Assembly: GCA_006226595.1 (NCBI GenBank)
Contig: SBGP01000108.1
Coordinates: forward strand, 1-64,000
Length of the DNA stretch: 64,000 nt
Direction of reading: 5' to 3'
Origin: Deltaproteobacteria bacterium
Lineage (GTDB): Bacteria; Myxococcota_A; UBA796; GCA-2862545
Positions 1-64,000 of this stretch are shown piece after piece. The position numbers and the translations under genes are program-made. Position 1 is the stretch's first letter; every line of letters starts with the position of its first letter. The notes under the pieces were generated by a model. That model saw nothing but the letters and a program-made list of their open reading frames with translations, ran no database searches and was not told where the DNA came from.

Positions 1-117
1 GACACCGATGCGGACGCGGATACCGATGCGGACGCGGACACCGATGCGGACGCGGACACCGATGCGGACGCGGACACCGATGCGGACGCGGACACTGATG
101 CGGACACCGACACCGAC
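1..117 (+). repeat. 18-bp tandem repeat encoding DTDADA
   Basis: Five copies of an 18-base unit (gacaccgatgcggacgcg, one copy with a single change) fill positions 1-90, followed by degenerate partial copies to 117. The unit is in frame and encodes DTDADA. The array continues past the left edge, so its full copy number cannot be seen. Such arrays are prone to length change by slippage. Confidence 0.9.
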
Positions 118-1668
118 CTCACGACGTACACCGTCGGCGGCGTCGTGCGCGGTCTCGAAGGCGACAGCCTGGGGCTGTACCTGAACGGCGTGCCGCTGGC
201 GATCACCGAGGCGGGCGCGTTCACCTTCCCGCTGGCGCTCGACGACGGCGCGTCCTGGGAGGTCACGGTGGGCTCCGGTCCCTCGTGCCCGATGCAGGTC
301 TGCGACGTGAACAACGCGACCGGCACGATTGCGGGTGCGAACTACACGAACGTCGCCGTGGACTGCCACGACCCGGAGCTGCGGATGTTCGCGGCCAACT
401 GGATGAACGACGACATCTACATCACCGATGATGTCGGCGCCGCCCCGGCGACCGCGAGCCCGCGCATCGTCGCGGGCACGAACACGACGCTCACCAACAT
501 CGGCTTCGAGGCCGCGCTCACCGTCGACGTCGACCGCGACCTTCTCTACGTGAGCGACGGCACCGCGATCAAGGTGTTCTCGGACCTCGCGAACCTCGAG
601 GGCGACGTGGCCCCGCGCCGCAGCTTCGAAACCGGTGCCAACAACCAGAGCCTGTGCATCGACAGCTTCCGCGATCGCCTGTACATCGCGAACGAGTCGA
701 CCCTGCGCGTGTTCGACGACGCGAGCCAGCTCGACGTCCGGGCCACCGCGAGTGCGGAGATCAGCCTCCCCGGCGCCAACGGCTGCTCCTACGATGCCGA
801 GAACGACCGCCTGTACCTCACCGCGTACCAGAACCGCGGCGTGTACGTGCTCGACGACGTGCGCATGCTGACCTCGTCCGACGGCGCGGACCGCACCATG
901 ACCTGGGACGTGGACAACGGACCGTCGTGGACGAACACCATCGAGTACGACGTGTGCCACGACCGGATGTACCTCGGCTCGAACCGCACCTCGCCGACCA
1001 ACCTCGCGACGCTCGCGGCCTTCGATGACGCCTCGACCCTCGACGGCGCCATCAGCTGGGAGACCGGCGCGGCAGGCTGGGTCACCGGCCGTCAGAACAT
1101 CGCGTCGACCATGGACCCGACCGGCCGGCTGTGGGCCTTCGCGGACTCCGCCAGCTACGCGTCGCTGTGGCTCGCGCCGGAGACGTGGTCGGGTGCGCTC
1201 GCGGCCACCGAGGCCGATGCGACGGTGGGCGGTGTGATCAACCGCGGCTACGCCATCCAGACCGTGCCGGTCGATGCGCATGTGCCAGTCGACCCGAACG
1301 TGTACTCCTCCGGGACGTTCAGCGTGCGCGGCACCTACGCAGGTGACGTCGACGAGGGCGCCGAGGTGCCGAGCTCGCAGGCGGACTTCAGCTGGTCGAT
1401 GAGCACGTCGACCACGCGTCGTCTGTATCCGGCGAACGGCGCGACCATCGCACCGATGGGCCCGTCGATGCCGTCGTGGGCCGACTGTGCGACCGCGACG
1501 CTGACGACGAGCAGCATCTCGGCCAACGACCCGGACTACGAGCAGATGGCCGAGGGCAACTTCCTGTGCATGCGCACGGACCAGGGGCGCCTGGCGCGGC
1601 TCGAGGTGCTGCTCATCGAGCGCTCCGTGAACCACCGCATCACGTTCGACTACGTGACCTGGGAGTAG
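1..1668 (+). CDS. Surface protein with acidic DTDADA stalk and propeller-like domain (5' partial)
   Basis: The reading frame is open from the first base, so the N-terminus lies outside the window. It opens with an Asp-rich stretch built from (DTDADA) units, then about 510 residues with recurring short blocks such as DRDLLYVSDGTAIKVF, DRLYIANESTLRVFDD and DRLYLTAYQNRGVYVLDD. That spacing resembles blades of an NHL/YncE-type beta-propeller. Low-complexity Asp/Thr/Ala stalks after a lipobox are common in myxobacterial surface proteins, so an exported or lipid-anchored protein is likely, but the signal is not visible here. No enzyme motif was seen. The stop is at 1666-1668, and 73 bases separate it from the molybdopterin enzyme. 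Confidence 0.8.
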   Translation, partial: DTDADADTDADADTDADADTDADADTDADADTDADTDTDLTTYTVGGVVRGLEGDSLGLYLNGVPLAITEAGAFTFPLALDDGASWEVTVGSGPSCPMQVCDVNNATGTIAGANYTNVAVDCHDPELRMFAANWMNDDIYITDDVGAAPATASPRIVAGTNTTLTNIGFEAALTVDVDRDLLYVSDGTAIKVFSDLANLEGDVAPRRSFETGANNQSLCIDSFRDRLYIANESTLRVFDDASQLDVRATASAEISLPGANGCSYDAENDRLYLTAYQNRGVYVLDDVRMLTSSDGADRTMTWDVDNGPSWTNTIEYDVCHDRMYLGSNRTSPTNLATLAAFDDASTLDGAISWETGAAGWVTGRQNIASTMDPTGRLWAFADSASYASLWLAPETWSGALAATEADATVGGVINRGYAIQTVPVDAHVPVDPNVYSSGTFSVRGTYAGDVDEGAEVPSSQADFSWSMSTSTTRRLYPANGATIAPMGPSMPSWADCATATLTTSSISANDPDYEQMAEGNFLCMRTDQGRLARLEVLLIERSVNHRITFDYVTWE

Positions 1669-1741
1669 GGGCGCCAGGTCACGGCATTCCTACATCTCGT
1701 CGGGTGCGCCTCGGCCACAATGTGCGCCGGCCGGGGGCACC

Positions 1742-3880
1742 ATGACGACGACCCACATTGCGACCTGCACCCTGTGCGAGGCCACCTGCGGCATCCTCGT
1801 CGACGTCGAGGACGGTCGGGTGACCCGCATCCAGGGCGATCCGGACGACCCGTTCTCCAAGGGGCACATCTGTCCCAAGGCGGCGGCGCTGGCCGATCTG
1901 CAGCACGACGCCGACCGGGTGACGCATCCGCTGCGGCGCACGGACACCGGCTGGGAGCGGGTGAGCTGGGACGAGGCCCTCGACGACATCGCCGCGCGCA
2001 TCCACGCGCTCCAGGAAGCGCACGGGCGCGACGCGATGGCCGTGTACCAGGGCAACCCCTGCGTGCACAACCTCGGCGTGATGCTGTTCAACCCGGGCTT
2101 CGTGAAGGCGCTGCGCACGACCCGCCGCTACAGCGCGACCAGCGTAGACCAGCTGCCACACATGCTCGCCAGCCTGCAGATGTTCGGCCACGAGCTGCTG
2201 TTGCCGGTGCCGGACGTCGACCACACCGACCTGATGATCGTATTCGGCGCCAACCCGCTGGTCAGCAACGGCAGCATCCTCACCGCGCCGGACATGAAGC
2301 GCCGCCTCGCGGGTGTTGCGGAGCGCGGCCGTCTCGTGGTCTTCGACCCCCGCAGGACGGAGACCGCGAAGCGCGCCACCGCCCATCACTTCATCCGCCC
2401 GGGCACGGACGTGTTCGCGCTGCTCGCCATGCTCCACGTGGTGTTCGCCGAGCGCGGGGCCCAGCTGGGTCACCTCGCGGATGGTGCGCGAAACCTGGAG
2501 GTGCTGCGGGCGTGGGCCGCGGACGTGACCCCGGAGGTCGCCGCGCGCGTCACCGGCGTCGATGCCGAGGTGCTCCGTGAGCTCGCCCTGGCGCTGTGCG
2601 ATACCCCGCGCGCAGTCGTGTATGGGCGCATGGGGGCTTGCACCCAGGACTTCGGCGGGACCACCGCGATGTTGCTCAACGCGCTGAACGCGGTCACCGG
2701 GCACCTCGACCGGGAAGGGGGGCTGATGTTCACGCAGCCGGCCCTGCCCGCCGTCTACCCGCCGGCCGGGCGTCCGGGCGCCGCCCGACGCCGTTTCGCG
2801 CGCTGGCGCAGTCGGGTGCGCGGCTTGCCCGAGTTCGGCGGTGAGCTGCCGGTGGCGACGCTGGCCGAGGACATCCTCGAGCCGGGCGACGACCGCATTC
2901 GCGGCCTGGTCGTGTGGGCTGGAAACCCGGTGCTCTCCTGCCCGAACGGCGCGCAGCTCGACGAGGCGATGGCGGCGCTCGACCTGCTCGTGTCGGTGGA
3001 CCTGTACCTGACCGAGACCAGCCGCCATGCGCACTACGTGCTCCCCGTGGTGCCGCCGCTGTCGCGCCCCCACTACGATGCGGCGTTCCATGCGCTCGCT
3101 ACCCGCAACGTCGCCAAGTTCAGCCCGCCGGTGCTGCCGGCGACCGGCGAAGAGCGGCAGGACTGGGAGGTCGCCACCGCGCTACAGGCGCGTCTTCAGG
3201 CGCTTCGCGGTGTCTCGCTCGCGAAGCGGGCCACCCTGGCGGCTCAGCGGGCGCTCGGGCCGCGTGGCGTGCTCGCCGCCGGGCTTCGCCTCGGGCCACA
3301 TGGCCTGCGGAACGGACGCGGCGCGGTGTCGCTGCGCAAGCTCGAGGCCCACCCTCACGGGCTCGATCTCGGGCCGCTCCACACCTGTCTGCGGGAGCGC
3401 ATGCCCAGCGACTGGCCGGGGCTCGACCTGTGCCCGGAGATCTACACGGCGGACCGGGACCGGGTCGCCGAGGTCGCGGCATCCGACCCCGAGCCGCTGG
3501 TGCTCATCGGGCGACGCCAGCTGCGCACCAACAACAGCTGGCTGCACAACGCGCCGCGGCTGATGAAGGGCAAGGATCGGTGCACGCTCATGGTTCACCC
3601 CGACGACGCGGCGTCGCGCGGGCTCGCGGCGGGCGACCGGGTACGCGTGCGGTCGCGGGTGGGTGTCGTGGAGGTGCCGGTGGAGCTCACCGACACCGTC
3701 ATGCGCGGTGTCGTCAGCCTGCCGCACGGCTTCGGCCACGGTCGCGAGGGCGTGAGCTGGACCACGGCCGCTCGGCACCCTGGCGCGTCGATCAACGACC
3801 TCACCGACGAGCAGCGGGTCGACCCGATCTCCGGCAATGCCGCGCTCAACGGCACGCCGGTGCATCTGGAGAAGGTCTGA
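1742..3880 (+). CDS. Molybdopterin-dependent oxidoreductase, single subunit
   Basis: The 712-residue protein begins with a [4Fe-4S] motif, C9-x2-C12-x3-C16-x27-C44, typical of the DMSO-reductase superfamily (formate dehydrogenase, NapA and relatives). The molybdopterin-binding body follows, with blocks such as DLMIVFGANPL and VVFDPRRTETAKRA. The C-terminal dinucleotide-binding domain (from about residue 590) carries the RRQLRTNNSW and GDRVRVRSRVG signatures. The start follows a G-rich ribosome site (gggggcacc). No Cys or SeCys is seen where formate dehydrogenases and NapA have their Mo ligand; the local sequence is ATSVDQLP, so Ser or Asp may serve. No iron-sulfur or membrane-anchor subunit lies beside it, so substrate and electron partner are unknown. 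There is no Tat signal, so it is probably cytoplasmic. Confidence 0.88.
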   Translation: MTTTHIATCTLCEATCGILVDVEDGRVTRIQGDPDDPFSKGHICPKAAALADLQHDADRVTHPLRRTDTGWERVSWDEALDDIAARIHALQEAHGRDAMAVYQGNPCVHNLGVMLFNPGFVKALRTTRRYSATSVDQLPHMLASLQMFGHELLLPVPDVDHTDLMIVFGANPLVSNGSILTAPDMKRRLAGVAERGRLVVFDPRRTETAKRATAHHFIRPGTDVFALLAMLHVVFAERGAQLGHLADGARNLEVLRAWAADVTPEVAARVTGVDAEVLRELALALCDTPRAVVYGRMGACTQDFGGTTAMLLNALNAVTGHLDREGGLMFTQPALPAVYPPAGRPGAARRRFARWRSRVRGLPEFGGELPVATLAEDILEPGDDRIRGLVVWAGNPVLSCPNGAQLDEAMAALDLLVSVDLYLTETSRHAHYVLPVVPPLSRPHYDAAFHALATRNVAKFSPPVLPATGEERQDWEVATALQARLQALRGVSLAKRATLAAQRALGPRGVLAAGLRLGPHGLRNGRGAVSLRKLEAHPHGLDLGPLHTCLRERMPSDWPGLDLCPEIYTADRDRVAEVAASDPEPLVLIGRRQLRTNNSWLHNAPRLMKGKDRCTLMVHPDDAASRGLAAGDRVRVRSRVGVVEVPVELTDTVMRGVVSLPHGFGHGREGVSWTTAARHPGASINDLTDEQRVDPISGNAALNGTPVHLEKV

Positions 3881-4141
3881 TCTGGACGGCTGTTCGAGGA
3901 GTTCCTTCCAGCCTCTCCAGGATGTACACAACCGCCGAGAGGTAGCTGGAGCCCCGCCGGCACACGGACATCGGGCTGCCACCGACCCGTGAGATCCGAT
4001 CCCTGTGCATGTCGAAGATCGCCTGTTCATGGGCGTCGACGCGGTGCGTGACAAAGGACGACGAGCTTGTGCGAACCCTTTGCGTGCGTCTTGTCCAGGG
4101 TTTGGATATGGTTTGGGGGCATCGTGTACAGGGAAGGACCC
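3881..4141. other. Intergenic leader of the desaturase gene
   Basis: No convincing gene lies in these 261 bases. It is less G+C-rich toward its right end and presumably carries the promoter of the desaturase. Two TGTACA hexamers occur (3924-3929 and 4125-4130), but they are far apart and no clear -35/-10 pair could be assigned. Confidence 0.5.
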
Positions 4142-5794
4142 ATGAGCGAGACGCGCAAGACGGCAATCATCATCGGCTCGGGCATCGGGGGGCTTAGCCT
4201 CGGCATCCGGCTGCAGGCCGCGGGGTACGACACCACCATCGTCGAGGCGCTCGACAAGCCGGGTGGGCGTGCCTACGTCCGCCAGCAGGATGGCTTCACC
4301 TTCGACATGGGCCCCACGGTCCTCACCGTGCCGCACTTCATCGAGGAGCTGTTCGCGCTCGAGCGCGATGAGCCCGGCCTCGACGCGCTGGACTTCCCGG
4401 ACGAGATCCTGCCGAAGACCGCGCACGCCACGGAGCTGCGCATCCGCGAGGGCTGGTCGAGCGGACCCCGCACGCACGAGTACGTGAAGATCCGCCCGAT
4501 CCTGCCGTTCTACCGAATCTATTTCGACGACGGCACCTACTTCGACTACGACGGCGATCCCGAGAGCACCCGCCGCCAGATCGAGGCCATCGAGCCCGCC
4601 GATCTCGAGGGCTATGAGCGCTTTCACCGCGATGCGCGCGCCATCTTCGAGCGCGGCTTCCTCGAGCTCGGCTACACCTACTTCGGTGACCCGTGGTCGA
4701 TGATCAAGGTCATCCCCGACCTGTTCAAGCTCGACGCGGTGCGCTCGCTGTTCGGGTTCACCGCCCGGTACTTCAAGAGTGACAAGCTGCGTCAGGTGTT
4801 CTCGTTCGAGACCTTGCTCATCGGCGGCAATCCGCTCCGGGTGCCCGCGATCTACGCGATGATCCACTTCGTCGAGAAGACCTGGGGCATCCACTTCGCG
4901 ATGGGCGGCACGGGTGCGCTCGTCGACGGCTTCGTGCGCAAGTACGAGGAGCTCGGCGGCACCATGCGCTACGACGCGAGCGTCGACGAGATCCTGATCG
5001 AGAAGCGCACGGCGAAGGGTGTGCGGCTGCACACCGGCGAGGAGCTGCACGCGGACCTGGTCGTGTCCAACGCGGACTACGCGACCACGTACATGAAGCT
5101 CATCGACAAGAAGCACCGCACCTGGAACCCGGACTGGAAGGTGAAGGCGCTGCGCTACTCGATGAGCCTGGTCGTCATCTACTTCGGCTTCGAGAAGCGC
5201 GAGGGTGAGACGCTCGACCTGCAGCACCACAACATCATCCTCGGGCCTCGCTACGAGGAGCTGCTCACCGACATCTTCGATCGCAAGAAGCTCGCGGACG
5301 ACTTCAGCCAGTACCTGCACATCCCGACGCTCACCGACCCGAGCCTGGCGCCCGAAGGGCACCACGCCGCGTACACGCTCATCCCGGTGCCCCACAACGG
5401 CAGCGGGCTGAACTGGGACGAGATCGGTGAGGGCTTCGTCGACAAGGTGCTCGGCATGCTCGACGACGAGGGCTTCATTCCCGGCCTTCGCGAGCGCGTC
5501 GTCACGAAGAGCTTCATCACGCCGGACTACTTCGAGGGCAAGCTGCAGGCCTACCTGGGCAACGCCTTCGGCGTGGAGCCGCGCCTCGAGCACTCCGCGT
5601 GGTTCCGCCCGCACAACCGCTCCGAGGACATCACCAACCTGTACCTGGTCGGTGCCAGTGCCCAGCCGGGTGCGGGCACGCCGTCGGTGATGATGTCGGC
5701 GAAGATGACCTGCCGGGCCATCGTCGAGGACCACGGGGTCCAGGCCGAGAAGCCCGAGCGGAGCGAGATCAGCGAGCCGGCGGCCGCGAAGTAG
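4142..5794 (+). CDS. crtI: Phytoene desaturase-like FAD oxidoreductase (CrtI family)
   Basis: This 550-residue protein has an N-terminal dinucleotide fold ([20 protein letters not shown], residues 9-28) followed by the GGRAYV block. Near the C-terminus is the CrtI-type flavin signature [20 protein letters not shown]. Length and motifs match bacterial carotenoid desaturases, which introduce double bonds into phytoene or related polyenes at the membrane. The ATG at 4142 is chosen because a good ribosome site (agggaagg) sits just upstream; a longer frame opens at 4067 without one. No phytoene synthase or other carotenoid gene is next to it, so it could also be a saturase or isomerase of the same family. 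The next gene converges from the minus strand. Confidence 0.85.
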
Positions 5795-5817
5795 CGGCGC
5801 GGCCGGCTCCCGCGGAA

Positions 5818-6315
5818 TCAGTGCACGCGGACCTGGCCGCGGGGCACCGGGAACAGGCGCAGGTTGGGTGCGTCGGTGCACTCGAGGTCGTAGCCGATGT
5901 ACGAGTAGCTGATCTGGTCGGTCTCGCCGCGGCCCGCGCCGTTGTCGCGGACCCGGGTGATGACCGTCTCGCCGGTCTTGTCCTGGCCGTCCCAGGTGCC
6001 GTCGAGGATGACGCCGCTGATCCAGGCGTCGTCGCCGTCGATGAACACGCAGTCGACCTCGGCGACGAAGCCCTCACCGTTCTCGAAGCGGTCGATGTAG
6101 GTGCCGAACACCAGGCCCTCGTCGTCCTCGCGGGCGCTGATCGAGAAGTTCGCGTCGCAGGGCCGGCCCTTGTCGTCACACATGTCGGAGCTCCCGACAG
6201 TCACCAGGGTCGCACCGCCCGCGTAGGCCGTCGACGGAAACAGCGCGGCAGCGAGCGGCCCGGCGACGGTGAGGGCGGCGAACAGCACGGTAGGCGAAGC
6301 GAGCGTCTTGAACAT
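5818..6315 (-). CDS. Small exported protein of unknown function
   Basis: The 165-residue product starts at the ATG at 6315, preceded on the minus strand by a strong ribosome site (aaggag, 6 bases away). A Sec signal peptide is plain: MFKTLASPTVLFAALTVAGP, then a cut likely after STAYA near residue 32. The mature part is acidic, with four Cys that could form disulfides (SSDMCDDKGRPCD, VDCVFI, DLECTD) and a beta-rich look (GETVITRVRDNGAGRGETD). I recognise no family. It converges on the desaturase gene 23 bases away and has its own upstream region with a palindrome. Confidence 0.75.
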   Translation of the reverse strand: MFKTLASPTVLFAALTVAGPLAAALFPSTAYAGGATLVTVGSSDMCDDKGRPCDANFSISAREDDEGLVFGTYIDRFENGEGFVAEVDCVFIDGDDAWISGVILDGTWDGQDKTGETVITRVRDNGAGRGETDQISYSYIGYDLECTDAPNLRLFPVPRGQVRVH

Positions 6316-6582
6316 GGGATTCTCCTTGGCGGGGGAGAGGAGCGAGCCCCCGGTTGGTGCTGCTGTTGTAGCCGTCCGGATCTTGGCAAAGTGTCCGAAA
6401 TCGGACATGTCTCGGATTTTCTGGGAAGTTTCTGTTCGAGGTCCGATTTCATGGGTGTGTACGGGGTCTGAGGCCCTCCAGTCCCGGTCCGCTTTCATAC
6501 TCCTAGACTGTCGGGTGGGCCGACATATTGGGTCCGTTGAGCCGAGAGGCGCGCGGTGCCGATTCGCGATAGTCCCCGCGAC
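6316..6582. other. Divergent intergenic region
   Basis: These 267 bases between two divergent starts hold no gene. The stretch is richer in A+T than its flanks and carries the palindrome cluster at 6392-6450. A GATAGT hexamer at 6568-6573 sits nine bases before the plus-strand ATG and may be its -10 element. Confidence 0.5.
6392..6407. promoter_or_regulatory. Palindromic operator candidate TGTCCGAAATCGGACA
   Basis: This is an inverted repeat with 7-base arms around two bases, lying in the gap between two divergent exported-protein genes (starts at 6315 on minus and 6583 on plus). A related half site, GTCCGATTTC, recurs at 6441-6450, and TCGGATTTTC at 6412-6421. The arrangement suggests repeated binding of one repressor or activator, but no regulator gene is adjacent. 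Confidence 0.45.
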
Positions 6583-7161
6583 ATGCGCACTCTCCTTTTC
6601 TCGCTGATCTCCCTCGCGGCGTGTGGCACCGCCGAGCCTCCGCAGGCTCCAGGTACCGATGCCGTTCCCGCGGTGACGACCGTCACGCCCACGCCGTCTG
6701 GCGAGTTCCTCGTCGATGCCCAGCGGCGACTCGTCCTCCGCTCCGGCACCGAGGAGCGCGTGCTCGCCGAGGCCATCGCCGGGGGCGTCGCGCTGTCCGC
6801 GGACCAGCGGACGGCGGCATGGGCGCGGCTCATCGCCGGGGGACCCGAGGGCGCGGTCGTGCTCGCGAGCCTGCCCGAGGCCGAGCCTCGGACGCTGGTC
6901 GAGGGGGTGGTGGATCGCGTGGCCCTGTCGCCCGATGGTGCGTACGCCGCCTACGTCCGTGGGGGCGAGGTGCCTCGCATCGAGCTGGTGGCCACCGCGG
7001 GCGGCGAGCCTCGGGTGCTCACCAACGCCGACGTCGTTCGGGTCCCGGGCCAGGCCCCCGAGGGCTTCGTGCCCCCGCCCCATCGCGATCCCCCGCGCTT
7101 CGAGGGCGACGAGCTCGTGTGGGCCGCGGCCGACGGCGAACACCGCGTGAGGTGGCGCTGA
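6583..7161 (+). CDS. Lipoprotein with TolB/PD40-like repeats
   Basis: The 192-residue protein starts MRTLLFSLISLAACGTAEPP: a short signal peptide with the lipobox LAAC (Cys at residue 14), so a lipid-anchored envelope protein. The mature part has repeated blocks of the type GVALSADQRTAAWARLI and DRVALSPDGAYAAYVRGGEV, which resemble the SPDG turns of TolB/PD40 propellers, although only two or three blades fit this length. No ribosome site is visible; instead GATAGT lies nine bases upstream. The stop overlaps the next start by one base (TGATG), so it is probably co-translated with the M23 peptidase. Confidence 0.75.
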   Translation: MRTLLFSLISLAACGTAEPPQAPGTDAVPAVTTVTPTPSGEFLVDAQRRLVLRSGTEERVLAEAIAGGVALSADQRTAAWARLIAGGPEGAVVLASLPEAEPRTLVEGVVDRVALSPDGAYAAYVRGGEVPRIELVATAGGEPRVLTNADVVRVPGQAPEGFVPPPHRDPPRFEGDELVWAAADGEHRVRWR

Positions 7162-8372
7162 TGTGGTGGTTCCTGGCGACGGCGGCCGCTCAGCAGCTTG
7201 CGTTCCCGACGACGACCGAGCACGCCGAGTTCTTCTACCCGACCGCGTACTACGACCACGCAGGGGTCGACTACGACTGCGGCTCCATTCGCTACAGCGG
7301 CCACCGTGGCAGTGACTTCGGCGGCGGCGGCTTCACCGGTATGGACGCCGGACGTGACATCACCGCGGCGGCGCACGGCGTGGTGGTGGCGATCAACGAC
7401 GGTGAGTTCGACCGGTGCACCACCGCAGACTGCGCGGGAGGCGGTGGCTTCGGCAACTACGTGAAGCTCCAGCACGCCTCGGGTCGGGTCACGTACTACG
7501 CGCACCTCGCCCAGTGGAGCGTGACCGTGGCGGTCGGCGACTCCGTGTCCTGCGGCGACAAGCTCGGACGCATGGGCAGCTCCGGCTACTCCACCGGACC
7601 GCACATCCACCTCGACGCGCGCGACCGCGACAACAACCGCCTCGACCCCTTCGCTGGATCGTGCGGGGACGCCGTGGACTGGTGGGTGGACGCGGGGCCC
7701 TACGATGGGCTGCCGGGGCTCGTGTGCGACGAGGGCTACCCCGAGTGCGCCCCGGTCGCCGAGCTCACCTGCGGCGACGTGGTCCAGGCGCGAAACGACG
7801 ACCCGGGTTCCACCGACGTGCACGAGGTCTACGGCTGCCACACCGCGACCTACACCGGACCCGAGATGGCGTACACCGTGCGCAGCGGCGCCGACGAGGT
7901 GGTCACCCTCACCCTGACCGGGCTCGAGGCCGACCTCGACATCTATGCGCTCGAGACGCCGGAGTGCATGGGTCGCAGCTGCCTCGGCGTGTCGCACGAC
8001 GTGCAGGCGAACGACGAGCTGGTCGAGGTCGACGCGCTCGCGGACGTGCCGTTCACCGTCGTCGTCGACGGCTGGCAGGACGCGGTGAGCCCGTTCACGC
8101 TCACCGTGAGCTGCGACACACCCTACGTCGAACCCGGTCCCGAGGACTCGGGCCTCGAAGAGACCGGCGACCCGGAGACCGGCGACCCGGAGACCGGCGA
8201 CCCCACCAGCGGCGACAGCGACGAGCCGCTGGTCGAGCAGCCGGGCGGCTGTGCCTGCGACGCGTCGGGGCGCGCGATGCCCACGGCGTGGCTGTTCGCG
8301 GGCTTCGTGCCGCTGATCACCCGAAGACGGGCTCGGCGTAGAACTGCTTGCACCAGCGGCGATAGCGCGTGA
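7161..8372 (+). CDS. M23 (LytM-type) metallopeptidase with MYXO-CTERM-like tail
   Basis: This 403-residue protein has a very short uncharged signal sequence (MWWFLATAAAQQ). The LytM/M23 domain spans about residues 45-160: HRGSDFG supplies the first zinc ligands (HxxxD) and GPHIHLD the HxH motif. Such enzymes cut peptide cross-links in peptidoglycan. A second domain (about 195-320) is beta-rich, like a pre-peptidase C-terminal domain. A Thr/Gly/Asp/Pro linker of three ETGDP repeats follows, then a Cys-containing bend (GGCACDASG), a hydrophobic helix and an Arg cluster, as in MYXO-CTERM sorting tails. The last 56 bases overlap the convergent Rieske-family gene, so the exact C-terminus deserves caution. 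Confidence 0.85.
   Translation: MWWFLATAAAQQLAFPTTTEHAEFFYPTAYYDHAGVDYDCGSIRYSGHRGSDFGGGGFTGMDAGRDITAAAHGVVVAINDGEFDRCTTADCAGGGGFGNYVKLQHASGRVTYYAHLAQWSVTVAVGDSVSCGDKLGRMGSSGYSTGPHIHLDARDRDNNRLDPFAGSCGDAVDWWVDAGPYDGLPGLVCDEGYPECAPVAELTCGDVVQARNDDPGSTDVHEVYGCHTATYTGPEMAYTVRSGADEVVTLTLTGLEADLDIYALETPECMGRSCLGVSHDVQANDELVEVDALADVPFTVVVDGWQDAVSPFTLTVSCDTPYVEPGPEDSGLEETGDPETGDPETGDPTSGDSDEPLVEQPGGCACDASGRAMPTAWLFAGFVPLITRRRARRRTACTSGDSA
8160..8204 (+). repeat. 15-bp tandem repeat encoding ETGDP (3 copies)
   Basis: Three copies of gagaccggcgacccg (last base changed in copy three) lie in frame in the M23 peptidase gene and encode the ETGDP linker just before the sorting tail. Confidence 0.9.
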
Positions 8373-9159
8373 TCGGCCCGTCGCCCTGCACCATGCGCGG
8401 CGGGTCGACGTACACCTTGTGTTCCCAGATCGCGAGGTCCTGCGACACGTCCTGGATGTAGGCCCGCATGAGGCCGACCCGCGCTCCCCAGCGACCGAGG
8501 GCGAGCAGCGGCGCGGGCAGGCGGTGGTCGAGGTGGGTCGCCCCGGCAATGCGCAGCTCGACCCTGCCGCCGTCGATCGGGGTGCACATCACGAGCTGGC
8601 GTGTGCGCAGGCCGTAGGACGCGACGTGGTTCTCGACGAAGGAGTAGCCGAGCCCGTGCACCCACACGGTGAACTGGGCGCGGATCGGCTCGCCGAAGGG
8701 GTCGAAGGGCAGGGGTTTGCGCGTGAACGCGTAGGTCGCCTCCAGGGTCGGGCCATCGGCGACGGCCTCGGACACGGTCTCGACGTTGTCGTAGCCGTGG
8801 ACCACCGAGAGGTGCGCGATGTCGACGGAGTTCTCGCTGGTCTCCTGCGGGTGGGTCGCGATCGGCGGGAAGGTGTAGCCGGTGAACGCCGACCAGCCCC
8901 CGCTGTCGGGCACCGGCAGGGTCCACTCGGGTACGCCCTCGTCGCGGTCGAACCAGCCGAGCACGGCCCCGTTCAGCTCGACCAGCGGCACCGCGGGTCC
9001 GCCGTCGAGCACGCGCGCAAAGGGCCGGCCGCCGGAGCGGTCGAGCTCGAGCAGGCGTCCACACCACCGCCCCATCACCGGGCGCCCGCCGATCTCGTGG
9101 GCGAAGCCAACGGCGAACCACCCCTTGGGGTAGGGGTCGAGCGGGTGGCGTCCCCTCAT
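8317..9159 (-). CDS. KshA-type oxygenase paralogue lacking the Rieske cluster
   Basis: The 280-residue product matches the catalytic half of its two upstream neighbours: SENSVDIAHLSVVHGYDN (about residues 108-125) keeps the Asp/His/His set for the mononuclear iron, and the C-terminus has the family ending IWEHKVYVDPP...RRWCKQFY. The N-terminal part is only about 65 residues and has no CxH or CxxH pair, so the [2Fe-2S] Rieske site is absent. The frame is intact and the start (9159) overlaps the upstream stop as ATGA, which argues for an expressed gene. It could be a heteromeric partner fed by a neighbour's cluster, or a decaying copy. Confidence 0.8.
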   Translation of the reverse strand: MRGRHPLDPYPKGWFAVGFAHEIGGRPVMGRWCGRLLELDRSGGRPFARVLDGGPAVPLVELNGAVLGWFDRDEGVPEWTLPVPDSGGWSAFTGYTFPPIATHPQETSENSVDIAHLSVVHGYDNVETVSEAVADGPTLEATYAFTRKPLPFDPFGEPIRAQFTVWVHGLGYSFVENHVASYGLRTRQLVMCTPIDGGRVELRIAGATHLDHRLPAPLLALGRWGARVGLMRAYIQDVSQDLAIWEHKVYVDPPRMVQGDGPITRYRRWCKQFYAEPVFG

Positions 9160-10187
9160 CCGCGTCCTCCGGCCACCCGCAGGGTCTCGCGGGCCTCGGT
9201 GTCGACGTAGAACTGCCGCGCCCACTTGCGGAAGGCGTGGACCGGGCCGTCCTCGGGAACGAGCACCGGCTTGTCGAAGTACTTCTTGTTCTCCCAGATC
9301 GGCACGTCCTGATCGATGGTCACGCCGCCTTCGGACACGGCCTTCCGCCACAGCAGCCAGGTCGCGACGCGCGAGCGGAGCTTCTTCATGCACAGGAAGG
9401 ACACGAACTCGACGTGCTGGTCGTCGCGGGGCACCGGATAGAACACGAAGGTGTAGTCCAGCTCGATGCCGGTGTAGACCTTGGCGCGGTTCACGAAGAT
9501 CCCGAGGCCGTGGTAGTGCACGTCTAGGGGGCCATCGACCTTGTCGCGCAGCAGCTTGGCGATGCCGAACAGGTTGAAGTCCTGCCAGGTGCGGTGCACG
9601 AGGTGCGGGCCGTCGGCCTCGAGCGCGTCGGTGCGCATGCCCTTGGTCTGCTGGCAGTGCAGGTGCACGAAGTGCGCGTTGTCAACGCCGTTCTCGGCGA
9701 GTTCCTGCACGTGGGTGCGGATCGTCCAGCGCTTCGCGGGCTTCATGCCCGTCCACTCCGGGTCGTCGGCCTCCGGGATCACCGGCGGCTCCCAGCTCGG
9801 TGCCGCGCCCTCCGGATGGTGCCACACGAGGACCTGCCCGGCCGACTCGCGCAGCGGCCAGCTGCGAACGCAGGCCTTCGGCGCCTTGCGCGGCGAGTAG
9901 GGCACGTCCGCGACCTGGCCGTCCCCGGCGATCTTCCAGCCGTGGAAGGGGCACACGACCTGGTTGCCCTCGATGTGACCGCCGTGACCGAGGTGGGCGC
10001 CCATGTGCGGGCAGTGCGCGTCGAGCATGCGCACCTCGCCGTCCTCGCCGCGGTAGACGATCACCTCCTGGCCGAAGAGCCGCCGGTTGAGGATGGTGCC
10101 CGGCGTCAGCTCGCTCTGGGACGCGACCCAGAACCAGCCGATGGGAAAGGGCGAGAAGGGGTAGCGCTCGGCGACGGGGGCGTTCAT
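9156..10187 (-). CDS. Rieske non-heme iron oxygenase, KshA/sterol-type
   Basis: This 343-residue protein has a complete Rieske domain (C59-x-H61 in CPHMGAHLG and C79-x2-H82 in CPFHGW) and a catalytic domain with ENGVDNAHFVHLH, the mononuclear iron site. The C-terminal block IWENKKYFDKPVL...FRKWARQFYVD is characteristic of 3-ketosteroid 9alpha-hydroxylase (KshA) and related sterol oxygenases. Such enzymes hydroxylate or desaturate steroid-like rings using electrons from a separate reductase. It starts with ATG at 10187, overlapping the preceding stop (ATGA), and ends in an ATGA overlap with the cluster-less paralogue. No reductase gene is seen nearby, so the substrate remains open: a steroid, a sterol (compare the bacterial C-4 demethylase SdmA) or another polycycle. 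Confidence 0.88.
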   Translation of the reverse strand: MNAPVAERYPFSPFPIGWFWVASQSELTPGTILNRRLFGQEVIVYRGEDGEVRMLDAHCPHMGAHLGHGGHIEGNQVVCPFHGWKIAGDGQVADVPYSPRKAPKACVRSWPLRESAGQVLVWHHPEGAAPSWEPPVIPEADDPEWTGMKPAKRWTIRTHVQELAENGVDNAHFVHLHCQQTKGMRTDALEADGPHLVHRTWQDFNLFGIAKLLRDKVDGPLDVHYHGLGIFVNRAKVYTGIELDYTFVFYPVPRDDQHVEFVSFLCMKKLRSRVATWLLWRKAVSEGGVTIDQDVPIWENKKYFDKPVLVPEDGPVHAFRKWARQFYVDTEARETLRVAGGRG

Positions 10188-11278
10188 GCGGTCCTCTGCA
10201 GGCTGCGGCGGCCGATCCAGGCGGCGGCCGTCTCTTCGTCGTAGAACTGGGCGTACCAACGGCGCATCGCGTGGATGTTGCCGTCGGCGCGGGAGAGCAC
10301 GGGACGTCGGACGTGCGACTTGCGCGTCCAGATGTCCACGTCGTTGCGCCACTGGGCGACCCAGTTGCCAGCGACGTACCAGGCGAGCAGTCGCGGCACG
10401 TCGGGCGCCGCCCACCAGTTGAAGCGGATCCGCGTCATCAGCGGATCGCCGGGCTGGTTCACCGGCGTGTGCGTGTGGCCGATGATCACGTCCCCGACGT
10501 CCTGCATCTTCACGCGGATGAGCACGACGGTCGCCGGCCCCAGGAACGTACCGACGGCCTTGGTGCGGGTCTTCTCGAGCTTGCGCCCCCGCCACAGCAC
10601 GTGGGCGTCGTCGTGGAAGTACGAAAGGTGCGGCCGCTCGGGGTCGGCCTCCCAGTGGGCGACGTGGTCGAGGGTCAGCCCGGGCAGCGACAGGCGCGTC
10701 CACGGAAGCTTCATCTTCGTGTGCAACAGCTCGAAGTGCGCGTCGTCGACGGCGTTCTCGCAGAACTCCATCGGGTGCATGGCGAGGTCTGGCGGGGTCC
10801 ACTCCCCGTGCCACACGAAGTCCTCGTGCACGTCCATGCAGATGTCGGGCTCGTAGGGCGGGTTGCCGTCGGCGTCGACCGGCCCATGCCACATGAGGAT
10901 CAGTCCACAGAACTCGCGGACCGGCGGGCTCTCGACCCGCGCCTTCGGGATCTTGTCGACGTTCGGGATCGCCTGGAGGTGCCCGCTGCAGTCGAAGGAC
11001 CACTCGTGAAAGGGGCAGCGCAGGCAGTCGCCGTCGACCCGTCCATCGGCGAGGTTCGCGCCGAGGTGCGGGCAGGTCGCGTGCATCAGTCCGATGGCGC
11101 CGCTCTCTCCGCGGAAGACCGCCCACTTCTCGCCCAGTGCGTCGACCTCGCGAGCCTGTCCGGGCGCGACCTCGGCGCTGCGGCACAGGTGGTACCAGGC
11201 GTGGGGATGCGGCGTCGGGTAGGACGCGGTGCGCCGCCGCTCGTGCGCGGTCGGCTTGGTGATGGGCAGGTTGAGCAT
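10184..11278 (-). CDS. Rieske non-heme iron oxygenase, first gene of the trio
   Basis: The 364-residue protein has the Rieske ligands C69-x-H71 (CPHLGANLAD) and C88-x2-H91 (CPFHEW), then a catalytic domain with FCENAVDDAHFELLH. It ends with IWTRKSHVRRPVLSR...MRRWYAQFYDE, the same family signature as its two downstream neighbours. It differs in its longer N-terminus and in its catalytic-domain sequence, so it may act on another position or step of the same substrate. The ATG at 11278 has no strong ribosome site; nearby in-frame alternatives cannot be excluded. It heads a tightly overlapped three-gene minus-strand operon that diverges from the sigma factor at 11477. Confidence 0.87.
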   Translation of the reverse strand: MLNLPITKPTAHERRRTASYPTPHPHAWYHLCRSAEVAPGQAREVDALGEKWAVFRGESGAIGLMHATCPHLGANLADGRVDGDCLRCPFHEWSFDCSGHLQAIPNVDKIPKARVESPPVREFCGLILMWHGPVDADGNPPYEPDICMDVHEDFVWHGEWTPPDLAMHPMEFCENAVDDAHFELLHTKMKLPWTRLSLPGLTLDHVAHWEADPERPHLSYFHDDAHVLWRGRKLEKTRTKAVGTFLGPATVVLIRVKMQDVGDVIIGHTHTPVNQPGDPLMTRIRFNWWAAPDVPRLLAWYVAGNWVAQWRNDVDIWTRKSHVRRPVLSRADGNIHAMRRWYAQFYDEETAAAWIGRRSLQRTA

Positions 11279-11463
11279 GTCGACTCCGTGCACCTGCCTC
11301 CACGCAGCGCGCGCGCGACCGTGCACATTTCGATCGACTTTTCCGCGGTGCACGCTCTGGAGAGGGGGGCCGACGCGCTCGCCCCGCAACCGCCTTCGCA
11401 GGGGATTGTGCGAGGAACCGGTGAAGTGGCGGGTACCCGACACTCTTGCCGTTCTGGCGAACG

Positions 11464-11469
11464 TATAGT
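11464..11469 (+). promoter_or_regulatory. -10-like TATAGT close to the sigma-factor start
   Basis: TATAGT lies seven bases before the ATG at 11477 with no Shine-Dalgarno sequence between. If used as a -10 element, the transcript would begin at or next to the start codon. No convincing -35 at normal spacing was found. Confidence 0.4.
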
Positions 11470-11476
11470 CGCCGCG

Positions 11477-11982
11477 ATGATGCCTCGAACCGATCTCGAC
11501 GCCCTCGTGCCGAGGGTGTACGACCATTTGCGTGGGTTGGCCGCGACGTATGGACGTCAGCGACCACAGGACTCGATCCGCCCGACGGTGCTCGTCCACG
11601 AGGCGTGGATGCGCCTGTCCGGCTGGCAGGGCGAGTTCGACAACGAGGGGCACTTCAAGGCGGTGGCCGCGAAGGCGATGCGGCAGATCCTCCTCGACCG
11701 CGCCCGCCGCCGCATGGCCGACAAGCGCGGCGGAGCGGACCTTCAGCGCACGACCCTCACCGGGCTCGCGGACGACCGCGGCGAGGTCGACATCGTGGAC
11801 CTGCACGACGCGCTGTGCGAGCTCGAGGCGCTCGATCCGCTCGGCGCCGAGATCGTCGAGCTCCGCTACCTGGGCGGGCTCTCGGTGACCGAGACCGCAA
11901 CGCAGCTCGGCATGTCGCGCAGCGCCGTCCAGAAGTCCTGGCGGCTGTCCAGGGCCTGGCTCGAGACCCGGCTGGCGGGCTG

Positions 11983-11983
<1 letters not shown>
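11477..11983 (+). CDS. ECF-like sigma factor of the kinase-linked (ECF43/TIGR02999) type
   Basis: This 168-residue sigma-70-family protein has region 2 with RPTVLVHEAWMRLSG and GHFKAVAAKAMRQILLDRARRR, which match the pattern of the ECF43-like group, and a region 4 helix-turn-helix (GLSVTETATQLGMSRSAVQKSW). In ordinary ECF factors region 2.2 carries an acidic DAED stretch; here it is replaced by RPTVLVHEA. In Vibrio EcfP the same loss of charge is made up by threonine phosphorylation from the kinase PknT, and this gene is followed by a Ser/Thr kinase in a TGATG overlap. There is no anti-sigma factor. Two ATGs (11477, 11480) are possible. Confidence 0.88.
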
Positions 11984-13395
<1,412 letters not shown>

Positions 13396-14320
13396 GCTCG
13401 AGCTCGGTCGCGCCGCCGATGCCGATGTAGTCGATGGCCGGGTTGCCGGAGGCCCAGGCCCGCGCGAGCCACGCGTCGTGCTCTTCCTTGAGGGCGGGGG
13501 CGTAGCCGAAGGCCATCATCAGCCGCAGTGCGCCATAGGGCAGCAGCCGAGGGCTCGACAATGTCTCGTTGGTGAGGCCGATCACGGGCCCCGGCAGCAT
13601 GCGCACCACGCGGCGCACGCTCTCGGCGAGGGGCAGGCGAGCGTGCTCGGGGCCGCGCACGAAGTCGGGAAGGTTCGACCAGGCGTCGGGCTCGCCGGAC
13701 CGCGGTGGGAGCGGCTCGAGCATGTGGGGGCCCGCCACGATCCACGCGCCGGCGAGCCAGGCGACGAACAGGCCGGAGGGTCCGAACACGGCGGCGTGGG
13801 CGAGCGCCAGCGCGAGGACGAACCCCAGCTGGACCAGTGACACCAGCCACCACGCGAACAGACCGACCGAGCGGGCCATCACCGCGTACCAGACCGCGAG
13901 CAGCGATACCCAGGCCACCGCCGCCCACGGTGAGCCGGTCGCGCGGACCAGCACCGCCCCGATCACCGCGTTGACCCAGTGAAAGCCGACGAAGTGACCG
14001 ATGCGCGAGCTCCACCCGAGGTGGAAGATGTCGTAGAGATACAGCTGCTGCCGCACGTTGATCAGCGTGAAGTGCGCGTAGGGCGCGACGATGGCGTCTC
14101 GGAACGCCCGCATCATCGGGGTTCGCGGCACGCACAGGCCCCCCAGGCGCTGGTACGTGCGCAGGGCCTCGTGGCTCGGCGGCTGGAACACCTCGGCATC
14201 GGGCGACGCGTCGACGAAGGTCCAGGAGACGGTGGAAGGGCGGGGGGCGTTCATGACGGCTCGGGGTTCACTCCCGTGGCTTCACGCAGTGCGGGCGCGT
14301 TCGTGCACAGAAAGTTGGTC

Positions 14321-14336
14321 GGGCCCGCGCGGGCCC
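14321..14336. promoter_or_regulatory. 16-base perfect palindrome GGGCCCGCGCGGGCCC
   Basis: A perfect palindrome lies between a TTGGTC (14315-14320) and a GATAGC (14340-14345) that could be weak -35 and -10 elements of the downstream kinase gene. A protein bound there would block that promoter. In DNA this rich in G+C, such palindromes also arise by chance. Confidence 0.3.
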
Positions 14337-14392
14337 CGCGATAGCTTCTTCGACGGTCCGCGGCTCGCGGGCTTGCTGCACGTGGAGAGGGC

Positions 14393-17300
14393 GTGACGCT
14401 CGATGCGCACTTTCAGCTGGAAGAGGTCCTCGGCGAGGGCGGCATGGGCGTGGTGTACGCGGCCCGCCACCGCGCCTCGGGCCATCCGGTGGCCATCAAG
14501 TGCTTGCGCCAGGCCCCCACCGCGAAGCGCGTGCAGCAGCTGGACCGGGAGATCCGCCTGATCTCGGCGATGCACCATCCCCACGTGCTGCGCGTGTATG
14601 ACCGGGGGATCTCGGAGGGCGGTGCACTGCCCGCCGGCAGCCCGTACGTCGTCATGCAGCGGGCGCGCCCCTGTCGGGCGCCGCTCCCGTGGACCGAGGC
14701 GCGGCCCCTGCTCGCCGGGGTGCTCTCGGCGCTGGCGCACGCGCATAGCCGGGGGGTGCTGCACCTCGACGTGAAGCCCTCGAACATCCTCGTAGATGCG
14801 CACGGCCGGGCGCGTCTCGCGGACTTCGGCATCGCGCGTCTCGCCGAGGACAGTGGTGGCGGCGCGCGTGGCACGCCGACCTACATGCCACCGGAGCAGA
14901 TGGCGGGAACCGAGGGACTCGGGCCATGGACCGACCTGTATGCGCTGGGCATCACCGCGTGGGCGCTGCTCGCGGCGCGCACGCCGTTTCCAGCGCTGGA
15001 TGCCCGTGGACTCGGGCGGCTCAAGGCGGGCTTCGTGCTGCCCGATCCGCCAGGGGCGTCGCCGGCGGTGGGGGCATGGCTCCGTCGCCTCGCCGAGCCC
15101 ATGGCCGAGCAGCGCTTCGCCCACGCGGCGGACGCGCTCGCGGCGATGCCCGCGCTGGCCTCTGGGGTCGCCGACGTCCGCGTCGCACCGATGGACGACG
15201 CGACCGACACAGTCGACCTGAGCGCGACCCTCGACACCCGTGCGGTGCTCGGGGGCGCATCCGCGCTGCCGGCCAGCGACCTCGCGGAGTTGGCGAAGGC
15301 CGAGGCTCCCCGCGAGTGGCGTGGTGAGGTCGAGGACCGCCGCGTACCTCGGGGCATGGGGCTCGGGCTGTTCGGCCTCCGACACCTGCCCATGGTTGGC
15401 CGCGAGACCGAGCGCGACGCGCTGTGGTCGATGCTCGGCGCGGTGCGCGGCGACGCGCGGGCCGCCGTGTGTGCGCTCGTGGGGCCGATGGGCGTGGGCA
15501 AGCGGCGCCTCGCGCGCTGGTTGGTCGAGGCCGCCGGCGAGGCTGGCGCCGATGGCATCGTCCTCCGGCCGGGACACCCCGAAGACCTCGTGGGCTGGCA
15601 GGGCCGTGGCGAGCGCTTCGCCGTGCGCTTTGGGGCCGAAGCCGCCGGTCTCGCGGACACGCTGGTCGATCCGGGAGCGCGGGCGGTGGAGCGCGTGAAG
15701 AGCGCGCGTGCCGTGGTCTCCGCGCGCGGGTCCCAGCGCCCGGTGGTGCTTTGGGCGCAGGGCCACGCGCAGGGCGGGATGGCGCGGGCACTGGTCGAGG
15801 AGCTGGCGCGGACGCCCGGTTCTCGCCCGGTTCTCGTGGTGGTGACCCTCGACGAGCAGGAGCTCGCGGCCGACCCGAGCCTGCTCTCCACCGGCATGCG
15901 GCGGCTGGACATCGGGCCACTGGATACGCGGGCCCACGGGCTGCTGGTGCGCGATGCCCTCGGCCTGTCGGGGCCGCTGGCTCATGCCGTGGAGCGCCAG
16001 ACGCGCGGCAACCCGGCCTTCGCGGTCGAGCTGGTCGGCGACTGGGTGGCCCGTGGCATCCTCGTGCCCGGCGACGATGGCTTCGTGCTCGCCGTCGACG
16101 AGGTCCCACGTCTGCCCGACGGCCTGCGCGGGGTGTGGCAGCAGCGCCTGGCGCCGCTCGAGGGCCAGTGGCCCGTGCTCGCCTACGCGGCGATGCTCGG
16201 CGACGAGGTGGACCTCGCGCGGTGGTCGGCGGCGACTGGCGTCGAGGTCTCTGCGCTGACCGATGCCCTGTGGCAGCACGGCCTCGCGAGGCCCACGGAT
16301 CGGGGCCTGACCTGGGCTCATCCGCTCGTTCCCGAGGTCCTCCGCGACGAGGCGCGGGCCCGCGGCAAGCTGCCAGTGGTGTGCCTGGCGTGCGCCGCGG
16401 TGGTGGACCGCCCGGAGACCCGGGGAGAGCTGCTCCTCGAGGCGGGGCTGGCCGAGCAGGCGCTCGAATCGCTGATCGCAGGCGTTCGCGAGCGCACCGC
16501 CGCGGGTGACGTGCGGGAGGCCTTCGCGGTGGCCGAGTCCCTGGTTCGGGCGCTGGACGCCGTCGGCGCGGCCCCGGACGCTCCGGAGCGACTCCTGGCG
16601 CTACGGGCCAGGGCGACCTGGCAGCGCACGAGCGGCCAGCTGGACGAAGCCCTGGCCTCGGCGCAGGCCGTGCTCGCCGCCGACGGGGTCGACACGCTGG
16701 AGCGGGCCATGGCGTGGGCCGAGGTCGCGGCTTGCCACCAGCGAGCCGGGCGCTTCCCCGAAGCCATTGCGGCGCACGAGCGCGCGGTGGAACTCGCGAG
16801 CGCCGGAAACCATGCGACCTTCGAGCTCCAGGCTCGCACCGGGCTCGCCGAGGCGGTGATCATCCACCGAGGTGCGGGCGGGGCGGCGGCCTACATCGAC
16901 GCGCTCCGCGAGGCGGCGACGGCGCAAGGCGCGGGGAGCTACGCGGCGATCGCCGACTACTTCCAGTCCTACGCGTGCACCGAGGTCGACGAGCGGCTGC
17001 GGCTTCTCCGGCAGGCGTCGGCGGTGCTCCGAGGGCACCCGTTGTTCGGCGCGGCGGTGCTCAACGCGCTGGGCGGCGCGCTCGGCGATGCGGGGCGCCA
17101 CGAAGAGGCCTGGTCGGCGCTCGAGACGGCGGCCGAGCTCCTCGACGCGGGAGGCAGCAGTGCCGCGGTGGTGGTGCGCCTGAACATGGTGGTGGCCCTG
17201 CTCACGTGCGATCGCCCGGAGGACGCGCTGCAGCGGCTCCCGGCGGTCCGCGCGGAGTTCGAGAGCCAGAAGCGAGAGGCGATGGTCGGGGCGGTGTGGA

Positions 17301-17518
17301 CGTTGTCGGCATGGGGGCGCGCGGCCCTTGGCGAGTGGGAGGCGTGCGAGGTCGAGATGGAACGGGGCACCGCGTTGCTCCGATCCACCGGACTGGTGAC
17401 GCGCGATCTCGCGCGTGCCTACTCTTCCGTCCACGAGCTTGCGAAGGCCGCTGGGCGGGCGAATCTCGCGGCCCGTGCCTCGGCTGAGGCCGCGGCCATG
17501 TGGCAGCGTGTGTCGTGA
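14393..17518 (+). CDS. Ser/Thr kinase fused to a degenerate AAA/NACHT-like ATPase and TPR region
   Basis: The 1041-residue protein starts at GTG 14393 behind a purine-rich site (gtggagaggg). The kinase domain (about 8-260) has GEGGMGVVY, VAIK, HLDVKPSN with Asp126, and DFGIAR; the usual Arg of HRD is Leu. A conserved linker, GLGLFGLRHLPMVGRETERD (about 323-342), precedes an ATPase-like module and then helical TPR-like repeats from about 680 to the end. The ATPase module looks inactive: the P-loop reads GPMGVGKR (364-371, Arg for Ser/Thr) and the Walker B site reads VLWAQGH where the paralogue at 54192-57686 has LLWLDD. The stop overlaps the FHA regulator's start (TGATG), so the two probably form one signalling unit. 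Confidence 0.87.
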   Translation: MTLDAHFQLEEVLGEGGMGVVYAARHRASGHPVAIKCLRQAPTAKRVQQLDREIRLISAMHHPHVLRVYDRGISEGGALPAGSPYVVMQRARPCRAPLPWTEARPLLAGVLSALAHAHSRGVLHLDVKPSNILVDAHGRARLADFGIARLAEDSGGGARGTPTYMPPEQMAGTEGLGPWTDLYALGITAWALLAARTPFPALDARGLGRLKAGFVLPDPPGASPAVGAWLRRLAEPMAEQRFAHAADALAAMPALASGVADVRVAPMDDATDTVDLSATLDTRAVLGGASALPASDLAELAKAEAPREWRGEVEDRRVPRGMGLGLFGLRHLPMVGRETERDALWSMLGAVRGDARAAVCALVGPMGVGKRRLARWLVEAAGEAGADGIVLRPGHPEDLVGWQGRGERFAVRFGAEAAGLADTLVDPGARAVERVKSARAVVSARGSQRPVVLWAQGHAQGGMARALVEELARTPGSRPVLVVVTLDEQELAADPSLLSTGMRRLDIGPLDTRAHGLLVRDALGLSGPLAHAVERQTRGNPAFAVELVGDWVARGILVPGDDGFVLAVDEVPRLPDGLRGVWQQRLAPLEGQWPVLAYAAMLGDEVDLARWSAATGVEVSALTDALWQHGLARPTDRGLTWAHPLVPEVLRDEARARGKLPVVCLACAAVVDRPETRGELLLEAGLAEQALESLIAGVRERTAAGDVREAFAVAESLVRALDAVGAAPDAPERLLALRARATWQRTSGQLDEALASAQAVLAADGVDTLERAMAWAEVAACHQRAGRFPEAIAAHERAVELASAGNHATFELQARTGLAEAVIIHRGAGGAAAYIDALREAATAQGAGSYAAIADYFQSYACTEVDERLRLLRQASAVLRGHPLFGAAVLNALGGALGDAGRHEEAWSALETAAELLDAGGSSAAVVVRLNMVVALLTCDRPEDALQRLPAVRAEFESQKREAMVGAVWTLSAWGRAALGEWEACEVEMERGTALLRSTGLVTRDLARAYSSVHELAKAAGRANLAARASAEAAAMWQRVS

Positions 17519-18945
17519 TGCAGGACCAGACTCATACCCTCGATAGCCATCCGACCTCGCGGCCCCGCCGTGGCCCGGCCCTCGTCGTGGCCTGGCTTCG
17601 CGAAGAGCCCGGACGCGTCGGTGAGCGCATGCTGTTCACCGACGGACGCACCGTGGTCTTCGGCCGCGGTGGCGCCCGCCCTGACGATCCGCACCCGCGG
17701 ACGTGGCCGCTGCGCCTGCGACCCGGCCGCGTCGAAGATGGCGGTCCGTTCGAGAGCCGCACGATCTCCCGGGTTCAGGCCAGCGTGCGGCGCTCGGGTC
17801 AGGTCCTCCACGTCGAGAACCTCGGGCGCGCGACCATGTACGTCGATGGCCGCGAGGCGGCCCAGGCCGAGGTGCGACCGGGCAGCATCCTGCTCTTCGA
17901 CGGGCGCCTGGTGCTGCTCTGCGTGGATTCACCGAGTGAGCTGCCCGATCTCGGGCTCAAGCTGCATCCCTTCGGAGAACCCGACGAGCACGGCATCGTC
18001 GGCGAGTCGGAGGCGGCGTGGGAGCTTCGTCGTCAGCTCGCGTTCGTCGGACCGCGCCAGCCGCACGTGCTGGTCGTGGGCCCGTCGGGCGCAGGAAAGG
18101 AGCTCGCTGCCCGCGCGATCCACCGCCTGTCGCCGCGCGCCGAAGGCCCGCTGGTCGACCGCAATGCGGCCACGCTGCCCGAGGGCCTCGTCGACGCCGA
18201 GCTGTTCGGACACGCGCGCAACTACCCGAACCACGGAATGCCCGAGCGGCGGGGCCTGATCGGCGAGGCCGAGGGCGGCACGCTGTTCCTCGACGAGTTC
18301 GCCGAGCTGCCCCACGCCTCGCAGGCTCACCTGCTGCGCGTGCTCGACGATGGCCGCTACCAGCGCCTGGGTGAGTCTCGTCCGCGCACCGCCGACCTGC
18401 GGCTGGTCGCGGCCACCAACCGCGCGCCCGAGTCGCTCAAGCACGACCTCCGCGCGCGCCTTCGCCTGACCGTCGAGCTCGCCGGTCTCGATCAGCGCCG
18501 CGAGGACATCGCGCTGCTCCAGCGGCACCTGCTCGCCCGCATTCTCGCCAACGATGTGGGCCTCGTTGCCCAGCTCGGCGGCGAGGTTCCGGCGTTCTCC
18601 GCCGAGTTCGCAGTCGCCGCGCTCCGCCATCCTTGGACCACGCACGCGCGCGAGCTCGAGGCGTGGATCTGGCAGGCGCTGTCGACCGGCACGGCGCCGA
18701 CGCTCGAGCCGCCGCTGCCGACGCTCGGTGGCGGCACCGACGACGGTGAAGGCACGGCCTCCGTGGGCTGGGAGGCCTGGGTCGGGCGTGACCCGGCGGA
18801 CATTCCCAAGGAGGCACTCGCCAGCTGCCTTGCCGCCCACAATGGCAACCAACAGGAAGTCTGGCGAGCCCTCGGGCTCAGCAGCCGGTATGTCCTCCGG
18901 CGGCTGATCAAGAAGCACGGTCTGGCGGTCACCCGCCAGGCGTGA
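17518..18945 (+). CDS. FHA-AAA+ regulator resembling sigma54 activators but lacking GAFTGA
   Basis: This 475-residue protein has an N-terminal FHA domain (about 25-145; SRTISRVQASVRR is the phosphothreonine-binding turn), an AAA+ domain (about 160-390) with Walker A GPSGAGKE (188-195) and Walker B LFLDEF (Asp259, Glu260), and a C-terminal Fis-type helix-turn-helix (about 440-472). Where sigma54 activators have GAFTGA, it has ELFGHARNYPNHGMPERRG (228-246). It keeps an apparently working ATPase but should not contact sigma54 in the classical way. It is translationally coupled to the kinase upstream, and its FHA domain fits as reader of a threonine phosphorylated by that kinase. Confidence 0.87.
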   Translation: MQDQTHTLDSHPTSRPRRGPALVVAWLREEPGRVGERMLFTDGRTVVFGRGGARPDDPHPRTWPLRLRPGRVEDGGPFESRTISRVQASVRRSGQVLHVENLGRATMYVDGREAAQAEVRPGSILLFDGRLVLLCVDSPSELPDLGLKLHPFGEPDEHGIVGESEAAWELRRQLAFVGPRQPHVLVVGPSGAGKELAARAIHRLSPRAEGPLVDRNAATLPEGLVDAELFGHARNYPNHGMPERRGLIGEAEGGTLFLDEFAELPHASQAHLLRVLDDGRYQRLGESRPRTADLRLVAATNRAPESLKHDLRARLRLTVELAGLDQRREDIALLQRHLLARILANDVGLVAQLGGEVPAFSAEFAVAALRHPWTTHARELEAWIWQALSTGTAPTLEPPLPTLGGGTDDGEGTASVGWEAWVGRDPADIPKEALASCLAAHNGNQQEVWRALGLSSRYVLRRLIKKHGLAVTRQA

Positions 18946-18958
18946 ACAACAAGGGCGA

Positions 18959-19222
18959 CTAGAGCGGCTTGACGCGCATGGTCGACGTCGCCGCCCAGTC
19001 GAGCTCGGTGGCGATGCCCTTCTCCGCGAGGACCAGCAGGTCATCGCTGGGCAGGCTGTCGTAGGCGTCCGCGGAGCCGGGCCACGGGACCGCGGCGCCG
19101 CCCTCGGTTGCGACGCCGCCGGTGCCCCAGATGGCGACACCACCCATGCCCCAGATGCCCAGGGGGCCTTGGCCGAGGTCGACGTCCACCCGGGTGCCGT
19201 GCTCGTGCACGGTGTGGTGCAC
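18959..19222 (-). CDS. Small Gly-rich hypothetical protein
   Basis: This is an open frame of 87 codons from GTG 19222, directly after the stop of the next minus-strand gene, with the sequence GIWGMGGVAIWGTGGVATEGG and an acidic segment (SDDLLVLAEKGIATELDW). No ribosome site or known family was found, and an internal ATG at GMGG is another possible start. It is included because the frame fills the space between its neighbours and follows an upstream gene in the same direction. Confidence 0.4.
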   Translation of the reverse strand: MHHTVHEHGTRVDVDLGQGPLGIWGMGGVAIWGTGGVATEGGAAVPWPGSADAYDSLPSDDLLVLAEKGIATELDWAATSTMRVKPL

Positions 19223-19257
19223 AGTCGGAACGATCGGCCGGTCGTATCCGAGGTGGA

Positions 19258-19542
19258 CTAGCGAACCTGGCGGGTGCGTGGACTCAGTGCATCGACCAGC
19301 GCATCGACACCTTCCCGCGGCAGGCTCCAGTGCTCCGAGGCGTCCAGCGACCAGGTGAGGCTCTCTTCGTCGAACCACCACGCCTGCCGCATCAGCTCGG
19401 CGCCGCCGTCTCTTTGTTCCACGGTGTATACGATCAGCGAAGCCTCGTCGAAGCCCGCGTGGCGCTCTACGAAAGCCGCCTGTGCAAGCAGCTCTTCACG
19501 AATGGGGAGGCAGGCCAGGGCACGGTCCCGAGCACCGGTCAT
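19258..19542 (-). CDS. Small hypothetical protein
   Basis: The 94-residue product starts at ATG 19542 with a clear ribosome site on the minus strand (taggagaaac). The sequence is amphipathic and helical (REELLAQAAFVERHAGFDEA), with an aromatic centre (QAWWFDEESLTWSLDASEHW) and a basic end. No signal peptide or membrane span is seen, so it is probably cytoplasmic. I do not recognise the family. It diverges from the TetR gene 120 bases away, so the two may share control. Confidence 0.65.
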   Translation of the reverse strand: MTGARDRALACLPIREELLAQAAFVERHAGFDEASLIVYTVEQRDGGAELMRQAWWFDEESLTWSLDASEHWSLPREGVDALVDALSPRTRQVR

Positions 19543-19587
19543 TGTTTCTCCTATGCCGGTCAGGATATAGAAAGCGGGTAAGGTGCG

Positions 19588-19598
19588 CCACTCAGTGG
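19588..19598. promoter_or_regulatory. Small palindrome CCACTCAGTGG in a divergent promoter region
   Basis: An 11-base inverted repeat (five-base arms) lies midway between the divergent small gene and the TetR gene. It is a possible TetR-type operator but short enough to be chance. Confidence 0.25.
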
Positions 19599-19662
19599 AT
19601 GCCTGTCTTGCACACGGCTCACACCCCGTCACGTTACCTCCTGGCCTTGCTCTCGGAAGCTC

Positions 19663-20289
19663 ATGTCCCGGCCCATTGGAACCAAGAACCCTGACTACGA
19701 CGAGAAGCGCGCCGCGCTGGCCGACGGCGTGATGCGCGCGTTGTTCGCCGATGCGAACGTCAGCCTCCGGGGGATGGCGCAGGCCTGCGGGGTCAGTCGT
19801 CCGACGCTGGTGCACTACTTCGGAGATCGCGAGGGCGCGGTGTGCGCGGCTCTCGAGTACGCCGCGGACTTCGGCCGTGGACACGTCGAGGGCCTCGCGA
19901 GTGCGCCGCTGTCCAGTGCCCGGCTCACCCTCCGCACGGCGCTGCTCAAGCTGCTCGTCGGCTGGCGCGACTTCGGGGTGGGCAACTTCCACTACGTGGG
20001 CTTCCAGGTCGGCCTTGCGGACGGCGCGACTGGCGCCGCCTACCGCCATCACATCTTCGACCCGGTCGTCGTCGGTGTGTCGCGGCTGCTCCAGCGGCTG
20101 ATCGACGCGGGACGGCTGCGCCAGCTGGACACCCGGAGCGCGGCGCTCCAGCTGCTCGGCCCGCTGGTGATGGCGCTGATGCACCAGCACGGGCTGTGTG
20201 GACACGAAGACACGCCGCTCGCCCTCGAGCCCTTCGTCGACGACATCGTCCACACCTTCGTGCTCGCCCACGCGCTCGACGAGGCCTGA
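19663..20289 (+). CDS. TetR/AcrR-family transcriptional regulator
   Basis: This 208-residue protein has an N-terminal TetR helix-turn-helix (NVSLRGMAQACGVSRPTLVHYFGDREG, about residues 28-54) and an all-helical ligand-binding part. TetR proteins bind palindromes as dimers and release them when a small ligand binds. It lies 199 bases upstream of an acyl-CoA dehydrogenase in the same direction, and the gap contains a near match to the FadR box of Bacillus (20447-20464). This suggests control of fatty-acid oxidation with acyl-CoA as ligand. The start ATG 19663 has a ggaag site just upstream. Confidence 0.88.
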   Translation: MSRPIGTKNPDYDEKRAALADGVMRALFADANVSLRGMAQACGVSRPTLVHYFGDREGAVCAALEYAADFGRGHVEGLASAPLSSARLTLRTALLKLLVGWRDFGVGNFHYVGFQVGLADGATGAAYRHHIFDPVVVGVSRLLQRLIDAGRLRQLDTRSAALQLLGPLVMALMHQHGLCGHEDTPLALEPFVDDIVHTFVLAHALDEA

Positions 20290-20446
20290 CCTCGACGCGA
20301 GATCGCGCGCGTCGCATCGGATCCGTAGGCCCGTGGCGGCGACTGGAACGTGATCGCGGGCTTGCATGCGGACTTTGATGAAGCCCCTGATTTACACCGC
20401 ACGATGACGTCCGAAGACGGGCGCGCACACGGGTTTCTGCATACAT

Positions 20447-20464
20447 TGAATGCTTATTCATTCG
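20447..20464. promoter_or_regulatory. FadR-box-like operator upstream of the acyl-CoA dehydrogenase
   Basis: The sequence TGAATGCTTATTCATTCG contains GAATG-N6-CATTC. As I recall it, the consensus of the TetR-family FadR of Bacillus is TGAATGA-N-TA-N-TCATTCA; all but two of the defined positions agree. It lies 24 bases before the dehydrogenase ATG and downstream of a TetR-family gene. Confidence 0.55.
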
Positions 20465-20488
20465 AGACCCGTGCGTGGAGTCGCCAAC

Positions 20489-22267
20489 ATGAACACCTAC
20501 AAAGCCCCTCTCGACGACATTCGCTTCCTTCTCGAGGCCTTCGACTACAACGGCAAGATTCATGGCATTCCGCGCTTCGAGGAGTTCGACCTCGACACGG
20601 CCATGGACCTGCTCGAGGGCTACGCCAACTTCTGCGTCGAGGTGCTCGCGCCCCTCAACGCCACCGGCGACAAGGAAGGGGTGAAGTACAACCCCGAGGA
20701 CCACAGCGTCACCACCGCGCCGGGCTTCAAGGAGGCCTACGCGCAGTACGCCGAGAACGGCTTCACCGCGCTCCCGTTCCCGCAGGAGCACGGCGGCATC
20801 GGCGCGCCGGTCGTCGTGTCGACCCTCGGCTCCGAGGTCCTCATCGCGAGCAACAAGAGCTTCTCGATGTGCCCGGGCCTCACCGCCGGCCTCATCGATG
20901 CCCTCGAGGAGCACGAGGTCCACAGCGAGACCTACGCGAACGCGAACCTGCTCCCCAAGCTGATCAGCGGCGAGTGGGCCGGCACCATGTGCCTCACCGA
21001 GCCCCACTGCGGCACCGACCTCGGCCTGCTCAAGACCAAGGCCGAGCCCTACGGCGACCACTTCAAGCTCACCGGCACCAAGATCTGGATCACCTTCGGT
21101 GAGCAGGACATCACCGAGAACATCATCCACCTGGTGCTCGCGCGCCTGCCCGATGCCCCTCCGGGAATCCGCGGCATCTCCACCTTCGTGGTGCCGAAGT
21201 TCCTCGAGGACGGCAGCCGCAACCCCGTGTTCTGCGGCGGCACCGACCACAAGATGGGCATCCACGCGTCCCCGACCTGTGTGATGAACTTCGAGGACGC
21301 CGAGGGCTGGCTCGTCGGCGAGCCCCACCGCGGCATGAAGGCGATGTTCACGATGATGAACGCCGCCCGCCTCAACGTCGGCATCGAGGGCGTCGCCCTC
21401 GCCGAGGCTGCCTACCAGGCCGCGCTGTCCTTCGCGAAGGATCGCCGTCAGTCCCGCTCCCTCAACCCGGCCAAGGTCGACAAGAACGCGGCCGCCGACA
21501 ACATCCTCGTGCACCCCGACGTGCGCCGGATGCTGCTCGAGTGCAAGTCCACCAACGAGGGCCTGCGCGGTCTCGTGGCGTGGATTGCCATGTGCTACGA
21601 CCTGTCGCACCACGCGACCGACGAGGCCGAGAAGGAGAAGGCGAGCGACCTGGTCGCCCTGCTCACCCCGATCATCAAGTCCTTCGGCTCCGAGCGCGGC
21701 TTCGACAACATCAGCACCGCGATGCAGGTGATGGGCGGCGCCGGCTTCACCAGCGACTGGCCCGTCGAGCAGTTCATGCGCGACGAGCGCATCGCGATGA
21801 TCTACGAGGGCACCAACCACATCCAGGCCCTCGACCTCTGTGGCCGCAAGCTGCCCATGCACGGCGGCCGCCTGATGCGCGTGTTCGCTGGCGAGGTCAC
21901 CGAGCTCATCCGCGAGTGCGCGGACATCGAGGAACTCGCGCCCTTCGTCGCCGCGCTCAAGACCGAGTCCAAGCGCCTCAACGCGACCACCATGCAGATG
22001 GGTGCCGCGGCGATGGCCGACAACGAGGTCATCGGTGCGGTCGCGTCGAACTACCTCAACCAGTTCGCGCTCGTCACCCTCGGCTTCGTGTGGCTCAAGC
22101 AGCTCCAGGCGCTCGTGGGCCGCGACGCGGACGATACCCTTCGCAAGAGCAAGTTCCAGACCGCTCGCTACTACTTCGAGCTCGTGCTTCCCGAGGCCGA
22201 GGCGTACGCGAACAAGGTCGCGATCGGCAAGGCGCCGATGACCGACGTGGACGTCGACCTCCTGTAG
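20489..22267 (+). CDS. Acyl-CoA dehydrogenase (long, ~590-residue type)
   Basis: The 592-residue flavoprotein has the acyl-CoA dehydrogenase body: AGTMCLTEPHCGTDLG and GTKIWITFGE in the middle domain, QVMGGAGFTSDWPVEQFMRD in the C-terminal domain, and the catalytic base Glu440 in YEGTNHIQ. The extra C-terminal region of about 120 residues is typical of the larger bacterial members that oxidise acyl-CoAs in beta-oxidation. ATG 20489 is chosen because the family's N-terminus begins about there and a ggag site lies upstream. The FadR-like box just before it suggests repression when fatty acids are absent. A strong hairpin follows the stop. Confidence 0.92.
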   Translation: MNTYKAPLDDIRFLLEAFDYNGKIHGIPRFEEFDLDTAMDLLEGYANFCVEVLAPLNATGDKEGVKYNPEDHSVTTAPGFKEAYAQYAENGFTALPFPQEHGGIGAPVVVSTLGSEVLIASNKSFSMCPGLTAGLIDALEEHEVHSETYANANLLPKLISGEWAGTMCLTEPHCGTDLGLLKTKAEPYGDHFKLTGTKIWITFGEQDITENIIHLVLARLPDAPPGIRGISTFVVPKFLEDGSRNPVFCGGTDHKMGIHASPTCVMNFEDAEGWLVGEPHRGMKAMFTMMNAARLNVGIEGVALAEAAYQAALSFAKDRRQSRSLNPAKVDKNAAADNILVHPDVRRMLLECKSTNEGLRGLVAWIAMCYDLSHHATDEAEKEKASDLVALLTPIIKSFGSERGFDNISTAMQVMGGAGFTSDWPVEQFMRDERIAMIYEGTNHIQALDLCGRKLPMHGGRLMRVFAGEVTELIRECADIEELAPFVAALKTESKRLNATTMQMGAAAMADNEVIGAVASNYLNQFALVTLGFVWLKQLQALVGRDADDTLRKSKFQTARYYFELVLPEAEAYANKVAIGKAPMTDVDVDLL

Positions 22268-22290
22268 TCGCCGCGCTCGCGCTCGCTCGA

Positions 22291-22319
22291 GGCCCCGCAC
22301 GGTTCGCCGTCGCGGGGCC
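22291..22319 (+). terminator. Hairpin terminator after the acyl-CoA dehydrogenase
   Basis: The arms GGCCCCGC and GCGGGGCC enclose a second stem ACGG/CCGT with a TTCG loop, giving 12 base pairs with one bulged C. It sits between convergent genes and can serve both directions. Only a short T run follows. Confidence 0.75.
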
Positions 22320-22327
22320 TTCGTGTC

Positions 22328-22828
22328 TCAGGTGTCGAGCAGGACCTCGAGCTCCTCGTGGGCGGAGGTGCCGCAGGCATCGACCATGTCGACGATCAGC
22401 AGCATCGGCGCATCGCGGTCGAACTGGGTCTCGGCGATGAGCTGCTCGTCGTAGAAGTACTCGTCGTACAGCCGCAGCTCGAGGCCGATCACCTCGGCGG
22501 AGGCGGCGCTGCCCTTCATCGGGTCCCACAGGCTGCTCGTCTGGCCGATCTCGATGCCGTTCTGGACCAGGCGCGCGTCGAGGGTGGGCGGAGCCACCTG
22601 GCTCCCGAAGCCCGGTGCGAGGCCCGTGGTGCGCAGCGACAGGTACACGTGCGTGCCGCCCTGGGTGCCCATCGAGCGCTCGATGTGGCCGTCGATCTCG
22701 GTGAACTCGGACCAGCCGGTGCCGATGGTGATCGTGGGCTCGTATTCCGCGGCCTGATCACACTGGTTGGTGAGGGGATCGCAGGCGGTGGCGAGCAGGG
22801 CGATGAGGCAGAGGAGGGGGCGCGTCAT
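22328..22828 (-). CDS. Lipoprotein of unknown function
   Basis: The 166-residue product starts at ATG 22828 with a ggag site upstream. The signal MTRPLLCLIALLATACDPL contains a lipobox (ATAC, Cys at residue 16). The mature part is acidic and beta-rich (THVYLSLRTTGLAPGF, EVIGLELRLYDEYFYDE), perhaps an immunoglobulin-like fold; no family was recognised. It converges on the acyl-CoA dehydrogenase and diverges from the type I secretion operon, so a link with secretion is possible but unproven. Confidence 0.75.
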   Translation of the reverse strand: MTRPLLCLIALLATACDPLTNQCDQAAEYEPTITIGTGWSEFTEIDGHIERSMGTQGGTHVYLSLRTTGLAPGFGSQVAPPTLDARLVQNGIEIGQTSSLWDPMKGSAASAEVIGLELRLYDEYFYDEQLIAETQFDRDAPMLLIVDMVDACGTSAHEELEVLLDT

Positions 22829-22934
22829 GGTGTCTCCGGTTCGGCCGCCGGGGTTGCAGGGGACGTGCCAGGCGACGGACACACTGTTCATGGTGGTCCA
22901 GCCTGGCATTTGCGACGCCATCTCGCTAGATCAC

Positions 22935-22946
22935 GACATCGATGTC
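22935..22946. promoter_or_regulatory. Palindrome GACATCGATGTC upstream of the secretion operon
   Basis: A perfect 12-base palindrome lies in the divergent region before the ABC transporter gene. A second inverted repeat, CGCGTTACGCG, lies at 22985-22995, and TTGACG at 22974-22979 may be a -35 element, though its -10 partner is unclear (TATGGT at 23011 is too far). These are candidates for control sites of the operon. Confidence 0.4.
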
Positions 22947-23041
22947 GGACTCCCCCGGGGGGCGTGACAGCCTTTGACGTGAATCGCGTTACGCGAAAAG
23001 ATTGTCGCGTTATGGTCTGTAGGCCCTCTGGAGTAACCCCC

Positions 23042-25153
23042 ATGCAGATGCCCGAAGTCCCCGCCACCCCGTCGATGGAGCCGCTCGCGCTGCTGCTCCT
23101 CGAGCGCGGTGCGCACCGGGTCGACGCCGAAGCAGTCCGCCGCGTGATCGACGACGTCCGCGCGGGTCACTGGTCCGAGCAGTTCGAGGAGCTGGCGTCG
23201 GGCCTGGGCATGCATGTCCGGTGGAGCACCGGCACCGTCATCGAGGCCGCCGAGGTCGCGAGCTGGGAGCTTCCCCTGGTGACCTGTGCGCCGGATCGCT
23301 TTGGTCGCCTGCGGTGGTGGATGATCGACGGCGTGCGCTTCGGCCGTGTGCGGCTGACCCGCCTCGGCGACGGCATGGGCGCGAGCTGGCTCGGTGAGCG
23401 TGAGCTCGCGAAGCGCATCGGCCGGGAGGAGCTCGCGTGGGCCATGGTCGAGCCGATGCTCCCGGCGTCCGCGCTGCGCGCCACCGGCGACAAGACGCCG
23501 AGCCCGTGGCGTCGACTGATGGGCCTGCTGCACCTCGAGCGCCGCGACATGGCGGTGATCGTCGTCTACGGCATCATCCTCGGTGTGCTGTCGCTGGCGA
23601 CGCCGCTCGCGATGCAGGTGCTCATCAACTGGTTGGCCTTCGGCGCGCTGCTGCAGCCGGTGGTCGTGCTCGGCAGCGCCCTCTTCCTGTTCCTGGGCCT
23701 CGCCGCCGCGCTGCGCACCATGCAGCGCCTCGCGGTCGAGATGGTCCAGCGACGCATCTTCGTGCGCATGGCCGCGGACCTGAGCGGCCGCCTGTCCCGC
23801 GTGGACGTGCCCACCTTCGACCGGATCTACGGGCCCGAGCTGGTCAACCGCTTCTTCGACGTGCTCACCATCCAGAAGGCCGTGCGCACGCTGCTCCTCG
23901 ACGGACTGGCCGCGCTGCTCCAGGCGGGTGTAGGCCTGCTGGTCCTCGCGCTGTACCACCCGGTGTTGCTCGTGTTCGACCTGGTCGTCATCGGCGCCAT
24001 CGCCATCGTGTGGGGGCCGCTCGCCAAGGGCGCGGTGGCCTCGGCGGTGATCGAGTCGAAGAAGAAGTACGAGGTCGCCGGGTGGATCGAGGAGATGGCC
24101 CGTCATCCGCTGCTGTTCAAGCTCGGCGGCACCTCGATGGGTGTGGACCGCGCCGACCGCCTGACTCGGGGCTACCTCGAGGCCCGCGCCACGCACTTCT
24201 CGGTGTTCATGCGGCAGTACGTCGGCATGCAGGGCATCAGCGTGTTCGTGAGCACGACGCTGCTCGTGCTCTGCGGCTGGCTCGTGCTCGAGGGCGAGCT
24301 CACCCTCGGTCAGCTCGTCGCCGCCGAGTTCATCATGACCTCGGCGCTGCTCGGCCTCGCCAAGTTCACCGACAAGCTCGACACCACCTACGATCTTCTC
24401 GCCGCCATCGACAAGATCGGCGCGCTGGTCGACATCCCGGGGGAGCGCACGGCGGGCCTGCGCCGCAAGCCCGCCGCGGGACCGGCGACCGTCGAGCTGC
24501 GCGAGGTCGGGTTCAGCTACCCGAGCACGCCCGGTGGTGTGCGCGGCGTCGGGCTCACCCTGACCTCTGGCAGCCGCACCGCGATCTTCGGTGTGCCCGG
24601 CTCGGGCAAGAGCCTGCTCGCCGACCTCGTGCTCGGCGTCCGCGTGCCGACGCACGGGCAGGTGATCCGCGACGCCGTCGATGCGCGCCTCCTGCACCCC
24701 GAGACACTCCACCAGGACGCGGTGCTGCTGCGAGGCGCGGACCTCATCGCAGGCAGCATTCGCGACAACATCACCCTCGGTCGGCCTGGCATCGACACCG
24801 AGGAGGTCCTCGCGTGCCTCACTCGCGTCGGGCTCGACGAGGTGGTGGCCACGCTTCCCGAGGGTCTGGAGACGCGCTTGTCGCCGGAGGGCCGGCCGCT
24901 GTCCGCGGGTCAGGCTCGGGCGCTCGTGGTCGCGCGTGCGCTCGCCGGAAACCCGCGCCTGGTCATCGTCGACGGCTTCTTCGACGGGCTTGCCCACCAG
25001 GCGCGTGCGGCGCTGATGCGGCCGCTCGTTCAGGACTCTCGCTTCACCCTGCTCGTGTTCACCCAGGACGCCTCGCTCGCGCACCTCGTCGGTGCTGCGT
25101 ACGAGCTCACCGATGGAGGCCTCAGTGCCCGTCCCCGCCTCTCGACCGTCTGA
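23042..25153 (+). CDS. Type I secretion ABC transporter with degenerate ATPase site
   Basis: The 703-residue protein has an N-terminal C39-like domain (1-150) without the catalytic Cys, six predicted membrane helices (about 165-440) and an ABC ATPase domain. The P-loop GVPGSGKS (517-524) is intact, but the signature is LSAGQ (620-624), the residue after the Walker B Asp644 is Gly instead of Glu (IVDGFFDG), and the H-loop His is Gln (VFTQDAS, 675). In known ABC exporters that Glu and His drive hydrolysis. Fusion and membrane genes follow directly (HlyD, TolC), so this is the inner-membrane part of a type I secretion or related envelope machine. No RTX-like substrate gene is next to it. Confidence 0.88.
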   Translation: MQMPEVPATPSMEPLALLLLERGAHRVDAEAVRRVIDDVRAGHWSEQFEELASGLGMHVRWSTGTVIEAAEVASWELPLVTCAPDRFGRLRWWMIDGVRFGRVRLTRLGDGMGASWLGERELAKRIGREELAWAMVEPMLPASALRATGDKTPSPWRRLMGLLHLERRDMAVIVVYGIILGVLSLATPLAMQVLINWLAFGALLQPVVVLGSALFLFLGLAAALRTMQRLAVEMVQRRIFVRMAADLSGRLSRVDVPTFDRIYGPELVNRFFDVLTIQKAVRTLLLDGLAALLQAGVGLLVLALYHPVLLVFDLVVIGAIAIVWGPLAKGAVASAVIESKKKYEVAGWIEEMARHPLLFKLGGTSMGVDRADRLTRGYLEARATHFSVFMRQYVGMQGISVFVSTTLLVLCGWLVLEGELTLGQLVAAEFIMTSALLGLAKFTDKLDTTYDLLAAIDKIGALVDIPGERTAGLRRKPAAGPATVELREVGFSYPSTPGGVRGVGLTLTSGSRTAIFGVPGSGKSLLADLVLGVRVPTHGQVIRDAVDARLLHPETLHQDAVLLRGADLIAGSIRDNITLGRPGIDTEEVLACLTRVGLDEVVATLPEGLETRLSPEGRPLSAGQARALVVARALAGNPRLVIVDGFFDGLAHQARAALMRPLVQDSRFTLLVFTQDASLAHLVGAAYELTDGGLSARPRLSTV

Positions 25154-26459
25154 GGTGGCTCCGCGGCTGTCGCTGACGGCCCCGTCGGACCTGCCTGCAC
25201 AGCGCCTCGTCACCCCGCCGCGGGTGGTTCACCTCGTCGCTCGGGTCATCGTCGCCCTGTTTCCGGTTCTCGTGCTCATGCTGCTCTTCGTACCGTGGCA
25301 GCAGTCGGCCACCGGTAGCGGTCGCGTCGTCGCGTGGGCGCCAGAGTTCCGCGAGCAGATGGTCGAGGCGCCCATCGAGGGCCGCATCGAGCGCTGGCTG
25401 GTCCAGGAGGGCGAGGCGGTGACCGAGGGGCAGCCGCTCGTCGAGCTCGCGGACAACGACCCCGAGTGGCTGCGCCGCCTGGGCTCGCAGGCCGAGGCCG
25501 GCATGGTGGGCTTGTCCGCGGTCCAGGAGGGCGTGCGCTCGTACGAGGCCAAGCTCCTCGCCGAGCAGGCCGGCCGTGACCTCGCGCTTGCCGAGTACGA
25601 CGCGAAGATCGCGGGCCTGCTCCGCAAGCGCACCGGCGAGCAGGCGGAGCGCGACACCGCGGCGCTCCAGGAGACGCGGACCGCGACCCTCCGCGACGAG
25701 GGCATCGCCAGCCAGCGGGAGTGGGAGCTCGCCCGCCTCAAGCTCGACAAGGCCGAGGCCGCGCTGTCCGCGCGGGACGAGGAGATTGCCGCCACCCGCC
25801 GTGCCCGCGGCAAGGCGGCGGCCGATGCCGACGCGAAGATCGCCGGCGTGAAGGCCGAGCTCGAGGCCTCGCGGGCCAAGCTCGCCGACACCGAGCAGAA
25901 GCAGCTCGAGATCGAGGGCAAGGTCGCGCGCCAGGAGCGCCAGACCGTGCTCGCGCCTCGCGATGGCGTGGTGCTGGCCCTCCACGGTGGACCGGGCGGT
26001 GGCCAGGTCAAGAAGGGCGACGCGCTCGTCAGCCTCGTTCCGTCGACCACGGACCGCGCGGTCGAGCTGTTCGTCGATGGCAACGACATGCCGCTCATCT
26101 CTGCCGGTGACGAGGTGCGCCTGCTGTTCGAGGGCTGGCCGGCCCTGCAGTTCGTCGGCCTGCCGGGCGCTTCGGGCGGTACCTTCGAGGGTCGCGTGGT
26201 CCTCGTCGATCCCGCCGACGACGGCAAGGGCAAGTTCCGGGTCGTCGTCATGCCCCCCGAGGGCGCGGTGTGGCCCTCGGCGGACCGGCTGCGTCAGGGC
26301 GTGCGCGCCAAGGGCTTCGTGCTCCTCGGCCGCGTGAGCCTCGGCTACGAGGTGTGGCGCCAGATCAACGGCTTCCCGCCGCTCCCGGACGTCGACAAGG
26401 GCGAGAAGCCGAACCTGCCGAGCACCAAGAAGCCCCGTGCGCCGGCGGAGCTGAAGTGA
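25113..26459 (+). CDS. HlyD-family membrane fusion protein
   Basis: The 448-residue protein has a cytoplasmic N-terminus, one membrane helix (VIVALFPVLVLMLLFVPW, about 45-62), then a biotinyl-lipoyl-like half-domain (VEAPIEGRIERWLVQEGEAV), a long coiled-coil hairpin rich in Ala, Glu, Lys and Arg (about 125-275), the second lipoyl half (VLAPRDGVVLALHGG) and a beta-barrel end. This is the periplasmic bridge of a type I secretion system. The start overlaps the ABC gene by 41 bases, so the two are co-translated. The ATG at 25113 fits the family length; an upstream in-frame start at 25092 is possible. Confidence 0.9.
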   Translation: MEASVPVPASRPSEVAPRLSLTAPSDLPAQRLVTPPRVVHLVARVIVALFPVLVLMLLFVPWQQSATGSGRVVAWAPEFREQMVEAPIEGRIERWLVQEGEAVTEGQPLVELADNDPEWLRRLGSQAEAGMVGLSAVQEGVRSYEAKLLAEQAGRDLALAEYDAKIAGLLRKRTGEQAERDTAALQETRTATLRDEGIASQREWELARLKLDKAEAALSARDEEIAATRRARGKAAADADAKIAGVKAELEASRAKLADTEQKQLEIEGKVARQERQTVLAPRDGVVLALHGGPGGGQVKKGDALVSLVPSTTDRAVELFVDGNDMPLISAGDEVRLLFEGWPALQFVGLPGASGGTFEGRVVLVDPADDGKGKFRVVVMPPEGAVWPSADRLRQGVRAKGFVLLGRVSLGYEVWRQINGFPPLPDVDKGEKPNLPSTKKPRAPAELK

Positions 26460-27769
26460 TGCTCTGGTGGTGGCTGGCTGCGGCGCTCGCGTCGCCGCTC
26501 ACCCTCGACACGCTGCTCGACGCCGTGGACGCGCGGGTGCCCGTGCTCGCGGAGGCCGAGGCGGGTCTGGAAGCGGCGGAGGCCAAGCGCTTCGGGGCGC
26601 GCGGAGCCTTCGACCCGAAGCTGTCGGCGGCGGGTGGCGCGTACACCGGCAAGTACCCGCGCGAGTACGCGGATGTCGGCATCAAGGCGCACACGCCGCT
26701 CGGCATGGGCCTCGAGGCTGGCTACCGCGTGGGCACCGGCGACTTCCCGACCTACGACGAGCGCACGACCGCCGACCAGGGCGAGCTCCGCGTGGGCGTG
26801 TCGCTGCCGTTGCTCGACGGTCTGTGGCTCGGCGAGGCGCGCGGCGTCGCGATGGACGCCGAGCTCGTGGTTCGCGCGAAGCAGGCGTCCCTCGACGACA
26901 AGCGCGTGGCCGCAAGGGTGAAGGCCGAGGCGTCGTGGTGGAAGTGGGTCGCCGCTGGCGAGAAGCGCCGGATTGCCGAGGCCCAGCTCGCCCTCGCCGA
27001 GCAGCGGGACGGCGCTCTGCGCACCCAGGTGCGCGAGGGAGCGAAGTCTCAGCTCGATCTGCTCGACAACGAGCGGGTGCTCTTCGAGCGACGCGCCGAT
27101 CTCGCGGCGGCGGAGCGTGCCCTCGACGTGGCGGCGGTCGAGCTGTCGCTGTGGTGGCGCGATGTCGACGGCGCGCCGGTGGTGCCGACGGACGAGGAGC
27201 TGCCTCGCCTGCCCGAGCCGGCGGCCGCGGAGGTCACCGAGGGCATGGCGCTCGAGCGTCCGGATCTGCTCGCCCTTCGCGCTGAGGTCGGTCGCGCCGA
27301 GCTCGGTCAGCGCCTGGCGAACAACCGCTTGCTGCCGACGCTCGACGGCAAGGTGCAGTGGCGCCAGGACCTCACCGACGAGCCCCAGGAGTGGATTGTC
27401 GGCGCGGCCTTCGAGATGCCGCTGTGGCTGCGCAAGGAGCGTGGGTCGGTACAGGCGTCCCAGGCGTACCGGGCCGCCGCCGAAGCGCGCCTGCAGGGTG
27501 CCGAGGACCGGGCCGTCGCCGAGCTTCGCGCTGCCCAGGCCATGCGCGAGGCGGCGGCCGAGCAGCGGACCTGGCGCCTCGAGGCCCTCGACCGGGCCCA
27601 GGCCGTGCGCGAGCTTCAGGCGCGGAGCTGGGAACTCGGCGCGGACGAGCTGTTCGTCCTGCTCCAGCGTGAGCAGAAGCTGGCCGAGGCCGGCAAGAAG
27701 GCGGTCGACGCGACGCTCGAGCTGGCCATGGCCGACCTCGCGGTACGCGCGGCGGTGGCGCGACCCTAG
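26459..27769 (+). CDS. TolC-family outer-membrane protein
   Basis: This 436-residue protein starts in a TGATG overlap with the HlyD gene. It has a very short uncharged signal (MLWWWLAAALAS) and two long helical coiled-coil segments (about 140-200 and 330-420) separated by a shorter strand-rich part, the layout of TolC channel proteins. The block GVSLPLLDGLWLGEAR and its second-half counterpart AFEMPLWLRKERGSVQAS mark the internal repeat. It forms the outer-membrane duct of the three-gene secretion system. The stop is 15 bases from the convergent cupin gene. Confidence 0.85.
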   Translation: MLWWWLAAALASPLTLDTLLDAVDARVPVLAEAEAGLEAAEAKRFGARGAFDPKLSAAGGAYTGKYPREYADVGIKAHTPLGMGLEAGYRVGTGDFPTYDERTTADQGELRVGVSLPLLDGLWLGEARGVAMDAELVVRAKQASLDDKRVAARVKAEASWWKWVAAGEKRRIAEAQLALAEQRDGALRTQVREGAKSQLDLLDNERVLFERRADLAAAERALDVAAVELSLWWRDVDGAPVVPTDEELPRLPEPAAAEVTEGMALERPDLLALRAEVGRAELGQRLANNRLLPTLDGKVQWRQDLTDEPQEWIVGAAFEMPLWLRKERGSVQASQAYRAAAEARLQGAEDRAVAELRAAQAMREAAAEQRTWRLEALDRAQAVRELQARSWELGADELFVLLQREQKLAEAGKKAVDATLELAMADLAVRAAVARP

Positions 27770-27784
27770 GCCCCTGGGCGCCGG

Positions 27785-28447
27785 CTAGCCGGGCAGCGGT
27801 GGCGGCGTGGCCAGGTGGTCGCGCTTCACGTACACGGTAGCCGCGGCGGTGGCGCACACCTGGACGGGCTGGGGAGCCGGGCGACGCATCCACGTCCACG
27901 CGTCCAGGGTCTCGCCTTCGGCGACGAGCGTGCCGTCGATGACGAAGAGCTCGAAGCCACCGGGCAGATCGAGGGCCGCCCCCTCGGACAGGCGCCACAG
28001 CTCGGTGTGATCGTGATCTCCGGCGTGAACGACCAGACGCTCGCCTTCGGGCACGGGCTGCCACCTTGCGGTGCGGGTGTCGACGACATGGCTCGACCGC
28101 TCGTCGGCATGCATCCACCACAGCTTCACGAGGATGACGCAGCCGTCGTCGGTCCACGGTGCGTGGGCGCTGCCGACGCCGTTGCGCACGTAGCTGCCGA
28201 CGCCGTGATCACCGCCCGCGTCGGAGAAGGTGCCGTCGAGCACGAGGTATTCCTCGCCTCCGCCGTGTACGTGCTCGGGGAAGCGACTGCCCGGAGCGTA
28301 GCGGACCAGGCTCGTCAGGCGCGCGACCTCGTCGCCGGTGCGCTCGATGCGCTTGCGATACACGCCCGCGGCCGGGGAGGGGTCCCAGGGCAGGGCCGCC
28401 GCATGTACGGTGGCCGGCTGGCTCGGGTCGGGATGCAGCAAGCTCAC
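27785..28447 (-). CDS. Tandem cupin protein, ChrR-like
   Basis: The 220-residue protein starts at GTG 28447, overlapping the oxidase stop (GTGA). Residues about 40-120 form a cupin with the metal-binding pattern FPEHVHGGGEEYLVLDG, close to the C-terminal cupin of ChrR anti-sigma factors; a second, weaker cupin follows (HAGDHDHTELWRL...LFVIDGTLV). The N-terminal zinc-binding anti-sigma domain of ChrR is missing and no ECF sigma gene is adjacent, so it is probably not an anti-sigma factor. Coupling to a flavin oxidase points to an enzyme or small-molecule sensor in the same pathway. Confidence 0.8.
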   Translation of the reverse strand: MSLLHPDPSQPATVHAAALPWDPSPAAGVYRKRIERTGDEVARLTSLVRYAPGSRFPEHVHGGGEEYLVLDGTFSDAGGDHGVGSYVRNGVGSAHAPWTDDGCVILVKLWWMHADERSSHVVDTRTARWQPVPEGERLVVHAGDHDHTELWRLSEGAALDLPGGFELFVIDGTLVAEGETLDAWTWMRRPAPQPVQVCATAAATVYVKRDHLATPPPLPG

Positions 28448-29451
28448 AGGACCTCCAGCAGGTGCGCGGCGACGGTCTCGGCCCGCTCCACCGCCCCGTC
28501 GAGGTGTCCGGGGCTCACCCCCGAGGTCTCGGTGCTGCACAGGTGCACGCGACCGTCGAAGAGCGGCGCGCGAAGGGCGGGATGACCCATGGCGTTCACG
28601 TCGTCGCCGCCGAGCAGCGGCGCGGTCTCCGGCTCTGTCCACCACGCCTTGGCGTGCCAGGCCACGGGCTCGCCTGCTTCGGGACCGAACAGGCGGACCA
28701 GCTGGGCGCGGGCGCGAGCCTCCCAGTCTGCGCTGGCGTGTGCGCGGTGCACGAAGCCGAACAGCGCGGCGGGCTGGTGCTCGGGGCCAGACATGTCGTG
28801 GACCTCGGACATCGGGCCGACCAGGCTCGCCGCGCGGCCGCTGAGGCCTCGATCCATCCAGAACGGGCGGCGGTAGGTGGCGACGACCTTGGCGACGTCC
28901 GCCATCCACACGGCGGTCCGGGTGAGGCGGTCGCGCACGGCCGGGTCCAGCGGCGGGAGGTCGAGGCGGGTCGCGAACACCGCGGGCGGGAGGGCGACAA
29001 CCACGTGTCTGGCGGTGTGGACCTCGTGGTCGGTGTGCACGGCGAGGCCCGGCTGCTCCTGGGTGAGCCGACGCGCGGTGCGGTTCAGGGAGACGGGCAG
29101 GTCCTCGGCGAGCGCAGCAGCGATGGCTGCGGTGCCGCCGTGAATGCGGCGCTCCGGCACGACGCTTCGCTGCAGGCGGCCGCGCTGAATACCGCCGGGG
29201 GTCTCGAACTGGTCGATGCCCTCGGCGTGATGGGGAAACGTGTCCACGGCGAGCTCGGTGAGCAGCGCGTGCACGGCCCGCTCGCTGTCCCACACCCAGG
29301 TCGCACCGAGGTCGAGCCCGTCGATGCTATGGGCCCGGCCACCGACGCGGTCGCGAGCTTCGAGCACGCGCACCTGCTTGCCGGCGAAGGCGAGGCGGCG
29401 AGCGACGAGCAGGCCGGACACACCGGCACCGAGGACGAGGACGTCGAGCAT
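28444..29451 (-). CDS. FAD-dependent amine oxidase-family protein
   Basis: The 335-residue flavoprotein begins with an N-terminal dinucleotide fold (VLVLGAGVSGLLVARRLAFA) followed by VRVLEARDRVGGRA, the signature of flavin monoamine oxidases and protoporphyrinogen-oxidase-like enzymes. The C-terminus has the expected FAD-contacting block VHLCSTETSGVSPGHLDGAV. It is shorter than typical monoamine oxidases (about 450), so the substrate domain is reduced. The substrate cannot be read from sequence. It forms a two-gene minus-strand operon with the cupin protein and has a 343-base upstream gap shared with a divergent surface protein. Confidence 0.82.
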   Translation of the reverse strand: MLDVLVLGAGVSGLLVARRLAFAGKQVRVLEARDRVGGRAHSIDGLDLGATWVWDSERAVHALLTELAVDTFPHHAEGIDQFETPGGIQRGRLQRSVVPERRIHGGTAAIAAALAEDLPVSLNRTARRLTQEQPGLAVHTDHEVHTARHVVVALPPAVFATRLDLPPLDPAVRDRLTRTAVWMADVAKVVATYRRPFWMDRGLSGRAASLVGPMSEVHDMSGPEHQPAALFGFVHRAHASADWEARARAQLVRLFGPEAGEPVAWHAKAWWTEPETAPLLGGDDVNAMGHPALRAPLFDGRVHLCSTETSGVSPGHLDGAVERAETVAAHLLEVL

Positions 29452-29794
29452 GCCTGTTCGTAGCGGTCCCCGCGCCCTCGGGGCTGTCTCGCTGTGTCAA
29501 ACGCCGGGTGACGCGTCGCAGGTGCCGATCAGAGGGGAACCATTGCCGGTTTTGCAGGACGATCCGCGCTGCGATCCACACATATGTCGGGGAATGAGAA
29601 AATCGGCTCGAACCCGTGTTCATGAGGGTTTGAAGGACGTCGGGTCAAAACTGACGGCGCTGTTCAGCTGACATCCGCTTTACACCCCCGAGGGCTCCGG
29701 TTACCCGGCGCTCGCCGAGGGTGGTCCCCGCCTTTTTTGGGGGTCGCCTCGCACGTTTTCGATCATCTCTCTCGTTTTTTTCGGAGCATTTTCT
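29452..29794. other. Divergent intergenic region without a gene
   Basis: These 343 bases separate a flavin oxidase (minus) from a MYXO-CTERM protein (plus). No open frame looks coding. The last 60 bases are T-rich (runs at about 29743-29748 and 29775-29781) and end in a ribosome site (cggagc). Small inverted repeats occur (CGGCG-CT-CGCCG near 29717) but no promoter could be assigned with confidence. Confidence 0.5.
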
Positions 29795-31093
29795 ATGCGC
29801 ACTCTCTTCGTGTTTGCGGCCGCCGTGGTCTTTCCTTCTGTCGCGTTGGCGTGGGAAGACACCGTCGAGGACGTGACCCTCACCAGCTCCACCGAGCTGT
29901 ACCGCGGCGTCGAGTACACTTTCTGGCTCCCCAGCGAGGACAGCACCCTCTCGGTGCAGCTCCGCGCCGACACCCAGGGCGACCTCGACACCATCCACAA
30001 GGTGGACAGCACCCTCGCGTACGACGGCGAGGGGCTGACCCACTGGTTCAGCGGCGTGGTCGAGGGCGGTACCCAGAACCTCTCCCAGAACACGAACCTC
30101 AGCGCGACGATTCACGTCGACCTGTTCGGCATGACCTTCACCAACCAGGTGTGGTCCGAGAGCTTCGCGTGGAAGGGTGAGAGCGTGTTCGACACCGCGC
30201 TCATCCCCCAGGGCTGGGCCACCAGCACGGTTCGCGCCGTCGCCGACTCGCTGATCACCGTCGACACCAGCTTCGACGTCAGCGAGGACATCCAGCTCAC
30301 CTTCCTCGGTGAGATCGTGCCGACCTCGCAGGTCGTGCTCTCCGGCGACCACCTGGCGATCAACGGCAAGGCCACGAGCGAGCTCGACTGGGCCATGGAC
30401 ATGCCGCTGCCGGTCGTGAACCCGGGCACCATGGACATGAACGCCAACTGGACGGGCAAGGCCGATGCCACCTTCGGCATCGACCTGCTGCCGACCATTG
30501 GCGTGTGCTTCACTGACTTCGGATGCTTCGAGAGCACCTTCGCGTACAGCTGGGTGATGGCCAGCGAGACGGCCGAGGTCGTGACCCACACCACCGACTT
30601 CGACCACCACATGCCGGCGGTCGCGATGATGGACCCCACGCTGAACTTCGGCGAGGTCCTGCTCGGTGAGTCCAAGACTCTCGAGCTGTCCTTCGACAAC
30701 CACGGCCTCGTCGACCTCGAGGGCGAGGCGCTCATCGAGGGCGACGGCTTCACCCTCGACAACATCGAGGTCCTCGCGGCCGGCGGCGACAGCGGCGTGC
30801 TCCTCGTGACCTTCACCCCCGAGGAGGAGGGCACGGTCACGGGTGGCGTGACCTTCTTCACCAACGACCCGCTCAACCCCGAGATCTTCGTGCCCGTGTC
30901 CGGCACTGGCCTCGAGCCCATCGTGGTCGACCCGACCGATGGCAATGACGGCGTGGGCGACGAGGGTGGCGACCCGAGCGACCCGAACCTCCGCACCGGA
31001 TGCGCGTGCAACGCGACCCCCGCCGGTCCGCAGGGCGCCCTCGGTGGCCTGGGTCTGGTCGCGATGCTGCTCCTCCGCCGCCGCCGGAGCTGA
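29795..31093 (+). CDS. Exported protein with ASH-like domain and MYXO-CTERM tail
   Basis: This 432-residue protein has a Sec signal (MRTLFVFAAAVVFPSVALA, cut before Trp20) and a large beta-rich domain (about 20-270) without a recognised family. Next is an ASH/choice-of-anchor-D-type domain (PTLNFGEVLLGESKTLELSF to VPVSGTGLEP, about 285-375), then a Gly/Asp linker and a tail with GCACNATPAG, a Gly/Leu helix and RRRRS. That tail is the MYXO-CTERM arrangement for processing and cell-surface attachment. A ribosome site (cggagc) precedes the ATG. It is followed by hairpins and a convergent gene. Confidence 0.85.
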   Translation: MRTLFVFAAAVVFPSVALAWEDTVEDVTLTSSTELYRGVEYTFWLPSEDSTLSVQLRADTQGDLDTIHKVDSTLAYDGEGLTHWFSGVVEGGTQNLSQNTNLSATIHVDLFGMTFTNQVWSESFAWKGESVFDTALIPQGWATSTVRAVADSLITVDTSFDVSEDIQLTFLGEIVPTSQVVLSGDHLAINGKATSELDWAMDMPLPVVNPGTMDMNANWTGKADATFGIDLLPTIGVCFTDFGCFESTFAYSWVMASETAEVVTHTTDFDHHMPAVAMMDPTLNFGEVLLGESKTLELSFDNHGLVDLEGEALIEGDGFTLDNIEVLAAGGDSGVLLVTFTPEEEGTVTGGVTFFTNDPLNPEIFVPVSGTGLEPIVVDPTDGNDGVGDEGGDPSDPNLRTGCACNATPAGPQGALGGLGLVAMLLLRRRRS

Positions 31094-31104
31094 TCGCCGC
31101 GACA

Positions 31105-31123
31105 CGCGGACGCTGAGTCCGCG
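31105..31123. terminator. Hairpin between convergent genes
   Basis: Seven-base arms CGCGGAC and GTCCGCG enclose the loop GCTGA just after the stop at 31093. A second hairpin (GAGCCCG 31128-31134 with CGGGCTC 31153-31159) follows. Neither has a T tract, but the position between convergent genes supports a bidirectional terminator. Confidence 0.55.
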
Positions 31124-31173
31124 CCTCGAGCCCGTCCGCGCGCTGTCGCCGGCGGGCTCTCGTCGTGTCGGGG

Positions 31174-31662
31174 CTACAGCCCGCGGACCGCGCCGGTGAT
31201 GTGCAGGGCGTCGCCGTACTCGGTGTGGCTCACGTCGAGGGTGAGCGCGCCACCGGGACCCTTGCCGACCACGGTGCCCTTGCCGGCGTACAGGCTCGTC
31301 GGCACCTCCATGCGGTTCTCCCACCACAGCGCCTGCACCGCCTCGCTCCCGTCGTGGACCTCGAGGAGGAGGCTGTAGGTGATCTGCGTGTCGCCGGGCT
31401 CTTCGTGGGTCGACAGCCCGTGACCCACCAGCCAGTACACGGTGCCGTCGCCCGACACGGGCTTCGGCTCGAGCAGGGTGGACACGGGATCGAGCTGGTC
31501 GCCGGGCGCGCCGAGGGCCTTGTGCTTGTACGCCTTGTGCAGCGTCAGCGTGACCTCCTCGGTGGTCTGGTCGGACGCGAGCACGGTGACGTCGGCGAGG
31601 ACCTCGGGCATGCGGAGCCCTCCGGCATCAGCGGTGAGGAGTGAGGCAAAGAGCAGGATCAA
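31174..31662 (-). CDS. Small exported protein coupled to the LysM-like protein
   Basis: The 162-residue protein starts at TTG 31662, overlapping the upstream stop as TTGA. It has a short uncharged signal (MILLFASLLTADAGG) and a beta-rich mature part (VTLTLHKAYKHKALG, ITYSLLLEVHDGSEAVQALWW), with no Cys and no known family. Strict coupling to the LysM-like gene and periplasmic location suggest that the two act together, for example as an inhibitor or accessory of that protein. This is inference from arrangement only. Confidence 0.72.
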   Translation of the reverse strand: MILLFASLLTADAGGLRMPEVLADVTVLASDQTTEEVTLTLHKAYKHKALGAPGDQLDPVSTLLEPKPVSGDGTVYWLVGHGLSTHEEPGDTQITYSLLLEVHDGSEAVQALWWENRMEVPTSLYAGKGTVVGKGPGGALTLDVSHTEYGDALHITGAVRGL

Positions 31663-32804
31663 CGCGTGTTCTTGGGCCGGAAGAAGCGAATGAGCTTGCC
31701 GGAGGTGTTCTCGCTGGTGCCCTTCTTCATCAGGTGGTCGCGATGGCTCTCACCGGCGCGGTCGTTCTCGGCGCCGATGATGTCGAACTTCCACCGCTCG
31801 TGGTCCTCGTCGACATCCTCGACCTCGACGAAGGACGTGAGGATCGCGTTGTGCGACTGGTCGGACTTGGTGCCGCCGAAGCGCTGCCAGCAGTCACCAG
31901 GACGCGCATCCTTGACGCTGATCTCGTCGAACTCGCGCGACTCCTGCAGGCGACCGGCGAGCAGGTAGTGGTCGTTGCCCGTCTGGTGCGGCTTGTAGCC
32001 GGAGCTCCACACGACGTCGTGCATGTACACGGAGCACTTCCAGAACCGCGGGATCCACATGACCTTGTACTCGGTCTTGCCGTTGATCTCCTCGGAGCGG
32101 CGCTTGGACGCGCCGGCGATGGTCGGGTTCTGGGTGAGGAAGCGCCCGCCCTCGACACCCTGGGTGCCGTAGCCCTCGCCGACCTTGCCACTGGCGCGGT
32201 CGCGTGCGGTGGTGAGCAGCTTGACGTTGGGACCCTCGTTGAGCTCGCCGTACATCGCGACGGCCTCGTCGTAGCTCGCGCTCTTCTGGCGGCACTGGCC
32301 GAGGAGGATCTCGGCGGCCGAGGGAATGTAGATGGTCACACCCTCGGCGAGCTCGGTGGTCGAGGTCATCTGCGCCTCGGAGGGCGTGCCGAAGTTGACG
32401 GTCTCGATGTGCTGGTTGAACGGCACGAGGTGGTCGGGGTGCATGCCGTGGTCGCGGGCGATCTTCTTCCATGCGTCGTAGGCGTTGAGGTCCTCGGCGG
32501 TGACCTTGTACTCGGTGCCCGCGGGCAGGGTCACCTTGTCGGCCACGTCCTCGGCACGATCGCGCACGCGCTCGGGCGCGGGCGCCTGCTGCTCGGCCGC
32601 CATGCCGAGCACACCGGACAGACCCTCGGTGGTCGCCTCTTGATCGAAGCCGGAGCCGTTCAGGAACTCCCAGTAGTTCGGATCCTGGAGAACATCGTTT
32701 CCGAGCAGATCCTGCGCGTCCCGCTCCTCGTCCTGGACCGTCGTCGTCGTGGTCTCGTTGGTCGTGGTGTCGTTCTCGGCCGACGGCCGGGTGCGGTTGG
32801 GCAT
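31659..32804 (-). CDS. LysM-like protein with a Cys/His domain, possible cell-wall hydrolase or effector
   Basis: This 381-residue protein has no signal peptide. The N-terminus is low-complexity and Thr-rich (residues 1-35). A LysM-like segment follows at about 95-165 (YKVTAEDLNAYDAWKKIARD to GVTIYIPSAAEILLG), the pattern of a peptidoglycan-binding module. The C-terminal part contains DARPGDCWQRFGG, then SHNAILTSF, a Cys followed by His in the order seen in NlpC/P60 and CHAP amidases, but without a firm family match. It resembles cytoplasmically made wall hydrolases exported by non-Sec routes (contractile-injection or T6SS cargo). ATG 32804 follows a gggag site. Confidence 0.7.
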   Translation of the reverse strand: MPNRTRPSAENDTTTNETTTTTVQDEERDAQDLLGNDVLQDPNYWEFLNGSGFDQEATTEGLSGVLGMAAEQQAPAPERVRDRAEDVADKVTLPAGTEYKVTAEDLNAYDAWKKIARDHGMHPDHLVPFNQHIETVNFGTPSEAQMTSTTELAEGVTIYIPSAAEILLGQCRQKSASYDEAVAMYGELNEGPNVKLLTTARDRASGKVGEGYGTQGVEGGRFLTQNPTIAGASKRRSEEINGKTEYKVMWIPRFWKCSVYMHDVVWSSGYKPHQTGNDHYLLAGRLQESREFDEISVKDARPGDCWQRFGGTKSDQSHNAILTSFVEVEDVDEDHERWKFDIIGAENDRAGESHRDHLMKKGTSENTSGKLIRFFRPKNTR

Positions 32805-32906
32805 GGGTGCTCCCGAGGAGTGGGTGGCGTTCGGACATTATCCGCGATCTCGCCCTCGCCGTCCATGACGCGGCCCCGTCGGTCGCGGGCCCGGTTACGG
32901 GGGACC

Positions 32907-33314
32907 ATGCGCGCGCATCACCATCGCTTGCCGGTTCGCTACGCCGATACGGACGGGGCGGGACACGTGTTCTTCGCGAACTACCTCGTGTACGCCGACG
33001 AGGGGTTCACGGCGTTCCTCGACGCCATCGGCTGTCGCTACGTGGATCTCGAGGCCCTGGGTGTGTTCCTCGTGTACGCCCAGAGCTCGTGTGCGCACCG
33101 CGGAAGCGCGCGCTTCGGCGACCACCTGGACATCCACACACGGGTCACGCGGGTCGGGCGAACCAGCCTCGGGTTGGCCGTGGAGGTGCGCCGCGGGGAC
33201 GAGGTGTTGGCCGAGGTACAGCTCGTGAGTGTGTGCCTGGCACTCGACGACCGTCGACCCGTGCCGCTCCCGGAGATGCTCCGAAATGCCGTTGAAAACT
33301 GGGGCATGGAGTAG
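32907..33314 (+). CDS. 4HBT-family acyl-CoA thioesterase
   Basis: The 135-residue hot-dog protein has the 4-hydroxybenzoyl-CoA thioesterase signature RYADTDGAGHVFFANYLVY, including the active-site Asp (Asp16) and the Gly-His pair, near the N-terminus. The length is typical for YbgC/FcbC-like enzymes, which hydrolyse short or aromatic acyl-CoA thioesters in the cytoplasm. The start follows a run of Gs (acggggg). It diverges from the LysM-like gene with a 102-base gap and is followed at once by a hairpin. Confidence 0.88.
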   Translation: MRAHHHRLPVRYADTDGAGHVFFANYLVYADEGFTAFLDAIGCRYVDLEALGVFLVYAQSSCAHRGSARFGDHLDIHTRVTRVGRTSLGLAVEVRRGDEVLAEVQLVSVCLALDDRRPVPLPEMLRNAVENWGME

Positions 33315-33332
33315 GCCTTCGGCTTGAAGGCC
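33314..33332 (+). terminator. Hairpin after the thioesterase gene
   Basis: The arms GGCCTTC and GAAGGCC around GGCTT begin at the last base of the stop codon. The 179 bases up to the response regulator also contain TTGACA (33383-33388) as a possible -35 without a clear -10. Confidence 0.6.
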
Positions 33333-33493
33333 CCTAGGCGATGCATTACGCTTCTGGGCATGGGGATGCGTGCGGAGGGATGTTGACACGGCACCACCGC
33401 CGGGCTCGCTGACGCAGGCGTCCGAGGTTCGTTTCGCGCGGCTGTTCTGATGCAGTTCTTCCGCGCGCTGACCGATTGCATGCGGAGAGTCTG

Positions 33494-33859
33494 ATGATGG
33501 AGCCTTGCACCCTCGTGGTCGACGACAGCCAGTCCAGCCGGCGCCTGCTCTCGGCGTTGTTGAGGCGCGAGGGCTACCTCGTGACGACGGCTGCTTCCGC
33601 CAGCGAGGCGCTCGTGCTCGCCGCGACCTCGGAGTTCGCGCTCGTGTGCACGGATCTCGAGCTGCCGGGCATGGATGGCTGCGCGTTGACGCGTGCGCTG
33701 CTCTCACGCTTTCCGGGCGTTCCAGTGGTGGCGGTCACCGGGCACGGCTGTGGCCCGCGGCTCGTGGACGCCATGGCTTCCGGCTGCCGCGGTCACATCG
33801 CCAAGCCGCTCAACGTGCGGACCTTCGGGGGAGACCTGGCCCGGATCCTCGCCGCCTGA
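33494..33859 (+). CDS. Stand-alone response regulator receiver
   Basis: The 121-residue single-domain receiver carries the acidic pair Asp10/Asp11, phosphoacceptor Asp54 (VCTDLELPGMDG), Thr82 (AVTGHG) and Lys104 (AKPLN). No output domain follows, so it works by protein contact or in a phosphorelay, as CheY or Spo0F do. The ATG at 33494 (or 33497) follows a ggagag site. No histidine kinase is nearby. Confidence 0.88.
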   Translation: MMEPCTLVVDDSQSSRRLLSALLRREGYLVTTAASASEALVLAATSEFALVCTDLELPGMDGCALTRALLSRFPGVPVVAVTGHGCGPRLVDAMASGCRGHIAKPLNVRTFGGDLARILAA

Positions 33860-33873
33860 GCGCGAACCGGCGG

Positions 33874-35802
33874 CTACGGTGCAGGGTCCATCCGCTCGGT
33901 ATCGTCCACCGGTGGGGCCTCGGCACGGTCAGCCACCGCGAGGATGGAGCGGCCAATCCACTTCGAGCCCGCCGTCGTGAAGTGCCCATAGTCGAACTGC
34001 AGCGGGGTGGCGCCAAGGACCACGACGCAGCCGGGCTTGCCGCAGATCGCCTCCTGCAGCGACAGGTAGCTGGCCCCGCTCTCCTCAGCGGCCGCGCGCA
34101 GCGCCCCGTCGAGGCGCGGACGTAGCTCGCGGTGGCGACGCACGGAGTTGCGCCGTCCATGGGTTTCGTAGGCGAGAAGCAGCGGGAGGTCGTGGGTGTA
34201 CTCCACGGTGCGCCCGATCACGACGACCGGGACATCGCGCTCGCGCCAGTAGGTGACCATCGCCTTGAGGCCGTCGATGTCGCGCCACTGCCAGCGGCCT
34301 GCGATGACCACGCGACCCGGCGGGTGTTCCTCTGCGTGGAGCATCGCCTTGTCGAGCGTCTGGGTGCAGCGGTCCTGGCCCCGCAGGGGCAGGGTGGGCT
34401 TGCAGCCGCTGCCGGTGGCCTGGCGCACGAAGCGCTCGGTGTTGGCGGCGAGGCCCTCGTAGAGCTGCGCGCCGTGGCTGTCGCCCATGAGCAGGACGTC
34501 GTCGCTGTGGCCCTCGCCGAGGCACACGGGGATGTCGTAGTCCTCGGCGACCTCGGTCGAGGTGATGAAGCACTGGCCGAGGCGGTTGTTCGACCGGCTC
34601 GCGGGCGTGGCCCATGCCGCCATCTTCGCGACGTTCGCAGGGAGGCGCTGCGGGAAGCCACCGGACTGCCACAGGCCCACTCCGAGGATTACGGCGACCG
34701 CGACCGCACCCAGACCGACGGGGATCTCGGGGCGGCGGTCCTCGCGTGACTTGCGGAACGGCTGCTCGACGAAGCGCCACGAGAGGTAGGCGAGCACCAT
34801 CGATGCGATGAACAGCGTGGCCATGCGCTCGTTCTCGCCGCGGAGGGCGGACGGAATCTCGACGGCCGGGTGGTTCCACAGGACGATGAGCGGCCAGTGC
34901 CACAGGTACAGCGAGTACGAGATCAGGCCGACGCCGACGAACGGTCGCCACGACAGGGCACGACCGACGAGCGTGTCCGGGCCGGTGCCGATGAGCAACG
35001 CGGTGCCCAGGCACGGGACCAGCGCCGAAGCGCCGGGAAACACGGTCTCCCAGTTGAACTCGGAGTAGGCGTAGCCGATGAGCGAGATGCCGATCACCGC
35101 GAGCACTTCGCGGGCGTAGCGATGCGCGGGAATGCGCACGACGCCCAGGGACAGCAGGGAGCCGATGAGCAGCTCCCACGCGCGCAGGTGGGGGCCGTAG
35201 AACGCGGCGGTGGGCGCGTCGTACACGAGCCACGCGGCGGCGGCGAAGGACGCGACGGTGGCCACCGACAGCGCGGCCTTCATGCGGGTCGCGTGGCCCG
35301 AGAGCGCCCACATCGCCAGCGGGAGCGCGATGTAGAACTGCTCCTCGACGCCCAGGGACCACGTGTGCAGCAGCCAGCGGCGCTCGGCGGCGGTCGCGAA
35401 GTAGTCGGTGTCCGACCAGAAGAACAGGTTCGCAGCGGAGCCGGCGGCGGCGGCCAGCGACTGCCCGAACTCGGCGAGCTCGGGAGGCATGAGGAACGCG
35501 ATGCCGAGCCCCGTCCACACCCCGAGGAGCACGAACAGCGCCGGAAAGATCCGGCGGATGCGGCGGCGGTAGAACTCCTTGATCGAGAAGCGTCCCTCCT
35601 GCAGCTGACGCCACAGGATGCCGGTGATCAGGTAGCCGCTGATCACGAAGAACACGTCCACGCCGACGAACCCGCCGGGACAGGAGGGCGGCTGGAGGTG
35701 GTAGACGAGCACGCCGAGGACGGCGACTGCCCGCAGTCCGTCGATGTCGGGGCGGTAGGTCAACGGCCAGGGCTCGGGGAGAGGGGAGACATGGGGCCCC
35801 AT
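33874..35802 (-). CDS. OafA-type O-acyltransferase with SGNH domain
   Basis: This 642-residue protein has an N-terminal acyltransferase-3 domain with about ten membrane helices (YRPDIDGLRAVAVLGVLVYH near residue 16; FVGVDVFFVISGYLITGIL; WSLGVEEQFY) and a C-terminal SGNH domain (from about 400) with LLMGDSHGAQ and, near the end, DYGHFTTAG as the catalytic Asp/His. Such proteins transfer acetyl or other acyl groups across the membrane onto surface polysaccharide or peptidoglycan. The C-terminal end is 15 bases from the response regulator. It diverges from an exported protein at 35878. Confidence 0.9.
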   Translation of the reverse strand: MGPHVSPLPEPWPLTYRPDIDGLRAVAVLGVLVYHLQPPSCPGGFVGVDVFFVISGYLITGILWRQLQEGRFSIKEFYRRRIRRIFPALFVLLGVWTGLGIAFLMPPELAEFGQSLAAAAGSAANLFFWSDTDYFATAAERRWLLHTWSLGVEEQFYIALPLAMWALSGHATRMKAALSVATVASFAAAAWLVYDAPTAAFYGPHLRAWELLIGSLLSLGVVRIPAHRYAREVLAVIGISLIGYAYSEFNWETVFPGASALVPCLGTALLIGTGPDTLVGRALSWRPFVGVGLISYSLYLWHWPLIVLWNHPAVEIPSALRGENERMATLFIASMVLAYLSWRFVEQPFRKSREDRRPEIPVGLGAVAVAVILGVGLWQSGGFPQRLPANVAKMAAWATPASRSNNRLGQCFITSTEVAEDYDIPVCLGEGHSDDVLLMGDSHGAQLYEGLAANTERFVRQATGSGCKPTLPLRGQDRCTQTLDKAMLHAEEHPPGRVVIAGRWQWRDIDGLKAMVTYWRERDVPVVVIGRTVEYTHDLPLLLAYETHGRRNSVRRHRELRPRLDGALRAAAEESGASYLSLQEAICGKPGCVVVLGATPLQFDYGHFTTAGSKWIGRSILAVADRAEAPPVDDTERMDPAP

Positions 35803-35877
35803 ATTGCGGCGTGACACCGGTTCTGCAAATGCCGAGCGCAGGTCGCGCGTATTAGTCCCAGACGCAGGAGGACCTCC

Positions 35878-36450
35878 ATGTGGATTCTGATGCTCACCGT
35901 CGCCTTCGCCAAGGGACCGTCCAAGGCTCCGCCCGCCGACCTCGCCCAGGTCTCGAAGGCGATTCCGCAGCTGCTCGGCTCGGCCGCCGACTCCCCGAAG
36001 GGTGAGCGCGACAACTCCAAGCTCCAGCGCTTCCTCGCGAACCACACCCACAAGGAAGACGGCAACGGGGACCGGGTGACCTACAGCTTCCCGGGGCTCG
36101 GCATGGAGATCGTCGGCACCGCGATGGGCCCCGCCAACGGCTGTCCCGCGACCTACGTGGCCACGCAGGTCACCGTGGCCAACGCCCAGCGCTTCGACCG
36201 GCTGCCCGGCATCGATACCTCGATGACCTGGAAGGAAGCCAAGAAGCACCTCAAGAAGAACGACCACAAGGTCAAGAAGGAGAAGGAGGGCGACGTCGTC
36301 CGCCTCACCTGGACGGACGACTGGTCGCTCCAGCGCCAGGACTACGGCTGCGGTAAGGCCTACATCCAGCGCAGCGCCGTGCTCGTGTACGGCGACAACG
36401 GGCTGCGGCGGGCGGTGTACCGCATCGGCCACACCCAGTCGCCGGACTGA
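35878..36450 (+). CDS. Exported hypothetical protein, Lys-rich
   Basis: The 190-residue product starts at ATG 35878 with a strong aggagg site upstream, so the very short uncharged signal MWILMLTVAFAKG is real and not a start-site artefact. The mature part has a basic segment (KEAKKHLKKNDHKVKKEKEG) and two Cys (NGCPATY, YGCGKAY) that could pair. No known family was recognised; it is likely periplasmic. Confidence 0.75.
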   Translation: MWILMLTVAFAKGPSKAPPADLAQVSKAIPQLLGSAADSPKGERDNSKLQRFLANHTHKEDGNGDRVTYSFPGLGMEIVGTAMGPANGCPATYVATQVTVANAQRFDRLPGIDTSMTWKEAKKHLKKNDHKVKKEKEGDVVRLTWTDDWSLQRQDYGCGKAYIQRSAVLVYGDNGLRRAVYRIGHTQSPD

Positions 36451-36495
36451 GCCGCGGGGCTAGCCAAGCGCCGTGGGCGAGATAGGTCCACGGGC

Positions 36496-37245
36496 ATGCC
36501 CTGGTGGAGCCCCCTCGACATTCCCGAAGGCCACGAGCGCGCCCTGCAGCTTGGCACGCTCGCGGTTCGGGTCGCCCGTCGCGACAACCTGTACCGCCTG
36601 GCGTGGCGACACCTCGACACGCCCGAGCCCATCGACGTGCACATCGGCGAGGCGACGCAGACCGAGGACCTCGGCGAGGGCTACGAGGTCCTGCGCATTG
36701 CCGCGCGAGGAAGCACGCTCGCCCTGTCGCCGCGCGTGGCGCCCCGACCCATCGTCGCCCGACCCGACGTGCCGTTCACGGTCTCGCCGCAAGCCGAGGT
36801 CCGGGTGTACGTGAACACGCCGATCTGGGTGAGCCTGCGCGCCGAGCGCGGCCTCAAGCTGCTGCCGGTCGTGTCGGTGAAGCCCACGTGGTTCGGCACC
36901 AACCGCGAGGGCGTGCCTTGCTTCGCCATGCGCACCCACCTGCGCTTGAGCGAGAGCGAGGTCCAGCGGCGGCCGCACCGCGCCCTGGCTCCGGTGCGCA
37001 TCGTCAACGAGGGGGACGACCCGCTGGTCGTCGACCGCGTGCGCATCCCCGCGCCTTCGCTGCCCATCCACGCGGACGCCGAAGGGCAGCTGTGGCTGCC
37101 CGAGATCGTGCTCACCCGCCGCGAAGGCCAGGAAGAGGCGCGCCTCTCTCTCGGCGACCGTCGCAAGGACCCGGTGCTCGCCGAGCCCTCCGAGCCGATG
37201 GCCGACCACGCCGTCGTGCGCGCGTTCAACTCCATCTTCCGCTGA
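36496..37245 (+). CDS. Hypothetical protein beside MscS (DUF432-like)
   Basis: This 249-residue soluble protein is rich in beta-strands, with the middle block VRVYVNTPIWVSLRAERGLK and VKPTWFGTNREGVPCFAMRT, and an end rich in charged residues. It resembles DUF432 proteins as I remember them, which are found beside mechanosensitive channels; the assignment is tentative. The next gene, an MscS channel, begins four bases after its stop. No ribosome site is visible, but GATAGG lies nine bases before the ATG. Confidence 0.6.
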   Translation: MPWWSPLDIPEGHERALQLGTLAVRVARRDNLYRLAWRHLDTPEPIDVHIGEATQTEDLGEGYEVLRIAARGSTLALSPRVAPRPIVARPDVPFTVSPQAEVRVYVNTPIWVSLRAERGLKLLPVVSVKPTWFGTNREGVPCFAMRTHLRLSESEVQRRPHRALAPVRIVNEGDDPLVVDRVRIPAPSLPIHADAEGQLWLPEIVLTRREGQEEARLSLGDRRKDPVLAEPSEPMADHAVVRAFNSIFR

Positions 37246-37249
37246 GTCC

Positions 37250-38065
37250 ATGCCCGAAACGCCGCCCACCGACGCTCTCGTCGCCCTCCTGGGGCCCGCC
37301 ACCGACTGGGTGATCGCCGCTTCTCTCGGCGTATCCGGACTCGTGCTCGGCGCGGTCGCGGGGCGCCTGGCGGAGCGCATGATCACCCCGGCCGCGGGCA
37401 GCGCATTGGGGCTGCTCGTGCGCCGCGTGCTGTTCTGGACCGTGCTCGGGCTGTTCGTCGCCAGCGCGCTCTCGGAGGTCGGTGTCGACCTCTCGGTGCT
37501 GCTCGGCGCCGCGGGTGTGTTCACCGTCGCGATCGGCTTCGCGAGCCAGACCTCGGCGAGCAACATCATCAGCGGCGTGTTCCTGCTCATCGAGCGGCCG
37601 TTCGCGGTCGGCGACGTCATCCGCCTCGGCACCACCCAGGGCGAGGTGCTGTCCATCGACCTGCTCTCCGTGAAGCTCCGGACCTTCGACAACCTCTACG
37701 TTCGCGTGCCGAACGAGACGGTGATGAAGTCCGAGATCGTCAACGTGAGCCGCTTTCCCATCCGCCGCTTCGACCTGCTGGTTCCGGTGGCGCGGGATGC
37801 TCCGCTGGACGAGGTGCGGGCCCTGCTCATCGCTGCTGCCGACGAGTCCGAGGTCGTGCTCGACGAGCCGCGTCCGATCGTGATCTTCAACGGATTCACC
37901 GAGATGGGCATGGAGCTTCAGCTCTCGGCCTGGGCCACCCAGGACAGCTTCCTGCAGCTCCGCAACTCGCTGCCCGAGCGGGCGGCGGCGGCCCTCGCGG
38001 GGGCGGGCATCGCCACCGGGGCCCCCCAGCGCGTCGTACGCATGGTCAGCGAGCGCGAGAAGTAG
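37250..38065 (+). CDS. mscS: MscS-family mechanosensitive channel
   Basis: The 271-residue protein has three N-terminal membrane helices and the MscS pore/beta-domain signature (GAAGVFTVAIGFASQTSASNIISG then GDVIRLGTTQGEVLSIDLLS). The length matches small-conductance channels such as E. coli MscS (286). It opens under membrane tension to release solutes after osmotic downshock. It follows the DUF432-like gene by four bases and ends back to back with a convergent glycosyltransferase (stop codons adjacent). Confidence 0.92.
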   Translation: MPETPPTDALVALLGPATDWVIAASLGVSGLVLGAVAGRLAERMITPAAGSALGLLVRRVLFWTVLGLFVASALSEVGVDLSVLLGAAGVFTVAIGFASQTSASNIISGVFLLIERPFAVGDVIRLGTTQGEVLSIDLLSVKLRTFDNLYVRVPNETVMKSEIVNVSRFPIRRFDLLVPVARDAPLDEVRALLIAAADESEVVLDEPRPIVIFNGFTEMGMELQLSAWATQDSFLQLRNSLPERAAAALAGAGIATGAPQRVVRMVSEREK

Positions 38066-39004
38066 CTACTCGTGAGCGCCCTGCTCGAGCCGCTCGACCA
38101 CGAACAGCGGGCGCGCCTTGACCTCTTCGTAGATGCGGCCGACGTACTCGCCGATGATGCCGAGGCATAGCAGCTGAGCGCTTCCGAGGAGCACGATCAC
38201 CGCGATCAGCGATGCCCAGCCGGGTGCGGTGTGGCCGTACATGATCTTCATGCTCGCGGCGTAGCCGAAGTAGCCCAGCGCGCCGACGCTCATCACGAAG
38301 CCGAGCGTGCTCGCGATGCGCAGCGGCACCGTCGAGAACGAGATCAGGCTGTCGGCGGCGAAGCCGACCATCTTCGACACCGGGTACTTCGTGCGGCCGG
38401 CGAAGCGGGCCCTGCGCTTGAAGGTGATGCCCGTCTGCCGAAAGCCCAGCCACGCGACCATGCCGCGTACGAAGCGGGCGCGCTCGGGCATGCGCGACAG
38501 GGCGTCAAGGGCACGGCGGCTCATGAGCCGGAAGTCACCCGTGTCGAGGGGGATCTGGACCGGGGTCAGCGCGTTGAGGACCCGGTAGAACGCCGCGGCG
38601 GTGAACCGCTTGAACAGGGTCTCGGCCTCGCGCTCGGAGCGCACGCCGTACACGACGTCGAAGCCTTCGCGCCAGCGGGCGACCATCTCGAGGATGACCT
38701 CGGGCGGGTCCTGCAGATCGGCATCCATGACGACGACCGCATCGCCGAGCGCGTGCTCCATGCCGGCGGTGATCGCCAGCTGGTGGCCGAAGTTGCGGGA
38801 GAGGTTGATCAGCGTGACCCGCTCGTCCTCGTCGCGGAGGGACTGCATGATCGCGAGGGAGCCGTCCCGGCTGCCGTCGTTGACGAGCACGAGCTCCCAG
38901 CGCGCCGCGGCCTCGTCGAGCACGGGCACGAGCTGGCGGTACAGCTCGGGAAGCACCGCCTCCTCGTTGAACACGGGCACGACCACCGACAGCTCCGGGG
39001 TCAT
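38066..39004 (-). CDS. Family 2 glycosyltransferase, dolichyl/undecaprenyl-phosphate sugar type
   Basis: The 312-residue protein has a GT2 catalytic domain: SVVVPVFNEEAVLPELY at the N-terminus, VLVNDGSRDGS, and VVMDADLQDPPEVI with the metal-binding Asp. Two C-terminal membrane helices follow (about 235-260 and 270-295). This layout matches ArnC/GtrB-like enzymes, which move a sugar from a nucleotide to undecaprenyl phosphate at the inner membrane. The start overlaps the upstream beta-helix protein (ATGA). Confidence 0.9.
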   Translation of the reverse strand: MTPELSVVVPVFNEEAVLPELYRQLVPVLDEAAARWELVLVNDGSRDGSLAIMQSLRDEDERVTLINLSRNFGHQLAITAGMEHALGDAVVVMDADLQDPPEVILEMVARWREGFDVVYGVRSEREAETLFKRFTAAAFYRVLNALTPVQIPLDTGDFRLMSRRALDALSRMPERARFVRGMVAWLGFRQTGITFKRRARFAGRTKYPVSKMVGFAADSLISFSTVPLRIASTLGFVMSVGALGYFGYAASMKIMYGHTAPGWASLIAVIVLLGSAQLLCLGIIGEYVGRIYEEVKARPLFVVERLEQGAHE

Positions 39005-40167
39005 GCGAGCGGCTCCAGGCGACCCTCGCGCACCACCATCGGCCCGTCCGCGGCGGTCTCGGGGATGCGGGTGATCACCTTGTCCGGATGCCGGATCACG
39101 AAGGCGTCGTTCGGGATGGCGCGGCCGCTCGCGAACCACAGGCCGGTGGCGATGCGCGCGCGGTGGCCGATCGCGGAGCCCAGGAACCGGGTCCCCGTGT
39201 CCCACAGCTCGCCGTCGAGGGGCACGCGGATGTTGCGGTCGAAGTTGTGGTCGATGCAGTAGCTCGCAGGCACGGCCAGCGCGTTCTCGCCCATGACCCC
39301 GGCCTGGTACAGGATCTGCGACGCGAAGGCGCCCGGGTAGAGCACGGCCATGCGCACGCCCGCGCGCTGGGCGACGGTGGCCCCGGCGCCGATCGTCGAC
39401 ACCTCGACCTCGGCTCCGCTCATGATCGTCGCGTTGTCGCCGACGCGGCTGAACAGGATGCGCGCGTAGGGTCCGACGGTGACGCCGTCGCCGAGGGTGC
39501 TGCCCTCGATCACCGCCGTCGGGTGGATGTCGCAGCCTTTGCCGATGGTGTTCAGCTTGGCGAGCACCTTCCACTTGTTGAGGCTGCGGGCGCGGAGGAT
39601 GGCCCAGATCACCGCGAGGATGCCCTTCCAGCGCGGCTGTCGGCGGACCTCGGACGCGCCGGCGGCCTGGTTCGCCCACAGGATGTGCACCCAGTGGTGC
39701 AGGGTCATCACCGGATGGCGGGGCAGGGCGATGGTGGTGGCGCCGCCGAACTGCGCGGGAAGGTCGAGGTCGAAGGTCTCTTCTTCGGGGTCGACGACGA
39801 TCTCGGTGACCGGCTCGCTGCCGCCGGAGACGAAGCGGACCGCCTCGAAGCGAAACCCGCTGTCGACGGCCGACACGCCGGGCTGCACGTAGTGCGTGTT
39901 CGTGCCGAAGCGCGACTCGGCGAGCACGAGCACCGCGTTCTGGTTCCCGGCGCCGGCGAGGAAGCGCTGGAGCACCGGGCCGGTCGTGTACAGCGTGTCG
40001 GGCACGATCAGGCACGGCGGGGTGGGCGCGCCGACCTCGGTGAGTCCGGCTTCCGTGAAGGCCTGGGCGCGCCACTCTCGCAGGGGGCGGTTGGCGATGA
40101 GCACGTCGTCCGGCGCATCCCCGAAGGGTGCGATGCGGCGGTTCGTGGGCTCGACGTAGACGTTCAC
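39001..40167 (-). CDS. Left-handed beta-helix (hexapeptide) protein
   Basis: This 388-residue protein begins at GTG 40167. The first 180 residues (VLIANRPLREWRAQAFTEAG, CLIVPDTLYTTGPVLQRFLAG) resemble the front half of a sugar nucleotidyltransferase-like fold without a clear active site. From about 215 a hexapeptide beta-helix follows (HPTAVIEGSTLGDGVTVGPYA). Two-domain proteins of this type often modify or transfer acyl groups on nucleotide sugars. It is coupled (ATGA) to a glycosyltransferase and probably supplies its substrate. No ribosome site; CTAGCT lies seven bases before the start. Confidence 0.8.
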   Translation of the reverse strand: MNVYVEPTNRRIAPFGDAPDDVLIANRPLREWRAQAFTEAGLTEVGAPTPPCLIVPDTLYTTGPVLQRFLAGAGNQNAVLVLAESRFGTNTHYVQPGVSAVDSGFRFEAVRFVSGGSEPVTEIVVDPEEETFDLDLPAQFGGATTIALPRHPVMTLHHWVHILWANQAAGASEVRRQPRWKGILAVIWAILRARSLNKWKVLAKLNTIGKGCDIHPTAVIEGSTLGDGVTVGPYARILFSRVGDNATIMSGAEVEVSTIGAGATVAQRAGVRMAVLYPGAFASQILYQAGVMGENALAVPASYCIDHNFDRNIRVPLDGELWDTGTRFLGSAIGHRARIATGLWFASGRAIPNDAFVIRHPDKVITRIPETAADGPMVVREGRLEPLA

Positions 40168-40312
40168 CGGCGCAAGCTAGCCGGAAACGCCCGGAACAAC
40201 ACCCCCCACGGCGCGGATCCGGCGCGTCCCGTGTGCGGCGAGGACCCGGGCGGGAGGGGGACCTGCGCGGGGTGTCACATCCCTGCGTGATCCACATCGG
40301 CGTGGGGTGCGT

Positions 40313-41413
40313 ATGATCCTGTCGATGACTTCCGCGGTGTTCCGCACATCCGGGGCAATCAGCCCCGAGCAGCTCGACGACTTCCTCGCCCGAGGCTGGT
40401 ACCGGGTGGGCGCGATGCTCCTCGCCTCCCGCTACTACCTCCACGAGGGAGAGCTGTACTCGACCGTGTGGACGCGGCTGCCCCTCGATGGTTGGGAGCT
40501 GCGGCGCGGCCAGCGCAAGCGCCTGGCGCGGATCGAGCGTCAGCTGGACGTCCGGGTCGTGCCCTTCGCGCTCACCGAGGCCCACGAGCGCTTGTATCGG
40601 CGCTACCTCACGGTGGCGCCGGGGGAGCGGACCGAGGACGTTCGAGACTTCCTGGGTGGTGAGGAGGGGCTGGATCGCTTCGACACCTGGGTTGTCGAGT
40701 TCCGCGACGGCCGCGAGCTGGTGGGCTTCTCGCTGTTCGACTGCGGCGCGACCGCGCTCCAGAGCCTGGTCGGCGCCTATGACCCGCGCTACCGACGCCT
40801 CGGTCTCGGCTCGCACTCGCTGCTCGTCGAGGCACTGTGGGGTCGAGAGCAGGGCTATGCCTGGCACTACAGCGGCTACGTCGTGCCCGGCGCCGGCTTC
40901 ATGGACTACAAGTGGGCCCTGTCCGACGACATGGAGTTCCTGCACCCGGAGCACGGGGACTGGGCGCATCGCCGTCACTTCGGTGCGCTCGAGACCCCGG
41001 ACCAGCGCGTCAAGCGGCGTCTGCGCCAGGCGGCGACCGCGCTGTCGCGGCGTCAGGTCGCGGTCGGCTGGCGGCTCAACGAGCTGTTCGCGGCGCCCCA
41101 CCTGCACGAGCCTCTGGCGGAGTGCCTCGCCGAGCCGCTGGTGCTCGTGCTTCCGCGCACGGCACACGGCCAGCCGCTGCTCGCCTGGAACGACGAGGCC
41201 CAGGAGTTCCAGTTGCTCCGCGGGCTACCGGTCGAGGTGCAGCGCACGTTCGGCGGTGACCCCGAGACCACGCGTTGCGACCGCACGTGGGTCGTGCAGG
41301 GCGTGCTCGCGAGCGGGCTCGACGCCGATGCGGTGGCCGATCACGCCCGTGAGTTGATTCCCTCGTCGGGGATCACGATGACAACGGGGCGAGGGCGACC
41401 ACCGAGTACGTGA
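40313..41413 (+). CDS. Arginyl/leucyl-tRNA-protein transferase (ATE/Bpt)-like protein
   Basis: The 366-residue protein has the C-terminal ATE fold signature: WVVEFRDGRELVGFSLFDCG, then a block equivalent to the canonical dPxxRxxGLGs stretch (YDPRYRRLGLGSHSLLVEAL), and HYSGYVVPGAGFMDYKWAL. These enzymes add an amino acid from tRNA to a protein N-terminus to mark it for degradation. The N-terminal half lacks the conserved CxxC/FRRSG motif of known members (it reads GWYRVGAMLLASRYYLHEG), so substrate recognition or redox control must differ. ATG 40313 (ggggtg site) is preferred; 40325 is possible. The 3' end overlaps the XRE gene by 41 bases. Confidence 0.75.
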   Translation: MILSMTSAVFRTSGAISPEQLDDFLARGWYRVGAMLLASRYYLHEGELYSTVWTRLPLDGWELRRGQRKRLARIERQLDVRVVPFALTEAHERLYRRYLTVAPGERTEDVRDFLGGEEGLDRFDTWVVEFRDGRELVGFSLFDCGATALQSLVGAYDPRYRRLGLGSHSLLVEALWGREQGYAWHYSGYVVPGAGFMDYKWALSDDMEFLHPEHGDWAHRRHFGALETPDQRVKRRLRQAATALSRRQVAVGWRLNELFAAPHLHEPLAECLAEPLVLVLPRTAHGQPLLAWNDEAQEFQLLRGLPVEVQRTFGGDPETTRCDRTWVVQGVLASGLDADAVADHARELIPSSGITMTTGRGRPPST

Positions 41414-41933
41414 GGGCCGTGGTCTCGCCGGCGTTCGCGTAGCTGTGCTTCTGATCGCCGGGGAACACCGCGACGTCCCCGGGGTCGAGCACCAGCTCTT
41501 CGCCGAGCACGGTGAGCCGCACGCGACCGCGCTCACAGCACAGGTACTCGCGAGTGCCCGGGCGGTGGGGAATACCGACGACCAGCGCGTTCGGTCCGAG
41601 CTCGAGGCGGTCGATCTCGAGACCGGCGACGGGGTCGGGGAGCAGGTGCTTGACCGTCGCGGTGCCGCGGCGGGCACGCGGACGCGCGGGTAGCTCCGAG
41701 GCGGGGATCTTGACCACGCGGGCTCGGGGAGGGGAGAGCAGCTCTTCGACCCGAACCTGCAGTGCCTCGGCCATCGCGAGCAACACGGCCAGAGTGGGGT
41801 TCGCGTCGCCGCCCTCGAGGTTGGCGATGGTGCTGCGAGGCACGCTGGCCAACTTCGCGAGCTGGGCCTGCGACAGGCTGCGCCGCTCGCGCATCCACTT
41901 CAGGTTCGCAGCCAGGTTTGCCGAGGCTTCCAT
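41373..41933 (-). CDS. XRE-family regulator with C-terminal cupin
   Basis: The 186-residue protein has an N-terminal XRE helix-turn-helix (LSQAQLAKLASVPRSTIANLEGG, about residues 19-41) and a cupin domain (about 115-186) with the pattern VLDPGDVAVFPGDQKHSYANAG. Such two-domain regulators bind a small ligand in the cupin to control nearby genes. ATG 41933 follows a ggagg site. It diverges from a VOC-family gene, and a 20-base inverted repeat lies between, a likely operator for autoregulation and for the neighbour. Confidence 0.88.
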   Translation of the reverse strand: MEASANLAANLKWMRERRSLSQAQLAKLASVPRSTIANLEGGDANPTLAVLLAMAEALQVRVEELLSPPRARVVKIPASELPARPRARRGTATVKHLLPDPVAGLEIDRLELGPNALVVGIPHRPGTREYLCCERGRVRLTVLGEELVLDPGDVAVFPGDQKHSYANAGETTALTYSVVALAPLSS

Positions 41934-41961
41934 CGGTCCTCCCGTCGACCTCTTGTCCGTG

Positions 41962-41981
41962 TGTCGTCTGGATAGACGACA
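41962..41981. promoter_or_regulatory. 20-base operator candidate TGTCGTCTGGATAGACGACA
   Basis: The arms TGTCGTCT and AGACGACA (eight bases, perfect) flank GGAT, in the 91-base divergent gap between the XRE-cupin regulator and the VOC protein. The position and symmetry fit a dimeric XRE repressor site controlling both genes. Confidence 0.65.
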
Positions 41982-42024
41982 TATTGTCTGGGAGGGGAGA
42001 GATCCACGCATCCAGGGAGGATGC

Positions 42025-42405
42025 ATGGTCCGACAGCTCGATCACCTGAACCTCGATGTGCGAGGCCTCGCCGAGTCCGAGCGCTTCTACGCGAACATCT
42101 TCGGCTTTCGCCGCGTGGAGTCCGGCGAGCACGGCGGCTTGCCGTGGGTCATCCTACGGGCCGGCGACGCGATGCTGTGCTTGTACGAGAACCCGGCACT
42201 TCCCGCGGATGGGCCGCTCAATCACTTCGCCCTGCGGCTCACCGATGCCGAGGCCTTTCTGGCTGGACTCGATGCCCACGGCGTTCCCTTCGACTACGGC
42301 GGAGGTGAGGTGCGCTGGCCTCACTCGCGGAGCTGGTACGTGCGCGACCCGAGCGGACACCAGATCGAGGCGGTGGCCTGGAACGACGACCAGGTGCGTT
42401 TCTGA
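42025..42405 (+). CDS. VOC (glyoxalase/dioxygenase) family protein
   Basis: The 126-residue single VOC domain shows the betaalpha-betabetabeta pattern with likely metal ligands His7 (LDHLNL), His in NHFALRL and Glu in HQIEAVAW. Members include glyoxalase I, fosfomycin-modifying enzymes and dioxygenases, so the reaction is not determined. The start ATG 42025 has a gggagg site. It faces the XRE-cupin regulator across a palindromic operator and is probably that regulator's target, perhaps acting on the ligand the cupin senses. Confidence 0.85.
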   Translation: MVRQLDHLNLDVRGLAESERFYANIFGFRRVESGEHGGLPWVILRAGDAMLCLYENPALPADGPLNHFALRLTDAEAFLAGLDAHGVPFDYGGGEVRWPHSRSWYVRDPSGHQIEAVAWNDDQVRF

Positions 42406-42492
42406 GGGACTTGTCCCGCTCTTTGCAACGAGACTCTCGGACGTGGGGCAAGTGGGCGGCGGCGCTCCGCGCGCCTCTGCATCGGAAGCCGC

Positions 42493-43326
42493 ATGACCCC
42501 CACGTCTCGCCTCGTCTCCCTCGTGTGTCTCCTCGGCCTGGTCGCCTGTGGGAGCGGGGACCGCTATCATCCGCGAGGGTGGAAGAAGCCGCAGAACCAC
42601 GGACTCGGCGCGAAGATCCAGCTCGACCAGTGCACCGAGTGCCACGGCGAGACCCTCGACGGCAACGGCGAGGCTGGCGTCGACTGTGACTCGTGCCACC
42701 GGGAGAACTGGCGCACGGACTGCACGTACTGCCACGGTGGGGACGACGACGCGACGGGCGCTCCACCACGAGACATCTACGGCGAGTCCACCTCCGTGTT
42801 CCCGCACACCATCCACGGCAGCCGGACGATCAAGCCCGCCTACGACTGCGCGGAGTGCCATCCGGACCACACGGACGTGCTCAGCGTGGGCCATCTGTTC
42901 GTCGGCGACGACACGCCAGCGGTCGCCGAGACCGACTTCGCCCTCGGGCTGTCCGCGGCGACGACCTACGCCGAGGGTAGCTGCGCGAACTCGTACTGCC
43001 ACGGCAACGGGCAGGGCGACAACGGTCGGGCGACCATCGGCAGCGCGCCGTTCGCCTGTGTGAGCTGCCATGCCGCGCCGACGGGTGACCTGAACAGCTT
43101 CCGGGCGCTAAGCGGCACGCACGCGCTCCACATGTCCCACGGCACCAGCTGCGTGGACTGCCATGCGAGCGTCGTCGACGCCGCCGGGGAGCTCATCGGC
43201 CCCGACCTGCACGTGCAGGGCGTCAAGGACGTCGTGTTCACGGAGACGGCGGTCACGTGGAACCCGACGACGCAGACCTGCAACGGGGCCTGCCACCTCG
43301 AGAACCACCTCGGAGACCGCTGGTAG
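42493..43326 (+). CDS. Multiheme c-type cytochrome lipoprotein (eight heme motifs)
   Basis: The 277-residue protein has a lipobox signal (LVCLLGLVACGSG, Cys19), so it is membrane-anchored outside the cytoplasm. It carries six CxxCH motifs (CTECH, CDSCH, CTYCH, CAECH, CVSCH, CVDCH), one CxxxxCH (CANSYCH) and one CxxxCH (CNGACH). CxxxxCH followed by CxxCH is the pattern of a Geobacter-type family (TIGR01904) of outer-surface cytochromes. Additional His residues (PHTIHGS, THALHMSH) may be axial ligands. It could carry electrons across or along the envelope. A small ggaag site precedes the ATG. Confidence 0.88.
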   Translation: MTPTSRLVSLVCLLGLVACGSGDRYHPRGWKKPQNHGLGAKIQLDQCTECHGETLDGNGEAGVDCDSCHRENWRTDCTYCHGGDDDATGAPPRDIYGESTSVFPHTIHGSRTIKPAYDCAECHPDHTDVLSVGHLFVGDDTPAVAETDFALGLSAATTYAEGSCANSYCHGNGQGDNGRATIGSAPFACVSCHAAPTGDLNSFRALSGTHALHMSHGTSCVDCHASVVDAAGELIGPDLHVQGVKDVVFTETAVTWNPTTQTCNGACHLENHLGDRW

Positions 43327-43365
43327 GCACTTGGAATCCGCGGGTCGGCGCGATAGCCCGCCCAG

Positions 43366-44541
43366 ATGCAGTTCACCGCCACCTGTGCTCCCGGCCTCGA
43401 AGAGGCGCTCCGCGACGAGCTCGTCGCCCTCGGACTCCACAAGGTCGAGGCCGGCCGTCAGGCCGTTCGCTTCGACGGCGTGCTCGCGGACGGCTACCGC
43501 GCCTGCCTGTGGTCCCGCATCGCGAGCCGGGTGCTGCTGCACCTGGCCACCGCGTACGCGAACAGCGCGAAGACGCTGTACGCGGAGGTCCGGCGCATCG
43601 ACTGGTCCGAGCACCTGGGACCGACCCAGACGCTCGCGGTCGAGTTCGTCGGGGGCAATGACGCCATCCGCAACTCTCGCTTCGGCGCGCTCAAGGTCAA
43701 GGACGCCATCGTCGATCGCCTGCGCGACGCGCACGAGGGCGAGCGTCCGAGCATCGACGTGAACGAGCCGGACGTACGGGTCCACGTGTACCTCAAGCAC
43801 AACCGGGCCCAGGTGAGCCTGGACCTCTCGGGCGATCCGCTCCATCTGCGGGGACACCACCGCGACGGTGGACCCGCGCCGCTACGCGAGAACCTCGCCG
43901 CGGGATTGCTGCGCTACGCGCGCTGGCACGAGCTCGGACCGCAGGGCTGCCCGCTCGTCGACCCGATGTGCGGCAGCGGCACCTTCCTCATGGAGGCCGC
44001 CGATGTGCTGCGCGACCGGGCGCCGGGCCTGTCCCGCGAGCGCTGGGGCTTCACGGGTTGGCTGGGGCACGAGGCCTCGACCTGGCAATCGCTGATCGAC
44101 GAAGCGCGCGAGCGCGACACCCCGACCGCGAAGGTGCAGGTGTTCGGCTTCGATCAGGACCGCACTCAGATCCGTCGGGCGCACCAGAACCTGGCGCGGG
44201 CCGGCCTCTCGAACGACGTGTCGCTCCAGACCCGTGAGCTTGCCGACTTCGAGGCCCCGGAAGGGCGTGAAGTGGTGCCTCGCGGGCTGCTGGTCACCAA
44301 CCCCCCCTACGGCGAGCGTCTCGGCGAGGAGGACGAGGTGGTGCAGCTGCACGGGCTGCTCGGCGACGTCTTGCGGCGGCGCTGCACCGGGTGGACCGGC
44401 TGGGTCCTTGCGGGAAGTCCGCAGCTCGCCAAGCGCATCGGCCTGAAGCCCAAGCGCAAGATCGAGGTTCGCAACGGAGCCCTGGAGGCGCGGTTCTGCG
44501 AGATCCCGATTCGCGATCAGGCCGTCGCCCGCGACACCTGA
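43366..44541 (+). CDS. rlmL: 23S rRNA guanine-N2 methyltransferase, RlmL-like
   Basis: The 391-residue protein has a THUMP domain (about 45-155) and a class I methyltransferase domain with motif I DPMCGSGTFLMEA and the catalytic NPPYGERLG. E. coli RlmKL is a fusion; this protein matches its RlmL half alone, which methylates G2445 of 23S rRNA in the cytoplasm. GATAGC lies eight bases before the ATG and no Shine-Dalgarno site is visible. The last 25 bases overlap the convergent DUF1361 gene. Confidence 0.88.
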   Translation: MQFTATCAPGLEEALRDELVALGLHKVEAGRQAVRFDGVLADGYRACLWSRIASRVLLHLATAYANSAKTLYAEVRRIDWSEHLGPTQTLAVEFVGGNDAIRNSRFGALKVKDAIVDRLRDAHEGERPSIDVNEPDVRVHVYLKHNRAQVSLDLSGDPLHLRGHHRDGGPAPLRENLAAGLLRYARWHELGPQGCPLVDPMCGSGTFLMEAADVLRDRAPGLSRERWGFTGWLGHEASTWQSLIDEARERDTPTAKVQVFGFDQDRTQIRRAHQNLARAGLSNDVSLQTRELADFEAPEGREVVPRGLLVTNPPYGERLGEEDEVVQLHGLLGDVLRRRCTGWTGWVLAGSPQLAKRIGLKPKRKIEVRNGALEARFCEIPIRDQAVARDT

Positions 44542-45230
44542 GGCTCGGGACGTGCGGGAAGCGGGCTGCGCAGCGACACGAATGCGAGCCACGCCGCGCC
44601 CATGACCAGGGCGTAGGTGCCGCTGATCCCCCAGAAGTGTGCCGAGAACCACAGCTCGTCGAGGTCGGCTGCGATGCGCTCGGGGCGGGTGGCCAGGTCC
44701 CAGCTGTTCCAGCGCAGAAAGCGGCCGATGTAGATGCCCAGGCCGTTGAGTAGCAGCAGCGCCGGCATGGTGAGGCGCATGGGCCACCTGCCGACGAGCG
44801 CGCGCCCGGCGGCCTCGGCGAGGGAGAGCGCGGACAGGCCGAGCAGGCAGCCCGCGCCGGCGAAGCTCGCCATCATCGCGGTGTCGAACACGTGGTCCAT
44901 CGCGCTGCGGCTGCGCAGGTGCACGAGATCGGTGACCAGGTAGGCGCTGTTCGGCCAGAACACGAGCCACAGGCCGAGCAGCGGCAGGGCAAGCCACCGT
45001 CCCCGCGTGCCGGAGAGGGCGCAGGCGAGCAGGGCCGCCGCCACCGGAATGCCGGCGAGCAGCAGGTTGAACACGAGGAAGCCGAAGAAGGGCTGGCCGG
45101 TCCAGTGCATGCGCAGCGCGAGGAGGAACAGGGCCGTGGCGCTCACCGCGGCGCTGGCGAGCAGTCCGTGGTGGCGGGCGCGATCGACGAGGTGGTGCAC
45201 GGTGTCGACGAGGTGGTGCACGGTGTTCAT
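44517..45230 (-). CDS. DUF1361 multi-pass membrane protein
   Basis: The 237-residue protein has six or seven predicted membrane helices and the DUF1361 landmarks FLVFNLLLAGIPV, WLVFWPNSAYLVTDLVHL and LNGLGIYIGRFLRWNSWD. The function of the family is not known. The first 16 residues are a duplicated VHHLVDT segment from a 21-base tandem repeat, so the true N-terminus could begin after it (for example near the first hydrophobic helix). The upstream region contains a long hairpin. Confidence 0.82.
   Translation of the reverse strand: MNTVHHLVDTVHHLVDRARHHGLLASAAVSATALFLLALRMHWTGQPFFGFLVFNLLLAGIPVAAALLACALSGTRGRWLALPLLGLWLVFWPNSAYLVTDLVHLRSRSAMDHVFDTAMMASFAGAGCLLGLSALSLAEAAGRALVGRWPMRLTMPALLLLNGLGIYIGRFLRWNSWDLATRPERIAADLDELWFSAHFWGISGTYALVMGAAWLAFVSLRSPLPARPEPQVSRATA
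45184..45225 (-). repeat. 21-bp tandem duplication in the DUF1361 gene start
   Basis: Two exact copies of a 21-base unit (tcgacgaggtggtgcacggt plus g on the plus strand) lie at 45184-45204 and 45205-45225. In the minus-strand gene they encode a doubled TVHHLVD just after the first Met. Confidence 0.9.
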
Positions 45231-45316
45231 GAGTCGAGCATCGTCGACGGCGGTGCAGGGCTCGTGCAGGGGGTGCGCGAAGACCGTGGCGGGTCGCGGA
45301 GAGGCCCTCCGTGAAG

Positions 45317-45367
45317 AGGGGTCTGACCCCACCCGGGGGTCCGACCCCCGGGTGGGGTCAGACCCCT
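45317..45367. repeat. Long perfect inverted repeat, REP-like hairpin
   Basis: Two 24-base arms (45317-45340 and 45344-45367) are perfect reverse complements around CCG. The core, GGGGTCTGACCCC/GGGGTCAGACCCC, resembles repetitive extragenic palindromes moved by RAYT transposases in many environmental bacteria. It sits in the gap between two minus-strand genes. It could end transcription, protect RNA ends, or be one copy of a scattered family. Confidence 0.8.
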
Positions 45368-45490
45368 GTGGAGGCGGTAGACATGGGTGTCCGCAGAGAC
45401 AGGAGGAGGAGGCCATCCCACGCGGAATGACGTCGTTTCGTCGTTTTTCGACGGGGGATTCGAGCGCTGTGGCCCGATTCCTGCAGCGAC

Positions 45491-46387
45491 CTACAGGTCG
45501 TCGGCAGCGCGCTGGGCGGCCTCGGCCTCTGCCTTCTCGAGCGCCTCGCGCACCGGCACGTAGAAATAGATGGCCGCGCCCTGCTCGCGCTGTTCGTCGA
45601 AGGTCAGCGTGAGATCGACGCGCTCGCCCTGCCACGCGAGCTGGCTTCCCTCGTCGACCGAGGGCGCGCCGTAGGCCTCCTCGAGGCCGTTGCGAATGCC
45701 GCGGAAGCTCGCGTAGTCCGGAAGGATGAGCATCACGCTGAACAGCTGGTTCTGGTAGTAGCCGTAGCCGATGCTCGACAGCGGAAAGTCGCCGGCGAAC
45801 AGCTTGTCCGTGTCGCGGACGTAGTACGCCTCGCCGCCGTCCTCGCCGTCGACGCGCTCCATGCCGTTCGCGGGCACGGACCCCCACGCCAGGTCGCGCC
45901 ATCCGGGCCGCGTGTCGAGGTATTCGAGCGTGCCCTTCTCGGTGGCGCCGTCCTTCGCGACCCGGGTGATCTTGGAGCTCACTGCCGCGCCTCGGCCGAG
46001 CGCCTGCGTGGAGGTGAACGTCGCGGTGTTCTTGGCGACCGTGAGCTTCACGCCATCGCCGATCCAGAACTTCTCTGTCGCGCTCTTGCGAGACGGGCGC
46101 CCGAACCGACCCTTCATCTCCTTCACGGCCTTCTTCTCGACCGAGAATCGGAAGGCGACGAGCTGGTCCTCGCTGTAGCCGAGCACGACCTCGTGGACGG
46201 GCAGGCCGTCGTAGCTGCGCTCCCCCTCGGGGAGGCCGTAGTACACGAGCTCCTCGTCCTTGCCGACGGCGACGAGGTCGGCGGTGGGCGCGGAGCCCCA
46301 CACGTGGTCGCCCCAGCCGAGCACGGCATCGAGGCGTTCGGATCCCGCGAGTGCGGGGGCGGACAGCGCGAGCAGGAGGGTGAGCAC
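45491..46387 (-). CDS. Exported protein with two related halves
   Basis: The 298-residue protein starts at GTG 46387 and has a short uncharged signal (MLTLLLALSAPALAGS). Two similar halves begin with LGWGDHVWGSAPTADLVAV and LAWGSVPANGMERVDG, each followed by GYSEDQLVAFRFSVEKK or GYYQNQLFSVMLILPD and a helix-loop. No family was recognised; the repeated beta-rich layout suggests a periplasmic binding or lipid-handling role. TATTTT lies about seven bases before the start. Confidence 0.72.
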   Translation of the reverse strand: MLTLLLALSAPALAGSERLDAVLGWGDHVWGSAPTADLVAVGKDEELVYYGLPEGERSYDGLPVHEVVLGYSEDQLVAFRFSVEKKAVKEMKGRFGRPSRKSATEKFWIGDGVKLTVAKNTATFTSTQALGRGAAVSSKITRVAKDGATEKGTLEYLDTRPGWRDLAWGSVPANGMERVDGEDGGEAYYVRDTDKLFAGDFPLSSIGYGYYQNQLFSVMLILPDYASFRGIRNGLEEAYGAPSVDEGSQLAWQGERVDLTLTFDEQREQGAAIYFYVPVREALEKAEAEAAQRAADDL

Positions 46388-46497
46388 GGCCGAAAAATAG
46401 CACCGGTGAGCCGCATCGGCGGCTCCGTTCGCGACGAGATGTGACGCGGACCCGCCGCGAAGGCCTGCTAGCTTGCCCCCCTCGACAAGGAGTTCCC

Positions 46498-47145
46498 ATG
46501 CGCTTCGCGCTCGTCTCGCTCGCTCTCATCGCCTGTGGATCCGCCGAGCCTCCGGCCGAGGCCGCCGCTCCCGCTGCCGAGCCCGCGCAAGAGGCGGCTC
46601 CCGAGGCGGCCACTACCGCGGCGACCGCGCCGGCCTTCGAGCTCACCGATCTCGACGGAAACACGCACACCCTCGACAGCCTCAAGGGCAAGGTCGTGGT
46701 GCTCGAGTGGTTCAACCCGGGCTGCCCCTTCGTGAAGGCGGCGCATGGCGAGGGCCCGCTCTCCGACATGGCCTCCCGCTGGGGAGACAAGGAGGTCGTG
46801 TGGCTCGCGGTGAACTCTGGTGCCCCCGGCAAGCAGGGCCACGGAGTCGACGTGAACAAGGCGGCCGTCGCCGAGTGGAGCATGACGCACCCCGTGCTGC
46901 TCGACGAGACCGGCACCGTCGGCAAGGCCTACGGGGCCAAGACGACGCCGCAGATGGTGATCATCGATCCCGAGGGGAACATCGCGTACGAGGGCGCGCT
47001 CGACAATGCGCCCATGGGTGATGTGAAGGGCGGTGGCGATCGTGTGCCATACACGGACAACGCCCTCGTCAACGTGCTCGATGGCAAGCCTGCAAAGCCG
47101 GATCAGACGACGCCTTGGGGCTGCTCGGTCAAGTACGCGTCCTGA
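46498..47145 (+). CDS. Redoxin-domain lipoprotein
   Basis: The 215-residue protein has the lipobox signal MRFALVSLALIACGSAEPP (Cys13), a Pro/Ala/Glu linker (to about 42) and a thioredoxin-like redoxin domain. The active site is WFNPGCPFVKAAHG with a single Cys, and a second Cys lies near the C-terminus (PWGCSVKYAS), as in the AhpC/TSA-type redoxin group. It probably acts on the outer face of a membrane as a peroxidase or disulfide reductase. A good aaggag site precedes the ATG. Confidence 0.88.
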   Translation: MRFALVSLALIACGSAEPPAEAAAPAAEPAQEAAPEAATTAATAPAFELTDLDGNTHTLDSLKGKVVVLEWFNPGCPFVKAAHGEGPLSDMASRWGDKEVVWLAVNSGAPGKQGHGVDVNKAAVAEWSMTHPVLLDETGTVGKAYGAKTTPQMVIIDPEGNIAYEGALDNAPMGDVKGGGDRVPYTDNALVNVLDGKPAKPDQTTPWGCSVKYAS

Positions 47146-47169
47146 TCCGAGGCGATCGCCCGAGCCCTC

Positions 47170-48264
47170 TTGTGTCAGGATTGTCCAGGGAGGCAGTCCA
47201 TCGACGACATCATCGGCAAGACCTTTGCCGGGCGCTTCGAGGTCGAGGCATTCCTGGAAGAGGGAGGCATGGGGCGCGTGTACCGCGCGCGCCAGGTCGG
47301 CATGGATCGCGCCGTCGCCCTCAAGGTGCTGCTCCCGGACCTCGCCGCCGACGATGAGCTGGTCGCTCGCTTCCACCGCGAGATGCGGGCCACCACCGCC
47401 ATCGAGCATCCGAACACGGTGCGTGTCTACGACTACGGCAGCGCCGAGGACGGACAGCTGTTCCTCGCGCTCGAGTTCCTCGAGGGGCGCACGCTCGACG
47501 AGATCATCGCCGACGAGGCACCGGTCTCTCCCGCCCGCGCCGCCCACATCGCCCGTGGCATCGCGCGGGCCCTCGCCGCCGCGCACCACCACGCCATCGT
47601 GCATCGCGATCTGAAGCCCGAGAACGTGATGCTCGTCGATCGCTACGGTCGAAGTGACTTCGTGAAGGTGCTCGACTTCGGACTGGCCCGCCTGACGGAG
47701 GGCTCCGAGGACGAGGCCCTCACCGCCACGGGCATCCGCGTCGGCAGCCCGATGTACATGTCGCCGGAGTACGTGCAGGAGTTCACGGTCACGCCGCAGA
47801 GCGACCTGTACGCCCTCGGCGTGCTGCTCTATCAGCTCGTCACCGGGCGCACGCCCTTCCGCGGGCGACCCTACGAGCTGCTCTCCAAACACGTCACCGA
47901 GAAGCCCAAGCCGCCGAGCACCTATGCGCCCGTGCCGCAGTGGCTCGAAGAGCTGATCCTCCAGCTGCTTGCCAAGAAGCCGTCAGAGCGCCCGCAGGGA
48001 GCCGAGGCGGTGGTCGCATACCTCGAGCAGTGGGCACCCGAGGCCCAGGCCGACGTCCAGGTGCTCGAGCAGGAGACCGAGAAGCGCAAGAGCAAGCCTG
48101 CGAAGGCCCAGAAGGAGCGGAGCGAGCGCAAGAGTCTGCCGCCCCAACCGCCATCCTCCTCCGGGAACATGGTGCTGGCGGGGCTGGTCACGCTGCTCGT
48201 CGCACTCCTCGGCGTGGCGCTGGTCCTGACGCTCGTGTTGATCTACCTGGTCGCCACGGGCTGA
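47170..48264 (+). CDS. Membrane-anchored Ser/Thr protein kinase
   Basis: The 364-residue kinase has GRFEVEAFLEEGGMGRVYRA, VALKVL, HRDLKPENV (Asp150) and DFGLAR, and a complete C-lobe. A Lys/Arg-rich linker leads to one C-terminal membrane helix (about 334-362, ending YLVATG), with almost nothing beyond it, so any sensing must come through partners or the membrane itself. The start is uncertain: TTG 47170 gives a Cys-containing head (CQDCPGRQ) as in several myxobacterial kinases, but no ribosome site is visible. Confidence 0.85.
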   Translation: MCQDCPGRQSIDDIIGKTFAGRFEVEAFLEEGGMGRVYRARQVGMDRAVALKVLLPDLAADDELVARFHREMRATTAIEHPNTVRVYDYGSAEDGQLFLALEFLEGRTLDEIIADEAPVSPARAAHIARGIARALAAAHHHAIVHRDLKPENVMLVDRYGRSDFVKVLDFGLARLTEGSEDEALTATGIRVGSPMYMSPEYVQEFTVTPQSDLYALGVLLYQLVTGRTPFRGRPYELLSKHVTEKPKPPSTYAPVPQWLEELILQLLAKKPSERPQGAEAVVAYLEQWAPEAQADVQVLEQETEKRKSKPAKAQKERSERKSLPPQPPSSSGNMVLAGLVTLLVALLGVALVLTLVLIYLVATG

Positions 48265-48293
48265 GAGCAGCAGCGGACAGGCCCCTCGGCGGC

Positions 48294-48299
48294 TATACT
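48294..48299 (+). promoter_or_regulatory. -10-like TATACT upstream of the large surface-protein gene
   Basis: TATACT lies 23 bases before the ATG at 48323, followed by a ribosome site (gtagggg). No convincing -35 is at 17 bases. Confidence 0.35.
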
Positions 48300-48322
48300 C
48301 GGCCTCCTGTGTAGGGGATTCG

Positions 48323-51300
48323 ATGCGTACCGCGCTCCTCATCTCGCTTCTCGCCGCGCCCACGGCTCTCGCGGCACCTCAGACCGACTGGTGGGACACC
48401 GACTGGGAGTACCGCCAGAAGCTCGTGCTCGACACGTCCGGAAACCCGCTGGGCGGCGCCCTGACGAACTTCCCCGTGCTCGTGAAGCTCGGTGAAGACA
48501 CGAACGGGAACGGCACGATCAGCATCGCCGAGTCCCGGGTCGACTGGGGTCGCATCGAGGACGACGCGAGCGATGTCCGCTTCGTGCTCACCACGTCGAA
48601 TACCGACCACACGGTGCTTCCGTACGAGATCGAGATCTACGACGAGGCCACCCGCGTGGGCGTGTTCCACGTGCGCATCCCGTCCGTGCCGAGCAGCGGC
48701 CAGGTCGAGATCTGGATGTACTACGGCAACGCGGCCGCCACCGCGCCGACCAACGACACCCAGGTCTGGTCGAACAGCTTCGAGGCGGTGTGGCACGTCG
48801 ACAACAACTTCAACCTCCTGAACTCGACGTCGAACTCGGGCCGCGACCGCGTGGCCGCCGGCACGCCCACCAAGGGACTCTCCGACCGCGGTTACTGGGT
48901 CTACCTCGACTCCTGCAACTGGAACGGCTCCAGCTGCGACTGGGTCTACGAGTACTACGGGGCCAGCAACTCGTGGGACGCCGGCGCGGTGCTGGGCAAG
49001 GCGAACTACGCCAGCCTCAGCTTCTGGATGAACACGAACATCAAGTCCTACGAGCCGGAGTACCAGTACAGCCGCGGCATCATGGGCAAGCAGGTCAGCG
49101 GCCACGATGATCACTTCTGGGGCTGGCTCACCAACGACTCGGGAGTCATCGGACTCGAGATTCCGTCGAGCGGCACCTGGAGCGTGTATGGCGCTCAGAC
49201 CACCGACGACGTGACCGACAGCACGTGGCACCACGTGTTCATGCAGCGCAACAAGTCCACCGGCTACACCGAGATCTACCTCGACGGTGCGCTTCAGGAC
49301 ACGGCCACCCAGGACTCCGGAGATACCAACGCGGCGGTGCGCTACGTCGGCCACATCGAGAGCAGCGGCGACGCCTACCACGGCCACCTCGACGAGATCC
49401 GGGTGGCCAGCGCCTGGCGAGACGCGGCCTGGGCCAAGGCCGAGTACCTGTCCTTCGAGGACGCGTTCTGGGACTACGACGACGGCGTGACCTACTACCC
49501 GGACACGGACGGCGACGGCTACGGTGACAGCACCGGGGGCATCGTGGGTGTCGAGCCCTACGGTTACGTCACCGACAACACCGACTGCGACGATACGAGC
49601 AACCTCGTGTACCCGGGCGCTCCGGAGCTCTGCAACGGTGCGAGTGAGGACTGCGACGCCAACATCGACGAGGGCGCCGCGGGCGAGTTCTACCAGGACC
49701 TCGACGACGACGGCATCGGCAGCGCGATCACCGTGGTGGCGGCCGACTGCGAGAACCCCGGTCAGTACGAGTCCCCGATCACCGGTGACTGCGACGACAA
49801 CGACCCCAACGTCGGCGGTCCGACCACCTGGTGGTACGACCAGGACGGCGATGGCGTCGGCATCTCGAGTACGACCGAGCAGGCCTGTTCGCCGTCGAGC
49901 AACTACGTCGCGCCCTCCGCGGATCAGGACTGCGCGCCCAACGACGGTGCCATCTTCCCCGGAGCGCAGGAGGTCTGCGACCCAGGTGACATCGACGAGG
50001 ACTGCGACGGCTCGGCGGACGACGCCGATGACGACGCGCGCGGCGGCACGAACTGGTACCTCGATGGCGATGGCGACGGCTACGGCGGGGGCATCCCGAC
50101 CATCTCCTGCGATCCGCCCACCGCGGACCACATCGCCGACAACACGGACTGCAACGACAACGACGCCAACGAGTTCCCCGGCCAGCAGTGGTACCTCGAC
50201 AGCGATGGCGACGGCTACGGAACCGGCTCGCCGACCGTGAGCTGTACGCGTCCCAACGGGTACGTGCTCAACGCCGATGATTGCGACGACGCCAATGCGG
50301 CCGTGAACCCCGACAAGCAGTGGTACCCGGACCGCGACGGCGACACCTACGGTGACTTCGCGGGGGCACGGTCCTCCTGTCTCAACCCGGACAGCGATCC
50401 GAATGATGGCTGGACGTATGTCGAGAACGGCGACGACTGCAACGACGACGACAACACCGACCGCCCGGACACCGAGTACTGGCCCGACGACGACAACGAC
50501 GGCTTCGGCGATGCCAACCGCCCGCGCCTCGGCTGTGGCGAGGCCCCGACGGGCTTCGTGCTCGCCGGCGTCGATGACCCGGACTGCGACGACACCCTCA
50601 GCGAGATCTTCCCGGGCGCTCCGGACCCCTGCGACAACGTCGACGAGGACTGTGACGGCGATGGCGGACCGACGCACGACCTCGACGGCGACGGCCTGAC
50701 CTGGGAGTTCGAGACCTCCATCGGCATGAACGGCTGCTCCGAGGACACGGACGGCGATACGGTGCTCGACTCGGTCGAGTACTTCGCGGGTGACAGCGAC
50801 AGTGATGGCATCATCGATCCCGTGGACGGCGACGACGACGGCGACGGCGTGCCCACCTCTCTTGAGGACTACTGCCTGTCCGGCTGCCCCTCCGACCCGT
50901 TCTCGCCGGGCAACGGTGTGGTCGACGACTTCGACGACTCCGATGGCGACGGCACGCCCGACTACCTCGACATCGACGACGACAACGACGGCATCTTCAC
51001 CAAGGACGAGGACCGCGACGGCAACCTCGATCCCCGCGACGATGACACCGACAACGACCGCATCCCGGACTTCATCGACGTCGACGACGACGGCGACGGC
51101 ATTCGCACCGAGTACGAGCTGCCGCATGGCTCGCACTACATGCTCGACGCGGACGGCGACTTCATCGACGACCGCTACGAGTGGTACGTCAACGCCAACG
51201 GCGTCAACGAGCCCTCCGTGGAGCAGCTCGACCGCGCGCAGCCGGCGGACACCGACAACGACAACATCCCCGACATCATCGACGGGGACGATGACGGCGA

Positions 51301-52495
51301 CGGCGTGTACACCGCGGATGAGGGCCTGATCATCGAGTGCGGGTCGTTCACCAACGACAACATCCCCGGCTACCTCGACGACGACACGGACGGCGATGGC
51401 CGCCTCGACTCGGTCGAAGGCTACGCCGACCTCGATGGCAACACCCAGCCCGACTACAACGACTGCCTCGAGGAGAGCGGCCCCGAGAGCGACCGTGACG
51501 GCGACGGTCTGACCAACGGCGAGGAGCGCACGCTGCCCGGCTGTCTGTCCGAGTTCGACGCGGACTCCGACGACGACGGCATCCCGGACGGCGTCGAGAT
51601 CGGCAACCTCGCGAACCCGCGCAACTTCGACCTCGCCCAGGAGATCCAGAACGGCGACCAGCCGCGGCTCGATGCCTGTGACCCGGACGACGACGGCGAT
51701 GGCGCCATGACCTCCGAGGAGATCAAGGTGTGCACCCGCGACTCGGCGACCCGCGAGTGGACCTGCGTGGCGCCCGCGACCCCGCCGGCGGTGTGGGCGG
51801 ACCTCGCCGACATCGACGGGGACGGCTCTCCGAACCACCACGACGTGAACGACGACGACGACCGCTGGCCGACGCCGGTCGAGGGCGCCGAGCTGGATCA
51901 GGACTTCGACGGCCTGCTCGACTTCCTCGATGCCGATCACACCGACGGCCCCTGTGGCGACGCCGATGGCGACGGCATCCCGACCTACGTCGAGGAGACG
52001 GTGTACTTCACCGACCCCGAAGACGAGGACATGGACAACGACCGCATCATCGATGGCGCCGAGCTTGGTGCCGCGCTGCCGTGGCCGACCGAGCCTGCGA
52101 CGGACTGCCGCGACATCGGCATCAACTGGCCGACGCCGCGCGACTACGACGGTGACCAGACCGCCGACATGTTCGACGAGGACGACGACAACGACGGCGT
52201 GCCCACAGTCGAGGAAGGCTCCTGGGACATCGACGGTGACGGCATCCCGAGCCATCTCGACGACGATGCCGATGGCGACGGCATCCTCGATGCCGACGAG
52301 GGCACCGGCGACGACGACGGCGACGGCCTGCCGAACTTCATCGACCCCGACAACAACGACCTGCTCGGCGCCTTCGACAGCTTCGCGGACACCAATGCGC
52401 CCGTCGAGCCCTGTGGCTGCCAGAGCACGGGCTCGGTGGGTTGGACGCTGATGCTCCTGCCGCTGGCCCTCCTGCGTCGCCGCCGCGTCGCGTGA
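48323..52495 (+). CDS. Large surface protein: DUF2341, LamG, MopE and TSP3 repeats, MYXO-CTERM tail
   Basis: This 1390-residue protein has a signal peptide (MRTALLISLLAAPTALAA). A DUF2341 domain (about 23-140; WWDTDWEYRQKLVLD) is followed by a LamG/concanavalin-like domain (about 150-375; STWHHVFMQRNKSTGYTEIY). Then come five or more MopE-type metal-binding motifs (GDGYGD...DCDD...YPGAPELCNG, about 390-780), and thrombospondin-3-type DxDxDG repeats to about 1350. The tail reads CGCQSTGSV, hydrophobic helix, RRRRVA, a MYXO-CTERM anchor. Acidic loops bind calcium and stiffen the stalk, so it is probably a glycan-binding adhesin displayed on the cell surface. Confidence 0.9.
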   Translation: MRTALLISLLAAPTALAAPQTDWWDTDWEYRQKLVLDTSGNPLGGALTNFPVLVKLGEDTNGNGTISIAESRVDWGRIEDDASDVRFVLTTSNTDHTVLPYEIEIYDEATRVGVFHVRIPSVPSSGQVEIWMYYGNAAATAPTNDTQVWSNSFEAVWHVDNNFNLLNSTSNSGRDRVAAGTPTKGLSDRGYWVYLDSCNWNGSSCDWVYEYYGASNSWDAGAVLGKANYASLSFWMNTNIKSYEPEYQYSRGIMGKQVSGHDDHFWGWLTNDSGVIGLEIPSSGTWSVYGAQTTDDVTDSTWHHVFMQRNKSTGYTEIYLDGALQDTATQDSGDTNAAVRYVGHIESSGDAYHGHLDEIRVASAWRDAAWAKAEYLSFEDAFWDYDDGVTYYPDTDGDGYGDSTGGIVGVEPYGYVTDNTDCDDTSNLVYPGAPELCNGASEDCDANIDEGAAGEFYQDLDDDGIGSAITVVAADCENPGQYESPITGDCDDNDPNVGGPTTWWYDQDGDGVGISSTTEQACSPSSNYVAPSADQDCAPNDGAIFPGAQEVCDPGDIDEDCDGSADDADDDARGGTNWYLDGDGDGYGGGIPTISCDPPTADHIADNTDCNDNDANEFPGQQWYLDSDGDGYGTGSPTVSCTRPNGYVLNADDCDDANAAVNPDKQWYPDRDGDTYGDFAGARSSCLNPDSDPNDGWTYVENGDDCNDDDNTDRPDTEYWPDDDNDGFGDANRPRLGCGEAPTGFVLAGVDDPDCDDTLSEIFPGAPDPCDNVDEDCDGDGGPTHDLDGDGLTWEFETSIGMNGCSEDTDGDTVLDSVEYFAGDSDSDGIIDPVDGDDDGDGVPTSLEDYCLSGCPSDPFSPGNGVVDDFDDSDGDGTPDYLDIDDDNDGIFTKDEDRDGNLDPRDDDTDNDRIPDFIDVDDDGDGIRTEYELPHGSHYMLDADGDFIDDRYEWYVNANGVNEPSVEQLDRAQPADTDNDNIPDIIDGDDDGDGVYTADEGLIIECGSFTNDNIPGYLDDDTDGDGRLDSVEGYADLDGNTQPDYNDCLEESGPESDRDGDGLTNGEERTLPGCLSEFDADSDDDGIPDGVEIGNLANPRNFDLAQEIQNGDQPRLDACDPDDDGDGAMTSEEIKVCTRDSATREWTCVAPATPPAVWADLADIDGDGSPNHHDVNDDDDRWPTPVEGAELDQDFDGLLDFLDADHTDGPCGDADGDGIPTYVEETVYFTDPEDEDMDNDRIIDGAELGAALPWPTEPATDCRDIGINWPTPRDYDGDQTADMFDEDDDNDGVPTVEEGSWDIDGDGIPSHLDDDADGDGILDADEGTGDDDGDGLPNFIDPDNNDLLGAFDSFADTNAPVEPCGCQSTGSVGWTLMLLPLALLRRRRVA

Positions 52496-52502
52496 GTCCA
52501 GC

Positions 52503-52533
52503 CTCCGGGCCGTCTTGAGAAGGCGGTCCGGAG
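52503..52533 (+). terminator. Hairpin after the large surface-protein gene
   Basis: A 14-base-pair stem (CTCCGGGCCGTCTT with AAGGCGGTCCGGAG, two G-U pairs) has the loop GAG, starting eight bases after the stop. There is no T tract. The GGCTAC shortly after may be part of the next gene's promoter. Confidence 0.65.
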
Positions 52534-52566
52534 CGGCTACCTGCGACAGCGCACCCCCGAGTCTGC

Positions 52567-54195
52567 ATGAACCGCAACTTCATCGAGCGCTACGGCGCCG
52601 CCGTCGTCGTGCTCCCCGTCGCGCTGTACGCGCTGTACGCGGTGATGACCGGCGACCCCAGCGAGATGGCTCGCCGGAGCCTCTCCGAGGAGGCCAAGGT
52701 CGGCCTCGCGTTCTGGGCGGCCATCCTCGCGCTCGGGTGGCAGGTGTTCGCATGGGCTGGTCCCATGGGCAAGCAGGCACGGCTCGCGCTGCTCGGCCTG
52801 CTCACCGTGTGGGCGAGCGGGAACTACGCTCGGTGGAATCCCGAGACGCTCGGTGAGCGCGTCGATGCCTACGATCTCGCTCACTACTACCTGAACGCGC
52901 GGTACTTCGACGAGCTCGGCTACGAGGACCTGTACCCGGCGATGATCCTCGCGGACCACGCCAACGGCGGGCCCACCTACAACGAGGGCAACATCTACCT
53001 CGCCCAGGACGAGCGAGGGCACTTCAAGGCGCCCATCGCCCATGCCGTGGCACGTGGCGAGGTCGTACGCGAGACGAAGTTCACGCCGGAGCGCTGGAAG
53101 GCGTTCGAGCGCGACTCCCTGTACATCTCGCGGGAGCTGCCTGGATGGTCGGACAAGCTGTGGCGGCAGATGATCCAGGACCACGGCTTCAACGGCACGC
53201 CCGTGTGGGTGGCGCTCGCCGAGCCCCTCGCGACCGCGGTGCCGGTGACGTCGCTCAAGTGGCTGGGCATGATCGACGTCGTCCTGCTTGCCATCGCCCT
53301 CGGCTTCGTCGTGTGGGCCTACGGCGGCACCTCCGCGGTGTGGATCTGGCTGTGGCTGATGGTCAGCTACTCGCTGCGCTGGCCCACCGTGAGCTGGGTG
53401 TTCCTCCGCTACGACTGGATTGCCGGCCTGCTCATCGCCATGTCCCTGCTCAAGAAGGGGCACTACTTCTGGGCGGGCTTGCCCGCGGCCTGGGCCGCGA
53501 CGTTGCGCCTGTTCCCGGCGATGTGGATGTGGGGCCCGTTCGCGCGTGGCGTCGAGGGCCTGACCCGCAAGCAGGTCGACAAGAAGCTGCTCACGTTCGC
53601 CGGCGCCTTCCTGCTCGGGGTGGCCGTGCTCCAGGGCTTCGCGGTGGCGCGCGTCGGTACCGAGCCGGTCGAGGTCCACTTCAACAACATGATGGACCAC
53701 AACAGCGCCGAGCAGCTGTCCTCGCGACGCATCGGGCTGGCGCTGGCCCTGCCGTTTCGCGGCGAGACCGTTCCCAAGTTCATCGAGCCCGAGCGCAAGG
53801 CCGCGGTCGAGCAGCAGAAGAACATGCGCTACGGCATCGCCCTGGTGCTCATGGTGCTCATGGGCTGGGGCATGCGCCGGGTCCGCGACGACGAGGCCTT
53901 CGGCTTCGGCTTCGTCCCGTTCTTCCTGCTCACCACCGCGTCCTACTACTACTACGCCGCACGGATCACGATGAGTCTGGTCCACGCCGGCGACCTGGAG
54001 AAGTGGCGGAATCGGGTGGGCCTGGCCCTGCTGTTCATGCTCGAGAGCTTCACCAACTGGGCCGAGACCGCCATGCCCGGCCACCGCGTGTTCCTCATCG
54101 GCATGCTCGCGTGGGGGCTCGCCGCGTACACGCTACTCATGGCGGGCTGGCTGATGTGGGAGTCTCGCGAGCTCGAGGCCTCCGACGCGTCCTAG
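52567..54195 (+). CDS. GT-C-like multi-pass membrane protein
   Basis: The 542-residue protein has about ten hydrophobic helices and a long hydrophilic loop after the second or third helix (about 95-205; YARWNPETLGERVDAYDLAH). The Asp-containing loop early in the protein and the overall layout suit lipid-linked glycosyltransferases of the GT-C fold (GT87/DUF2029-like). No exact motif was found, so the sugar and acceptor are unknown. It converges on the kinase at 54192 with a four-base overlap of the stops. Confidence 0.75.
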   Translation: MNRNFIERYGAAVVVLPVALYALYAVMTGDPSEMARRSLSEEAKVGLAFWAAILALGWQVFAWAGPMGKQARLALLGLLTVWASGNYARWNPETLGERVDAYDLAHYYLNARYFDELGYEDLYPAMILADHANGGPTYNEGNIYLAQDERGHFKAPIAHAVARGEVVRETKFTPERWKAFERDSLYISRELPGWSDKLWRQMIQDHGFNGTPVWVALAEPLATAVPVTSLKWLGMIDVVLLAIALGFVVWAYGGTSAVWIWLWLMVSYSLRWPTVSWVFLRYDWIAGLLIAMSLLKKGHYFWAGLPAAWAATLRLFPAMWMWGPFARGVEGLTRKQVDKKLLTFAGAFLLGVAVLQGFAVARVGTEPVEVHFNNMMDHNSAEQLSSRRIGLALALPFRGETVPKFIEPERKAAVEQQKNMRYGIALVLMVLMGWGMRRVRDDEAFGFGFVPFFLLTTASYYYYAARITMSLVHAGDLEKWRNRVGLALLFMLESFTNWAETAMPGHRVFLIGMLAWGLAAYTLLMAGWLMWESRELEASDAS

Positions 54196-57100
54196 TCGAG
54201 GGCCGCGATGCGGCGGTCGATGGCGTCGGCCTTGTCGGGCTTGTCGAGCGCGCGCCACTGCTGGGCGGCGATGAGCCAGGCCTCGCGGGCCTCGGTGAAG
54301 AAACCGCGCTCGGCGGCGAGGTCTCCGGCCAGCTCGGCGGGCCGAGCGAGGTCGATGTCGACCATGCCGCTCTGTTCGATCGCGCGCCGGGCGGAGGCGA
54401 GGGCGGAGGGCCAGAAGAACCAGTCCTCGAGCGCCGCATAGCTGGCGAGCAGCGCGACATCGACGAGCCCGACGTAGGCGGAGGCCCCGCCGGCTTCCCA
54501 CACGCCCCGCACCTTCTCGTGCATCGTGCGGGCCATGCTGTAGCGACCCCGGTCGAGGTCGATCAGGCCGAGGTTGAAGTGGGCCATCTGGATGCCGGTC
54601 ACACCGCGGGTCGCCTGGATGTCGATGAACTCGCGGTACAGGGTCTCGGCTTCCTCGAGTCGGCCACCGAGTCGGGTGACTTCGGCCAGGCCGTGGAGCT
54701 GGTGGGCGTAGTCGCCGCGGTTTCCGGCGCGCTCGGCGGTGCGCATGGACTGCCGGTACAGCCGGGCCGCGCCGGCGTAGTTCTCGCGTAGCCGCTCGAT
54801 GTCCGCAAGGTCGCCGAGGGTGTTGCCGTACATCGTCATGTCGCCGGCATCCCGGCACTCCTGCTGAACCTGGTACAGCAGGGTGGTCGCGGAATCGAGC
54901 TCGCCGAGGTTGATCTGGTAGCGGGCGAGGGCGCGCATCACCCGGCGTCGGCCGTCGTGGTCACCCTGCGCGAGGTAGGCGTCTCGGGCCTCGGTCGCGG
55001 CCGTCACGGCATCGCGGTAGCGACCGACATTGCCCAGGGCCTTCGCATACAGGGACTTGGCCTGCGCGTGGCGGGCGCCGTCGCCCGCGGTCGCGGCAAG
55101 GGCGCGGTCGACCTCCTGCAGCGCGCGGTCGGAGTAGGGGGTGGCGAGGAGCAGGCGGCAGCGCAGCAGGCTGGCGTCGAGGCGGCGCGGGTCCGCGGGC
55201 GGCAGGTCGGCGGAGGCGATGGCCTCGTCGGCGAGGTCGAGGAGCGCCAGACCCGAGGTCGACTCGCCCTGGGCCAGGTGTTCCCGGGCACCCTCGAGGA
55301 GCGGCGCCGCGGCCCGCGTGAACTCGCCGGCCTCCATCCAGTGGCGCCCGAGTCGACCTGAGACGCCCGGTGTATCGGTGCGCGGCACGAGCATCTCGGC
55401 GCAGGCTCGGTTCACCTCGGCCCAGCGTCCACCTTCGCGAGACAGCCGCTCCACGCTCTCGCGGAGCATGCCGTGGACGAACCACCAGGTGTGCTCGCTC
55501 TCCACGGCGAGGCGCTGCCCGGCGAGCCGTGCGAGCAGGTCCGCCGGGGGCGCGGCGCCGCGTGCCTCGCAGGCCTCGCGCCACTCGACCTTGTCGACCT
55601 CCTGGCCCAGGGCCGCCGCGACCTCGAGCGCCGGGCCGGCTCCATCGCCCCACTTCGGCAGCAGGCGGCGCACCTTGTTGGACCACACGTCGTGCAGGCC
55701 GTCGGGCAGGGTGTCGCGCTCGCCTTCCCTGAGGCGGAAGCCGGTCCGCCCCGGTACGAGCGCCCCGCGCTGCACCCAGTCGCCGACGAGCTGCACCGCG
55801 AACAGGGGGTTGCCGCCGGTGCGTTCCTCGACGCGATTCGCGAGCTCGCCCTCGAGGTTGAGCAGTCGCTCGACGAGCTCCGCACGGTATCGCGGCTCGA
55901 GGGGACCGATGGGCAGGGTGAGGCCGTCCGTCGCCTCCATCAGGTCGGACAGCTGCTCCGCCTCGAGTACGCGCTCGGCGAGCGCCTCTTCCTGGGCCGT
56001 CATCACCACGAGCACGGCGCCCGCTTCGTCCTGATCGCACAGGAAGCGGGCGAAGGAGAGGGCATCGCGTCCCCACTGCACGTCATCGAGCCACAACAGC
56101 ACCGGTCGCTCGCGGGCGAGCCGCGCAAGGTGCCGCTGGATCAGGACGTAGCGCTCCTTGGGCGTGGCGAGCATGCCCTGGCCGAGCAGGCCGCAGAGCC
56201 CGTCGATCTCCCAGTCCGCGTATTCTCCGTGCACGGAGATCTGGCGGGCCACGCGGTCGCGGAGGGCGTCGCCCGAGAGACCGACCGTGCGGAGCTGGCG
56301 AGCGACCATGCGCACGATGCCGTCGGCGCCGCCCGCCATCGGACTGTGCACCGCGCGGAGCACGGTGGCCGCACCGAGCTCGTGGGCGCGCTCACCCATC
56401 CACTCGACCAGGCGGGACTTGCCGTTGCCGGCGGCGCCGCGTAGCAGCACGACCCGGGGCGTGCCGGTGCTGCGCACCGCGCCCAATGCCGCCCAGATGG
56501 CGTTTCGCTCGGTCTTGCGGTCGACCAGCGGGATCGAGCGGAGACCGTAGAGTCCCAGCCCTGCACCGACCAGCTGGATGCTGGGCGCCGGTGGCGTCGG
56601 GCGCTTCCAGGTCGGCGGGTGTGGCGGTGCCTGGCTCGCGAGGGGGTCGATGACGGCGTGATCGGCGGTGATCGGCTCGAGATCGCCGAACGTGTGCTCG
56701 ATGCTCATCGTGTGCGAGTCGGCTTCCTGCAGGAACACCGTGTCGAGGGCGATGGTCGGGTTGGAGATCACCCGTGCCACCGGCGTGAACACCTCTTCCT
56801 CGTGGTCCTCGACGTCGGGAAGTGCGAGCAGCGCGGCGGAGGCATCCGCGGCCCGACGGTAGCGACGGTGCGGCTCCTTCTCGAGCAGGCGCAGCAGCCA
56901 CGCCTCGAAGCCCTCGGGCACGGTGCGTCGCGGGTAGTGTCGCGGCGGCTCCCGAGACATGTGCGCGGCGGCCAGGGCCTCGACATCGCGCTCGGGGAAG
57001 GGCACGCGGCCGGCGGAGAGCTCCCAGGCGACGACGCCCAGGGCGTACAGGTCGGTCCACGGCCCGTACTCGCGCCAGCGGCCCTGGAACTGCTCCGGCG

Positions 57101-57686
57101 CCATGTAGCGAGGCGTGCCGCTGAGCTTCACCGCGCCGGTCTCGGCGTCCATCGCGTGGGCCAGACCGAAGTCGGTGAGCTTGAGACCTGGACGTGGGTC
57201 CTCGTCCGTGCACAGCAGGACGTTCGCCGCCTTGAGGTCGCGGTGGATCACCCCGCGCGCGTGCGCGTGTGCGAGGGCGTCGAGCAGGGACAGCAGGGTG
57301 CTCTGCAGCTGCTTCCACGGCATCGGGTCGAGCACGTCGCGCAGCGAGCCACCGCGCGCGAGCTCCATCGCGATGTACGGCGCGTTCTCGACCAGTGCGC
57401 CGCCCGAGGCCGCCGCCGCCTCGGGGGGGATGGTGCCGTGATCGAAGACGAGGATGATGCCGGGGTGGTAGAAGCCGGCGACTGCGCGAACCTCTTCCTG
57501 GAACGCGGCGCGGTAGGCCGGATCCCGGGCGTGCTCGCCGCTCATCACCTTGATGGCGACGTCGATGCCCTGCTGGACGTGCACGCCACGCCACACCTCC
57601 GCCATGCCGCCTTCACCCAGGCGGTCCTGGACCATGAATGGTCCGAGCGGTATGCCGAGCCCTCCGTCCACTGCGCGCATCTCCAT
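54192..57686 (-). CDS. Ser/Thr kinase fused to an intact AAA/NACHT-like ATPase and TPR region
   Basis: The 1164-residue protein has a kinase domain (about 15-290; GEGGMAEVWRG, VAIKVM, HRDLKAANV near His148, DFGLAH), a linker with the conserved GLGLYGLRSIPLVDRKTERN, an ATPase module with P-loop GAAGNGKS (417-424) and Walker B LLWLDD (Asp534, Asp535), and TPR-like helical repeats to the end. It is the working counterpart of the 1041-residue kinase at 14393, whose ATPase is degenerate. Kinases of this shape in myxobacteria are thought to sense through the TPR/ATPase part. ATG 57686 (or 57680) lies five bases after TATGGT, and the ATP-grasp gene diverges from here. Confidence 0.88.
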   Translation of the reverse strand: MEMRAVDGGLGIPLGPFMVQDRLGEGGMAEVWRGVHVQQGIDVAIKVMSGEHARDPAYRAAFQEEVRAVAGFYHPGIILVFDHGTIPPEAAAASGGALVENAPYIAMELARGGSLRDVLDPMPWKQLQSTLLSLLDALAHAHARGVIHRDLKAANVLLCTDEDPRPGLKLTDFGLAHAMDAETGAVKLSGTPRYMAPEQFQGRWREYGPWTDLYALGVVAWELSAGRVPFPERDVEALAAAHMSREPPRHYPRRTVPEGFEAWLLRLLEKEPHRRYRRAADASAALLALPDVEDHEEEVFTPVARVISNPTIALDTVFLQEADSHTMSIEHTFGDLEPITADHAVIDPLASQAPPHPPTWKRPTPPAPSIQLVGAGLGLYGLRSIPLVDRKTERNAIWAALGAVRSTGTPRVVLLRGAAGNGKSRLVEWMGERAHELGAATVLRAVHSPMAGGADGIVRMVARQLRTVGLSGDALRDRVARQISVHGEYADWEIDGLCGLLGQGMLATPKERYVLIQRHLARLARERPVLLWLDDVQWGRDALSFARFLCDQDEAGAVLVVMTAQEEALAERVLEAEQLSDLMEATDGLTLPIGPLEPRYRAELVERLLNLEGELANRVEERTGGNPLFAVQLVGDWVQRGALVPGRTGFRLREGERDTLPDGLHDVWSNKVRRLLPKWGDGAGPALEVAAALGQEVDKVEWREACEARGAAPPADLLARLAGQRLAVESEHTWWFVHGMLRESVERLSREGGRWAEVNRACAEMLVPRTDTPGVSGRLGRHWMEAGEFTRAAAPLLEGAREHLAQGESTSGLALLDLADEAIASADLPPADPRRLDASLLRCRLLLATPYSDRALQEVDRALAATAGDGARHAQAKSLYAKALGNVGRYRDAVTAATEARDAYLAQGDHDGRRRVMRALARYQINLGELDSATTLLYQVQQECRDAGDMTMYGNTLGDLADIERLRENYAGAARLYRQSMRTAERAGNRGDYAHQLHGLAEVTRLGGRLEEAETLYREFIDIQATRGVTGIQMAHFNLGLIDLDRGRYSMARTMHEKVRGVWEAGGASAYVGLVDVALLASYAALEDWFFWPSALASARRAIEQSGMVDIDLARPAELAGDLAAERGFFTEAREAWLIAAQQWRALDKPDKADAIDRRIAALD

Positions 57687-57715
57687 TGCCAACCATACAC
57701 ATCGAGGATGTCGTC

Positions 57716-58666
57716 ATGCGTCACATCGCTGTGCTCATGCCGGACACCGGGCGTTCACCCACGGTTGGACCGAATGAATGGCCTCTGGGGCGTGGGGCGC
57801 TGCGTGCGTGGGAGCACGGGGTGGGCGTGATCTTCGGGGAGCGCGTGGACGAACAGGGGCGCCTGATCGGCATTGTCGCGACGCCGGAGGGTTGGCGAGA
57901 GGCGCGCGTGCGCCCGCAGGCGTTGTTCGACCGCTTCCGCGATCAGCTGCATCCCGAGCGCTACGCGACCGCGCGGGCTGCGCTGTCCGTCGAGCGCTGG
58001 TTCAACCACCCGGACGTGCTCGCGCTGTGTCGCGACAAGCTCGCCAGCCAGCGCGCGCTGGAGGCGGCGGGCATCCCCATGCCCGAGGTGGTGGACGACG
58101 ACTTCGAGTCGCAGCTCGCGGAGTGGGGGAGTGGCTTCCTCAAGCCGCGCTACGGAAGCTTCGGGCGTGGCGTGCGTCGCGTCGTGCCCGGGGACCTGCT
58201 CCCCATGCGCTCGGCTGGCATGCACGCCGATGACCTGCAGCAAATGGTGCTCCAGCGGGCCGTTCCGCCGCCGGAGGCGCATGCGGGTGTGAGCGTGCGT
58301 GCGTTGGTCCAGCGTGTCGACGGCGCGTGGCGAAGCCGGACCCCTGTGGCGCGCATCAGCGACGACGAGCCGGTGGTGAACGTCGCGCGGGGCGCGCGGG
58401 TCGGGCCTGCCGCCGAGGTGCTGGGTGCGGGAATCGACCGACGGCTCCGCGAGGTCGCCGAAGCCGTGGGCGAGGTGGTGCACCGCTGGGGTGCGGCGGT
58501 CGAGGTCGGCGTGGACCTGGTGGTCGACCCTGCCGGTAGCGTGTCGGTGATCGAGGTCAACGGTCGGCCACGCGGGCGACTGGCCTCGCTGGCCGCACTG
58601 AGCGACGCGTTTCGCGACGAGCACGTCGCGGCCTGCGCGGCACCGCTGCTCGCCGCGGCCGAGTGA
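57716..58666 (+). CDS. ATP-grasp family ligase-like protein
   Basis: The 316-residue protein has the ATP-grasp pattern: FLKPRYGSFGRGVRRV (ATP-binding Lys and Gly loop, about 142-157), a middle block VSVRALVQRVDGAW, and the metal-binding VEVGVDLVVDPAGSVSVIEVNGRP (Asp, Glu, Asn). It resembles RimK/YheC-like ligases, which add amino acids or small acids to a carboxylate. The substrate is unknown. It starts 29 bases from the divergent kinase gene, so the pair may be co-regulated, and ends at a strong terminator. Confidence 0.82.
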   Translation: MRHIAVLMPDTGRSPTVGPNEWPLGRGALRAWEHGVGVIFGERVDEQGRLIGIVATPEGWREARVRPQALFDRFRDQLHPERYATARAALSVERWFNHPDVLALCRDKLASQRALEAAGIPMPEVVDDDFESQLAEWGSGFLKPRYGSFGRGVRRVVPGDLLPMRSAGMHADDLQQMVLQRAVPPPEAHAGVSVRALVQRVDGAWRSRTPVARISDDEPVVNVARGARVGPAAEVLGAGIDRRLREVAEAVGEVVHRWGAAVEVGVDLVVDPAGSVSVIEVNGRPRGRLASLAALSDAFRDEHVAACAAPLLAAAE

Positions 58667-58671
58667 CGTTG

Positions 58672-58702
58672 GAGAGGCCACCGCCGGGAACGGTGGCCTC
58701 TC
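58672..58702 (+). terminator. Strong hairpin terminator after the ATP-grasp gene
   Basis: Twelve-base perfect arms, GAGAGGCCACCG and CGGTGGCCTCTC, enclose the seven-base loop CCGGGAA, beginning five bases after the stop. Only a weak T-containing stretch follows. Confidence 0.8.
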
Positions 58703-58877
58703 GACTTCATCATCATTCGCACAAGAATCAGTCGAATCGCAAGCTCAACTACATCGCGATGTCGACCACAACCGTCGCGCGTCGGCCGCGCTGGGTGGTC
58801 ATGATTTAGGCGGCGATGCTGGTTTGTGCAAGAAGTTTATTCAATCCAGTCGCGAAGCGCATGCGTGGATGCCGTGA
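58703..58877. other. A+T-richer gap with no gene
   Basis: About 175 bases between two terminator hairpins show clearly lower G+C than the surrounding genes and no plausible open frame in any direction. No tRNA-like fold, repeat or mobile-element end was recognised. Confidence 0.5.
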
Positions 58878-58896
58878 AGGCCCGTTACCAGGGCCT
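58878..58896. terminator. Hairpin with T run between convergent genes
   Basis: The arms AGGCCC and GGGCCT around GTTACCA are followed by CTTTTC. An outer GCCG/CGGC stem (58871-58874, 58902-58905) extends it. It lies just before the 3' end of the minus-strand SCP2-like gene and would stop read-through from the left. Confidence 0.65.
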
Positions 58897-58929
58897 CTTT
58901 TCGGCATGGCGAGCATGCGATCGTCTGGG

Positions 58930-59316
58930 CTAGAAGCGAACCCAGCTCGTCATACGCTCGAGCACCCGCAGCTGTCGGGCGTCGGACTGATACGGCGGCT
59001 CGAGCAGGCGGTGCAGCACCGGTGCGTAGGTGTCGTCGGACAGCGCAATCTCGCCGCGCTGATGCGACTCGACGAGGGTGCTCGGGTCGAGGAGGATGCG
59101 GTACAGCACCTCGAGGTCCATGGCGGTGAGCACGACATCGGCCTCTCCGCCCTCCTCGAGCGCGGCGCTTCGCGGCTGGAACGAGACCACCCATCGGCGG
59201 GAGCCCGCCTCGAAGGCATAGTGCCCATGCAGGAGCGGCGACAGGCTGCGGCGCTCGCCGTACAGGCGACCGACGAGGTCCTTCAGCAACGCTTCGACAT
59301 CCACGGGGCGGGTCAT
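58930..59316 (-). CDS. SCP2-like lipid-binding domain protein
   Basis: The 128-residue protein fits the sterol-carrier-protein-2 fold: RWVVSFQPRSAALEEGGEADVVLTAMDLEVLYRILLDPSTLVESHQRGEIALSDDTYAPVLHRLL contains the alternating strands, the acidic ADVVLT turn and the final helix. Bacterial members bind fatty acids, sterols or other apolar ligands in the cytoplasm. ATG 59316 is preferred over GTG 59325 because a ggagg site lies eight bases before it. It diverges from the hypothetical gene at 59355. Confidence 0.68.
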   Translation of the reverse strand: MTRPVDVEALLKDLVGRLYGERRSLSPLLHGHYAFEAGSRRWVVSFQPRSAALEEGGEADVVLTAMDLEVLYRILLDPSTLVESHQRGEIALSDDTYAPVLHRLLEPPYQSDARQLRVLERMTSWVRF

Positions 59317-59354
59317 GCTCGACACCTCCGACGAGCCTGGGTAACTCGGTTCAG

Positions 59355-60062
59355 ATGAGTGCTCCTGACCAGGCCCGACTCGTCGCCTTCGCGGCGCGTC
59401 TCTCCGAGCTCCTCGTGTGGATCGAGGCTCGCCGTCGCTCGATGGGCACGGACCTTCGGGCGGCGGTGGCCACCGTGGTCGAGCTCGAGGCTCGCGTGCA
59501 TCACGTGTACGAGCCGCTCATCGTGCCTTCGACCGAGGACCGTGCGCGGGCCGAGGCGCGGCATGCGCTGGCGAATCAGCTGGCCGAGCGAGCCGAGCAC
59601 TGGGATGGGCGGGCCGACCGCGAGCTGCTCTCCGACTTCTGGCGCCTGGTCGCGGCGCTGGTCTGGGCGACGACCGATCACCTGCGCTTCCTGCGGCAGT
59701 GGGCCCAGGTCTCCGGCGACGTCGGTACCGAGACGCTTCGTCAGCAGCGCTTCTCGACCGAGAACATCCACGAGGCGTGGGCACTCGTCCTCGAGGGGTT
59801 CTACGACCCGAAGGCGATGACCGAGACCGTGACCTGGCTGCTCGACCACACGCGTGACAGCACACGCCGAGACTACCGCCTCGCGTCGCTCACCCGCGCG
59901 CCCCGTCCGGGGGCGTCGATGGAGCAGGTGCTCGACTTCTCGGCAGCCGGAGAGCTGGCATTCGGAGCCGACACCATCGGTCCCACTGGCCTGTCAGCGC
60001 CGAGTGTGGGGCCGTCGACGGGGCTCGGCAGCTGGGTCGAGGGGGACGGAGAATCGAACTAG
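59355..60062 (+). CDS. Hypothetical soluble protein
   Basis: The 235-residue product is mostly helical and charged in the first 180 residues (LARLSELL-like amphipathic helices, HVYEPLIVPSTEDRARAEARH), then has a low-complexity Gly/Ser/Thr tail (GPTGLSAPSVGPSTGLGSW). No signal peptide or membrane span was seen. I do not recognise the family. It shares a 38-base divergent gap with the SCP2-like gene. Confidence 0.68.
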   Translation: MSAPDQARLVAFAARLSELLVWIEARRRSMGTDLRAAVATVVELEARVHHVYEPLIVPSTEDRARAEARHALANQLAERAEHWDGRADRELLSDFWRLVAALVWATTDHLRFLRQWAQVSGDVGTETLRQQRFSTENIHEAWALVLEGFYDPKAMTETVTWLLDHTRDSTRRDYRLASLTRAPRPGASMEQVLDFSAAGELAFGADTIGPTGLSAPSVGPSTGLGSWVEGDGESN

Positions 60063-60136
60063 CATCGAAGATTGCACGACACATGTGCGTATGAGTGCTA
60101 GATTTCACAAAAGCCACGTGATGGCCCGGAGAACGG

Positions 60137-60718
60137 ATGTCTGAACCCCTGCACCAGATGCTCCTTCGCCGCCGCAAGACCATGAAGCTCTCTGCCGAGG
60201 CCATGGGTGCGCGCTTCGACGTGAGTCGCAACTGGATCCAGCGACTCGAGAGCGGCGACATGGAGCTGCGCGTCTCGCAGCTTCCGACCATTGCCGAGGC
60301 CTACGAGCTGTCCGAGCTCGAGCTCATGCAGTACCTCGCCCCCGAGGTGCTCGACGAGTACCGCAAGACGCTCAAGACCGAGACGCACCTTCAGATCAGC
60401 CCGTCCGCGGAGTTCTGGCAGGAGATCCACAAGCTGCGCGAAGAGATGCGCGAGATGGCGAGCGCGATGTCCAAGATCTCCGAGGACGTGCAGGCCGTGC
60501 GTCAGGCGGCCGAGAGTGCGGCGCGTCGCGCCGGTCGCGTCGAGCGCCACCTGGCCCCGCTCACCGAGCAGCTCGCCATGACCGCCCGGGACTTCGAGCG
60601 GGCGCGTGAGCAGGGTGCGGCTTTCCTCCCGAACTTCCTCGAGGAGGGCACCCACGTCAACGACGACGACCGTCCGCGAGCCCAGCTGCGGCGTCCGGAC
60701 GATCTGCCGGAGAGCTGA
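60137..60718 (+). CDS. XRE-type DNA-binding protein with coiled coil
   Basis: The 193-residue protein has an N-terminal helix-turn-helix (MLLRRRKTMKLSAEAMGARF to VSRNWIQRLESG, about residues 8-40) and then a long coiled coil (about 92-160; EFWQEIHKLREEMREMASAM, VRQAAESAARRAGRVERHLA) and an acidic, disordered tail. A good ggag site precedes the ATG. The coiled coil suggests dimers or higher assemblies, as in nucleoid or plasmid-partition regulators. The upstream gap contains CACATGTG (60080-60087). Confidence 0.75.
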   Translation: MSEPLHQMLLRRRKTMKLSAEAMGARFDVSRNWIQRLESGDMELRVSQLPTIAEAYELSELELMQYLAPEVLDEYRKTLKTETHLQISPSAEFWQEIHKLREEMREMASAMSKISEDVQAVRQAAESAARRAGRVERHLAPLTEQLAMTARDFERAREQGAAFLPNFLEEGTHVNDDDRPRAQLRRPDDLPES

Positions 60719-60744
60719 GTCGACCCGGTCGACCCGCCCCGACG

Positions 60745-62292
60745 CTACTCGAGCGGGGGCAGGGTCACCGTGCCGTCGAACCAGGCGAAGAAGTCGTCGA
60801 GGTAGGGCCGCAGCTCGGGGTCGAGGTAGTCGAAGTGGATGCCCCGGTCGCTGACCTCCCAGTATTCGGCCTCCGCGACCTCGAGGATCTCCTCGCGAAT
60901 CGAGAACAGGCGCGCGCGCTTCTCGTGCGCCATGTCGTCCCAGATCCGCTGCGCGTATCGCGCGTCGCCGGCCTTCAGGTAGTAGGTCGCGAGCTTGATC
61001 TGGGCCTTCCGGACGCCGCGTAGCGAGGCTTCCTGGGCGCCGCCCTGTTCGGGCTCGCGGTCGAGCTCGAGGAGGATGCCGAGCAGCGCGTCGTGGATGG
61101 GCGCATTCTGTTCGTGCGCGCGCTGGATGACGACGCACAGGTCGTAGGCGACGGTCTCCTGGATGAAGCCGAGGTTGCCGTGGAACGCGAGCTGTCCGTA
61201 GAACTGGAAGCGGCGAGCGGCGTCGAGGACCTCCTCCAACAGCTGTTCTTCGAGCAGGGCCTCGGCCAGGCCACGGTACTCGTTCATCAGGTTGTAGGCG
61301 CTACGCACGTCCTTCGCGTTGATGCACGCCCGGAAGTACGTGTTGAAGAAGCGAATGGCGAGCTGCACGACCGGGCGGTCCTTGCGTCGCGCGGCTTCCT
61401 CGCCGATGTGGCGCGTGCGGATCGACACGAGGTGCGTGATGTCCTGCATCCGGTGCACGGTGGCCGGGACGACGGCCTGGTACTGCCGCAGCACCTTCAT
61501 CTCGACCCAGGTGCGGCGGTCCGCCAGGGCCTCGACCATGTCCGGATGCAGCGCGATGAAGTCCTGGTCGGTGTTCGCGAGGGTGTGAGTCTGGAAGAAC
61601 TCGGGGTCGAGGGAGTTCTTCACGGCCAGGTGGTCCGTGGCGAGCTGACACAGCGCGCCCACCGAGGCGATGGAGATGCCCTTGTCCTTGGCTTCGACCG
61701 CATTCAGCGCGAGCTCGCCGAGCTGCTCGATGGCGCCGAGCACGGCCTCGCGTCCTTCGGCGACGTCACCGCCGGCGCGAACCCGCGCCAATGCCAACGA
61801 GGAGCGACCGCGAATCGTCTGGATGACCCGTGTCGGGGCGAGGAAGTCGAAGACGTACGCGAAGTAGGGGAGCAGCGCGAGCAGGCTCACCGTCATCATC
61901 GACAGGCTCAGCAGCACCAGCGCGCGCGGCCAGGTCTCTCCGTACAGGCTCATGTCGGTCCACAGCACGAGCACGGCGGTGACCACGAAGAAACCCATCA
62001 CCGCGAGGTTCGTCGCGTCGCGGAGGAACAGCTCCGTGATGCGCGGCGTGTACCGGTTCGCCGCGAGCTCGACGATGATCGCGACCACCGTGATCGCGAT
62101 GCCGAGCACGCCGACCGTGACCTCGCCGAGGCCCGAGAGGGTGTCGACCACGCCAGGGCCCGACACCAGCGCAATCGGGCTCGCGAAGCCGAGCTCGAGG
62201 ACGTACAGGCTGCCGTACATGCCGCCGCTGACCAGGGCCAGCATGGCAAAGGTAAAGGCGGCGTCGCGGTAGGGTGCTTGCTCCGTGGACAT
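60745..62292 (-). CDS. DUF2254-like membrane protein
   Basis: The 515-residue protein has four N-terminal membrane helices (about 10-150; for example EVTVGVLGIAITVVAIIVEL and VMGFFVVTAVLVLW) and a large helical cytoplasmic part rich in charged residues, with FLAPTRVIQTIRG just after the last helix. This matches the layout of DUF2254 proteins, whose role is unknown. The next gene starts 94 bases away on the opposite strand. Confidence 0.72.
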   Translation of the reverse strand: MSTEQAPYRDAAFTFAMLALVSGGMYGSLYVLELGFASPIALVSGPGVVDTLSGLGEVTVGVLGIAITVVAIIVELAANRYTPRITELFLRDATNLAVMGFFVVTAVLVLWTDMSLYGETWPRALVLLSLSMMTVSLLALLPYFAYVFDFLAPTRVIQTIRGRSSLALARVRAGGDVAEGREAVLGAIEQLGELALNAVEAKDKGISIASVGALCQLATDHLAVKNSLDPEFFQTHTLANTDQDFIALHPDMVEALADRRTWVEMKVLRQYQAVVPATVHRMQDITHLVSIRTRHIGEEAARRKDRPVVQLAIRFFNTYFRACINAKDVRSAYNLMNEYRGLAEALLEEQLLEEVLDAARRFQFYGQLAFHGNLGFIQETVAYDLCVVIQRAHEQNAPIHDALLGILLELDREPEQGGAQEASLRGVRKAQIKLATYYLKAGDARYAQRIWDDMAHEKRARLFSIREEILEVAEAEYWEVSDRGIHFDYLDPELRPYLDDFFAWFDGTVTLPPLE

Positions 62293-62385
62293 CTTGCAGC
62301 AGCCTACAGCAGGGCCCCTGGAGGGGGAAGGGGGGCGCGGCTCGCGGTGTCTGAAGGTATCCTGCCCCGCACACGGAGGAACCTC

Positions 62386-62997
62386 ATGCGCCGACTCTTC
62401 GTTCTGCTCGCCCTCGCCCTCGCGATGCCCGCTGTCGCGGGCCCGTCCGTGAGCAAGTCCATCCTCAAGGACGTGCCGCCGGAGTCGCTGGCCGCCGCAA
62501 CGGCGCTGGAGGACCAGGTCGCCGCGCTGCGCGAGCAGCTCGCCGAGGCCGAGGCGGACGCCGAGGAGGCGAAGAACGGCATCAAGGCCGAGAAGCTCGA
62601 GGCCAAGGCCGCCGAGGCGCGCCTCGAGGCGGACCTGGCCGCGAAGAAGGCCGCGAAGAAGGACGGGGACCGGGCGGCCGTGCGCGATGCGCGGGCCACC
62701 GCGGACGAGACCCGCGCCGACATCGAGATGCAGGAGGCCGAGGCCAAGGCGGCGCGCGCGGAGAAGGCCCTGGCTGGTGAGCGGGTGAAGCTGCTCAAGG
62801 CCGAGATCGCGCTGCGCAGCTCCGAGGCCGAGCGCGCCAAGGCCGACGCGGCGTACCAGGCCGGACTGCCCGTGGACGTGGGCATCTTCGATGCGGCCGT
62901 CGCCAAGGCGGACATCGACTACCAGAAGGCGCGCGAGGAGTACTCGCTGGCCGAGGCCAAGTACAACGCCAAGAGCTCGGGCATGCCCGAGGAGTAG
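62386..62997 (+). CDS. Exported coiled-coil protein
   Basis: The 203-residue product has a signal peptide (MRRLFVLLALALAMPAVAG) and then an almost continuous Ala/Glu/Lys/Arg coiled coil from about residue 40 to 175. The short C-terminal part is VDVGIFDAAVAKADIDYQK. It resembles periplasmic coiled-coil spacer proteins. An aggagg-like site (acggagga) precedes the ATG; GGTATCCT lies 22 bases upstream. Confidence 0.75.
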   Translation: MRRLFVLLALALAMPAVAGPSVSKSILKDVPPESLAAATALEDQVAALREQLAEAEADAEEAKNGIKAEKLEAKAAEARLEADLAAKKAAKKDGDRAAVRDARATADETRADIEMQEAEAKAARAEKALAGERVKLLKAEIALRSSEAERAKADAAYQAGLPVDVGIFDAAVAKADIDYQKAREEYSLAEAKYNAKSSGMPEE

Positions 62998-62998
62998 G

Positions 62999-64000
62999 TC
63001 ACTCGGCCCAGATCGGGTTGACCGCGAAGCCGGTGTGCGGGTCGTTCTCGGACGCCTCGGCGTCGTAGGTCGTGCTCCCGGTGACGAAGATCATCGTCTT
63101 GCCGGTCGGGCTGATGAACGGCTCGCGCGACCCGGGAAGGGCCACGCCGCCCGCATTGTCGTGGGTGACCAGCGCGGTCGTTCCCGTGCTCCGGTCGCGC
63201 ACGAAGATCTGCCGTCCGGCCGCGCCGTCGACCACGGGGCTCGCCGTGCCATCGCTCTCGAAGGCCACCCAGCGCCCATCGTCGGACACGCCCGGGTGGG
63301 CCGAGGCGCCATCGCACTGAGCGCCCGTCGAGGACACGCTGATCCGCTCGATGCGGGTCTCGCCGTTCTCGTCGAACACGCCGTCCTGGTCGGGGTCACG
63401 GTCGTGGAGGAACACGTCGAGCGCGCCGTTGGTATCGCCGTCGACGAGGTTCGTGGCCTCGCTCTCGAACACGACGAAGCGCCCGTCCGCGGAGATTCTG
63501 GGGGCCCCCGAGGCACCGTCGGCTTCGCCGGTGGGCGGGTGGCTCACGCGCACGACCGAGCGGCTGGACCGGTCGAAGCGGCCGTCGCCGTCCGGATCGC
63601 GGTCGAGCACGAACACGTCCTGCACGCCGTTCGTATCGCCGGCCACCAGGTTCGTGGCTGGAGAGGTGAACGCCACGAAGCGCCCGTCGTGCGAGGGCTG
63701 CGGGTCCTGGCAGCCCGCATCGGTCCCGAGGGTGAGCAGCTCGAACGGGCCGCCGTCGACGTGGTTTCGGCGGGCGTACAGCTGCACGCCGTCGGTCGGC
63801 GTCACCGAGGCATCGAGGTTCTTCGCGAGCGAGGCGAGGACCAGCCACTCACCATTGCCCGACAGCGCGATGTCGGTGGCGGCGCCGTCGGGGACGATGT
63901 CGGTCTCGGTGGCCATGCGTCGCATGCGCGTGGAGCGACCGCCGAGCTCGATGTCGAAGACATACGCATCCGCAGCGGTGCCGCCGGGATCGTCGGGCAG
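62999..64000 (-). CDS. TolB/PD40-like propeller protein (5' partial)
   Basis: The frame stays open to the right edge of the window, so the N-terminus is missing; 333 residues are visible. Repeated blades have the TolB-type signature (DIALSGNGEWLVLAS, QPSHDGRFVAFTSPATNLV, RISADGRFVVFESEATNLV, GVSDDGRWVAFESDG), each followed by VFVLDRDPDGDGRFD or VFLHDRDPDQDGVFD, where the DxDxDG loops may bind calcium. The protein is most likely exported and surface-linked, but its anchor and signal lie outside the window. Confidence 0.82.
   Translation of the reverse strand: MPDDPGGTAADAYVFDIELGGRSTRMRRMATETDIVPDGAATDIALSGNGEWLVLASLAKNLDASVTPTDGVQLYARRNHVDGGPFELLTLGTDAGCQDPQPSHDGRFVAFTSPATNLVAGDTNGVQDVFVLDRDPDGDGRFDRSSRSVVRVSHPPTGEADGASGAPRISADGRFVVFESEATNLVDGDTNGALDVFLHDRDPDQDGVFDENGETRIERISVSSTGAQCDGASAHPGVSDDGRWVAFESDGTASPVVDGAAGRQIFVRDRSTGTTALVTHDNAGGVALPGSREPFISPTGKTMIFVTGSTTYDAEASENDPHTGFAVNPIWAE

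Follow-up and report, generated by a model that had tools for sequence, protein, structure and literature searches.

A predicted KshA-type oxygenase subunit without a Rieske domain, coupled to two complete paralogues, and recurrent loss of the cluster-binding subdomain among its relatives

The accepted view of Rieske oxygenases is that every catalytic chain requires a [2Fe-2S] cluster. The distance from cluster to catalytic iron is approximately 12 Å across subunits versus approximately 45 Å within one, and mixed alpha3 alpha-prime3 assemblies exist (PMC12445004). In the oxygenase component of 3-ketosteroid 9-alpha-hydroxylase (KshA) from M. tuberculosis, Asp178 is the residue through which electrons pass from one subunit to its neighbor (PMC4064121). 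Two systems stand out as odd cases. NdmC works with a Rieske domain on another protein (PMC4408171), a precedent which the first-pass annotation of the present locus had invoked and which is real. The chlorophyllide a oxygenase (CAO) of Micromonas pusilla is a Rieske oxygenase with its functions divided between two chains (PMC9615114, citing Kunugi 2013).

The window is a stretch of 64,000 nucleotides from a deltaproteobacterial draft genome (GCA_006226595.1, contig SBGP01000108.1). Its minus strand contains three consecutive KshA-type genes, the last of which encodes the protein P0001:

10184..11278, minus strand: P0002, complete oxygenase of the KshA type, with an intact Rieske part and triad; second possible source of the cluster (translation start tentatively placed at ATG 11278)
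10184-10187, minus strand: ATGA overlap between the two complete paralogues
9156..10187, minus strand: 343-aa complete oxygenase of the KshA type, with an intact Rieske part and triad; possible source of the cluster
9156..9159, minus strand: ATGA stop/start overlap between complete paralogue and cluster-less gene
8317..9159, minus strand: P0001, KshA-type cluster-less oxygenase subunit, 280 aa (translation, Pfam, alignment, AlphaFold2 model)

The P0001 frame is free of stops. Its sole Pfam-A match is KshA_C (PF19298; residues 69-274, E 1.6e-26), scoring 94.1 bits against a curated cut-off of 23.3; both the Pfam Rieske domain and the CxH...CxxH motif were sought in the protein and are absent. 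Each of the two genes coupled to it carries Rieske plus KshA_C, and among the seven KshA_C proteins of the source genome P0001 alone is without a Rieske domain. GC content by codon position (0.70/0.49/0.94, the third being 0.94) is like that of both neighbors, and the frame is thus a normal coding frame. These results agree with the first-pass annotation, which had reported the missing motif, the intact frame and ATGA overlap, and the coupling to two complete paralogues. Three more Rieske oxygenase genes are found within approximately 8.5 kb on contig C80 of the same genome (4354-12844); these have no KshA_C match above the cut-off.

Alignment of P0001 with 62 relatives reveals normal first strands (GWFAVGF..., GRLLELDRSGGRPFARVLDGG), after which the protein passes directly into VPLVELNGAVLGWF, the final strand of the base domain, with neither of the cluster-binding loops present. 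From the Trp of GW[FY] to the last Trp of the base strands there are 55 residues; 78 complete relatives have a median spacing of 104 (91-114). The AlphaFold2 model, built on a 54-row alignment (pLDDT 93.5), possesses a base domain of six strands (13-19, 28-32, 35-42, 45-50, 59-62 and 65-70) closing over the junction, with strands 45-50 and 59-62 on either side of it, and the cluster-binding subdomain is absent. VIA-align superposes 266 residues of P0001 on residues 21-346 of the KshA5 chain (4qdc), at 2.4 Å and Z 27. From the alignment, the modeled fold and the match to KshA5 we conclude that the cluster-binding subdomain (approximately 50 residues) has been cut out cleanly at its boundaries, leaving the remainder in place, a result suggesting that the base of a Rieske domain can keep its fold when the cluster portion is gone. 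The front of the protein had earlier been judged about 55 residues shorter than in the paralogue; the shortening holds, at a size here closer to 50. The junction and the retained catalytic residues are located as follows:

8986..9015, minus strand: excision junction, approximately residues 49-58 (ARVLDGGPAV), with approximately 50 residues of the cluster-binding subdomain missing (alignment, spacing, AlphaFold2)
8821..8823, minus strand: D113 codon, equivalent to the bridging Asp of KshA (Asp178 in M. tuberculosis), invariant in 54/54; role from PMC4064121
8797..8814, minus strand: H116 to H121 codons, the two iron-binding histidines, invariant in 54/54
8437..8439, minus strand: D241 codon, carboxylate of the facial triad, invariant in 54/54

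The catalytic stretch reads ENSVD113IAH116LSVVH121, to which D241 is added, and the iron site that had been called intact (H116, H121, D241) is indeed present. D113, H116, H121, G169 and D241 are the only invariant columns in 54 aligned proteins, the cluster-less ones included. When positions at least 85% conserved among complete members are taken as conserved, P0001 keeps 30 of the 31 in the catalytic domain, which is on a par with the complete members (mean 94%) and therefore not a matter of chance.

The nearest homologue of P0001 (L064, 49-51% identity) is complete, as are nearly all of the homologues closest to it (38-51% identity), sought at the levels of family, order, class and phylum, and no truncated orthologue of exactly P0001 was found among the homologues searched at these ranks. 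In a tree of 89 catalytic domains the end branch of P0001 measures 0.82, versus 0.48 for its sister. At least five further genomes of the phylum encode cluster-less KshA-type proteins with the same junction: L100 (genome G079), L199 (G408), the second gene of L104 (G246), L145 (G239) and L191 (G121). The truncated form recurs in related genomes as a type, but among those searched not as an orthologue of P0001. The first-pass annotation would have read Rieske motifs in all close homologues as the sign of a local deletion; the closest are complete, but truncation recurs elsewhere, in one lineage under selection. The triad and the bridging Asp are kept in all of L100, L104 gene 2, L145 and L191. 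Sequences from G164 (L066/L101), G362 (contig C45, L193) and G350 (L192) were rejected as cluster-less forms, being short through a frame or contig cut. L052 gene 2 and L061, triad-less by a strict pattern, were likewise set aside as such, D..HF...H being present with Gln for Asn.

The start of L104 gene 2 overlaps (ATGA) a complete KshA-type gene upstream, as in the window. At 6493-8834 of L145 (contig C1 of G239) the cluster-less gene is coupled by ATGA to a cytochrome P450 and not to a complete oxygenase, and it is possible that the two share a pathway. L191 adjoins genes for enoyl-CoA hydratase and acyl-CoA dehydrogenase, and L100 has rpoA and secY in its vicinity but no neighboring oxygenase; L191 and the L100/L199 pair are orphans in that they lack an adjacent complete oxygenase. 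An adjacent donor is not universal among cluster-less genes. The earlier proposal that a neighbor supplies the cluster gains from L104, which repeats the coupling, and loses as a fixed rule through the orphans and the P450-linked L145. Since the donor of an orphan need not be adjacent, donors in trans have to be considered.

On the tree of 89 domains the six cluster-less proteins, among which the half-cluster case L039/L055 is counted, require five changes; well-supported branches force at least four of these. Holding the cluster-less forms as one clade is rejected (AU test, p-AU 0.0003), and this, with the tree, rules out a single origin of all of them; the phylogeny indicates at least four separate origins. 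L104 gene 2 and L145, from different families of the phylum and approximately 31% identical, may have one old loss in common, the branch joining them being weak (50/27). A search of the family of G079 yielded L199 in a second species (G408), with a junction between LRVTTP and ASL identical to that of L100; the two species, of one genus, have the deletion in common. Over 179 codons L100 and L199 differ at 19/15/53 sites by codon position (p 1.3e-7), and four methods give dN 0.09-0.11 and dS 0.48-0.81, that is, dN/dS of approximately 0.1-0.2. The NG86 value of 0.20 is at the upper edge of that for complete congeners (0.07-0.20). If the identical junction was inherited, the deletion predates the split and purifying selection has acted on the cluster-less protein, which, judged by its codons, would be functional and kept by selection. 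As the nearest homologue of P0001 is complete, selection after the loss was measured on the L100/L199 lineage and not on P0001. Loss that is repeated, and in one lineage or more maintained by selection, suggests that cluster-less subunits draw electrons from another protein.

Not every deletion in the KshA-type family is adaptive. Both of the tandem KshA-type genes of L055 (7128-9208, contig C54 of G016) have in-frame deletions that lie within the Rieske half or extend across it; one possesses CPHLGADL but no CxxH, and the other lacks the triad as well. By comparison with L146, the first gene of this pair is a polyketide-cyclase-like fusion, in which the iron histidines are lost too. L146 itself (3734-5170, minus strand, contig C648 of G007) has a Polyketide_cyc2/SRPBCC domain ahead of a complete KshA-type Rieske oxygenase in a 479-residue open frame. 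L195 (5170-6186, contig C342 of G214), an orthologue of L100, has its Rieske part intact and has lost approximately 42 catalytic-domain residues in frame. A tandem pair beside a polyketide synthase on a plasmid of Streptomyces sp. YIM 121038 (L197, NZ_CP030772.1, 4941-6937) consists of a 283-aa protein that has CxH and lacks CxxH (half a Rieske, annotated as Rieske) and a complete KshA-type oxygenase. The G016 pair, L195 and the Streptomyces pair may be decaying genes. Because the queries were catalytic domains, the searches would under-count losses in that half of the protein. Two complete tandem KshA-type oxygenases are found on a Burkholderia cenocepacia plasmid (L198, NZ_CP091014.1, 3612-6823), directly after a terpene-cyclase-like gene that is unannotated in the record.

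We put at about even the chance that P0001 is a catalytic iron-site subunit minus its [2Fe-2S] subdomain, receiving electrons in trans, most likely within a mixed KshA-like trimer. In such a head-to-tail trimer P0001 would be joined by one or other of the complete paralogues whose translation immediately precedes its own, the partner's Rieske cluster facing the P0001 iron and D113 forming the bridge. Given the inter-subunit gap of approximately 12 Å, a chain without a cluster can turn over if its neighbor in the ring has one. The mixed trimer is favored in the window because D113 is invariant, because the gene is coupled to complete paralogues, and because NdmC offers a precedent. Against it, both neighbors have complete iron sites and so do not need P0001; the completeness of L064, the longer end branch of P0001 and the orphan genes also weigh on that side. 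We infer the mixed trimer and the identity of the donor, and regard the heteromer as the best mechanism for the window gene with a probability near one half. The substrate is probably a steroid or terpenoid. A broader proposal is somewhat more tentative: cluster-less KshA-type subunits could be a recurrent, convergent class in the phylum, each formed by excision at natural limits, its iron site fed by a complete paralogue in an asymmetric trimer that holds fewer clusters than irons.

Unlikely, but the best of the alternatives, is that P0001 is an active iron oxygenase that takes its electrons from a free Rieske ferredoxin, or from a complete oxygenase whose gene lies at another place, comparable to NdmC, whose Rieske domain resides on the reductase (PMC4408171). 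Such a donor would suit the orphan L100/L199 genes, which are under purifying selection with none adjacent, and the source genome encodes a small stand-alone Rieske protein (L013, a 176-aa open frame). This reading has to contend with the translational coupling of both the window gene and the L104 gene to complete paralogues, and the seven Rieske proteins scanned, a subset, include no reductase-Rieske fusion. Loss of a redox center is a common route to a pseudoenzyme, and the START-like fold can bind lipids; P0001 might be a pseudo-oxygenase that does not turn over and that serves the complete enzymes in structure, regulation or substrate binding. Mixed alpha3 alpha-prime3 assemblies (PMC12445004) could accommodate such a partner, but no cluster-less protein whose catalytic domain is intact has changed the triad or the bridging Asp, residues that pure binding would not need, leaving this reading rather improbable. 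We give still less weight to a recent in-frame deletion with P0001 on its way to becoming a pseudogene. Its close homologues are complete and large in-frame deletions occur elsewhere in the family (the catalytic domain of L195, both tandem genes of L055), yet 30 of 31 conserved positions and a normal codon structure are kept, and the same excision at the same subdomain limits is seen in several lineages, one under purifying selection afterwards. Assembly error is scarcely credible, even in a draft of 117 contigs, as the junction is in frame, lies between structural elements and is the same as in independent genomes, the matching junctions including one in a genome estimated 100% complete and one common to two species.

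If P0001 does draw its electrons from a complete partner, natural mixtures of cluster-less and complete chains would make inter-subunit electron transfer testable without engineered mutants, and the repeated natural removal of the cluster subdomain alone, with the aspartate kept, would separate the two half-reactions ready-made. Cluster-less iron subunits (NdmC) and a two-chain Rieske oxygenase (Micromonas CAO) are already known; the KshA-type cluster-less form and its repeated clean excision were not found described in the open-access literature. Text searches of that literature for an oxygenase lacking Rieske found none, which is weak evidence of novelty.

P0001 has in common with KshA (PDB 4qdc, 2zyl) PF19298, the fold (Z 27), the triad, the bridging Asp and the base of the Rieske domain. 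The [2Fe-2S] cluster that KshA carries is lacking in P0001 together with its subdomain (approximately 50-60 residues), and P0001 is not known to share the ketosteroid substrate of KshA. The complete neighbors of P0001 match the model for SdmA, the oxygenase of bacterial sterol C-4 demethylation (PMC10202945, NF052579), over the Rieske half, at 56 and 66 bits, far below the 600-bit cut-off, and an NCBIfam search of P0001 gave no match; sterol C-4 demethylation was rejected as the function on these weak matches. NdmC, of the caffeine N7-demethylase NdmCDE (PMC4408171), is by description, like P0001, a mononuclear-iron oxygenase without a cluster of its own. It depends on a cluster fused to the reductase NdmD and on the GST-like NdmE, whereas the proteins coupled to P0001 are complete oxygenases. 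In the CAO of Micromonas each chain keeps just one center. That enzyme belongs to a eukaryotic alga, acts on another substrate and is made of complementary chains, whereas the two paralogues coupled to P0001 keep both centers.
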